Shown here: piece after piece, positions 1 through 29,596 of the stretch
Position numbering within the stretch: position 1 is the stretch's first letter
Layout of the letters: each line of letters begins with the position of its first letter
IMG/VR virus record: IMGVR_UViG_3300025308_000075
Span: 1 to 29,596 of that record
DNA length: 29,596 nt
DNA from: a virus
Direction: 5' to 3' (one strand)
Notes under the pieces: generated by a model
What the model saw: the letters and a program-made list of their open reading frames with translations, nothing else
The model's database searches: none
What the model was told of the DNA's origin: nothing
Program-made: the position numbers and the translations under genes

Positions 1-336
1 CGCACCGATCAAGTTAAGCTGGTCTTCCAGCGCGCTGTCGTAGGTGTGCGGCGCGCCGAGCGCGTGGCTGGTGAAGCCGCCAACAATAGCGGATGCACAG
101 GCGGCGTTGATCTCTGCGGACTTGGCGGCCTTGACTTCATCCAGCGAGGGCGGTGGCGGCCCTACCGCTACCGGGAAGCCGTCAGCGTCCGGCTGAATGC
201 GCTTTCCTTGTGATTGAGCCTCAAGCAAAGCGGCGTGCTGTTCGTTGCTGATCTCGACAGCATCCGCTGGGATGTCGTTACCGTGGATTGCGGTATCGTA
301 AAACCCGCCAGTTGATTTTGCGAAGTGGATAATCAT
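1..336 (-). CDS. Tail-fibre-associated protein, DUF4376/tail-fibre-assembly-like (partial, 3' end outside window)
   Basis: The reading frame starts at an ATG (complement of 334-336) behind a strong Shine-Dalgarno sequence (TAAGGAGAG) and stays open to the left edge. The product begins MIIHFAKSTGGFYD, then has an acidic stretch, a proline run (GPPPPS, about residue 62) and an alanine-rich segment ending near SHALGAPHTYDS. This layout resembles the small proteins carrying a DUF4376-type domain that follow tail-fibre genes in Mu-like and P2-like phages and help fibre assembly or form a tail-tip part. It lies 14 bp downstream of the tail-fibre gene, so the two are probably co-transcribed. The family assignment comes from remembered sequence pattern, and the C-terminus is not visible. 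Confidence 0.6.
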   Translation of the reverse strand, partial: MIIHFAKSTGGFYDTAIHGNDIPADAVEISNEQHAALLEAQSQGKRIQPDADGFPVAVGPPPPSLDEVKAAKSAEINAACASAIVGGFTSHALGAPHTYDSALEDQLNLIGA

Positions 337-350
337 TTATTCTCTCCTTA

Positions 351-1280
351 TTAATATCCAAAAGCAAGCCAAGCCACTTGCCCAGAAGCGGCTACCCCAG
401 TCGTGCTCGTAACGGCGGCAATCGTTATTTGCGACGTCGACATGGCATTCACTGTAGCGAGCATGGTTGTCGCCCCGCCATAGGATGATGCTACCGCCAT
501 CAGATTTGTAATTGGAAAGGTGATTGGCAACGCTACCGTTAATGTACCAGCAGAAGCTTGACCAAAGCCCCACTGCATAATCAGACCGCTTGGGAGTTTC
601 TGATAACCGATGCCTGTGAGCGATGCGCGGAACGATTGAGAATAAAGCCCCTGCATCGCATTTCCATCTGCAACGTACCAGGTGTTTGCACCATTACTGA
701 CCAGCGTGATGTTGTCTCCATAGTTCAGCGCGAACAAATTGATCCCGCCGCCTACGCCGTTTGGATAAATTGCGTCCGCGCCGGCACGCTGAATAGTCGA
801 GGATGACACCCAACCAAATCCTAAAAAAGTGATTGCCGTGCCGGCTGGAAATGCTGCTGCCGATGGCAACGTTATTGTCAGACCATTACCGGCTACCGTG
901 ACAAGTTTTCCTGCACTGGCCGCGTCCAGCACGCTGTTCGCGGCTATCGATAAGATACCGCCGAAGCTTTTTCCCATCGATTTCGCAAACGCCGTCGTGC
1001 AAACTTTGGTGCTGTTGTCGAACTGCGCGGGCGTCTGGAATACCCCTGCAGAACGCAGCGCGGTTAGAAGTTGTGTCAGGACAGCTTTGTCCGGCGCGAT
1101 ACCCGCCGCCGTCAGGATGGCGCGCAGCTCTTCTCCGATTTGATAAAACCAGTACGCTCCCGGTATCGTTGGCGGAACAGACGCAAGAGCGTCTCCATCG
1201 GTTGGGTAGCCTGCACTTGGCGCGGCGGGTGCGGCAGGGGGGTTGACCGATGCGCCCGATTCCCATTTTCTGTTATCCAT
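351..1280 (-). CDS. Tail fibre protein
   Basis: This 309-residue protein lies between the Mu gp48-like baseplate gene and a fibre-assembly-type gene, where Mu places fibre gene S. The N-terminal third (GAYWFYQIGEELRAILTAAGIAPD, quoted here only as a landmark around residues 42-65; key residues are the aromatic YWFY cluster) resembles the baseplate-attaching segment of short fibres. The middle is rich in Gly, Ala, Ser and Thr, as in beta-structured shafts. The C-terminus, from about residue 224 (GYQKLPSGLIMQWGFG), matches the knob domain of many fibres, which usually starts with a 'G..kLPsGlIiQWG' motif. It probably binds the host receptor. The retroelement in this window does not target it, because it carries no copy of the template repeat. 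Confidence 0.85.
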   Translation of the reverse strand: MDNRKWESGASVNPPAAPAAPSAGYPTDGDALASVPPTIPGAYWFYQIGEELRAILTAAGIAPDKAVLTQLLTALRSAGVFQTPAQFDNSTKVCTTAFAKSMGKSFGGILSIAANSVLDAASAGKLVTVAGNGLTITLPSAAAFPAGTAITFLGFGWVSSSTIQRAGADAIYPNGVGGGINLFALNYGDNITLVSNGANTWYVADGNAMQGLYSQSFRASLTGIGYQKLPSGLIMQWGFGQASAGTLTVALPITFPITNLMAVASSYGGATTMLATVNAMSTSQITIAAVTSTTGVAASGQVAWLAFGY

Positions 1281-1291
1281 GTGATACCTCC

Positions 1292-1852
1292 TTAGTTATA
1301 AGCGAATTGAACGACGGTGTGTGCGGGCTTGAAGTGTCCGAGCGCGCATTCCAGTAACGCATTTCCCCAGGTTGACAGCGGCTCGTTGACGCCAGATATC
1401 ACCGAAAAATGGCGCACGGTGTTGAGTTGCGCATTCACCTGCCAAGTGAAACACCAGGGCCAGCCGCACAGCGGCGCATTGACGGGCGACATCACCGAAT
1501 ACTGGCTGAACTCGGTGATGGTGATAATGAAGCCCAGCTTGGCCGCCAGAGCGATGAAGAACGGGCGCGATTGCCCGCCGCGCTGAGTGATCTTGGATAC
1601 CACGGCGGCGCGGCGCAGATCGACGGTAGGCAGCTGCCCGGCGCACGGATCTGGCAGGCCGAGCACGCGCTCCCAGTCGGGCAACAGGAAGGAAGTGGTA
1701 CGCGGATCGGCTTCTGTCAGGATCAGCTCGGCGGCGATCTGCGCGACATCCAGCGCATTGCCTTCCGCCTCCAGTTCGGCGGTGAGCAGCGGCGCGTTCG
1801 GGTCGTAGGCGACAGGCGGAAGCAGGCGCTTCAGCAGTTCAACGTGGTTCAT
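1292..1852 (-). CDS. Baseplate/tail protein, Mu gp48-like (DUF2313, YmfQ family)
   Basis: The 186-residue product starts MNHVELLKRLLPPVAYDPNAP and contains the WERVLGLPDP segment (about residues 59-68) typical of the YmfQ/DUF2313 family, followed by a motif region around RAAVVSKITQRGGQSRPFF. In Mu the homologue, gp48, sits at the tail tip between the baseplate J-like protein and the fibre. The start codon overlaps the stop of the gene before it (ATGA), which implies translational coupling. Length and gene order match Mu, so the assignment is secure. Confidence 0.9.
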   Translation of the reverse strand: MNHVELLKRLLPPVAYDPNAPLLTAELEAEGNALDVAQIAAELILTEADPRTTSFLLPDWERVLGLPDPCAGQLPTVDLRRAAVVSKITQRGGQSRPFFIALAAKLGFIITITEFSQYSVMSPVNAPLCGWPWCFTWQVNAQLNTVRHFSVISGVNEPLSTWGNALLECALGHFKPAHTVVQFAYN

Positions 1853-2907
1853 ACCGTCAGCCCTACTGTGCCGATCACGGCAATTTCAGAGTGCGTAGTA
1901 TCGGCCAGCAGCACGACGTTGGCGGCAGGCGTGGTCAGGCTCACATCCACCACGCCCTTGACGCCCATCATCAGCGTGATCAGCCTGGCGCGCGTCACCG
2001 CATCGCCGACATGCAACGTGGCGAAGTAGGCCGTCAGCACGCTGTTGATGCGCGTGGTGGCGTCAGCCAGCGTGGTGCCGGAGAGCGTCAGTGCGGCGGC
2101 GATATCGACCACCACCAGCGTCGGTGCCATCACCAGCAGGTCAACGCACGGCGGGCGCTGGGTGTCGATGTAGGCGGTCACGTCGGCGATCAGCTGAGCC
2201 GACGGCAGGCCGCCCGATGTCTCGATCACCACGTCCACGCCGTTGATTGCGCGGCGCTGTGTGAACACATAAGCATCGGTCACGCCAGGCACCTCCATCG
2301 CCCAAGCGTAGTAATCGTGCTTTGCGCCACCAGCTGGCGGCAGGCGTATGTCGTACAGCACGCGCGCCAGCAGCGCGGCATCGGTCTCGATGTCGGTGCC
2401 GCCGGTCATGGTAACGATGGTGGCTTGCGATTGCACACCGCCAGGCGCGGCACTCAGCGTCAGCACGGCAGATGCAGACTGATTGCCCGCCAGCCCGGCC
2501 AGCACCGCTTGCGCGGCGATGTCTACCGTTCCACCCGCTCCGATCACACCGGCAGCGGTGGTAACGAAGGCAATGCCGTCATTGGTTTTGGCTTCGGTAC
2601 CGATCGGCACGGCGCTGCCGACCGTACCGGAAAAATGCACGGTTCCGGTCGCAGCCGATGCCGCCTTGCGCGGGATGTTGCGCAGGCTGGCATGGCGTTC
2701 CAGATAGTCGCTATCGGCCGTGTCCGGGAAGACCTGGCGCACGATCCATTTCTGGTGCTCGTACAGCCCCTCGATGCTGGATGCCGTCGCATTCGCGCGC
2801 ACGGCAAAATCTGAATCTGCGCCGGTCGCGGCGCTCGGCAGCTGGTTGGCGATATCGCGCAGGATGTCTGCGCGAATCTGGCGGTAATCGGGTGTGGTGT
2901 AGGGCAT
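1849..2907 (-). CDS. Baseplate J-like protein (Mu gp47)
   Basis: This 352-residue protein begins MPYTTPDYRQIRADILRDIA and has the family's signature block DSDYLERHASLRNIPRKAA (about residues 65-83), followed by the GGTDIETDAALLARVLYDIR segment near residue 170. These are landmarks of the baseplate_J family (gp47 in Mu, gpJ in P2), which forms the baseplate wedge around the hub. It is flanked by gp46-like and gp48-like genes in Mu order. Full length for the family, with no sign of damage. Confidence 0.93.
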   Translation of the reverse strand: MPYTTPDYRQIRADILRDIANQLPSAATGADSDFAVRANATASSIEGLYEHQKWIVRQVFPDTADSDYLERHASLRNIPRKAASAATGTVHFSGTVGSAVPIGTEAKTNDGIAFVTTAAGVIGAGGTVDIAAQAVLAGLAGNQSASAVLTLSAAPGGVQSQATIVTMTGGTDIETDAALLARVLYDIRLPPAGGAKHDYYAWAMEVPGVTDAYVFTQRRAINGVDVVIETSGGLPSAQLIADVTAYIDTQRPPCVDLLVMAPTLVVVDIAAALTLSGTTLADATTRINSVLTAYFATLHVGDAVTRARLITLMMGVKGVVDVSLTTPAANVVLLADTTHSEIAVIGTVGLTV

Positions 2908-2911
2908 GGCG

Positions 2912-3283
2912 TTAAATCACTCCGATCGGATGCTTGAAAGTTAACGTCTCGCCGCTGGCCGCGATCACCTCGATCAGCAGATGCAGGCGGCCGTTGTGCG
3001 GCTGTTCGGTGGATACCGTGATACTGGTCGCGCGTCCATCGGCAATGATCGGCGCGAGCGCCTGCTCGGCGTATTGTTTGGCGAGCATGGCCACACGCGC
3101 CAAGTCTTTCTCGCGCTGCAATTCATGCAGGCGGCTGCCGAGCGTTTTATCAGCCCAGTAGCTGCCCAGCGGCACGCTCAGGCGCAGGTAGCAGGCATTG
3201 GCCAGGCCGCCAGCCGGGTCGCGTTGGGCTGCGCCGCTGAGCAGCATGTAATCGCGGGTTGCCGGGTCGATTAGGGCGTCCAT
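2912..3283 (-). CDS. Baseplate wedge protein, Mu gp46-like (GPW/gp25 family)
   Basis: I place the start at MDALIDPATRDYML, whose ATG shares one base with the stop of the upstream gene (TAATG). That gives 123 residues. The segment SYWADKTLGSRLHELQREK (about residues 41-59) is the conserved core of Mu gp46 and the wider GPW/gp25 baseplate wedge family. A longer upstream frame exists, but it only reads through the spike gene in another frame. It sits between the spike protein and baseplate J, as in Mu. Confidence 0.88.
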   Translation of the reverse strand: MDALIDPATRDYMLLSGAAQRDPAGGLANACYLRLSVPLGSYWADKTLGSRLHELQREKDLARVAMLAKQYAEQALAPIIADGRATSITVSTEQPHNGRLHLLIEVIAASGETLTFKHPIGVI

Positions 3284-3840
3284 TACATCTGCGCTCCGGG
3301 TGCCTGCACGGTGCCGCTCATCGAATCGATCTGCGTGTGGCCGTTGTAGACCGTGCGCATGCCCAGCATGCTCTTGTTGCTGTGGTCGCTGATGTCGCCC
3401 TGGGCGACGATGTTGCCCGCCACATTGAGGTTGCCGCTCATGTTCACGGTGGGCGTGGTGATGTCCACGGCAACGGAGCTGACCACCTCCATGCGGCGAT
3501 TGGCCTTGAGCGCCACGTAGTCGCCCCACTGGTTGTAGATCGCGGTCTCGCCGCTGGCCAGATTTTTCAGGCGGTAGGTGCCGTGCTCGGTGGCGATGAT
3601 GATGCCGTGTGCGGTTTTGCCGCCGATCGGCAGCACGATGCACATCGATCCGGCGGGCGGGTTGCTGGTGTAGCCGAACTGCTGGAACAGCTCGTTATTC
3701 TGCAACTGTTCACCGGACAAGCCGTCGAGCTGCACGAATTGCACCGCGCCTGCGGCCTTGACCAGCGTGATCACGCCGCGAAAGGCGAGACGGATGCCGG
3801 ACAAGTGGCGGCGGATGCGGGCGTCGATCTGCTTGATCAT
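3283..3840 (-). CDS. Baseplate spike / assembly protein (Mu gp45, gpV-like)
   Basis: The 185-residue product begins MIKQIDARIRRHLSGIRLAF and corresponds to Mu gp45, the membrane-piercing spike at the baseplate centre. The N-terminal OB-fold part runs to about residue 70. A GEHGTYR-like stretch and GETAIYNQWGDY (about residues 97-108) are followed by a beta-helix-like repeat region (TTPTVNMSGNLNVAGNIV, about residues 128-145). Its ATG overlaps the stop of gene P (ATGA), so translation is probably coupled. The C-terminal GTVQAPGAQM resembles the ends of other phage spike proteins. Confidence 0.9.
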   Translation of the reverse strand: MIKQIDARIRRHLSGIRLAFRGVITLVKAAGAVQFVQLDGLSGEQLQNNELFQQFGYTSNPPAGSMCIVLPIGGKTAHGIIIATEHGTYRLKNLASGETAIYNQWGDYVALKANRRMEVVSSVAVDITTPTVNMSGNLNVAGNIVAQGDISDHSNKSMLGMRTVYNGHTQIDSMSGTVQAPGAQM

Positions 3841-4961
3841 TGCGCGCCTCCGCTTACATCGATGATCTTGCCAGGCAGGCTGTTCTTGCCGCGCCGGTGT
3901 TTGTTCTTGTGCGGGTGCGCATCCGTCACCCACATACCGTCTTCCTTCAGCGTCAGCGCGGTGCGCGTACCGTCCATGCGGCTGCGGGTGAACTTGCGAC
4001 CCATCAGAAAATAAATCGCGTCCAGGTTGTGCGGCTCGGAGATCACGCGGATGCGCTGGCCGGGCTTCCACAACAGCCCGTCTGATGGCTGGCTGGGTGC
4101 GGTGATGCGGTGGCCTTTGACCAGCGCGGAAATACTCAACCCGTTCAGGCGGCTGTCGGAGATCAGCTTGTGCGCGCGATCGACGCAGACGGCGGTGTTG
4201 TCCGCTTCGTGATCGGTCACGATTTTCGGACGGTACCAACTCACGCCATCATCTTTCCAGCTGCCGCGCAGCGCGTGCTTACCCTGTTCCATCTCGGTTC
4301 CGTGCGTCTGCCCGAGCACGGTCACTTCGGAATAGCGGCCATGCACCGATTCCTGCTTTGCCAGGCTGAGCACGTTATTGCTCTTGCCTGATTTACGCAG
4401 TACCAGCGTGGCCACCACCGGCGTGGAATAGTCAGGCCCGCCGATCACCAGCGTGCCGTCCGGATCAAACCACGGCCACAGGCCATTCGCCTCGGCGGCA
4501 TGCGCCAGCGTATCCCATGCGCTATCGCCCGGCTCAACGTTGATCTTCTCGCGGGTGCGGGTCGCGTCGGCATCGATGCGGATTTTAGTGATGCCCAGCG
4601 TGCGCACGGTTTTGGCGACGATCTCTTTCAGATCGACCATCTTGGCCACGAACACCGGAGCCGAGCAATCCACCAGCACGGCGGCCTGATCACGCCCGGA
4701 CATCGTGAACGTGTGCGAGGTCTTGCTGACCTGGTGATTTATTTCGTCCACCCGCCCGATCATCACCGTCTCGCCGCCGACCCTCACTTCCACCGGCGCG
4801 CCCACCACCACGTCCGGCGGCATCCTGCCGTCGGTCATGCCCAATGTGACATGCCATGCATCGGCAGGCGTGAGCAGGTCGGAGTCGATCTCATAGCTCG
4901 ACCAGTCGCCGTGCGCCTGGCCCGCGATCAGCAGCTCGACAGTGTCAGCGGGCGTAGGCAT
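3837..4961 (-). CDS. Baseplate hub protein (Mu gpP / gp44)
   Basis: The frame is open from 5003, but I prefer the ATG at 4961 (MPTPADTVELLIAG). It has a GGAG Shine-Dalgarno about 9 bases upstream and overlaps the end of gene N by only 17 bases. Mu P (gp44) and related gpD-like hubs form the trimeric cap above the spike. Seen here are an N-terminal beta-rich domain (AWHVTLGM, GAPVEVRVGGETVMIGRVDE), the SGRDQAAVLVD motif near residue 88, and a central SAWDTLAHAAEANGLWPW segment, all typical of hub proteins. The C-terminus is Lys/His-rich (HPHKNKHRRGK), as often found in Mu-type P proteins. Confidence 0.9.
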   Translation of the reverse strand: MPTPADTVELLIAGQAHGDWSSYEIDSDLLTPADAWHVTLGMTDGRMPPDVVVGAPVEVRVGGETVMIGRVDEINHQVSKTSHTFTMSGRDQAAVLVDCSAPVFVAKMVDLKEIVAKTVRTLGITKIRIDADATRTREKINVEPGDSAWDTLAHAAEANGLWPWFDPDGTLVIGGPDYSTPVVATLVLRKSGKSNNVLSLAKQESVHGRYSEVTVLGQTHGTEMEQGKHALRGSWKDDGVSWYRPKIVTDHEADNTAVCVDRAHKLISDSRLNGLSISALVKGHRITAPSQPSDGLLWKPGQRIRVISEPHNLDAIYFLMGRKFTRSRMDGTRTALTLKEDGMWVTDAHPHKNKHRRGKNSLPGKIIDVSGGAQ

Positions 4962-6234
4962 GGATGCTGTCTCCGGCATTAACGAACGGGCTGCGCGCAC
5001 CATTCAGGCGGTACAGTTCCGGCGCGCGGGTATGGTCGGCATACCACAGGTGCGCCATCAGGCGCAGATTGCCCGGCACATCCACCGTGCGCAGAATAAG
5101 CGGCGGACGCGCCTCGATGATCGAGCGCGCTGCCTCCTGAACCGCCAACCCTTGGTCTTTCAGCGGTTCTGTAATCGTCCTGCTTTGTTCGATGCCGTAG
5201 ATCGCGCGTACCTGCTCGATGGCGACATTGATGGCGCTGCGCGCCGTGTTGCAGATACCCTCGATCTCGACCGGCGACAGCGTCGGCGTGGCGGCCTCGC
5301 TGACCAGCACAAAGCTGGCGGCATCCGCCAGCCCCACCGCCGTATTGACCTGCACGGTGGCGGCGGCTGCGGAGATCGCCTGCGCCTCGGTTGGCTCGAT
5401 GCCGGAGGTGACCTGCGCGGGCGCGGCGGCGGGCGGCGCGCTGAATTCGGAAAATGCGGAAAGATCGTGCTGGACGCCAACCCAATCGGCGCTTACGGTT
5501 GGCGCGTTAACAACAGAAAAAGAATTGAGGTCGCTCCGGATGCTCGCCCAGTCGGCGGCAAGGCTGCCGCCGAAATCGCGCACATTAAGGATGCCGTCCA
5601 CCAGCGCCGCGATGTCGTTCCCCCATGCGCGCGGGTAGGCCAGCACGTCCAGCCCGGACAGCACCACACCGGTCTGTGCGGTGATCGCCAGCAGCGGTGC
5701 GGTCAGCGTGTCGCGCAGCGCATCCAGACCGGCCAGCGGGTTGGCGGCGCGCAGGCGCTCGATCAGCGCCGCAGCAGATGCTGACGCAGAAGCAGTCGCA
5801 GCAGCACCGTGCTGGGCGACGGCGTCTGCCGTTTGCGACGGCAGGCTGCGGTCGAAGAACGGGCTGCTCGGCGTGGATTCGATGAACTCGACAGGCACAG
5901 ATGCGTAATCCGGGGACTCGGCATCGTGGTGAACGGATGAGCGTGTTGCCTGGGCGTTTTTGATAGAGCCAAAAACAGGATGAATGAATTCGCCCGCACC
6001 GGGCTGATCCAGCACAGCAAGGAACGCCTGCAAACGGGTCTCGTAATCCTCGCCATAGAACACCGCCTCGACGCTGATATGGCGCGCGCCGCGCCCCATA
6101 TCTTCGATATCAGAACCATCCACGTAAGGGTAGGAATGCTCGGCGATGGCTCGTTCCGAGCTATCGTCTGTTTTAACGACCTCGAAAACGATCCCTTTGA
6201 AGGATGCATCCAGTAATGTGTTTGCCCAAGCCAT
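4945..6234 (-). CDS. DNA circularisation / tail protein N (Mu gp43)
   Basis: This 429-residue protein carries the N-terminal DNA-circulation domain (DNA_circ_N). Landmarks are MAWANTLLDASFKG at the start, then the stretch around VDGSDIEDMGRGARHISVEAVFYG (key residues: the GRGARHI core), and the FIHPVFG loop near residue 96. In Mu the N protein protects or circularises the entering DNA and is also a baseplate component. It is the first gene of late block 3. There is no Shine-Dalgarno sequence, and the ATG lies 6 bases after the -10-like hexamer of the promoter at 6241-6286, so its mRNA is predicted to be leaderless. Confidence 0.92.
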   Translation of the reverse strand: MAWANTLLDASFKGIVFEVVKTDDSSERAIAEHSYPYVDGSDIEDMGRGARHISVEAVFYGEDYETRLQAFLAVLDQPGAGEFIHPVFGSIKNAQATRSSVHHDAESPDYASVPVEFIESTPSSPFFDRSLPSQTADAVAQHGAAATASASASAAALIERLRAANPLAGLDALRDTLTAPLLAITAQTGVVLSGLDVLAYPRAWGNDIAALVDGILNVRDFGGSLAADWASIRSDLNSFSVVNAPTVSADWVGVQHDLSAFSEFSAPPAAAPAQVTSGIEPTEAQAISAAAATVQVNTAVGLADAASFVLVSEAATPTLSPVEIEGICNTARSAINVAIEQVRAIYGIEQSRTITEPLKDQGLAVQEAARSIIEARPPLILRTVDVPGNLRLMAHLWYADHTRAPELYRLNGARSPFVNAGDSIHAYAR

Positions 6235-6240
6235 GTGCGC

Positions 6241-6286
6241 AGGTTACGCGCGCGCGAAGGGGCAGTTAAGGAGGAAGCCCTTCCGG
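6241..6286 (-). promoter_or_regulatory. Putative late promoter 3 (Mor/C-type activator dyad and -10)
   Basis: On the minus strand a dyad GGAA-GGGC-TTCC (complement of 6271-6286, centre 6278.5) is followed by CCTTAACT and then a -10-like TAACCT (complement of 6241-6246). The same layout, with the same 32.5-bp distance from dyad centre to hexamer, occurs at 15065-15110 and 23319-23364, each directly before a late gene block. In Mu, Mor binds a dyad centred near -43.5; here the centre falls near -44.5 if the hexamer is the -10. The role is inferred from position and conservation. Confidence 0.7.
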
Positions 6287-6306
6287 GGTGTGCTGCTTAA
6301 CGGCGG

Positions 6307-8238
6307 TCAGTTGCGGCTCGCTGTCTTTGCGTTGCGACGGTTGACCACGGTAGCGATCTGCTCGCCGTCCAGGTGCAGGGTGACTTCGATAGCCCGCTTG
6401 GCTTCCGCGTTACCGAACGCAGACATAATCGTCGCGATCATCCCGCCGATATTGTCGCCGAATTCGGTGCCCTTAATCGCGCCCTGGTACGCAAGCGTAC
6501 CGGCACCATAACCAGCTGCCGTTGCAGCGGCCAACGGCACGGCAGCTGTCCCTGCCACCACGCCAGCGAGTGCGCCACCTGCGCGTGTAGCCAAGCCGCC
6601 CGCACCGGCAACCAAACCACGCCCTTTGGCCAGAATTCCCGCCAACCCCGCACCCTTACCGCCCGTCAGTACGGATATCCCGGCCATGCCGATGGCAGCG
6701 GCTGCCAGCGCGGTCAGCGCGGTGGTGGCCGCGACGGTGGCGGAAGTGAGCAGCGGGTATTCCTTGGCGATCGCGGAAAATCCATCCGCCACCGACCCGA
6801 CCAGCGGCGTTAATTTCTCGAACGCGTTTTGCGTGGCGAAGGTTTTCTCGTTGGCGGCCTGTTCCGTCTTGAAACCGGCCTCTTCGGCAATCACTGAAAA
6901 GTTTTTGTCAGCCGCGCCTTCCCCCGCCAGCGTCTTTTTTTGCACGTCGGCCATATAGCCACGGTTGCCCATGATGCCGACCAGCGCCATCAACGCCTGG
7001 CGATCCTGCACCAGCTGCCCGATGGCGGAGCCTTGCAGGATATCCGCCTGCGATTCCAGCACGCTGCGCCGCTCCGCGCCGGTGGACGTTTTCAGCTTGC
7101 CCTGCAATGCCTGGTAGTTCTTGTCCTTGCCGACAACGCTATCTACCACGCCAACGAACGCATCGAGCGAATCCATCCCCTTGCCGCGCGCGGCGGACAG
7201 CGTGCCGGACAGGTTGATGCCGAGCCGCTTTGCATCCACTGCTGTGTCGCGGCTATTGATCTTGGCCAGCAGGTTGACCAGGTTATTGCCTGCCTCATCC
7301 TTGGTGCCCGCCGTGATCGCCGACGCCTGGTTAGCTGCCAGCAGCTTGGCCATGCCTGGAACGCCGGATATGCCGGATAACTTGGCGGCCGCCATCTGCT
7401 GCGGCAACCACTTGGCCATATCCTTCAGCTCGAAGCCGCCAGCCTGACCGGCGGTGATGGCCATGTCGATGACCTTTCCCATCTCACTCGGTTTGATGCC
7501 CATCGTCTGCATGCCGCGTATACCGATCTGCGCGAGCTGGCTGGGGTCTGCACCGGAAGCCGTCGCCGCCTTGGTCAAGGTCGGCAGCATCCCCATCGCA
7601 TCCTTGCCGGACATCGCGCCGGAAGCGATCAGAGTATCCAGCGTTTCAGCGGCGCTCTCGCGCGTGCCTCCGCCGAGGCGCACGGCGTTGACGATGGATG
7701 TATTCAGCTCGCGCTTGCCCGCAATACGTCCGATGGTGTTGCGCTCGTTGAAGGCGGTATTCGACATCTGCGCCAGGCGCATGCCGTAGTCCATCGTCTG
7801 ACCGACCGGCTTGGACAGCACATAGCCGCCAGCAGCGATACCGCCAGCGATGGCAGCGCCGGTCTTCAACCCACTCATCGCCTTCTGGCCGAGCGTGTAT
7901 TTGCCCATCTCGTTGTTCAGCTCACGGATGCGGCTGCGCGTCGCGTCGGCGGCGCGCGCCTGCTCGCGCATGGAAAGCGTGCCGGATTTTTGCAGGCGGG
8001 AATAGGCGGCTTCGGTGCGCTGGATCTCGCGCTGGATATTCTGCTCGGTGCGAATGCCGAGCACCCCGGCGGCGGAACGCGCCTTGCCGAGATTGGCGAC
8101 CGTACGGGACAGGGTGTCTGTGGCTTTGCCGGTGTTGGCGATACCATCCTGAAAGACGCGCTGCGCGCGAGTGAACCCGCTCGATGCGAGATCGCGCAGG
8201 CGCATTATCAGGGAGAGTTCGAGATTCTTTCCGCTCAT
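6307..8238 (-). CDS. Tail tape measure protein (Mu gp42-like)
   Basis: This is the longest protein of the window at 643 residues. It spans the tail lumen and sets tail length. The N-terminal 120 residues are heavily charged and helical (QREIQRTEAAYSRLQK, likely coiled coil). They are followed by Gly/Ala-rich hydrophobic segments (KTGAAIAGGIAAGGYVLS, about residues 125-142) and a TP901-type core (NAVRLGGGTRESAAETLD, then GADPSQLAQIGIRGMQTMG). A long hydrophobic stretch lies at about residues 505-585. Its ATG overlaps the end of the frameshifted chaperone (ATGA), and it is the last gene of late block 2. It is somewhat shorter than some Mu-like tape measures but looks intact. Confidence 0.92.
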   Translation of the reverse strand: MSGKNLELSLIMRLRDLASSGFTRAQRVFQDGIANTGKATDTLSRTVANLGKARSAAGVLGIRTEQNIQREIQRTEAAYSRLQKSGTLSMREQARAADATRSRIRELNNEMGKYTLGQKAMSGLKTGAAIAGGIAAGGYVLSKPVGQTMDYGMRLAQMSNTAFNERNTIGRIAGKRELNTSIVNAVRLGGGTRESAAETLDTLIASGAMSGKDAMGMLPTLTKAATASGADPSQLAQIGIRGMQTMGIKPSEMGKVIDMAITAGQAGGFELKDMAKWLPQQMAAAKLSGISGVPGMAKLLAANQASAITAGTKDEAGNNLVNLLAKINSRDTAVDAKRLGINLSGTLSAARGKGMDSLDAFVGVVDSVVGKDKNYQALQGKLKTSTGAERRSVLESQADILQGSAIGQLVQDRQALMALVGIMGNRGYMADVQKKTLAGEGAADKNFSVIAEEAGFKTEQAANEKTFATQNAFEKLTPLVGSVADGFSAIAKEYPLLTSATVAATTALTALAAAAIGMAGISVLTGGKGAGLAGILAKGRGLVAGAGGLATRAGGALAGVVAGTAAVPLAAATAAGYGAGTLAYQGAIKGTEFGDNIGGMIATIMSAFGNAEAKRAIEVTLHLDGEQIATVVNRRNAKTASRN

Positions 8239-8722
8239 GGATTTTTACTCTTTCTATGACCCTTGAATCGGCTGGTCTTGCCTTGCGGCTTGGCACCAGA
8301 CAGTTGCGCGATCACGGACAGATGCGACTCGATCTCCGCCTCGGACATATCCAGCACCCGGTGCGGGTCGAATCCGGCGCGGGCGAGCAGCGCCTGCGCC
8401 CGGCGGACGGTGGTTAGCTGCTGCTCAGCGCATCGAGCTTTTTTTCGACTTCATCCGCCGCCAGTTCGATTGTGACGGCATCGCGGTCGATCATCCCCAT
8501 CAGCAGTTCGACGGTGACCTGCTCTTGCGGCAGGCCATCGATGCTCACGCGCTGCGCCATCGTGGCGTAGCGCAGCGTATTCGGCGATGCGGATGCACCC
8601 ACCGCATCGACCGCTGCGCAAGAATCGCGCAGGGTCGCCGGGCGGATGGAAAAGTCCTTGTAAACCTTGCCGTCCACCTCGACGCCGATCGGCAGCCTGC
8701 CTTTAACAGTCAGTGCGCTCAT
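8235..8722 (-). CDS. Tail assembly chaperone, -1 frameshift product (Mu gp41-gp41' type)
   Basis: The sequence predicts a second, longer product of the gp41 gene. At the heptamer A-AAA-AAG (complement of 8438-8444) the ribosome can slip back one base. The -1 frame then stays open for about 65 more codons, reading KARCAEQQLTTVRRAQAL, then GFDPHRVLDMSEAEIESHL, and stopping at TGA (complement of 8235-8237), which overlaps the tape-measure ATG. Many long-tailed phages, including Mu, make both short and frameshifted chaperones that bind the tape measure. The extension has coherent amphipathic protein sequence and no other start site, which supports real use of the shift. Confidence 0.8.
8414..8722 (-). 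CDS. Tail assembly chaperone, short form (Mu gp41-like)
   Basis: The 102-residue zero-frame product begins MSALTVKGRLPIGVEVDGKVYKDF, the characteristic start of the Mu gp41 tail-assembly-chaperone family (Phage TAC). A helical region follows (SPNTLRYATMAQRVSIDGL), and the end is acidic (ELAADEVEKKLDALSSS). It lies between tail tube and tape measure, as in Mu, 3 bases after the tube stop. A slippery A7G run close to its 3' end leads to the longer fusion listed separately. Confidence 0.88.
   Translation of the reverse strand: MSALTVKGRLPIGVEVDGKVYKDFSIRPATLRDSCAAVDAVGASASPNTLRYATMAQRVSIDGLPQEQVTVELLMGMIDRDAVTIELAADEVEKKLDALSSS
8438..8444 (-). promoter_or_regulatory. Programmed -1 frameshift slippery site (A AAA AAG)
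   Basis: The coding strand reads GAA-AAA-AAG across this position in the gp41 frame, which is the X-XXY-YYZ heptamer A-AAA-AAG, one of the most efficient bacterial slippery sequences. It lies eight codons before the zero-frame stop. The -1 frame is open on the far side up to the tape-measure start. No pseudoknot could be assigned by eye, although the sequence after the site is GC-rich. Confidence 0.8.
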
Positions 8723-8725
8723 CGC

Positions 8726-9091
8726 TTACACCTTGTTCAAGCAATAAAGGCTGACGTCGCGCACCATCTCGCCTTCGAGCTGGTAGCGCGAGCCGACGCT
8801 GCTCACGTTGGAATCCATGAAGGTGGTGCGCTTGGTCGGGTTGCCGACCGGGTAGATCACGATCTGAGCGTCCTTCATTTTTTCCCACTCGTATTCGCCG
8901 GTGGCCGGAGCGGGCGCGGTGATCTTCATGTCGAACATCTTGATGCCGGTCACGCTGCCCTTGGCGCGGCCTGTCCGGTTCATCGTTTTAACGGGCTTGC
9001 GCCCTGTGTTAACGGTATCGTCGAAGGAAATGCAATCGACTTCCTTGCCGTTGATCTCTACCACTATCTCGCCATCGTATTCAATTGACAT
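8726..9091 (-). CDS. Tail tube protein (Mu gpM / gp40)
   Basis: The 121-residue protein begins MSIEYDGEIVVEINGKEVDC and contains NTGRKPVKTMNRTGRAKGSVTG (landmark around residues 28-49; key motif KTMNRTGRAKG), the hallmark of the Mu-type tail tube family. It polymerises into the inner tube of the contractile tail inside the sheath. A clear Shine-Dalgarno (AAAGGAG) precedes the ATG. The 68-bp gap to the sheath gene holds only that site and a weak GCCC/GGGC hairpin. Confidence 0.92.
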   Translation of the reverse strand: MSIEYDGEIVVEINGKEVDCISFDDTVNTGRKPVKTMNRTGRAKGSVTGIKMFDMKITAPAPATGEYEWEKMKDAQIVIYPVGNPTKRTTFMDSNVSSVGSRYQLEGEMVRDVSLYCLNKV

Positions 9092-9159
9092 GCTTTACTC
9101 CTTTATGTGGCTGCCCTTCTATACATCAGGGCGAACGGGGTTTATTTATTAGCCATTGG

Positions 9160-10578
9160 TCACAGCAGCAGGTCGATGCGACCGGCGAACACATGCAGGC
9201 CGTTCACTACGTCGGTCGGTATCTTTGCGTTGAGGCGGTTCGGGTCTTGCGAGTCGCGCTCGACGATCAGGCCGTCCTTGTTGGCATCCACCTGTTCCAC
9301 GATCTCCAGCTCTTCCAGCTTGTAGAGCACATCGAGCAACTGATCCCTGACCTTGGGCGCGGTGCGCTCCGATAGCTTCTCGCGCGGGAAGCGCAGGCTG
9401 ATACGTTCGCGGCACGCCTTGCGCACATAGTCCAGCGTGCGGATCGTGGTGAGATCGAGCAGGCTGATGTCGGGGATGCTCTGCGCATCGAGCGTGTACG
9501 TGGTGATTGCGCGCACGATCTGCACCTTCTCGCCGGGGCCGACTTCCAGCGGGGTCACGCCGTTATTCAGCGCGTTTTCCTGCTCGGTACGGCTGAGGCG
9601 GTCGGCCAGTGCCGGGGCGGTGATGCCTTTCAGCTCCAGCAGGTTGAGCGGCCGTGCGGGGTCTTCTTCGCTGGCAACCACCGCGCCGTAAGCCGCCGCC
9701 AGTTCGCAGGGCTGCTCCGGCACCTTGAAGTTGGGTGCGGATATACGCCCGGCGTTGATCGTGCCCGCCAGCGTGGTGGAAGCGCCCAGCGTGCCGGTGT
9801 GGCCGTAGATGCCGATCGCGCCGCGCTGTTCCAGCGGGCCGCTCACGCTGTCCAGGTGCGTGCGCAGGGCGGTCAGGTTGGTGGCATCGTTCCAGGCAGC
9901 GATGATGATGTTGTGCCCGCCAGCAAACACCGTGACCAGCGCAGTGGCGATGGTCGGGTCGGTCGCGCCGGCTGCCATTGCCACCACGACGGCGGTGGTG
10001 CCGGCGGCGGTGGTGGTCGCTTCGACCTTGATGTTGTTGCCTTGAGTGCCCTTATTTTTAGCGGTCAGCGTCACCACGCCAACGGCGGCACCGGCCGTCA
10101 CCGGCAGGTCGGGTTGCAGGGCAATCTGCGCGGCCAGCGCGGCACCGATCGCCGTGGCGGTATCGGTGGCGGCGACGGCGATCTGCACCAACTTGCCTGC
10201 CACCTTGACGGTGAGCACACCAGCCCCCGTAGCCGGGCCGGTCAGCGTGACCGTGCTGGTGGCGGCAACACCCGCACCCGCATCGTCCATCGCAATCGCT
10301 TCCAGTGCCAGGTACGGGTTGGCCTTGATCGCGGCGCGGCACATCAGATGCAACTGTGAGCCATTACCGAAAAAGGTCGCAGCTTCCGAATCCGAAAACA
10401 CATTCGTCACAACACCGGCGGCGACGGTGCCAGCCGTTAAACGCTGGCCAACAATTAACGTGCGCTGCAAATTGCCCGGCAGCGTGCGCACCGCCAGCTT
10501 GGTGTTGAACTCGAAGTACTTGCCCGGCTTGCGGATACTGGACGGGATATTATCAAAGCTGATATTGGGGCTGGACAT
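9160..10578 (-). CDS. Contractile tail sheath protein (Mu gpL / gp39)
   Basis: The 472-residue protein has the Mu L start (MSSPNISFDNIPSSIRKPGKYFEF) and the conserved core REQENALNNGVTPL-type segment (here RTEQENALNNGVTPLEVG, about residues 332-349), followed by TTIRTLDYVRKACRERISLRF. These belong to the Mu-like sheath family. The sheath surrounds the tube and contracts on infection. Residues of about 110-210 form an Ala/Thr/Val-rich inserted domain (VTLTGPATGAGVLTVKVAG) of variable type, as in other Mu-like sheaths. Its ATG shares a base with the stop of the DUF2635 gene. Confidence 0.93.
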   Translation of the reverse strand: MSSPNISFDNIPSSIRKPGKYFEFNTKLAVRTLPGNLQRTLIVGQRLTAGTVAAGVVTNVFSDSEAATFFGNGSQLHLMCRAAIKANPYLALEAIAMDDAGAGVAATSTVTLTGPATGAGVLTVKVAGKLVQIAVAATDTATAIGAALAAQIALQPDLPVTAGAAVGVVTLTAKNKGTQGNNIKVEATTTAAGTTAVVVAMAAGATDPTIATALVTVFAGGHNIIIAAWNDATNLTALRTHLDSVSGPLEQRGAIGIYGHTGTLGASTTLAGTINAGRISAPNFKVPEQPCELAAAYGAVVASEEDPARPLNLLELKGITAPALADRLSRTEQENALNNGVTPLEVGPGEKVQIVRAITTYTLDAQSIPDISLLDLTTIRTLDYVRKACRERISLRFPREKLSERTAPKVRDQLLDVLYKLEELEIVEQVDANKDGLIVERDSQDPNRLNAKIPTDVVNGLHVFAGRIDLLL

Positions 10579-10757
10579 TATGCGGCTCCTTTCTTGGGTT
10601 TAACGATCACCAGATCGCCCTCGGCGATGCGGCGCAGGTAGTAAGCAGAATCGGGAACATCAAAACCCTGCTCGCCATCCGGCGGCGTTTCGGTGATGTA
10701 TTCGCGCGGCTTGCCTTCTTTCGGCACCTTGATGCCTTTTACAGCGATGACTTTCAT
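10578..10757 (-). CDS. Small tail protein, Mu gp38-like (DUF2635)
   Basis: I place the start at MKVIAVKGIKVPKEGKPREYI, giving 59 residues. This is the usual size and sequence pattern of DUF2635, which lies immediately before the sheath gene in Mu-like phages. A conserved YYLRRIAEGDLV segment is present, and the end is Lys-rich. A longer frame (from 10847) runs back into the gp37 gene and is not needed. The molecular role is unknown; the position suggests head-tail joining or tail completion. Confidence 0.85.
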   Translation of the reverse strand: MKVIAVKGIKVPKEGKPREYITETPPDGEQGFDVPDSAYYLRRIAEGDLVIVKPKKGAA

Positions 10758-10765
10758 GATTTCCC

Positions 10766-11368
10766 CTATGACAGCGTTAAAGTGTCCGAAGCATCCGCGA
10801 CGTTGTCGCCGGGCTTCAGGTAGTAGTTGATCCCCAGCTTCAGCCACATCGGATCAGTCGGGTCGATTGGCGCGCGCGGCTGCGTCTCGATAAACTCGCA
10901 GTGCCATTCCCTGGCAAACACCGCCAACCCTTGACCGTTCAGATTGGTGTTGTAAAGCGTCCGGATCGCGCCCGGCTTCAACCGGGTGATGGCCAGCCCG
11001 AGATCGCTACCGGCCAGCAGCAGGCTGACGTCCTGCAACATCTGGTACACGCCGACCTCCTTGATCACGCCGCCGACCTTCAACCCCTGGCGGGTGGCGC
11101 GCTCCCCGCGCACGTTGCGCGAGCCGACCATCGTCACGAACGTAGCCGGTGTGCGCCACTTGTTGCCCTGCGTGTTTTCCTTGGCGGATGCCCTGCATCC
11201 CGCGAACGTCACCCACACCGCCGGGAACTTGCGCACCACAGCGGCCAGATCGCCGTCCAGCTCGCCGCCGTAACTTTCCACGGTCGGCAACTTGTAGCCC
11301 AGCCCCGGCGTGGCGGATGCTGCCGTCACGATACGGGCGATGATGGCGTCTTCGATCTCGGAGATCAT
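10766..11368 (-). CDS. Head-tail connector / tail terminator-type protein (Mu gp37, DUF1834)
   Basis: The 200-residue protein begins MISEIEDAIIARIV and holds TLYNTNLNGQGLAVFAREWHCEFIE (landmark around residues 139-163; key residues the FAREWHCEF core), as in the Mu gp37/DUF1834 family. It lies between DUF1320 and DUF2635 genes in Mu order. In Mu-like phages this protein is thought to close the tail or join it to the head. Its start overlaps the stop of the upstream gene by 4 bases. Confidence 0.88.
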   Translation of the reverse strand: MISEIEDAIIARIVTAASATPGLGYKLPTVESYGGELDGDLAAVVRKFPAVWVTFAGCRASAKENTQGNKWRTPATFVTMVGSRNVRGERATRQGLKVGGVIKEVGVYQMLQDVSLLLAGSDLGLAITRLKPGAIRTLYNTNLNGQGLAVFAREWHCEFIETQPRAPIDPTDPMWLKLGINYYLKPGDNVADASDTLTLS

Positions 11369-11787
11369 CTATTGCCCCGGTCAAACACCCGCGCACCTGG
11401 CGCGCTGAACTGAACCGTATTGGCGGGCTTGGCGATATTGTTCGCCGCATCCAGGCCGAGGCCGATCTTGCCGCTGGCCACGCTCTCCAAAAACTTGATG
11501 GCGTCCTTGTAGCGGTTGCGGATTTCGTCCGTTTCGGTGACGCCGCCGCTACCGCACAGCCGGTAGCGCGCGATATCGCAGGCAAAGCCGGTGAGTATCT
11601 TCGGCACACTGGCCAGCGGCAGGACATGGCGCGGTGCCAGGTACGGATCAATCTCCGCGTCCGCCTCGGCCAACGCGCCCGCCAACACCGTGTCATCGAC
11701 CGTGCCGATATTGGTGCGGTCGGTGAGCGCGATCACTTCGGGTTCACCGAAGCGCGCAAGCATATTGGCTTTGGCGGAGTAGCTCAT
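11365..11787 (-). CDS. Head-tail adaptor, Mu gp36-like (DUF1320)
   Basis: The 140-residue product begins MSYSAKANMLARFGEPEVIALTDR and continues with AEADAEIDPYLAPRHVLPL (about residues 41-59), both diagnostic of DUF1320. The family is mainly alpha-helical and serves as a neck connector between portal and tail. A central CDIARYRLCG segment is also typical. It is placed directly after the FluMu N-terminal-domain protein, as in Mu and FluMu. Confidence 0.9.
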   Translation of the reverse strand: MSYSAKANMLARFGEPEVIALTDRTNIGTVDDTVLAGALAEADAEIDPYLAPRHVLPLASVPKILTGFACDIARYRLCGSGGVTETDEIRNRYKDAIKFLESVASGKIGLGLDAANNIAKPANTVQFSAPGARVFDRGNR

Positions 11788-11790
11788 GGG

Positions 11791-12075
11791 TTACTCGGCG
11801 GCGATCTCTTCGTCGATCTCGACTTCGGTGACGGCCAGCAGCGCCTCGCCCTTGATTTGCCTGATCTGTTCCTTGCTCAGCTCGGAGAGCTTCACCACGG
11901 TCGCTTCCTTGCCCCATGCGCGTCCGGCGCGGCGGAATCCTTCGCGGCCGGATACCACGCTGAGCGCGGGCACCTTGACAGTCTTGCCTGCCGCATTCTG
12001 CGCGGCGGCGGCCTTGGCGGCAGCAGCCTTTTCAGCAGCGGCCTTTGCGGCTGCACCTGCGTTTTCTTTTGCCAT
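11791..12075 (-). CDS. Mu gp35-like protein (FluMu N-terminal domain)
   Basis: I take the start at MAKENAGAAAKAAAEKAAAA, giving 94 residues. The open frame extends upstream to 12117 without support. The first 35 residues are an Ala/Lys-rich helix. The C-terminal 60 residues carry VSGREGFRRAGRAWGKEAT (about residues 40-58), followed by KLSELSKEQIRQIKGEALL, the pattern of the FluMu gp35 family found between the major head gene and DUF1320. The role is probably a head completion or connector component; it is not well known. Confidence 0.85.
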   Translation of the reverse strand: MAKENAGAAAKAAAEKAAAAKAAAAQNAAGKTVKVPALSVVSGREGFRRAGRAWGKEATVVKLSELSKEQIRQIKGEALLAVTEVEIDEEIAAE

Positions 12076-12100
12076 GATTAACCTCGTATTGGTAAAGTTT

Positions 12101-12140
12101 GTAGGAGCGCGATTCATCGCGCGATGAATCGCGCTCCTAC
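12101..12140. repeat. Perfect 40-bp palindrome (REP-like) after the major head gene
   Basis: Two 20-base arms (GTAGGAGCGCGATTCATCGC and its exact complement) meet with no spacer. The sequence type resembles the interspersed palindromic repeats of some proteobacterial chromosomes rather than phage sequence. It lies in the 75-bp gap between the major head stop and the gp35-like start, on the late transcript. The RNA would fold into a very stable hairpin that could act as an mRNA 3'-end stabiliser or partial attenuator. No U-run follows, so a full terminator is unlikely. Confidence 0.85.
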
Positions 12141-12150
12141 GGGGTTATCT

Positions 12151-13215
12151 TTAAGCGCCAGCGCCGGTTGAGCCGTAGCAGGTCTGCCAGAAACCGTAGC
12201 CAGCCGCCGCGCGAGCTTCTGCGCCGAACTTGAACTTCTTGCGGTTGAACACGTCATCGGCTTGCGGGTCGGTCTGCTCGACGAACACCGGGGCTTTGCG
12301 CTCCTGATAGATGAATGGCTTGATGACCTTGGTGGTGTCCAGCAGGAACCATGCGGTGGCCGAAGTCAGGCGCGGCGATACAACCGGCTTGAACATGCCC
12401 TTGTACAGGTTGACCTTGCCGTCTTCGAGGCGATCCGCCGTGTACAGCGTATTCGCCACGTCGCGCAGCGCGACCGGCACCAGCAGGATCGTCGGCGTCA
12501 CGTTCAGCGGACGGCCTTCGTCATCCTTGAACGACCCCATCGCGGTCGCGGCAGCGCCCAGGCTGGCCATTGCCAGAGCCTGCGTTGCAGCGGACAGCAC
12601 CACCACGCCCTTGTTGGACACGGATTCGGCAGCGCCGGTGGCGGGATTCTTCACCGGGTGATCGGTGTCGCACATAAATTGGCCGTCAAAGCACACGCCG
12701 GTAAAGGCAGCGTTAACCGCCTCGAACACCAATTCATCCGGCAATTGGGCAGACGATTCGCCAGCAGCCTGTGCCTGGGTAGAATAGATGCCCAGGTTGT
12801 CATCCTCGATGTCGTTACGGTCGGCCTCGACGGTTGCTTCGAAGTCTTCATTCTCGACTACGTACTTGAACGCTTCGAGCGACTTGATCTTCTTGTCGCC
12901 GACCCAGCGCTGCATCTTCGGGAACTTGCTCAGCCACTTGTAATCGTTCGAGCCGGACGTGCTGGCCACCTTCATCGCGATCTGCGGCCAGACGGATTCA
13001 ACCGCGCCGAAGGCGTTATTGAACGAGGTCTTCAGGCTGACGAACAGGTTAGCGATGCTTTCGCGGTTGACGATCATGCCGCCGAACGCGATACCGAGCC
13101 CGGCATCACCCAGCGACAAGCCGCTGTGTGCGGCCGGAGCCGTCATGCCGAACAGCACAAGGGATGCCAGCAAACCGAAGCCGACGATCCATGCGAAAGA
13201 TTTAACGAGTTTCAT
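12151..13215 (-). CDS. Major head (capsid) subunit, Mu gpT-like
   Basis: This 354-residue protein matches the Mu T/gp34 family. Seen are VNRESIANLFVSLKTSFNNAF near residues 49-69 and KWLSKFPKMQRWVGDKKIKSL (landmark; key motif PKMQRWVGD, about residues 98-106), then RNDIEDDNLGIY and the C-terminal GYGFWQTCYGS. It forms the icosahedral shell. An unusual 46-residue N-terminal part (KSFAWIVGFGLLASLVLFG) is strongly hydrophobic. The normal family start corresponds to the ATG at 13077 (MIVNRES), but the only good Shine-Dalgarno (TAGGAGA) lies before 13215. The extra segment could be removed by the head protease, or the start at 13077 may also be used. Confidence 0.92.
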   Translation of the reverse strand: MKLVKSFAWIVGFGLLASLVLFGMTAPAAHSGLSLGDAGLGIAFGGMIVNRESIANLFVSLKTSFNNAFGAVESVWPQIAMKVASTSGSNDYKWLSKFPKMQRWVGDKKIKSLEAFKYVVENEDFEATVEADRNDIEDDNLGIYSTQAQAAGESSAQLPDELVFEAVNAAFTGVCFDGQFMCDTDHPVKNPATGAAESVSNKGVVVLSAATQALAMASLGAAATAMGSFKDDEGRPLNVTPTILLVPVALRDVANTLYTADRLEDGKVNLYKGMFKPVVSPRLTSATAWFLLDTTKVIKPFIYQERKAPVFVEQTDPQADDVFNRKKFKFGAEARAAAGYGFWQTCYGSTGAGA

Positions 13216-13254
13216 TTGTGTGTCTCCTATTGAGTTAACGAGGTTGGTTCGGGC

Positions 13255-13920
13255 TTACGCCTTGTGCACGGTGGCGCGGTAAGTGGCGGATGCGGCATCC
13301 ACGGCACCGGCGGTGATGTTCGTCGCGCGCACCGTTACCACGTTGGCGGCGGATACGAACGCCTGAAAGATCAACCCGGCAGTGGGTGCGGCGGGCAAAC
13401 CCAGCGACACCGCATCGCCGACCGCTGCACCGGCAACCGCGATGGTCAGGTCGGCGCTCGCAGCCGCCGCGATCGAGGCGAAGTCCAGCGCCGCCGTGGC
13501 GGTCAGGTTGGCGTGATCCGCTTCACCGACCAGCACGCCATCGCTATCGACCGCCAGCACGATGCCTGCCGGTGAGCGGGTGCCGTTGCCGTTGGTTAGT
13601 GCCACAGTCAAGTCATCGACGATGTAGCAGAGCTTGCCCAGGCTGGCCTGAGTGACGGCATCCGCGCCACTGTTGGCGAACTTGAACGCCTTGCCGCGAC
13701 GCACCAGCACGCTGTTTGCACCAGGCGCGAGGCCGGTGTTGTCTTTGGTCTCTTCGGCGCGGCCCAGGTAGGTGAGCGCGGTAGAGATTGCGCCGGGTGT
13801 GGCGTAGCCGGTAGCGTTGGCAGCGACCAGGCCGCCTGCGAAAATCTTGACGGCAGCCATCGGAACCGAAATCAGTTCACCGTCGGACATTTGAGTGTTG
13901 CGATCAGCAGTTAAAGGCAT
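13255..13920 (-). CDS. Capsid decoration / cement-like protein (Mu gp33 position)
   Basis: The 221-residue protein starts MPLTADRNTQMSDGELISVPMAAVKIF and has Ala/Gly/Val-rich beta-type sequence (GGLVAANATGYATPG, then YLGRAEETKDNTG). This is the pattern of capsid-cement proteins found between protease/scaffold and major head genes in Mu-like phages. The C-terminal 80 residues (AAAASADLTIAVAGAAVGDAVSLGLP) form a second low-complexity domain seen in many decoration proteins. It probably trims or stabilises the outer capsid. The exact family is not certain. Confidence 0.72.
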   Translation of the reverse strand: MPLTADRNTQMSDGELISVPMAAVKIFAGGLVAANATGYATPGAISTALTYLGRAEETKDNTGLAPGANSVLVRRGKAFKFANSGADAVTQASLGKLCYIVDDLTVALTNGNGTRSPAGIVLAVDSDGVLVGEADHANLTATAALDFASIAAAASADLTIAVAGAAVGDAVSLGLPAAPTAGLIFQAFVSAANVVTVRATNITAGAVDAASATYRATVHKA

Positions 13921-13947
13921 GTCTTTCTCCTGTTGGTTTGTTAAGGG

Positions 13948-14523
13948 TTAAACCGCAGCCTGCGCGGCCAAGGTCTTCTTGAAGTCTTCCGGGTTAACGC
14001 CCGTACTGCGGCACATCGCCAGCTGCGACTCGGACAGCTCGCCAGCCGGTTGACCTGCGGGCGGCACGCCTTTGGTCTGCGTACTGGCCAGCGCGGCAAC
14101 CGTCTGCGCGGTGTCCAGGTACTGAGTCAGCGCGGCCAGGTCTTTCTTGCCAAGCTCGCGCGCCCACGCTTCTTGCGGCGGCAGAAGCTTGCCCGCAGTC
14201 AGTGCGGTGGTGACCACTTCGCCGACTTCGCGCTCGATCTTCTCGGAGCGCAGGGCGGCCACTTCGGTTTGTAGTGCGGCCATCGCATCGACCGGCACGT
14301 ACCTGGCAGGATCGGGGGCGGCAGATTTCAGGCTGGCAACTTGCGTACCCAGCGAGGTCACCAGACTGGTGACACTGAAACCGGCAGCAGCTACAGCTTC
14401 CGGTTGAGCCGCCTTGATTGCAGCCGTCGCCTTTTGCAATTCCGCCAACACGTCTTCCGCTGTGGCCAGCGTCGGCAGATTCAGCATCCAGCGCAATTGT
14501 TCGAGCAATTCTTCCAGGTTCAT
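13948..14523 (-). CDS. Internal scaffold protein (Mu gpZ-like), in-frame start within protease gene
   Basis: Within the protease frame an ATG at 14523 (MNLEELLEQLRWMLNLPTL) is preceded by AAGAGGAGA, a near-perfect Shine-Dalgarno with about 9 bases of spacing. The product would be 191 residues, mainly helical and Ala/Glu-rich (EDVLAELQKATAAIKAAQ), as expected of a scaffold. In Mu the scaffold gpZ is likewise an in-frame C-terminal part of gene I. The ribosome site is seen directly; separate expression is inferred. Confidence 0.75.
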   Translation of the reverse strand: MNLEELLEQLRWMLNLPTLATAEDVLAELQKATAAIKAAQPEAVAAAGFSVTSLVTSLGTQVASLKSAAPDPARYVPVDAMAALQTEVAALRSEKIEREVGEVVTTALTAGKLLPPQEAWARELGKKDLAALTQYLDTAQTVAALASTQTKGVPPAGQPAGELSESQLAMCRSTGVNPEDFKKTLAAQAAV

Positions 14524-15057
14524 ATTCAGCTTCTCCTCTTGGGTAAATACAGCGGTTAAACGAGCACTGACTTCCTCCATGCCATCGATGGCAGCGTTGT
14601 TGGTCAGTGCGGCATTGAGAATCTTTTTGACTGCGCCGGTCTTCTTGTCGTAGAAGATCACCGGCGAGATGAAGCGGTATTCCTTGGCTTCGATGTGCAG
14701 CTTGGCCGTATCAGTCCACTCGACCTTGGCGAACAAGCCCTCGCCTTCACGCCACTCCATACCCTCTGCGGTGAACCAACCGGCAGCCGGAGCCTTCTGA
14801 CCGTTCTCGGCAGACAACAGGGTTTGATGTTCGTAGTCGATGACAATGGGATTTGCCAGGACAGCGATATCGGCGATGAGTTTGGCGGCGATGTCGGCAT
14901 TGGTCAGCCAGGCGGCACACTCGGCAGGACGACCGTCGCGCGAACGGAATTCACCAGATGGCAGCAATTGCACATAGCCGTTCGCGTCAAGCGCGAACGA
15001 ACAGGCCGCAAAAGCGACCGATTGAGAGCGTGCTGACTTGAATGTTTTGGATTTCAT
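13948..15057 (-). CDS. Head maturation protease with C-terminal scaffold (Mu gpI-like)
   Basis: I choose the ATG at 15057 (MKSKTFKSARSQSVAF), because it falls one base after the predicted +1 of the upstream late promoter. A second ATG three codons earlier (15066) lies inside the -10 region. The N-terminal half is the Mu I protease type: NPIVIDYEHQTLLSAENGQKAPAAGW (landmark; IDYEHQ carries the likely catalytic His) and KEYRFISPVIFYDKKTG (about residues 125-141 from this start). The C-terminal half is a helical scaffold region, which is also made separately from an internal start. It is the first gene of late block 2. Confidence 0.88.
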   Translation of the reverse strand: MKSKTFKSARSQSVAFAACSFALDANGYVQLLPSGEFRSRDGRPAECAAWLTNADIAAKLIADIAVLANPIVIDYEHQTLLSAENGQKAPAAGWFTAEGMEWREGEGLFAKVEWTDTAKLHIEAKEYRFISPVIFYDKKTGAVKKILNAALTNNAAIDGMEEVSARLTAVFTQEEKLNMNLEELLEQLRWMLNLPTLATAEDVLAELQKATAAIKAAQPEAVAAAGFSVTSLVTSLGTQVASLKSAAPDPARYVPVDAMAALQTEVAALRSEKIEREVGEVVTTALTAGKLLPPQEAWARELGKKDLAALTQYLDTAQTVAALASTQTKGVPPAGQPAGELSESQLAMCRSTGVNPEDFKKTLAAQAAV

Positions 15058-15064
15058 GGTCGCC

Positions 15065-15110
15065 ATTGTGGCGAGCCATGCGAGGGGAGTTAAGGCGGAA
15101 GAGGTTCCGG
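15065..15110 (-). promoter_or_regulatory. Putative late promoter 2 (Mor/C-type activator dyad and -10)
   Basis: The minus strand carries CGGAA-CCTC-TTCCG (dyad, complement of 15095-15110, centre 15102.5), CCTTAACT eight bases further on, then CACAAT (complement of 15065-15070), which matches 4 of 6 positions of a sigma70 -10. The protease start at 15057 is 7 bases after the hexamer. This is the position of the Mu PI promoter. Spacing is the same as in the sites at 6241-6286 and 23319-23364. Confidence 0.7.
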
Positions 15111-15203
15111 GGGTGTTTCGTGGAACTCTTTTTTACCCTACCAGAACGGATAGAAAAATGCAAAATGTGGCACTACAGCAAAACCCGCACCCTGAAAGCA
15201 ATA

Positions 15204-15273
15204 AAAAAACGCCCAACGAGGCCGTTAGACCCCCGTTAAAAACCGCGCTGGGGATTTTTGGCTACGTTGGGCG
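15204..15273 (-). terminator. Terminator-like long hairpin with U7 run upstream of protease
   Basis: On the minus strand the arm CGCCCAACG (complement of 15265-15273) pairs perfectly with CGTTGGGCG (complement of 15210-15218), which is followed by seven T residues (complement of 15203-15209). The loop is about 46 bases and has its own GC-rich content. It stands after the last gene of late block 1 and before the promoter of block 2, as expected of an operon end. The large loop makes its strength uncertain. Confidence 0.55.
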
Positions 15274-15283
15274 CTTGGCTGTG

Positions 15284-15310
15284 AAAAAATCGCCACAGGG
15301 GCGCTTTTTT
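15284..15310 (-). terminator. Intrinsic terminator, possibly bidirectional, after gpG gene
   Basis: The sequence holds an A6 run, a CGCC/GGCG stem with a CCTGT loop on the minus strand, and a T6 run, forming a hairpin whose flanks could also pair. It begins 15 bases after the gpG stop. The T6 runs on both strands fit termination in either direction. Together with the hairpin at 15204-15273 it closes late block 1. Confidence 0.6.
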
Positions 15311-15324
15311 CGATTGGCGGAAAA

Positions 15325-15792
15325 TCACCCGCCGATGACGTTGGTCAGATAGTCGTTTGCCAGGCCAAGGATAGCTTGCTCGGCTTCCGGCTGAAGGTTG
15401 CCCTGGGCGTCTGCCGGAATAGATGGGCGCGGCTCGATCGTTGCCTTGTGTCCGCGACCTGCCTTGCCGCCTGCATGCTGAATGGCCGCATAAACCTTGT
15501 TGCTGCCGATCCATGCACTATTCGAATCGTGGCCTGGCGTGAATGATGCGGCGAGCTGCCCGCTCTCCTGCATGATCTTGCCGGGCCACGATCCGCGCTT
15601 CATGCGCGCCGCGATCGTTGATGGTTTTAACCCCAGCCACTTCGGGCGGCCCTCTGCTTCAAGGTTAGCCTCGGTCTGATCCCGAAACTCTGCGGAGATC
15701 GATCTGGCCAACGGTGTCGTGTCCCGCGTGGCCTGCCCCATTTGCGCCAGCACGGCCAATGCGCTTTTTGCTTCGATCTTGATTTCGTACAT
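15325..15792 (-). CDS. Virion morphogenesis protein (Mu gpG-like, phage_tail_S family)
   Basis: The 155-residue protein contains RPKWLGLKPSTIAARMKRG (about residues 49-67), then KIMQESGQLAASF and YAAIQHAGGKAGRG. These are the hallmark motifs of the Mu G / P2 S virion morphogenesis family, which acts in tail completion or head-tail joining. It is the last gene of late block 1 in the same place as in Mu. A Shine-Dalgarno (AGGGG) lies before the ATG. The 110-bp gap upstream of it contains a tRNA-like element on the other strand. Confidence 0.9.
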   Translation of the reverse strand: MYEIKIEAKSALAVLAQMGQATRDTTPLARSISAEFRDQTEANLEAEGRPKWLGLKPSTIAARMKRGSWPGKIMQESGQLAASFTPGHDSNSAWIGSNKVYAAIQHAGGKAGRGHKATIEPRPSIPADAQGNLQPEAEQAILGLANDYLTNVIGG

Positions 15793-15808
15793 GGCTAACC
15801 CCTATAAT
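15779..15808 (+). promoter_or_regulatory. Sigma70-like promoter facing the tRNA-like element
   Basis: On the plus strand TTGATT (15779-15784) and a perfect TATAAT (15803-15808) are separated by 18 bases. The first paired base of the tRNA-like stem (15819) lies 11 bases after the -10, about where transcription would begin or slightly downstream. It runs against the phage genes. The -35 overlaps the first codons of the gpG gene on the other strand. Confidence 0.5.
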
Positions 15809-15818
15809 CCGCACCAGC

Positions 15819-15898
15819 AAGGTCGGCTGTACGCCGATGGGTAATGGCTAAACTGCACCGCAGCGAAGTATGCGAGTTCGAGTCCCGCCGCCGACCTT
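15819..15898 (+). ncRNA. tRNA-like RNA element (non-canonical cloverleaf)
   Basis: This 80-base element is closed by a perfect 9-bp stem (AAGGTCGGC with GCCGACCTT). Inside the stem are T8-G9, a D-arm-like hairpin with a GGG-containing loop (GCC-GATGGGTAAT-GGC), a central hairpin CTGC-ACC-GCAG, and a T-arm-like hairpin with loop TTCGAGT (stem GCGAG/CCCGC, one A-C mismatch). The acceptor length and T-loop are strongly tRNA-like. The anticodon stem cannot be drawn in canonical form (an alternative fold would place GCA in the loop), one extra base lies before the acceptor strand, and no CCA is encoded. It is probably a degenerate or specialised tRNA-like RNA. Antisense transcription would also form the outer stem. 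Confidence 0.5.
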
Positions 15899-15902
15899 CA
15901 CC

Positions 15903-17219
15903 TCATTTCATCTTCACGAACCGCGCTTCATCCAGCAATCTTCCCGTGCCGTCATTCGTCGGCGGTAGCCGATAGGCATTTACAACCGCATCGAGCTTGC
16001 CGTGGTGTTTGACGTTGGTCGCCGCATCCACAGGGATGTAGATCAGCCCGCCATCACCGTCGCTTGCCACGTACACCAGCGTCTTGTGCAACGTGTCCCA
16101 ATACACCGCGTCCGGCTTGGCGATAACCTGCGGCAGCTCCTGGTATTCTTCCAGCGTCAGCGCGATGCCACCGGCGTGGTGCTTTTGGTTATCCGCATGC
16201 ACCAGGCGTTTTTCCGGCAGCACCAGCACGCGCGCCGCATCTTCGCCGCTGTTGGCCTTGGCGAAGTCGGCTATATCCTCGGAGACGAAGCCGACCACCT
16301 GCGCTTCATGCCCCGGCGCGCGTTTGGCCAGTGCATTGCTTGCCCAGCTTGCGAACGCCTGGTGGCGCAGAGCGGAGTTGTTGATCGCCTGCACGGCCTG
16401 TACGCGGATCGCGCGATCTTTAACCGCGCTGATCTTGCGCATCACCTCGACGTCATTGCCGAATACTGCCTTGCCTGGGTTGTAGCTCCAGCCCGCATCC
16501 GGCGCGAAGAGCTTGTCCTGTCCGTCCACCTTCACGCGCAGCGCCTTGACCTGCGCGGTGCTGCCATCCTTCATCGGGATCTCGTGATCGATCAGGCGGT
16601 CGCCGGAAGTTTCCACCGTGCGGCCTTCGCGCTCGACCGCAGCGGAGGTCATCGCACTCACGCGGCAGCGGCAGTTGAAACCGTTGGGCGGGTAGTGGGT
16701 AGACCACAGCGCATCGTCGTAGCGGAACACGCGGCCATTCATCGCGCGGTGCATCGGCCGGGTGCGTCCATCCAGCACCGCGACATACCGCCAGTACGGG
16801 TGGCTGTCCGCGCTTTCCATCATCGATCGGTAGCGCCCGGCCATGTAGGCGGTTTGCAGGTTGGTCTGGTAGATCGTCTTGAGGCGGCGCGGGCTGCCGA
16901 GTTGCGCGGTGCTGACCTCACCTGTAGTGGTGTCGGTGTGCTCGGTCTTTCCCCACCAGCCCTTGGCCTGAAGGATGGGCGTTAAATTCTTCTTGAAGTC
17001 GTGAAAGGTAGTGCCGTTGTTTAACGCATCGTCGAGCGCGCCGCGAATATCGTCCAGGATATCGCTGTTGAGCACCTTGGCCACGGTGAAGGCTTTGGCA
17101 TGCGCTTCCTGCCACAAGTCTTTCCAGTTCCAGGTGATCGCGTAGCCCTTGGACTGAAAATACTCGATCGCCTTCTCGGGCGGCAAGCCGAACACGGCGG
17201 AGAGATCAACCTTGTCCAT
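15903..17219 (-). CDS. Minor head / head morphogenesis protein (Mu gp30 F-like) with C-terminal PBECR-type nuclease-like domain
   Basis: The 438-residue protein has the SPP1 gp7/Mu F domain in its N-terminal two thirds. The segment TIYQTNLQTAYMAGRY (about residues 97-112) and the HYPPNGFNCRCRVSAM motif (about 175-190) are diagnostic. This part acts near the portal during head assembly. The C-terminal 140 residues (DAARVLVLPEKRLVHADNQKHHAGGIALTLEEYQELP as landmark; key residues H, H and the LVYVA strand) resemble the phage-Barnase-EndoU-ColicinE5-RelE-like nuclease domains attached to such proteins. The nuclease reading is pattern-based. The start overlaps the portal stop by 14 bases. Confidence 0.85.
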   Translation of the reverse strand: MDKVDLSAVFGLPPEKAIEYFQSKGYAITWNWKDLWQEAHAKAFTVAKVLNSDILDDIRGALDDALNNGTTFHDFKKNLTPILQAKGWWGKTEHTDTTTGEVSTAQLGSPRRLKTIYQTNLQTAYMAGRYRSMMESADSHPYWRYVAVLDGRTRPMHRAMNGRVFRYDDALWSTHYPPNGFNCRCRVSAMTSAAVEREGRTVETSGDRLIDHEIPMKDGSTAQVKALRVKVDGQDKLFAPDAGWSYNPGKAVFGNDVEVMRKISAVKDRAIRVQAVQAINNSALRHQAFASWASNALAKRAPGHEAQVVGFVSEDIADFAKANSGEDAARVLVLPEKRLVHADNQKHHAGGIALTLEEYQELPQVIAKPDAVYWDTLHKTLVYVASDGDGGLIYIPVDAATNVKHHGKLDAVVNAYRLPPTNDGTGRLLDEARFVKMK

Positions 17220-18795
17220 TTACGCTCAGACGCCCCCACACCTCGGCCACGAACATCGCGCGCGCCAGCGTCTCTTCGAGCTGAAGCGTGTCCATCGCTG
17301 GGAAGGTCGCGGCCAGCTTGTCGTACACCTCGGCGTAGTCAGCGGATGCGGCGATCATCTCCAGCACCGGCTTGAGCGCGGCCACCGCCTGACCTTGCAG
17401 CAGATCCGGCGCGATCGCCTCGATCGCGGCATCGAGCGCGGTCTGATCGGGGAATGGATCGCCTGCGCTGTTGTTCGCGCTAAGCGCGGCGGCCTTGAGC
17501 GCGCCTTGACCCTTCGATACCTCAGGGCGAACGGAAGGCACGCCCAGCACCTCATCGCCTTCTTCGGCCATTGGAATGCCCGCGCGCTCGTGTGCCCACT
17601 CCGCTTTAATCTTCATGCCGATGCCGACCAGCTTGGGCAGCGCTTCGGCCAGTACGCCTAGATCCTCGCTATCGTCGAACATGAACTTGAAGCGCGGCAA
17701 GCGGCGGCGATCATCCACGCCGCCCTTGTTCAGCGCCAGCAGCGGATACACCAGGTCGCGGGTGAGCGTCCCGGCCAACTGGATCGCGTCCGACACCATC
17801 AGGTCATGACGCACTTCGTTGTGGACGTTTCCCAGGGCGTTGGTGCTGCTTTTTCCATCCGCCTGGCTGGTGAGCGTGCCGCCGAGGATCGCCTTGCTCT
17901 GGCTCTTCTCGCACCAGTCGATCATCGCCATGAACGCGTCTGGCGACCCTTGGGCGGCTTCCTGAAAATCGATGGACATGCCTTCCGGGATGATCCCGGC
18001 GGCATCGTGGCCGATAGACATCACCGCGCGCAGCAGCGTGGATTTCTCTTCGTCGGATGCGCCGCCCTGGTATTTGCCCAGGCGCAGCGGCAGGCCGTAG
18101 ATTTCGAGGAACTCGGCGAGATCCCCGACCGAGTAATTCTTGAACAGGTACGGCCATGACAGCACGCGGTGCAGGCCGCAGCGGGCGATGTAGCCGCTCT
18201 TTGATTTGTGCGTGTGGGTGATCCAGCCGAACGGTTGCAGCAGCTGACCGTCCAGCGACATATCGCGCAGCCGGATCTGCGTGCGCGTTTCGCGGTCGGT
18301 CTGGAACCAACCTTGCGGGCGGTGCGTGATCTCTTTAGGTAGCCACTCGCTACCGAGCAGTTCCCATTCGATCTCCTGGCATGAGAAGCCGTGGCCGATG
18401 CCGTCCAGCGCATCCAGGATCACATCCTCGAAGTTCGGCACGTCCTGGATCAATTCCTTCGCGTAACCGGCCAGCTTGCGCTCGGTAGCGCTGGCGTTAC
18501 GCGGCGGCACGATGTCCCAATCCACCGTCAGCAGCGCGCGCTTGCGTTTGCCCATCTCGGCGTGGATGTGCGCGTCCTTCTCTTCCATGTCCATGAACAG
18601 CTCATGCTGCATGCGGATATCGCCTTGCTCCGCACCTTCAAGGATGCGCGCCAGTTTGACTGGCGTTAAACCGCGCGACGGATGAGACGCAAATTCGCGG
18701 TGCAGCTGTGCCAGGCGCGAGGTCTGCGGCTCGGTCAGCTCGGCGCGCTTGATCGGTTTGCCGGATACGTCAAGGATTGCTGAGGTTGCTACCAT
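17206..18795 (-). CDS. Portal protein (Mu gp29-like, DUF935)
   Basis: The 529-residue product forms the DNA-entry vertex of the capsid. Diagnostic segments are DIRMQHELFMDMEEKDAHIHAEMGKRKRAL (landmark near residues 58-87; MEEKDAHIHAEMGKRK is the key), the LLTVDWDIVPP strand, and LEIYGLPLRLGKYQGGASDEEK near residue 234. All fit the DUF935 family. The ATG at 18795 has a GGGAG Shine-Dalgarno and overlaps the terminase stop. The C-terminal 130 residues are alpha-helical and Ala-rich. Confidence 0.94.
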   Translation of the reverse strand: MVATSAILDVSGKPIKRAELTEPQTSRLAQLHREFASHPSRGLTPVKLARILEGAEQGDIRMQHELFMDMEEKDAHIHAEMGKRKRALLTVDWDIVPPRNASATERKLAGYAKELIQDVPNFEDVILDALDGIGHGFSCQEIEWELLGSEWLPKEITHRPQGWFQTDRETRTQIRLRDMSLDGQLLQPFGWITHTHKSKSGYIARCGLHRVLSWPYLFKNYSVGDLAEFLEIYGLPLRLGKYQGGASDEEKSTLLRAVMSIGHDAAGIIPEGMSIDFQEAAQGSPDAFMAMIDWCEKSQSKAILGGTLTSQADGKSSTNALGNVHNEVRHDLMVSDAIQLAGTLTRDLVYPLLALNKGGVDDRRRLPRFKFMFDDSEDLGVLAEALPKLVGIGMKIKAEWAHERAGIPMAEEGDEVLGVPSVRPEVSKGQGALKAAALSANNSAGDPFPDQTALDAAIEAIAPDLLQGQAVAALKPVLEMIAASADYAEVYDKLAATFPAMDTLQLEETLARAMFVAEVWGRLSVNGQG

Positions 18796-20324
18796 GCTCT
18801 TCTCCCGCTGTAATTGTCATCAGTGCGCTTGGGCACGCCCTGGTATTCGATGGGTGCTACCTCGCGCTTCATCGCGTAGTGGCCGAGGAACAGGCTGATC
18901 GCCGAGTCGCCGTGGCGCTGCAGCTGCGGGCCGTCCCCCTTTTGTGTCTTTGACTTCGGCAGCTTGGGTGTGCCGTCGATCACGCGCAGCGCGCGCAAGT
19001 CGTCGCGCACCTGGCTATCCTTGGGAATATCGTCCAGCGTGCCATCCTGCAACGCAGCCTTGAAGCGAGGCATGTTGGCTAGATAGAACGAATCGCTGAG
19101 CATCACCAGCTCGATGCGTGCCAAGCCAAACTTTTGCGCGGCACGCTCGGCCAGATACTGGCCGTTGCCACGCGCATCCAGCGCGCCGGAGCGGAAGCGC
19201 GGCAGGCGGCTGACGATGTAGATCAGGATCTGCTCTTGCTGCCGGAAAGGACAATTCGACAGCTCGACCTGCCCGCGCACGCGGGTGGTGAGATCGCGGC
19301 CTTCTTCCATGATGTCGATGATGGTCAAGTCGCCGGTGCGCCCGAAGTCTTCGCCGAAGCCGTGCGCGAGGTCTTTGTTGAGCGCACCCAGTATTGGCTT
19401 CAGATGCTCTTCGCACCATTCGGCCACTTCCGCTTCGCGCTCCCAGTCCGGCAGGTAGGCAAACTCGGATGTCCAGCGTCCGCGCACCAGCGGCGTGTCG
19501 ATGTTCATGCGCGCCTCGATCAGGCCCATCGTCAGGTATGCGCCGCCGGATTGTGACGGCACCACGTCCAGCTCTTCGGCGGCATCGTCACCATAAAAGG
19601 CATAGGCGTCTTCCACCCACTGCGCTTCGCCTGCCTGCGTCCACTCGATGCCCCGGCGCAGGCACACGCGCTGATACAAGCCCTGCGCAACCGCATCGCG
19701 AAAAGTGAAGCGGTGAACCGAGCCTTTGCGCTTCTTGGCGCGCACTTCCTGAATGAGTTCGTTGAAGGCGTTGTCCTGGCCGTCATGCGTCGAGATGATG
19801 CGCACCTTGTCGCCCCACAGCAGCATGGCCATCGCGGCCTTGAGCAGCTGCGCGAGATCGTTATGGAACGCCGCTTCGTCGATAACCACAACGCCCTGCT
19901 TGCCGCGCAGATTGGTCGGGCGCGAGCTGAGCGCCACGATACGGCGGCCGGTGGACGGGAAGTCGATCTTGAAGCTTTTTATTTCCTTGTCGCCGTCGAC
20001 GAAGATGCCTTCCTCGATCTCGGATGCGGCGTAGTCGAAGGCGCGCGCCCACATCGCGCACGCCTCGATGTATTCCAGCGCCATGTCCTGCGTCGGGCCG
20101 ATGTAGAAGACGTTGGTGTTGTTCTCTTCCTGCGCGGCCAGCAGCACGTTATCGGATGCCTCCGCCCAAGTCAGGCCGATCCGGCGCGACTTTTCAGCGA
20201 TCTTGAGCTGGCTTTCGTCCGCTACCCATCGCTGCTGATAGGGCAGCAAAACGACCGGCGGCGCATCCTTGCGCGCCGCATCGCTCGGTATGATGACCGG
20301 AAGGGGTTTAGCCTGGGATGCCAA
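18789..20324 (-). CDS. Terminase large subunit (Mu gp28-like)
   Basis: This is the packaging motor ATPase/nuclease. From the TTG start I prefer (20324; product MASQAKPLPVIIPSD, about 511 residues) the Walker-A-like motif is EKSRRIGLTWA (about residues 44-54), the Walker B is GVVVIDEAAF (about 144-153) and motif III is IISTHDG. The nuclease half contains GEDFGRTGDLTIIDIM, the first acidic cluster of the RNase H-like fold. An ATG at 20396 is also open but overlaps the small-subunit gene by 89 bases. Mu-type gp28 length fits the shorter form. Confidence 0.93.
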   Translation of the reverse strand: MASQAKPLPVIIPSDAARKDAPPVVLLPYQQRWVADESQLKIAEKSRRIGLTWAEASDNVLLAAQEENNTNVFYIGPTQDMALEYIEACAMWARAFDYAASEIEEGIFVDGDKEIKSFKIDFPSTGRRIVALSSRPTNLRGKQGVVVIDEAAFHNDLAQLLKAAMAMLLWGDKVRIISTHDGQDNAFNELIQEVRAKKRKGSVHRFTFRDAVAQGLYQRVCLRRGIEWTQAGEAQWVEDAYAFYGDDAAEELDVVPSQSGGAYLTMGLIEARMNIDTPLVRGRWTSEFAYLPDWEREAEVAEWCEEHLKPILGALNKDLAHGFGEDFGRTGDLTIIDIMEEGRDLTTRVRGQVELSNCPFRQQEQILIYIVSRLPRFRSGALDARGNGQYLAERAAQKFGLARIELVMLSDSFYLANMPRFKAALQDGTLDDIPKDSQVRDDLRALRVIDGTPKLPKSKTQKGDGPQLQRHGDSAISLFLGHYAMKREVAPIEYQGVPKRTDDNYSGRRAW

Positions 20325-20826
20325 GGATTCGCCTCTTGATCTCGCTGACCGCAGCGGGCGACAGACCGCCCTTCTTGGCGATCTTCTCGACGGCATCGGC
20401 AGCCGTGGCCGCTTTCTCGCGCACCTCGGTGGCCCACTGCTTTTGTTTAACGGTGGCGTTGGACAAGCGCGCGACCATCAGGCCGATCTCTTTCATCGGC
20501 GCACCTTCTTCCATCTTGAGCAGGGTGTCGAACGCCTTTTGCTGCACCAGGCGGATCAGCGCGTCGTTCATCGCGCCGGCATCGTCCGGGATGGATTCGG
20601 ATATCGCCCTGGCTTGCTCGGTGGCCATGCGCAGCGCAGAGAGCCGGTTCTCGAATTCTTGCCCGTAGCGGTGGACGGCGGACTTGCTGATATCGAAGCC
20701 GCGCTCTTTCAGCTCGGCGGCGAGCAGCTCGTAATCGGCGAAGTTGTTATCCGATAGCGCACGATCCAGCCAAGCTTTGGTCGCTGGCGGAAGCTTCGCA
20801 ATCTTGCTGCGCGGCGCCACGATCAA
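20308..20826 (-). CDS. Terminase small subunit (Mu gp27-like, DUF3486)
   Basis: The 172-residue protein begins MIVAPRSKIAKLPPATKAWLDRAL, with the helix-turn-helix-like NFADYELLAAELKERGFDISKSAVHRYG (landmark, residues 28-55; SKSAVHRYG is key). This is the DUF3486 pattern in Mu gp27. It recognises DNA for packaging. The first codon is TTG (20826) overlapping the previous stop; a GTG two codons later is an alternative. The C-terminal half is a coiled-coil-like helical region. Confidence 0.9.
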   Translation of the reverse strand: MIVAPRSKIAKLPPATKAWLDRALSDNNFADYELLAAELKERGFDISKSAVHRYGQEFENRLSALRMATEQARAISESIPDDAGAMNDALIRLVQQKAFDTLLKMEEGAPMKEIGLMVARLSNATVKQKQWATEVREKAATAADAVEKIAKKGGLSPAAVSEIKRRILGIPG

Positions 20827-21134
20827 CTAGCCCAATACTTGGCAGGCCGAGCAATGCCCGGATCGCAGTCAACCGTATACTCGGCAACATCTGTACCGTT
20901 GCGCGTGAGGTCTGAAAACCAGCGTCCGCCCGGCTGCTTGTCCAGCTTCACCAGCTCACGGTCGGACAGGTAATCCAGTGCGCGCCGAACCTCAAGCGCG
21001 GTGGCATCCGAAAACATTCCCTGCACAGTGGCCAGCACCAATTCTTCGTACGCGCCCATCGGGCTGGCGTTGTGCAGCGTTAAAATCACCAGCCAGCGCA
21101 AGGTTTCGCGCCGCACCTTATCCTGATCAATCAT
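20823..21134 (-). CDS. Small winged-helix-like phage protein, Mu gp26-like
   Basis: I place the start at MIDQDKVRRETLRWLVIL (21134), giving 103 residues. The pattern LRWLVILTLHNAS, then VRRALDYLSDRELVKLDKQ (about residues 55-73) suggests a winged-helix fold, with a C-terminal segment SDLTRNGTDVAEYTVDCDPGIARP resembling the VpaChn25_0724/Mu gp26 group. The protein lies directly before the terminase genes, as in Mu. The function is unknown; a DNA-binding or packaging role is possible. Confidence 0.7.
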   Translation of the reverse strand: MIDQDKVRRETLRWLVILTLHNASPMGAYEELVLATVQGMFSDATALEVRRALDYLSDRELVKLDKQPGGRWFSDLTRNGTDVAEYTVDCDPGIARPAKYWAS

Positions 21135-21483
21135 GTTTTGCCCCCTGTATCTGTACCACCTCAAGTTTGCTGTAAAGCGCATCCAGCTTGGATTCGATCA
21201 CCGTCTGCCCGCGTATGTAGTCTTCGCGGCGCACGTACAGCACCGGCATATCGATCTGGAACTTGGAAAAGTCTTTCTCGAATTGGCGTAATTGCTTGGC
21301 CACCTCGGCGTCTTCCGTCGCGCGCTTGGTCAGGTCTGCCTGAATCACCGCAAAACGCTCGCTCAATTGCGTCTTGAATTGTCGCACCAGAATCGTGCCG
21401 AACAGCCACACCACCGAGGCGAACGCGCCGATCAGGGCAGCGACAGCCATCACCAATTGCCAGAGATCAATCTGCAAAGTCAT
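21127..21483 (-). CDS. Membrane-anchored coiled-coil protein, Mu gp25-like (DUF2730-type)
   Basis: The start is MTLQIDLWQLVMAVAALIG (21483), overlapping the stop of the zinc-ribbon gene (ATGA), which gives 118 residues. One transmembrane helix lies at residues about 10-32. It is followed by a charged helical segment (LSERFAVIQADLTKRATEDAEV) and a terminal heptad-like helix (ESKLDALYSKLEVVQIQ). This matches the Mu gp25 class by layout and position; direct family assignment is uncertain. The function is unknown. Confidence 0.6.
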   Translation of the reverse strand: MTLQIDLWQLVMAVAALIGAFASVVWLFGTILVRQFKTQLSERFAVIQADLTKRATEDAEVAKQLRQFEKDFSKFQIDMPVLYVRREDYIRGQTVIESKLDALYSKLEVVQIQGAKHD

Positions 21484-21671
21484 TTTCTTTTTTCTCGCTT
21501 TTCGTAATCGTCGCGGCAATCGGCATCACAAAAACAGCCCTCGAACACCACCTCGTCGCAGTTGTAGCAAAAGCCGAGCGGCGGCATGGAGGGCTTGGCG
21601 GCTTGCGCGGCCAGGGCACGATCGCGATCTTCCTGTTCGCGCTGACAGCCCATGTCTATCGCGTCAGTCAC
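21480..21671 (-). CDS. Small zinc-ribbon-like protein
   Basis: The 63-residue protein starts with GTG and overlaps both spanin stops (GTGA). Four to five Cys residues form a C-terminal metal site, CYNCDEVV then CFCDADC. This resembles the TraR/DksA-type or DUF2116-type small zinc proteins often encoded next to lysis genes in Mu-like phages. The N-terminal 30 residues form a charged helix (QREQEDRDRALAAQAAK). In DksA-like proteins such a part contacts RNA polymerase, but the coiled-coil tip is missing here, so the function is open. Confidence 0.65.
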   Translation of the reverse strand: MTDAIDMGCQREQEDRDRALAAQAAKPSMPPLGFCYNCDEVVFEGCFCDADCRDDYEKREKRK

Positions 21672-21921
21672 TGCCCGCCCGCTCGCACTCCGCCAGCTTG
21701 CTCAGCTGATCCCGGCACTGCGCCGCCAGCTCCATCGCCTCGATGTGGTTGTCCAGCAAGTCCGCCAAGCTGCCCGATCTGGCGGGCGGCGGCGCCGGGC
21801 AGGGTGTAGTCAGGTTCGCCGGGCAGGGGCGCGGCTGCGCCGGCGTTGGCGGCGTTCCAGAGGCGCAGGCCGTCAGCATCGAGGCCGCAATCAACACCAC
21901 TATGCGTATCGACATAAACAT
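21664..21921 (-). CDS. Rz1: Outer-membrane spanin lipoprotein Rz1, embedded in Rz
   Basis: The 85-residue frame lies wholly inside the Rz gene in another frame. Its N-terminus has a signal peptide ending in the lipobox LTAC (Cys19), then a Pro-rich segment (GTPPTPAQPRPCP). Such short proline-rich lipoproteins are the outer-membrane half of the lambda-type spanin complex, which fuses inner and outer membranes at lysis. An AAGGAG Shine-Dalgarno precedes the first ATG with 7 bases of spacing. The nested layout matches lambda Rz/Rz1. Confidence 0.88.
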   Translation of the reverse strand: MFMSIRIVVLIAASMLTACASGTPPTPAQPRPCPANLTTPCPAPPPARSGSLADLLDNHIEAMELAAQCRDQLSKLAECERAGSD

Positions 21922-22171
21922 TCACCTTCTCCTTGATCGTGCGGTACACCACGCGGATCTTCTCGCGCGTCACTTCGCGCTGCGCGCCGACCGCTTCGCG
22001 CCGCGTCGATTCCTTGTCCGCAGCCGCCACCCCGGCGCGGGTCTGTTGCAGCGCCTGCGCATCGCGCCGGTCTGATTCGCGCGCGACACCCTGCACATAG
22101 CCGAAGCCGATGCAGGCCAGCACCAGCAGCAGCACGGCGAGAACACGGTAAGGGAGCGGGATCACACGCAT
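21668..22171 (-). CDS. Rz: Inner-membrane spanin (Rz-like)
   Basis: The 167-residue protein has one N-terminal transmembrane helix (YRVLAVLLLVLACIGFGYVQG, landmark around residues 8-28) and then a charged, coiled-coil-like periplasmic part (ARESDRRDAQALQQTR, then REVTREKIRVVYRTIKEKV). This is i-spanin architecture. It follows the transglycosylase gene with a short overlap. The last 70 residues are Gly/Ala-rich and lie over the Rz1 frame, where coding is shared. Confidence 0.82.
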   Translation of the reverse strand: MRVIPLPYRVLAVLLLVLACIGFGYVQGVARESDRRDAQALQQTRAGVAAADKESTRREAVGAQREVTREKIRVVYRTIKEKVNVYVDTHSGVDCGLDADGLRLWNAANAGAAAPLPGEPDYTLPGAAARQIGQLGGLAGQPHRGDGAGGAVPGSAEQAGGVRAGGQ

Positions 22172-22812
22172 GCGATCGCGCCCCCCCAGCCCGCGTAGAC
22201 CGGTTGCCAGCGCGTCAGGATCAGGCGCGGATAGCCACGGTTCTCGGCAAAGTTGGCCGCACTGCGCCCGGCGTTAACTTTTTCCACATGGCCGAACCAG
22301 ATCGCCGGGTTTAACGATCTGGACGCCGCCAGCTTCTGGTCGCGGTACACCCAGCCCAGCCCGCCGTTGTAGGCGGACAGAGACATGGCCATGCGCTCGC
22401 ACGCATCGGCAGCCTGCACGCGATCCCACAGCCAGCGGTCGTAGCTGACCAGCGCGCGCAGCGCCCAGCCGGGGTTGTACGGTTGCGCGGCGCCCCAGCG
22501 ATACACGCCGGAGATCCACGCGGACGTGGCCGGCATGAATTGCGCCATGCCCTGCGCCCCCACCGGGCTGCGCGCATCGGCGCGCCAGCGGCTCTCCTGG
22601 TGGATCTGTGCGGCGAAGGCGGCGACCGGCGCATCCATGCCCCACACGGCGCGCGCCTGGCGCGTCAGGTCGCGCTGGTGGCGCAGCGCATCACGAGGGA
22701 CCTCGGCGACCCCGGCATGCACATCCCGCGCGCAGAACAGCAACAAGGCCAGCGCGGCAATGGCGGCACACAGCGCCGCCACCAGCTTGTCTCCTTTGGT
22801 GAGGCGCGCCAT
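22162..22812 (-). CDS. Endolysin: lytic transglycosylase (SLT domain)
   Basis: From MARLTKGDK (22812) the 216-residue product has an N-terminal hydrophobic helix at about 10-27 that could act as signal-arrest-release anchor. The SLT domain follows: AAQIHQESRWRADA with the catalytic Glu73, then GAQGMAQFMPAT (about 88-99), and AMSLSAYNGG further on. These are the three classic SLT motifs. It cleaves murein glycan strands during lysis. Two bases separate it from the holin gene, so both are probably expressed together. Confidence 0.92.
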   Translation of the reverse strand: MARLTKGDKLVAALCAAIAALALLLFCARDVHAGVAEVPRDALRHQRDLTRQARAVWGMDAPVAAFAAQIHQESRWRADARSPVGAQGMAQFMPATSAWISGVYRWGAAQPYNPGWALRALVSYDRWLWDRVQAADACERMAMSLSAYNGGLGWVYRDQKLAASRSLNPAIWFGHVEKVNAGRSAANFAENRGYPRLILTRWQPVYAGWGGAIACV

Positions 22813-22814
22813 CG

Positions 22815-23096
22815 CTACATCCCCAGGCTCACCGCCAGCATCGCGCAGCCGACGATGATCGCGCGGCGCAGCATGGCGCACGCCTGCATGACCGGCGCAG
22901 TGAGCAACTGCGGGTTATCAGGCCGCGCATACGGGAACAGCGAGCGGTCGATCCAGTAGCCGACCACGGCGGCCATCGTGATCAGCGACAGCTTGTACAG
23001 CGATACCGGCAGTTGCTGCGGCGACAGCACGGCGATCGCGGCGAGCAGCACCAGCGTAATCAGCAGCCAGTCGGCCATGCGGGGGATTTTGCTCAT
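22815..23096 (-). CDS. Holin (superfamily III type), 3 transmembrane segments
   Basis: From MSKIPRMADWLL (23096) the 93-residue protein shows hydrophobic segments at about 9-24, 31-50 and 75-92. The central SPQQLPVSLYKLSLITMAAVVGYWIDRSLFPYARPD (landmark; GYWIDRSLFPYARP is key) matches putative phage holins that precede SLT-type endolysins in Mu-like phages. It opens the inner membrane for the lytic enzyme. The frame is open further upstream to 23237, but that part overlaps the Cys-rich gene. Confidence 0.82.
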   Translation of the reverse strand: MSKIPRMADWLLITLVLLAAIAVLSPQQLPVSLYKLSLITMAAVVGYWIDRSLFPYARPDNPQLLTAPVMQACAMLRRAIIVGCAMLAVSLGM

Positions 23097-23311
23097 TTTT
23101 TGATGCTCCAACGGGAGGGGGTGAACAGGCAAGCTTGCGTCTGGTGTGAGTAATGCCCGGTCGAGCGGTACACACACAGCCCATGCTCGGGCATGCGCGC
23201 ATCTTCGTGGCGCGTCCATTCGGCGCAGTTGCCGCACCGGTGCCGGGGCGAAAGTTCTTCGCAGGTTTGGCAGTTTGCGCAGGCTGGCTTGGGCGGATGA
23301 GTTGTGTTCAT
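23093..23311 (-). CDS. Small cysteine-rich protein, first gene of late block 1
   Basis: The 72-residue product begins MNTTHPPKPACANCQTCEEL and has eight Cys (CANCQTC, CGNC, then C in HGLCVYR and QACLF), probably binding one or two metal ions. No family was recognised with certainty. It lies between the promoter at 23319-23364 and the holin gene. The ATG is 7 bases after the -10-like hexamer and has no Shine-Dalgarno, so the mRNA may start directly at or before the AUG. The upstream part of the open frame (to 23383) is promoter sequence, not protein. Confidence 0.65.
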   Translation of the reverse strand: MNTTHPPKPACANCQTCEELSPRHRCGNCAEWTRHEDARMPEHGLCVYRSTGHYSHQTQACLFTPSRWSIKK

Positions 23312-23318
23312 GACGCGC

Positions 23319-23364
23319 AGGTTACGCGCGCGCGCGGAGGCAGTTAAGGCGGAAGGAGTTCCGC
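23319..23364 (-). promoter_or_regulatory. Putative late promoter 1 (lysis block; Mor/C-type activator dyad and -10)
   Basis: The minus strand reads GCGGAA-CTCC-TTCCGC, a perfect 6-bp dyad (complement of 23349-23364, centre 23356.5). CCTTAACT follows, then an alternating CG run, and TAACCT (complement of 23319-23324). It shares long identity with the copy at 6241-6286, including the run GCGCAGGTTACGCGCGCGCG on the plus strand. It stands where Mu has Plys. The dyad begins right after the terminator of the preceding gene. Confidence 0.72.
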
Positions 23365-23394
23365 TAAAAGAAAAGCCCCGCACTGGGCGGGGCT
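23362..23394 (-). terminator. Rho-independent terminator after the membrane-protein gene
   Basis: On the minus strand AGCCCCGC-CCAGT-GCGGGGCT forms a perfect 8-bp stem with a 5-base loop, followed directly by TTTTCTTTT. It lies about 80 bases after the stop at 23472. It isolates the early region from the lysis block. Its U-run abuts the activator dyad of the next promoter. Confidence 0.9.
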
Positions 23395-23403
23395 GGGATT
23401 TTG

Positions 23404-23456
23404 TAGGTTGGGATTTATCCCGACACCGTGGTGATGTCGGGTTGAAACCCGACCTA
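23404..23456. repeat. Imperfect palindromic repeat of chromosomal (REP) type
   Basis: Two 22-base half-sites face each other: TAGGTTGGGATTTATCCCGACA and the complement of TAGGTCGGGTTTCAACCCGACA (each given only as a landmark), so each half is itself a small hairpin (perfect 8-bp arms in GTCGGGTT-GA-AACCCGAC at 23436-23453). Units of this kind are scattered in chromosomes of several betaproteobacteria, from memory. It lies between a gene stop and its terminator. Confidence 0.7.
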
Positions 23457-23471
23457 TGCTGTCATCTGCTG

Positions 23472-23984
23472 TCAATAGCCTATAGAAGATTTGCACTCAT
23501 CAAGCGCAGCGTTAAATCGGTCTCTGGTTATGTAGCGCCCGCCACGCATTACCGATGTTGTACCATCCATTGCATGTATGGTGGCTAATACGCAATTTCG
23601 GTGCTTTCCCGCTGCTGCATTGTCCTGTTGGTCATTCCACCCCCGAATAATTATAAGCAGCTCATCCAGCGTTGGCGTTACAGACGCTGAATCCCCACGC
23701 TTATCGGCATCTGCGATTACCCCATCAAGACGCTGCAACGCATTCACAGTGATTTTTGCCGCAAGAAGAGCATCGCCCTTGCTCCATTGTTTTTTCTCAA
23801 TTCCGGCTTGTTTAAATGTCATTGGAATTTCTTCAGGAGTTAATTTGTTCACTGCCAATACGGCCACGATTGCCAAGAGGAAACCACCTCCCAAACCAAT
23901 TGCACCTGAGTGTTTCCATTTCATGGATTGTGCACCAATTAAAAACACTACCCATACACCAAAGAACACTATTAGTGGATTCAT
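23472..23984 (-). CDS. Unknown membrane protein, candidate moron
   Basis: The 170-residue protein has two N-terminal hydrophobic segments (LIVFFGVWVVFLIGAQS at about 4-20 and GGGFLLAIVAVLAV at about 32-45), then a soluble, mainly helical domain (KITVNALQRLDGVIADADKR). I recognise no family. Its codon use is more AT-rich than its neighbours, and it has its own Shine-Dalgarno (AAGGGAGA) and terminator. These features fit an independent cargo gene (moron) inserted between the Mor gene and the lysis block. It may be expressed from the lysogen. Confidence 0.6.
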   Translation of the reverse strand: MNPLIVFFGVWVVFLIGAQSMKWKHSGAIGLGGGFLLAIVAVLAVNKLTPEEIPMTFKQAGIEKKQWSKGDALLAAKITVNALQRLDGVIADADKRGDSASVTPTLDELLIIIRGWNDQQDNAAAGKHRNCVLATIHAMDGTTSVMRGGRYITRDRFNAALDECKSSIGY

Positions 23985-24018
23985 CGTCTTCTCCCTTCGT
24001 TAAAAAACGTCCCGCACT

Positions 24019-24426
24019 CTAAAACAACCCGCACTGCCTGTCATCCGCCATCTCGCCGCCGTCCAGGATTTCGCGGATGTGGCGCACGGTGTATTCGTAG
24101 CGCAGGGCGAGTTCGTTTTGCGTTGCGCCTTCCGCGTATTCCTGACGTATTTTTCGATGGAGCAGCACCCGCGCGGCTTTTTCGCAGCGCGCGATTTCCA
24201 GCACATCGCCCCCGTATTCGGCTACCAGCGTGGCGAATGCCTGCGCGCCGATCAGGTGCAGCAGGTAGTGGTCGGCGCTGATCTTGACGGGCACATACAC
24301 CGGCATGCCGCCGCCATGCTTCTTGATCAGCTTCAGCGCCGCAGCCAGGCCGATGGCCTTGACCAGCCATTGCACCGAGGTCGGCAGCAGGTGCAGGTCG
24401 GTTTCTTCGAGGCCGATGATGTTCAT
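24019..24426 (-). CDS. mor: Mor-family transcription activator
   Basis: I take the start at MNIIGLEETDLHLLP (24426), overlapping the gemA stop (ATGA), which gives 135 residues. The Mor/C family of Mu has a dimerisation part and a C-terminal helix-turn-helix. Here QEYAEGATQNELALRYEYTVRHIREIL (landmark at about 97-123; ATQNELALRYEYTVRHI is the HTH) fits closely, and the central GGGMPVYVPVK loop is also typical. In Mu, Mor and C turn on middle and late genes. No second family member is visible here, so this protein could drive the three late promoters directly. Confidence 0.9.
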   Translation of the reverse strand: MNIIGLEETDLHLLPTSVQWLVKAIGLAAALKLIKKHGGGMPVYVPVKISADHYLLHLIGAQAFATLVAEYGGDVLEIARCEKAARVLLHRKIRQEYAEGATQNELALRYEYTVRHIREILDGGEMADDRQCGLF

Positions 24427-24890
24427 TCGGGTGCCCGCCCACACGTTTCACGGGTCGCCGCTTCTTCCTTGTGCTTGCGGGTGCGTTCCAGCACGCCAGC
24501 CAGCAGCCAGAGCTGGCCCTGATCCATCATTTCCAGCTTGCGGGCGATGCCGGTCTGACGCCTGGCTGCGCCCTCGGCATACGTCTTACCCACCTTCATG
24601 CTGCGGCACACGGCGCAGATCTTGCGCAGCAGCGGCTGGCGGTCGGCGGCGGCTTTGTCGATGAAGGCCCATTCGTTGGCCACGACCTTGAAGCCGCACG
24701 CCTTGAGGTGGTCGAGCACTTTCTTGCGCCCGGCGAAGTCCAGCTCGATGCTGCTCTTCACCCGCGCCACCGTCCACAGCATGGCGCGATAGGTCTCATC
24801 GTCCATGCCGAGCTGCTGCTTGGCGATGTGGATCAGCGTGATCTCGCGGCGCTTGATGTCGGCTTGTTTGGCGGGGTATTTGTTAGGCAT
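24423..24890 (-). CDS. gemA: GemA-like regulatory protein (Mu gp16, DUF1018)
   Basis: The 155-residue protein contains KRREITLIHIAKQQLGMDDETYRAML (landmark, residues 13-38; key core HIAKQQLGMDDETYR), the diagnostic motif of the GemA/gp16 family. In Mu, GemA alters host gene expression and DNA supercoiling. It lies directly before mor, as in Mu. A Shine-Dalgarno (CGAGGAT) precedes the ATG. The C-terminal part is helical and basic. Confidence 0.92.
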   Translation of the reverse strand: MPNKYPAKQADIKRREITLIHIAKQQLGMDDETYRAMLWTVARVKSSIELDFAGRKKVLDHLKACGFKVVANEWAFIDKAAADRQPLLRKICAVCRSMKVGKTYAEGAARRQTGIARKLEMMDQGQLWLLAGVLERTRKHKEEAATRETCGRAPE

Positions 24891-24959
24891 CTTTCAATCC
24901 TCGGTTGGCTTTGTAAGATTCGGGCTGTTTTCTTTAAATGCCGTTAAACTTTCTCTCGC

Positions 24960-24981
24960 AGCCCGCTACTTGTAACGGGCT
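24960..24981 (-). other. Stem-loop after the HU-like gene
   Basis: The sequence AGCCCG-TTACAAGTAG-CGGGCT folds into a 6-bp GC-rich stem with further TAC/GTA pairing in the loop. It is 13 bases after the HU-like stop. No U-run follows, so it is more likely an RNA-stability or pausing hairpin than a terminator. Confidence 0.4.
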
Positions 24982-24993
24982 GGAAGCGAGGGT

Positions 24994-25287
24994 TTAGCTG
25001 GCCACCGCGTCCTTCAACGCCTTGGCGGCGCTGAAATGCGGCTTCGTTTTGGCCGGGATGTCCATCTCTGCGCCGGTGGCCGGGTTGCGGCCCTTGCGCG
25101 CTGCGCTGGTCTTGACGCTCAGCTTGCCGAGGCCGGGCAGGGTGACTTCGTTGCCTTGCTGCAATTCGGCTTGCGCCACGCCGCCCAATGTATCGAGCAC
25201 TGCGGCGATAACGACCTTGGATACGCCCGCTTCGTAACGGCTGATAACGGCCTCGTTGATTGCGTTGATAAGTTCTTGCTTGGTCAT
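24994..25287 (-). CDS. HU-like histone-family DNA-binding protein
   Basis: From MTKQELINAINEAVISR (25287, with a good AAAGGAG Shine-Dalgarno) the product has 97 residues. It shows the HU/IHF layout: two N-terminal helices, LPGLGKLSVKTSAARKGRNPATGAEMDIPAKTKPHFSAAKALKDAV (landmark; GRNPATG is the arm motif and PHFSAAKALKDAV the end). HU/IHF-type proteins bend DNA. Mu transposition depends on host HU and IHF, so a phage copy may support the transpososome. This is inference. Confidence 0.93.
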   Translation of the reverse strand: MTKQELINAINEAVISRYEAGVSKVVIAAVLDTLGGVAQAELQQGNEVTLPGLGKLSVKTSAARKGRNPATGAEMDIPAKTKPHFSAAKALKDAVAS

Positions 25288-25354
25288 GTGTTGCTCCTTT
25301 GGATAGATGGTTAATGTGCTGCATGGGCGGGTGATGCGAACCACGGCGCGCCCC

Positions 25355-25768
25355 TTAGCCGTGGTTCTTCAACAGAGCTTCGTCAACTTCAAAAAATCCC
25401 AGCCTGCCTTTCAGCGGGATGAATGGCAGCTTCTCCGGTCTGGCCAGCACAAAGCCGAACGGGCCGGTGAACCACGGCGTATCCATGTACGCCGGGCAGC
25501 CGTTGTTTTGCGATACGCAGTCGATGATTTCCACGGAGCCGATAATCCCGCCGCGTTTCAAATTATCGAATGCCGGCACACATATTTTTGGATCAATCGA
25601 CATAGCAACGCACAATTCGATTTCCTCATATTCTTTATGCGTCATGCCCTTCGCCGCATGTATCAAAGTCGGGCCGCGATGGTTCGTGTACCAGGTGCGG
25701 TTCTCGACTGGCTTAAAGCCGTTGACGATCAACCATGCCCACGGCTGGCGGATACTGATGGCTTTCAT
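25355..25768 (-). CDS. ASCH-domain protein
   Basis: From MKAISIRQPWAWLIVNGFK (25768) the product has 137 residues. The start matches the ASCH fold, whose first strand and helix usually read 'i.iRqPwa.lI..G.K..E.R.w'. ENRTWYTNHRGPTLIHAAKG follows (landmark, about 22-41), and GFFEVDEALLKNHG closes the protein. ASCH domains are RNA-binding-type beta barrels found in many phages and in regulators of translation or nucleotide modification. The start overlaps the Gam-like stop (ATGA). Confidence 0.88.
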   Translation of the reverse strand: MKAISIRQPWAWLIVNGFKPVENRTWYTNHRGPTLIHAAKGMTHKEYEEIELCVAMSIDPKICVPAFDNLKRGGIIGSVEIIDCVSQNNGCPAYMDTPWFTGPFGFVLARPEKLPFIPLKGRLGFFEVDEALLKNHG

Positions 25769-26286
25769 GCAGCCACCACCTCTGCCGCGCCCTTGAGCAG
25801 CGCGCCGACCATCTTGTCCACTTCGCTGTCGGTCGAGCTGACGAACACGACGTCGGTGTCGCTGGTGATGGTGACGCCGATCTTCTTGATCTGCTCGGCG
25901 GTGAGGTTGTTGATCGCCTCCTTGGAGGGCTTTTCCTCGGTAACGATCAGCGTGTCGGCCAGTTCGGGCAGGTGCCTGCGGATCAGCTTGATTGTCTGTG
26001 CGGCATCGCCAAACTCGATCTTGCCTTTCTCTTTGCGGTATCCGGCCTTGATGCCGTAGAAGATGACGCTCTTCGGCTTGACGAAAAGCGTCGGCGATTT
26101 CTCGACCAGGGCGCGCAGCTCCTCGCTGGTCTCGGCGGCCTTGTTCACTGCGACCTTGAGCTTGGCCATGTGGCTGCGCTTGAGGGCTTCGATGCCGTCC
26201 CGCAGCGCGGTGACGATCTCGCTGAGCTTTTCGCGTGCCTGGGCGTGGGCTTTGGCTTTCGCTTCGATTTGTTCCATTGTTGGCAT
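25765..26286 (-). CDS. Host-nuclease inhibitor Gam-like protein (probable)
   Basis: The 173-residue protein begins MPTMEQIEAKAKAHAQARE. It has a long charged helix (to about residue 65), then a compact domain in which KEAINNLTAEQIKKIGVTITSDTDVVFVS (landmark, about 120-148) resembles the C-terminal core of Mu Gam (KEAI.l.p.......GIt......f.i). Mu Gam is a Ku-like protein that binds DNA ends and blocks exonucleases. Position in the early region supports it; the related DUF3164 is the alternative. AGGAGA precedes the ATG. Confidence 0.6.
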   Translation of the reverse strand: MPTMEQIEAKAKAHAQAREKLSEIVTALRDGIEALKRSHMAKLKVAVNKAAETSEELRALVEKSPTLFVKPKSVIFYGIKAGYRKEKGKIEFGDAAQTIKLIRRHLPELADTLIVTEEKPSKEAINNLTAEQIKKIGVTITSDTDVVFVSSTDSEVDKMVGALLKGAAEVVAA

Positions 26287-26301
26287 GGTGTTTTCTCCTG
26301 G

Positions 26302-26619
26302 TTAAGTGGGTAGGTGAAGCTGGCCGAGCAGGTCGGTCAGCGGGATTCTTCTGAGGCGCGATTCGAGCGTGAGGCTGTGCATGGCGCGGCTGCGCAGGAA
26401 TTCGCAGGTGTTTTGCAGCTCCTCGGCGGTGGCGGCGATGTAGTAGCCGTCCACTGGCGTGCCGCACACCGCGTGGCCGTCTTCGCGCAGCTCGCTGGTA
26501 AGCGTGCGCACATGGCGCTCGGTGGTGTCGAGTTGCGTCGCAAGCGCCTTGACGCCGATGCCGTTGCCCTTGCCGATGTGGCGCGTGAGCAGGCTTAGAA
26601 GTTGGTTACTGGTTGCCAT
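26302..26619 (-). CDS. Small winged-helix DNA-binding protein
   Basis: From MATSNQLLSLLTRHIGKGNG (26619) the product has 105 residues. A Shine-Dalgarno GGGAGG lies at ideal distance. The segment VKALATQLDTTERHVRTLTSELREDGHAV (landmark, about 23-51; TERHVRTLTSELREDG is the recognition part) is an HTH_11-like winged helix, followed by a short wing (GYYIAATAEE). It overlaps the reverse-transcriptase stop by 14 bases, so it shares the transcript of the retroelement. It probably binds DNA as an early regulator. Confidence 0.72.
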   Translation of the reverse strand: MATSNQLLSLLTRHIGKGNGIGVKALATQLDTTERHVRTLTSELREDGHAVCGTPVDGYYIAATAEELQNTCEFLRSRAMHSLTLESRLRRIPLTDLLGQLHLPT

Positions 26620-27805
26620 AGTTGCCTCCCTGGTAGCTGGTTGAACTTCTGAACGTCTTGGTGAACCTCTTATCGATGCAGTGCCCTCGCCGGCGCAGCA
26701 CATTCCCCAGCCGCGCGCGGTCGCGGTGGCTGTGCGTCGCTTGGCGCAGCAGGCCGAAGTAGCTGTTGGCGGTCTCGAACAGTTCGTCCGCCGGCATCTG
26801 GCTGGTGCGGCTCAGCGCCTCGTTGAAGGTGCGGCGGCGTGTGGTTCTGCGCCAGGGCTTGATGACCTGGCCGACGAAGTCCACGCCGCGCGCGACAGGC
26901 TGCAGGATGGTCTTGGCTGGGTTGAGGCTCAGCCCGAGGTGTTCGGGTAGCCATGCCTCGATGTCAGCCTTGGCGGTATTCAGCCACTGTGGAGATTCGT
27001 GCAGCAGCACCATGTCGTCCACGTAGCGCACGTAGTGGCGGCAGCGCAGGCCGTGCTTGATGTGCTGGTCCAGCGCGTCCAGCAGGACGTTGGCAAAGAA
27101 CTGCGAAGACAGGTTTCCGATTGGCAGGCCGCGGTGCGCCGGCTGGCTGGTCAGGCGCTTGTGCCTGGGCACGCGCAGCAGCAGCTCCGGCTGGCCGCGC
27201 AGCTCGAAGTCGGAGCGCGGGTCGTGAAACAGGATCTGCTCGGCTAGATCCAGCCACCAGCCGTCAATGCGCTTGGCCAGCAGGCTGCGCACGACGTGTT
27301 TATCGATGCTGACGAAGAAGTTGGCCAGGTCGAGCTTGAGGTAATGCGCCGGGCGGCTCCAGTTCTGGGTGATGCTGAGGATCTTCGCTTCCAGCCGCCG
27401 AGCACCGTAGAGCGTGCCGCGTCCGGGTATACAGGCGCAGCTATCGGCGATGAATCCGGCGTAGAAGCGCGGAGAGATGCGGTTATACAGCAGGTGGTGC
27501 ACGATGCGGTCGCGGAAATCAGCGGCCCATACCTCGCGCGGTTTGGGGCGGGTGATGACGAAGCAGATACTCTTGCCAGGCCGGTAACGGCCCTCCTGCA
27601 ACTCGTCGTTCAGGCAGCATAGGTTGCGCTCCAGATTCATCTCGAAAGCGGCTGCACTGGCGCTGTTGCGTTTGGTGCGGCGGCAGTCGAAGTAGGCTTG
27701 TATCAATTCCTCGAAAGAAAAGTCAGCATGGTGGCGTGCGGATTGAGCTGCGGACGGCGCGAGCGCGGCACTTGTTGTTGGTGTTGTTCCAATTCTGGTT
27801 TCCAT
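26606..27805 (-). CDS. DGR-type reverse transcriptase
   Basis: This is the enzyme of a diversity-generating retroelement. From the ATG at 27805 (METRIGTTPTTSA) the product has 399 residues. It has the RT core with HYLKLDLANFFVSID (palm motif with the first Asp), then LPIGNLSSQFFANVLLDALD (landmark; IGNLSSQ at about 229-235, the DGR form of the group-II QGxxxSP motif) and the catalytic YVDD at about 261-264. The frame is open up to 28057, but residues before the DFSFEELIQ block are not RT-like. The first 27 residues from 27805 are encoded by the template repeat itself. A TTG at 27703 is another possible start. It copies TR RNA with adenine errors, which then replace VR. Confidence 0.92.
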   Translation of the reverse strand: METRIGTTPTTSAALAPSAAQSARHHADFSFEELIQAYFDCRRTKRNSASAAAFEMNLERNLCCLNDELQEGRYRPGKSICFVITRPKPREVWAADFRDRIVHHLLYNRISPRFYAGFIADSCACIPGRGTLYGARRLEAKILSITQNWSRPAHYLKLDLANFFVSIDKHVVRSLLAKRIDGWWLDLAEQILFHDPRSDFELRGQPELLLRVPRHKRLTSQPAHRGLPIGNLSSQFFANVLLDALDQHIKHGLRCRHYVRYVDDMVLLHESPQWLNTAKADIEAWLPEHLGLSLNPAKTILQPVARGVDFVGQVIKPWRRTTRRRTFNEALSRTSQMPADELFETANSYFGLLRQATHSHRDRARLGNVLRRRGHCIDKRFTKTFRSSTSYQGGNYGNQ

Positions 27806-27846
27806 TGTTGAAGTTCTGATTCCAGGCGGAACCTGCCGAGCGCTGC
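27748..27846 (-). repeat. DGR template repeat (TR)
   Basis: This 99-base segment between avd and the reverse transcriptase matches the ends of both target genes (28423-28521 and 28823-28921). Read in the target frame it encodes ten Asn codons (W-N-Q-N-F-N-N-G-N-Q-N-W-N-N-T-N-N-K), which is the typical Asn-rich DGR template. The coding strand has 29 adenines, most in the central 50 bases. One VR differs at 14 TR adenines and at no other base. The terminal TGCCGCGCTCGCG part is invariant, as an IMH-like end. Confidence 0.95.
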
Positions 27847-27869
27847 GGTTTATCGTGCTATCTACGTCG

Positions 27870-27900
27870 CCTTTCCGACCGCTGCAGTCGGTCAGAAAGG
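27870..27900 (-). other. Stable hairpin 5' of the TR, probable DGR RNA element
   Basis: On the minus strand CCTTTC-TGACCG-ACTGCAG-CGGTCG-GAAAGG forms a 12-bp stem with one wobble pair and a 7-base loop. It lies 24 bases before the TR in the avd-TR gap. DGR RNAs of the Bordetella phage BPP-1 type use structured flanks of TR for cDNA synthesis. The role here is inferred. Confidence 0.5.
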
Positions 27901-28008
27901 AAACTGCGCCAGACCTGCCCTGGGCAACTAGCCCTGCGGTATCTGCGGTGCGCATGGCGGTGGCCTGTGTAGCCAGCGGCACGACCAGATCAATATTTCG
28001 CACAGTCG

Positions 28009-28377
28009 TCATAGCCTTGACCCTGACGAAGCGGGCGACATTGCGTATTTGCGCCATCCCCCAGCCTGCTTGCCGACCTTATCGGTCAACGCGATGGCCT
28101 TGGCATACTGACCGGTCGAGATGAGCCGCTTGTCGCGCGAAAGGCGCAACAGTAGCTCGGCAACCTGCAACCGCTCGATCAGCGTTTCGAGATGCGAAGC
28201 CTTCTCTCTCGCACAGTTGGCGCGGAAGATAAGCGTCACGATCTCTACGCACTCATCCCGTAGCTTGCCGCCTATGCTTTGCTTGAAGTCGCGCGGCATA
28301 TTGCGGGCAAGGTCGGTGATGGCGTCGAGCAGGTCGTAGGCCACTTTGTAGATGGGCAGTTCTGAGGTGATTGCCAT
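28009..28377 (-). CDS. avd: DGR accessory variability determinant (Avd), four-helix bundle
   Basis: The 122-residue protein begins MAITSELPIYKVAYDLLDAI and continues with ARNMPRDFKQSIGGKLRDECVEIVTLIFRANCA (landmark; DFKQSIGGKLRDE is key), the four-helix-bundle pattern shared by Avd and 23S rRNA intervening-sequence proteins. Avd is a basic pentamer that binds the reverse transcriptase and TR RNA and is needed for mutagenic retrohoming. It lies between the target genes and TR, as in BPP-1. No good Shine-Dalgarno precedes the ATG; the upstream region is AT-rich. Confidence 0.92.
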   Translation of the reverse strand: MAITSELPIYKVAYDLLDAITDLARNMPRDFKQSIGGKLRDECVEIVTLIFRANCAREKASHLETLIERLQVAELLLRLSRDKRLISTGQYAKAIALTDKVGKQAGGWRKYAMSPASSGSRL

Positions 28378-28406
28378 GCTGAATAAATTAATTAATTATT
28401 GAATGG

Positions 28407-28778
28407 TTAAATGGCTACTGATCTGCGGACGGCGCGAGCGCGGCACTTGTCGTAGGTGTAGAACCAAAACTGGTCCCCATTGCCGAAGTGCTGACCCCAG
28501 GCGGAACCTGCCGAGCGCTGCTCGCCAGACCAGTACCAGTTCGGCGTGAATTCCTCCGGCAGGTTGGCGAACAGCAGGGCTTGTTCGCGGCGCGTCGGCA
28601 GCTCGCCGCCTGCATCGGCAGCAAATTTCTTGGCATCGTCCCAGTTCGTTTCTTGGGATTCACCAGGCAGCAGGATGATGTGCTGATCGGGCGCTCCGTT
28701 CTTACCGAGCAGCAGCCCGGCGTACTGTTCTCCCTCCTTGAGCAGGGATTCCAGGAATGCGTTCTTTGTGGTGTTCAT
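28407..28778 (-). CDS. DGR target protein 1 (CLec/DUF1566-like fold, variable C-terminus)
   Basis: The 123-residue product has a short N-terminal part, a central EQALLFANLPEEFTPNWYWSGEQ block and the variable C-terminus. The pattern 'W.dA..fa...GGeLPtR.EQaLLf.nl...f....YWS..q..sgsAWgQ.F..G.q' is that of C-type-lectin/formylglycine-enzyme-like DGR targets (DUF1566). Residues 95-110 are diversified (G, H, G, D, F, F, Y, Y, D in place of template Asn). It has no signal peptide. A Shine-Dalgarno (TAGGAGA) precedes the ATG. Its ligand is unknown. Confidence 0.9.
   Translation of the reverse strand: MNTTKNAFLESLLKEGEQYAGLLLGKNGAPDQHIILLPGESQETNWDDAKKFAADAGGELPTRREQALLFANLPEEFTPNWYWSGEQRSAGSAWGQHFGNGDQFWFYTYDKCRARAVRRSVAI
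28423..28521 (-). repeat. DGR variable repeat 1 (VR1)
   Basis: This 99-base copy of the TR ends the target 1 gene. It differs from TR at 14 positions, and each one is an adenine in the TR coding strand (T on the plus strand): for example template ttg to tcg or tag, ttc to aac or tgc or ccc. Nine of the ten template Asn codons are changed. Outside the mutated core the two are identical. Beyond the 3' end the coding strand reads AGATC where TR has AGCTC. Confidence 0.95.
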
Positions 28779-28809
28779 TGAACTCTCCTAATTGATGAAT
28801 GCTGAATCG

Positions 28810-29172
28810 TTAAAGTGGCGATCTGCGGACGGCGCGAGCGCGGCACTTGCCGTAGGTGATGAGCCAACCCTGGTCTCCATAGTCTAAGTCCTGACCCCAG
28901 GCGGAACCTGCCGACCGCTGCGTATTCGACCAGTACCAGTCCTTCTTGAATTGGCCTGGAAGATGCTTGTAGAACATGGCCTGCTCGACGCGATCAGGTA
29001 GGTCGCCGCCGATGGATTTGGCCCAGTCCATCTGGGTCTGCCAGTCGGCATCGTCGTTGTCGGCGTCAAGCAGGATGACGTGGTGACCAGTTCCGTCAGG
29101 GTTGATGATCGCGCCGGCGTAGATCTCGCCGTCGTTGAGTTCGGGCATGGGGAAGCGGGTTGGTGCGTTCAT
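28810..29172 (-). CDS. DGR target protein 2 (CLec/DUF1566-like fold, variable C-terminus)
   Basis: The 120-residue product has the same architecture as the neighbouring target: HHVILLDADNDDADWQ, then SIGGDLPDRVEQAMFYKHLPGQF, KDWYWSNTQRSAGSAW and the variable end. Outside the VR the two targets are only distantly alike, so they are an old duplication whose ends are kept alike by the shared template. Residues 93-108 differ from the template at all ten Asn codons (G, D, D, Y, D, G, L, I, Y, G). AAGGAG precedes the ATG. Confidence 0.9.
   Translation of the reverse strand: MNAPTRFPMPELNDGEIYAGAIINPDGTGHHVILLDADNDDADWQTQMDWAKSIGGDLPDRVEQAMFYKHLPGQFKKDWYWSNTQRSAGSAWGQDLDYGDQGWLITYGKCRARAVRRSPL
28823..28921 (-). 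repeat. DGR variable repeat 2 (VR2)
   Basis: This 99-base copy of the TR differs at 14 template adenines. In addition two changes are not at adenine: plus-strand base 28885 (template g to t, giving Phe to Leu in the protein) and 28915 (template g to c) near the 5' end of the coding strand. The 3' end is identical to VR1 through the IMH-like part, again followed by AGATC in place of the AGCTC of TR. Confidence 0.94.
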
Positions 29173-29190
29173 TTGAATCTCCTTGTGTAG

Positions 29191-29596
29191 TTAATTGCTG
29201 CGGGTGAGTGCGGCTTTAACGGTGGCGGGCATCTGGCCGCGCGGCTTGTCTTTTGCGCCGAGCACCGCCTTGTTTTTCTGGAAGGCCGCAGGCGCGGCGG
29301 TGGGCGTTCTGCCTGCCTTGCGGTCTTCGTGCTGGCCTTCCTGCCTGGCCTCGGCCTTGAGGCTGTAGCCTTCGATGATGGCCAGTAGGTAGCCGTGGCT
29401 CTTGAGCGGCAGGGTGAGGTTGTCGCGCTTGGCGATCATCTCGGTCAGCGCCATCGTCCAGTAGTCCTGCGGCGCACTCCAGGTGCGGCCGCTGCGCTCG
29501 ATCCGTGCGGCGGCGACCATCGGCAGCAGCTCGTTGAGCAGGTTGGCCACGCGGTCGAACGAGAGCTGGCGCTGCGCCGGGCGGAACAGGCCGAGG
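29191..29596 (-). CDS. Unknown early protein (partial, 5' end outside window)
   Basis: The frame is open to the right edge, so the GTG at 29550 is not needed as a start. The visible part has about 134 residues and reads FRPAQRQLSFDRVANLLNELLP at its beginning, then PQDYWTMALTEMIAKRDNLTLPLKSHGYLLAIIEG and a basic, low-complexity C-terminus (DRKAGRTPTAAPAAFQKNK). No family was recognised. It lies 18 bases before target gene 2 and probably shares its transcript. The conserved helical part and the basic tail suggest a nucleic-acid or protein-binding role, but this is open. Confidence 0.6.
   Translation of the reverse strand, partial: LGLFRPAQRQLSFDRVANLLNELLPMVAAARIERSGRTWSAPQDYWTMALTEMIAKRDNLTLPLKSHGYLLAIIEGYSLKAEARQEGQHEDRKAGRTPTAAPAAFQKNKAVLGAKDKPRGQMPATVKAALTRSN

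Follow-up and report, generated by a model that had tools for sequence, protein, structure and literature searches.

Organization of the cassette and its phage context

The window analysed here is a partial virus record of 29,596 nucleotides (29.6 kb), IMGVR_UViG_3300025308_000075. Close to its right end it holds the components of a diversity-generating retroelement (DGR), arranged on the minus strand in the order VR2 gene, VR1 gene, avd, TR and reverse transcriptase (RT). Target gene 2 (28810-29172, 120 aa) is an open reading frame with an SD-like AAGGAG upstream, and carries VR2 (28819-28921) at its 3′ end. It is followed by target gene 1 (28407-28778, 123 aa), which carries VR1 (28419-28521), and by avd, the accessory variability determinant (28009-28377, 122 aa). 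A structured RNA, RT-15 (RF03018, 27846-28040), makes up the 5′ part of the template RNA, and is joined to TR (27744-27846), whose boundaries were reproduced in relatives. The RT gene runs from 26606 to at most 27805, with its conserved part starting at about 27730. The open reading frame list and the repeat alignment place all five components on one strand as claimed in a preliminary description of this DNA, which had also proposed that one template serves two targets; there is indeed a single TR, and VR1 and VR2 each lie in a gene of their own. No further VR was found within the window. A consensus search detected no promoters or terminators on the coding strand inside the cassette, which weakly fits transcription as a single operon.

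The phage was previously described as Mu-like, and this is borne out by genes for Gam, Mor, GemA, a MuF-type head protein, portal and sheath. MuA, MuB and the genome ends are expected past the right edge of the record, in which no host DNA was seen. The Gam-like end-protection protein (25765-26286, minus strand; PF07352, phrog_491) marks the Mu early region. On the same strand, the downstream neighbour of the cassette in the early operon is an HTH/RPA_C-like gene (26302-26619), the start of which overlaps the RT stop, and the upstream neighbour is a phrog_2161 gene (29191-29595) that runs off the contig end. In six other Mu-like contigs the site is empty, and the phrog_2161 gene directly adjoins the gene corresponding to that at 26302; the junctions were read in five of the six. 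The cassette is an insertion that some phages carry between the two early genes and others lack, and comparison with these DGR-free relatives puts its extent at 26630-29202 (minus strand). Neither the early-operon context nor the empty sites formed part of the preliminary description.

Among integrase-bearing relatives the cassette was found just upstream of the integrase in 27 of 27, on the same strand in 24, at a median of 4.7 kb. Integrase, DNA methyltransferase, repressor and recombination genes are its neighbours in relatives, and in whole records VRs were found only in the early module. A literature search on DGRs in such integrase-proximal or early-gene settings returned no paper describing this layout.

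Reverse transcriptase and adenine-specific mutagenesis

The DGR-specific motifs reported earlier, IGNLSSQ (of the DGR IGxxxSQ type) and YVDD, are both found in the RT translation, which matches phrog_1423 (E = 2.6e-113) and also RVT_1. Avd, an accessory protein that is frequent among DGRs though not universal, matches PF22296 (bAvd, E = 8e-15) and phrog_3206 (E = 3.6e-35), and its match to NF033474 (E = 6.8e-17, 61.7 bits) falls under the NCBI curated cut-off of 80.

Over 103 sites, VR1 has 15 mismatches to TR. Fourteen of these are at TR adenines, and the other is a C>A change at the IMH edge (27747). The core of VR2 has 14 adenine changes together with C>G (27840) and C>A (27810), and two further changes relative to TR are found at its edge (27747 and 27744). 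The earlier counts of 14 differences in VR1, and of 14 with two non-adenine changes in VR2, are correct once the edge bases are left out. The chance of such an adenine bias is 2.6e-8 for VR1 and 1.8e-7 for VR2 (hypergeometric), in agreement with the past adenine-specific mutagenesis that had been proposed. Substitutions in relatives followed the same rule and were not spread evenly over the four bases: 3724 of 3892 mismatches (95.7%), in 291 distinct TR-VR pairs, fell at TR adenines, although these counts are not independent because the relatives were picked by RT similarity. In the same pairs 41% of adenines were changed; for the other bases the figure was about 1% or lower. No same-population alleles close enough were found in other viral contigs. 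Both VRs underwent adenine-specific mutation in the past.

Generic RT profiles of retrons, group II introns and antiviral (DRT) systems do match the RT, and it might be suggested that the enzyme belongs to one of these families and that the repeats are incidental. These matches are, however, far under the curated cut-offs where such cut-offs exist (80.4 bits against 300 for group II, and 52.5 against 235), and the nearest solved structure in the PDB is the BPP-1 DGR RT (8ub7, E = 4.9e-37), with group II and retron RTs distant. The presence of Avd and of adenine-specific VRs refutes such an assignment, to which we give practically no weight. Mismatches almost confined to TR adenines thus indicate a DGR rather than a retron or group II intron, and the RT is of the DGR type, as first thought.

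We also considered whether the cassette is a decaying relic, in which mutagenesis is past and the element no longer works. The two core changes of VR2 that are not at adenines would fit such decay, as would an RT without a clear start codon (in a start-codon survey the nearest in-frame ATG, at 27805, lies inside TR, leaving the start uncertain) and the missing hairpin downstream of the VRs in this contig. Target sites of the BPP-1 type have a GC-rich hairpin 4-34 bp after the VR (PMC3240598). In BPP-1 the VR is trailed by an 8-bp hairpin, which that phage requires, whereas no stem of at least 5 bp was found after VR1 or VR2 in a search that recovered the BPP-1 control; a stem of at least 7 bp follows the VR in 40 of 287 relatives. 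Loss of function is nevertheless improbable: every open reading frame and the catalytic YVDD are intact, RT-15 still scores 164 bits, the changes in the VR1 core are all at adenines, and the same design with nearly adenine-only mismatches recurs in many relatives.

The RT-15 RNA beside the template

The RT-15 match scored 164.3 bits, against a gathering threshold of 82 (E = 7.9e-41). It corresponds to a 192-nt RNA lying directly 5′ of TR and ending at the first base of TR. Covariation is strong: among 60 relatives, 25 of 36 base pairs showed double changes, and 95.8% of cells were paired compared with 83.9% after shuffling. RT-15 was detected in 48 of 49 related records, and at all 16 loci measured the distance from its 3′ end to the TR start was between −1 and −6, except for one of −14. 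One record (L095) gave no RT-15 match, and the segment upstream of its RT yielded no TR. The RNA was absent from the preliminary description. A literature search, which did not cover the first description of RT-15, returned no paper mentioning RF03018 or the RT-15 motif.

On the other side of the template there is no spacer between TR and RT; about 13 nt separates TR from the conserved RT, and no sign of a conserved RNA was found 3′ of TR. We rejected the possibility that the 5′ coding region of the RT conceals a 3′ spacer like that of BPP-1, as there is no synonymous constraint there (fourfold-site divergence of 0.51-0.54 over RT codons 1-60, compared with 0.53 overall). In three relatives (L086, L092 and L058) extra DNA naturally separates TR from RT, and 79 of 80 mismatches are still at adenines. 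The open reading frame between TR and RT in L086 has no Pfam name.

A 483-aa open frame (26606-28057) crosses both TR and the RT-15 RNA, and these could be read as the in-frame 5′ coding sequence of a 483-aa RT. Of 137 relatives, 99 keep the RT frame open across the gap between avd and TR, and it is open across TR in most relatives. Differences in this gap are, however, even across the three codon positions (0.317/0.315/0.367), unlike those in the RT core (0.229/0.172/0.599), and such a flat distribution rules out the 5′ stretch of the frame as coding sequence. The RNA covariation also argues against a coding role, as do the three relatives whose TR and RT are separated by additional DNA, in which the RT ATG stands just before the conserved part. 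An RT of this length is therefore very unlikely.

The element is a DGR, of a known kind, and its novelty lies in the RNA layout of this lineage and the location of the cassette. BPP-1 (mtd, avd, TR, brt; Rfam Phage_DGR, RF03022) resembles the window in its target-avd-TR-RT order, in its RT and Avd, and in adenine-specific VRs that end C-type-lectin genes at the 3′ end. In BPP-1, TR adjoins avd and is followed on its 3′ side by about 130 nt of structured RNA, whereas in the window the structured RNA is 5′ and none was found 3′. The BPP-1 RNA both recruits RT-Avd and provides the primer of cDNA synthesis (PMC12875486). RT-15 may have an analogous role from the 5′ side. A transcript containing RT-15 and TR would be bound by RT-Avd via the RT-15 element, the RT would copy TR, erring at adenines, and the cDNA would replace VR1 and VR2 upstream of a shared 3′ IMH. 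Guiding of RT-Avd is a putative function of RT-15, and the link to a DGR template gives this RNA family a likely job. That a covarying RNA occupies the opposite flank of TR in a large and intact lineage raises the question of whether priming differs, and the lineage offers a natural test set. We consider it highly probable that the window contains a complete DGR in the form of a 2.57-kb early-operon cassette of a Mu-like phage, guided by a 5′ RT-15 RNA and diversifying two lectin-fold products.

Target proteins and related elements

The AlphaFold2 model of target 1 (pLDDT 96.2) is a bare C-type-lectin fold, with structural matches to 8oks (Z = 14.0) and to the Lcl C-terminal domain, 8q4e (Z = 13.4). 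In this target, the one whose fold was examined, the VR closes a C-type-lectin gene at its 3′ end. Target 2 matches Lcl_C at E = 0.0038, under the Pfam cut-off, and appears to be a single C-type-lectin/Lcl_C-like domain. No signal peptide was found in either of these bare domains. A division of the targets into two ancient orthologous families was rejected: although the labels cluster, the tree, built from few columns, requires 32 and 40 changes and does not resolve into two clean clades.

Bare lectin domains without a signal peptide leave tail-fibre tropism switching unproven. It is quite possible, though not what we favour, that the small lectins bind receptors from the virion tail tip, with their genes merely lying apart from those of the tail. 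Components of the virion can also be specified by early genes. The C-type-lectin fold is consistent with tail-tip binding, the lack of a secretion signal would allow incorporation into the virion, and the same domain ends a 583-aa PHROGs family of unassigned function (phrog_4245). In virus-dominated DGR clades, moreover, most targets carry tail-structure annotations (PMC8144416). Against receptor binding at the tail tip, the cassette occupies an early-operon or integrase-proximal site in unrelated phage types, the targets, of 110-220 aa, have no recognisable anchoring domain, and a separate gene for a tail fibre (351-1280, minus strand; phrog_4209), at a distance of about 26 kb from the DGR, contains no match to TR and hence no VR. 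Because of the gene location and the lack of a signal or tail-anchoring domain, we lean slightly towards an intracellular or phage-conflict role over that of a virion adhesin. The two 120-aa lectin-fold products might, less certainly, be made early in infection as diversified binders. A still broader proposal, which we put forward tentatively and which may well prove wrong, is that this is a temperate-phage DGR lineage in which RT-Avd is guided 5′ of TR, with priming unlike that of BPP-1, and in which small intracellular early proteins are diversified for phage-host or phage-phage conflict.

Placement and targets also distinguish the window from other DGRs. BPP-1 has one target, in the tail module, whereas the window has two small targets in the early operon. 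Bacillus phage BalMu-1 (Rfam RT-14) is likewise Mu-like, with target, Avd, TR and RT, but its cassette lies at the end of the tail module by holin and endolysin, its RT-14 RNA is 3′ of TR, and its RT is 33% identical to that of the window. Another lineage and host are represented by Hankyphage, a transposable Mu-like Bacteroides phage with a DGR (PMC6199706, PMC12135933). Burkholderia phage Magia (PMC7883833), together with QDWS, Cruim01, SC_8, LPPA56 and Haboob, belongs to the same widespread lineage as the window, with RTs 63-68% identical. These phages share the RT-15 RNA 5′ of TR and small targets, and carry the cassette in an early or lysogeny module; they are temperate phages of the integrase type and have two or three VR genes, in contrast to the Mu-like window with two. 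That unrelated temperate phages have single lectin-domain targets in their early or lysogeny operons suggests a use for DGRs other than the tail-fibre function commonly attributed to them. A single TR that serves two targets, as in the window, is also found in nd4/nd12 and Lagaffe/Lelie/CP11 (PMC10743442, PMC11792537), but the targets there are proposed receptor binders or structural proteins, several of them large and multi-domain, whereas those of the window are bare 120-aa domains.

Repeats, reverse transcriptase and adenine mutagenesis

Alignment of the three repeats placed the template repeat (TR) at 27744-27846 and the variable repeats of target genes 1 and 2 at 28419-28521 (VR1) and 28819-28921 (VR2), all on the minus strand. 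VR1 differed from TR by 14 changes at TR adenines and one at an edge base, and VR2 by 14 adenine changes in the core, plus changes at two non-adenine core positions and at two edge bases. Given that 30 of the 103 TR positions are adenines, the probability of such a bias by chance is 2.6e-8 for VR1 and 1.8e-7 for VR2. These core counts match the 14 adenine sites per VR and two non-adenine changes in VR2 of the preliminary description, the edge bases coming on top. One template does serve two targets, as proposed there: TR aligned with VR1 and VR2, and no further VR was found within the 29,596 bases of this partial virus record. The record, which is entirely covered by the window, contains Mu-like head, tail and early genes, and of the term 'Mu-like prophage' this upholds the first part only.

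The reverse transcriptase (RT) matched phrog_1423 (E 2.6e-113), and its top match among solved structures was 8ub7, labelled 'reverse transcriptase' in the search table, which we take to be the BPP-1 DGR RT; both agree with the DGR-type RT originally described. Avd matched bAvd and phrog_3206; against the NCBI Avd model it scored below NCBI's own cut-off.

Relatives were chosen by RT similarity and comprised 80 viral loci, 80 genome loci (mostly Burkholderiales, Gallionellaceae, Rhodocyclaceae and Pseudomonas) and named phages. RT identity to the named phages dropped from 63% to about 35% with no intermediates among the matches listed, so the lineage looks discrete. An ungapped VR search, blind to base identity, yielded 291 distinct TR-VR pairs; identical pairs were counted once, related pairs stayed in, and some viral and genome loci were mutual copies. 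TR adenines held 3724 of the 3892 mismatches. Of the adenines 41% were changed, whereas C, G and T were changed at only 0.7-1.1% of their sites; the adenine changes were 1872 A>G, 1241 A>T and 611 A>C. Thus the count proposed in the preliminary description gives an adenine-specific result, as a comparison between relatives rather than within one population. VR hits numbered two in 97 loci and three in 43, some being fragments of one VR; two VR genes upstream of avd are the usual state.

The RT-15 RNA beside the template repeat

The Rfam family RT-15 matched at 27846-28040 on the minus strand (164 bits), its end coinciding with the first TR base. Of 49 related records, 48 had exactly one match above threshold, and in 16 loci RT-15 ended only a few nucleotides from the TR start. 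RNAalifold, applied to an alignment of 60 relatives, predicted 36 base pairs, every one 5′ of TR. Double changes occurred at 25 of these 36 pairs; paired cells made up 95.8%, against 83.9% with shuffling and 27-51% with sliding, a percentage favoured by predicting the structure from the same alignment, so that the double changes carry more weight. G040, the record of locus L082, had another RT-15-like match at 39350-39476, far from its DGR and below threshold (26.7 bits). Locus L095 had avd, targets and RT, with no RT-15 match and no TR by self-comparison upstream of RT.

The RT frame is often open across the RT-15 stretch in relatives, as in a protein-coding 5′ part of RT, but substitutions there were flat across codon positions, and the stretch therefore looks like RNA rather than protein. 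No synonymous constraint was found in the RT 5′ region. In the window only about 13 nt separate TR from the conserved RT residues; within 27731-27805 no standard in-frame start codon was found between TR and the conserved RT part, the nearest in-frame ATG sitting within TR, without a clear SD.

In BPP-1, TR directly follows avd and the structured RNA RF03022 lies between TR and brt; in BalMu-1 the RT-14 RNA is 3′ of TR, whereas RT-15 is 5′ of TR. The 5′ layout was tested against these two controls. RT-15 and TR would together form the template RNA, with RT-15, by analogy, doing the recruiting that falls to the spacer in BPP-1. Perfect stems of at least 7 bp lay within about 60 nt downstream of 40 of 287 VRs in relatives (37 GC-rich), against 2 in shuffles; the window had none.

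In three relatives (L086, L092 and L058) differing stretches of extra DNA lay between TR and RT, with methyltransferase-like ORFs, read by eye, in at least two. RT-15 and TR remained joined in L092, where both were located, and 79 of 80 mismatches in the three loci were at adenines. Exactly between TR and RT, L086 (and L011) had an ORF of 168 aa that received no Pfam name but shows the methyltransferase-like motifs DPCCGS and DPPH, L092 a short ORF, and L058 a C5-methyltransferase-like ORF; in these loci RT has an ATG after the extra DNA, just before its conserved part.

Location of the cassette and its targets

In DGR-free Mu-like relatives (L186, L187/L197, which are one contig, L191, L192, L193 and L195) the phrog_2161 gene (29191-29595 in the window) lies directly beside the HTH gene (26302-26619). 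When the window was compared with five DGR-free relatives by blastn, the match stopped at about 29202 and restarted at about 26630. These empty sites mark the cassette as an accessory element inserted into the early operon. It lay upstream of the tyrosine integrase in 27/27 integrase-bearing relative records, on the integrase strand in 24 and within 10 kb in 26. Downstream neighbours in relatives were integrases and DNA methyltransferases, and upstream neighbours were repressors, exonucleases and ssDNA-annealing proteins. In the whole records of Magia, QDWS, Cruim01, SC_8 and the Mu-like L088, every VR found was in the early/lysogeny arm; for Haboob and LPPA56 the search used a foreign TR, and the VR matches there are less complete. 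Magia, QDWS and Cruim01 (L096-L099, L184, L185) have a third VR gene, located in the part of this arm nearest the repressor. Genes 47 and 57 are the targets given for Magia in its publication (PMC7883833); gene 46 carries a VR too.

Earlier reports describe DGRs in Mu-like phages, TRs that serve two targets, and short target frames (PMC6199706, PMC10743442, PMC7883833). A limited literature search turned up neither the 5′ RNA layout nor the consistent placement in the early operon, and this absence is weak evidence. We class the element as a DGR distinguished by this RNA layout and location.

Each target consists of one domain of about 120 aa, and both lack a hydrophobic N-terminus. The predicted structure of target 1 (pLDDT 96) matched the C-type-lectin fold, best the C-terminal domains of Bd2740 and Legionella Lcl. 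In DGR clades dominated by viruses most targets are tail proteins, and the same survey includes a clade mixing virus and cell members (PMC8144416). Because of the location and the lack of an anchor we lean, with low confidence, towards a non-tail role. Targets of L076 and L079 (220 aa) and L155 (237 aa) are extended at the N-terminus by a stretch rich in Cys (CxxC) that may be a zinc ribbon and offers a clue to target function.
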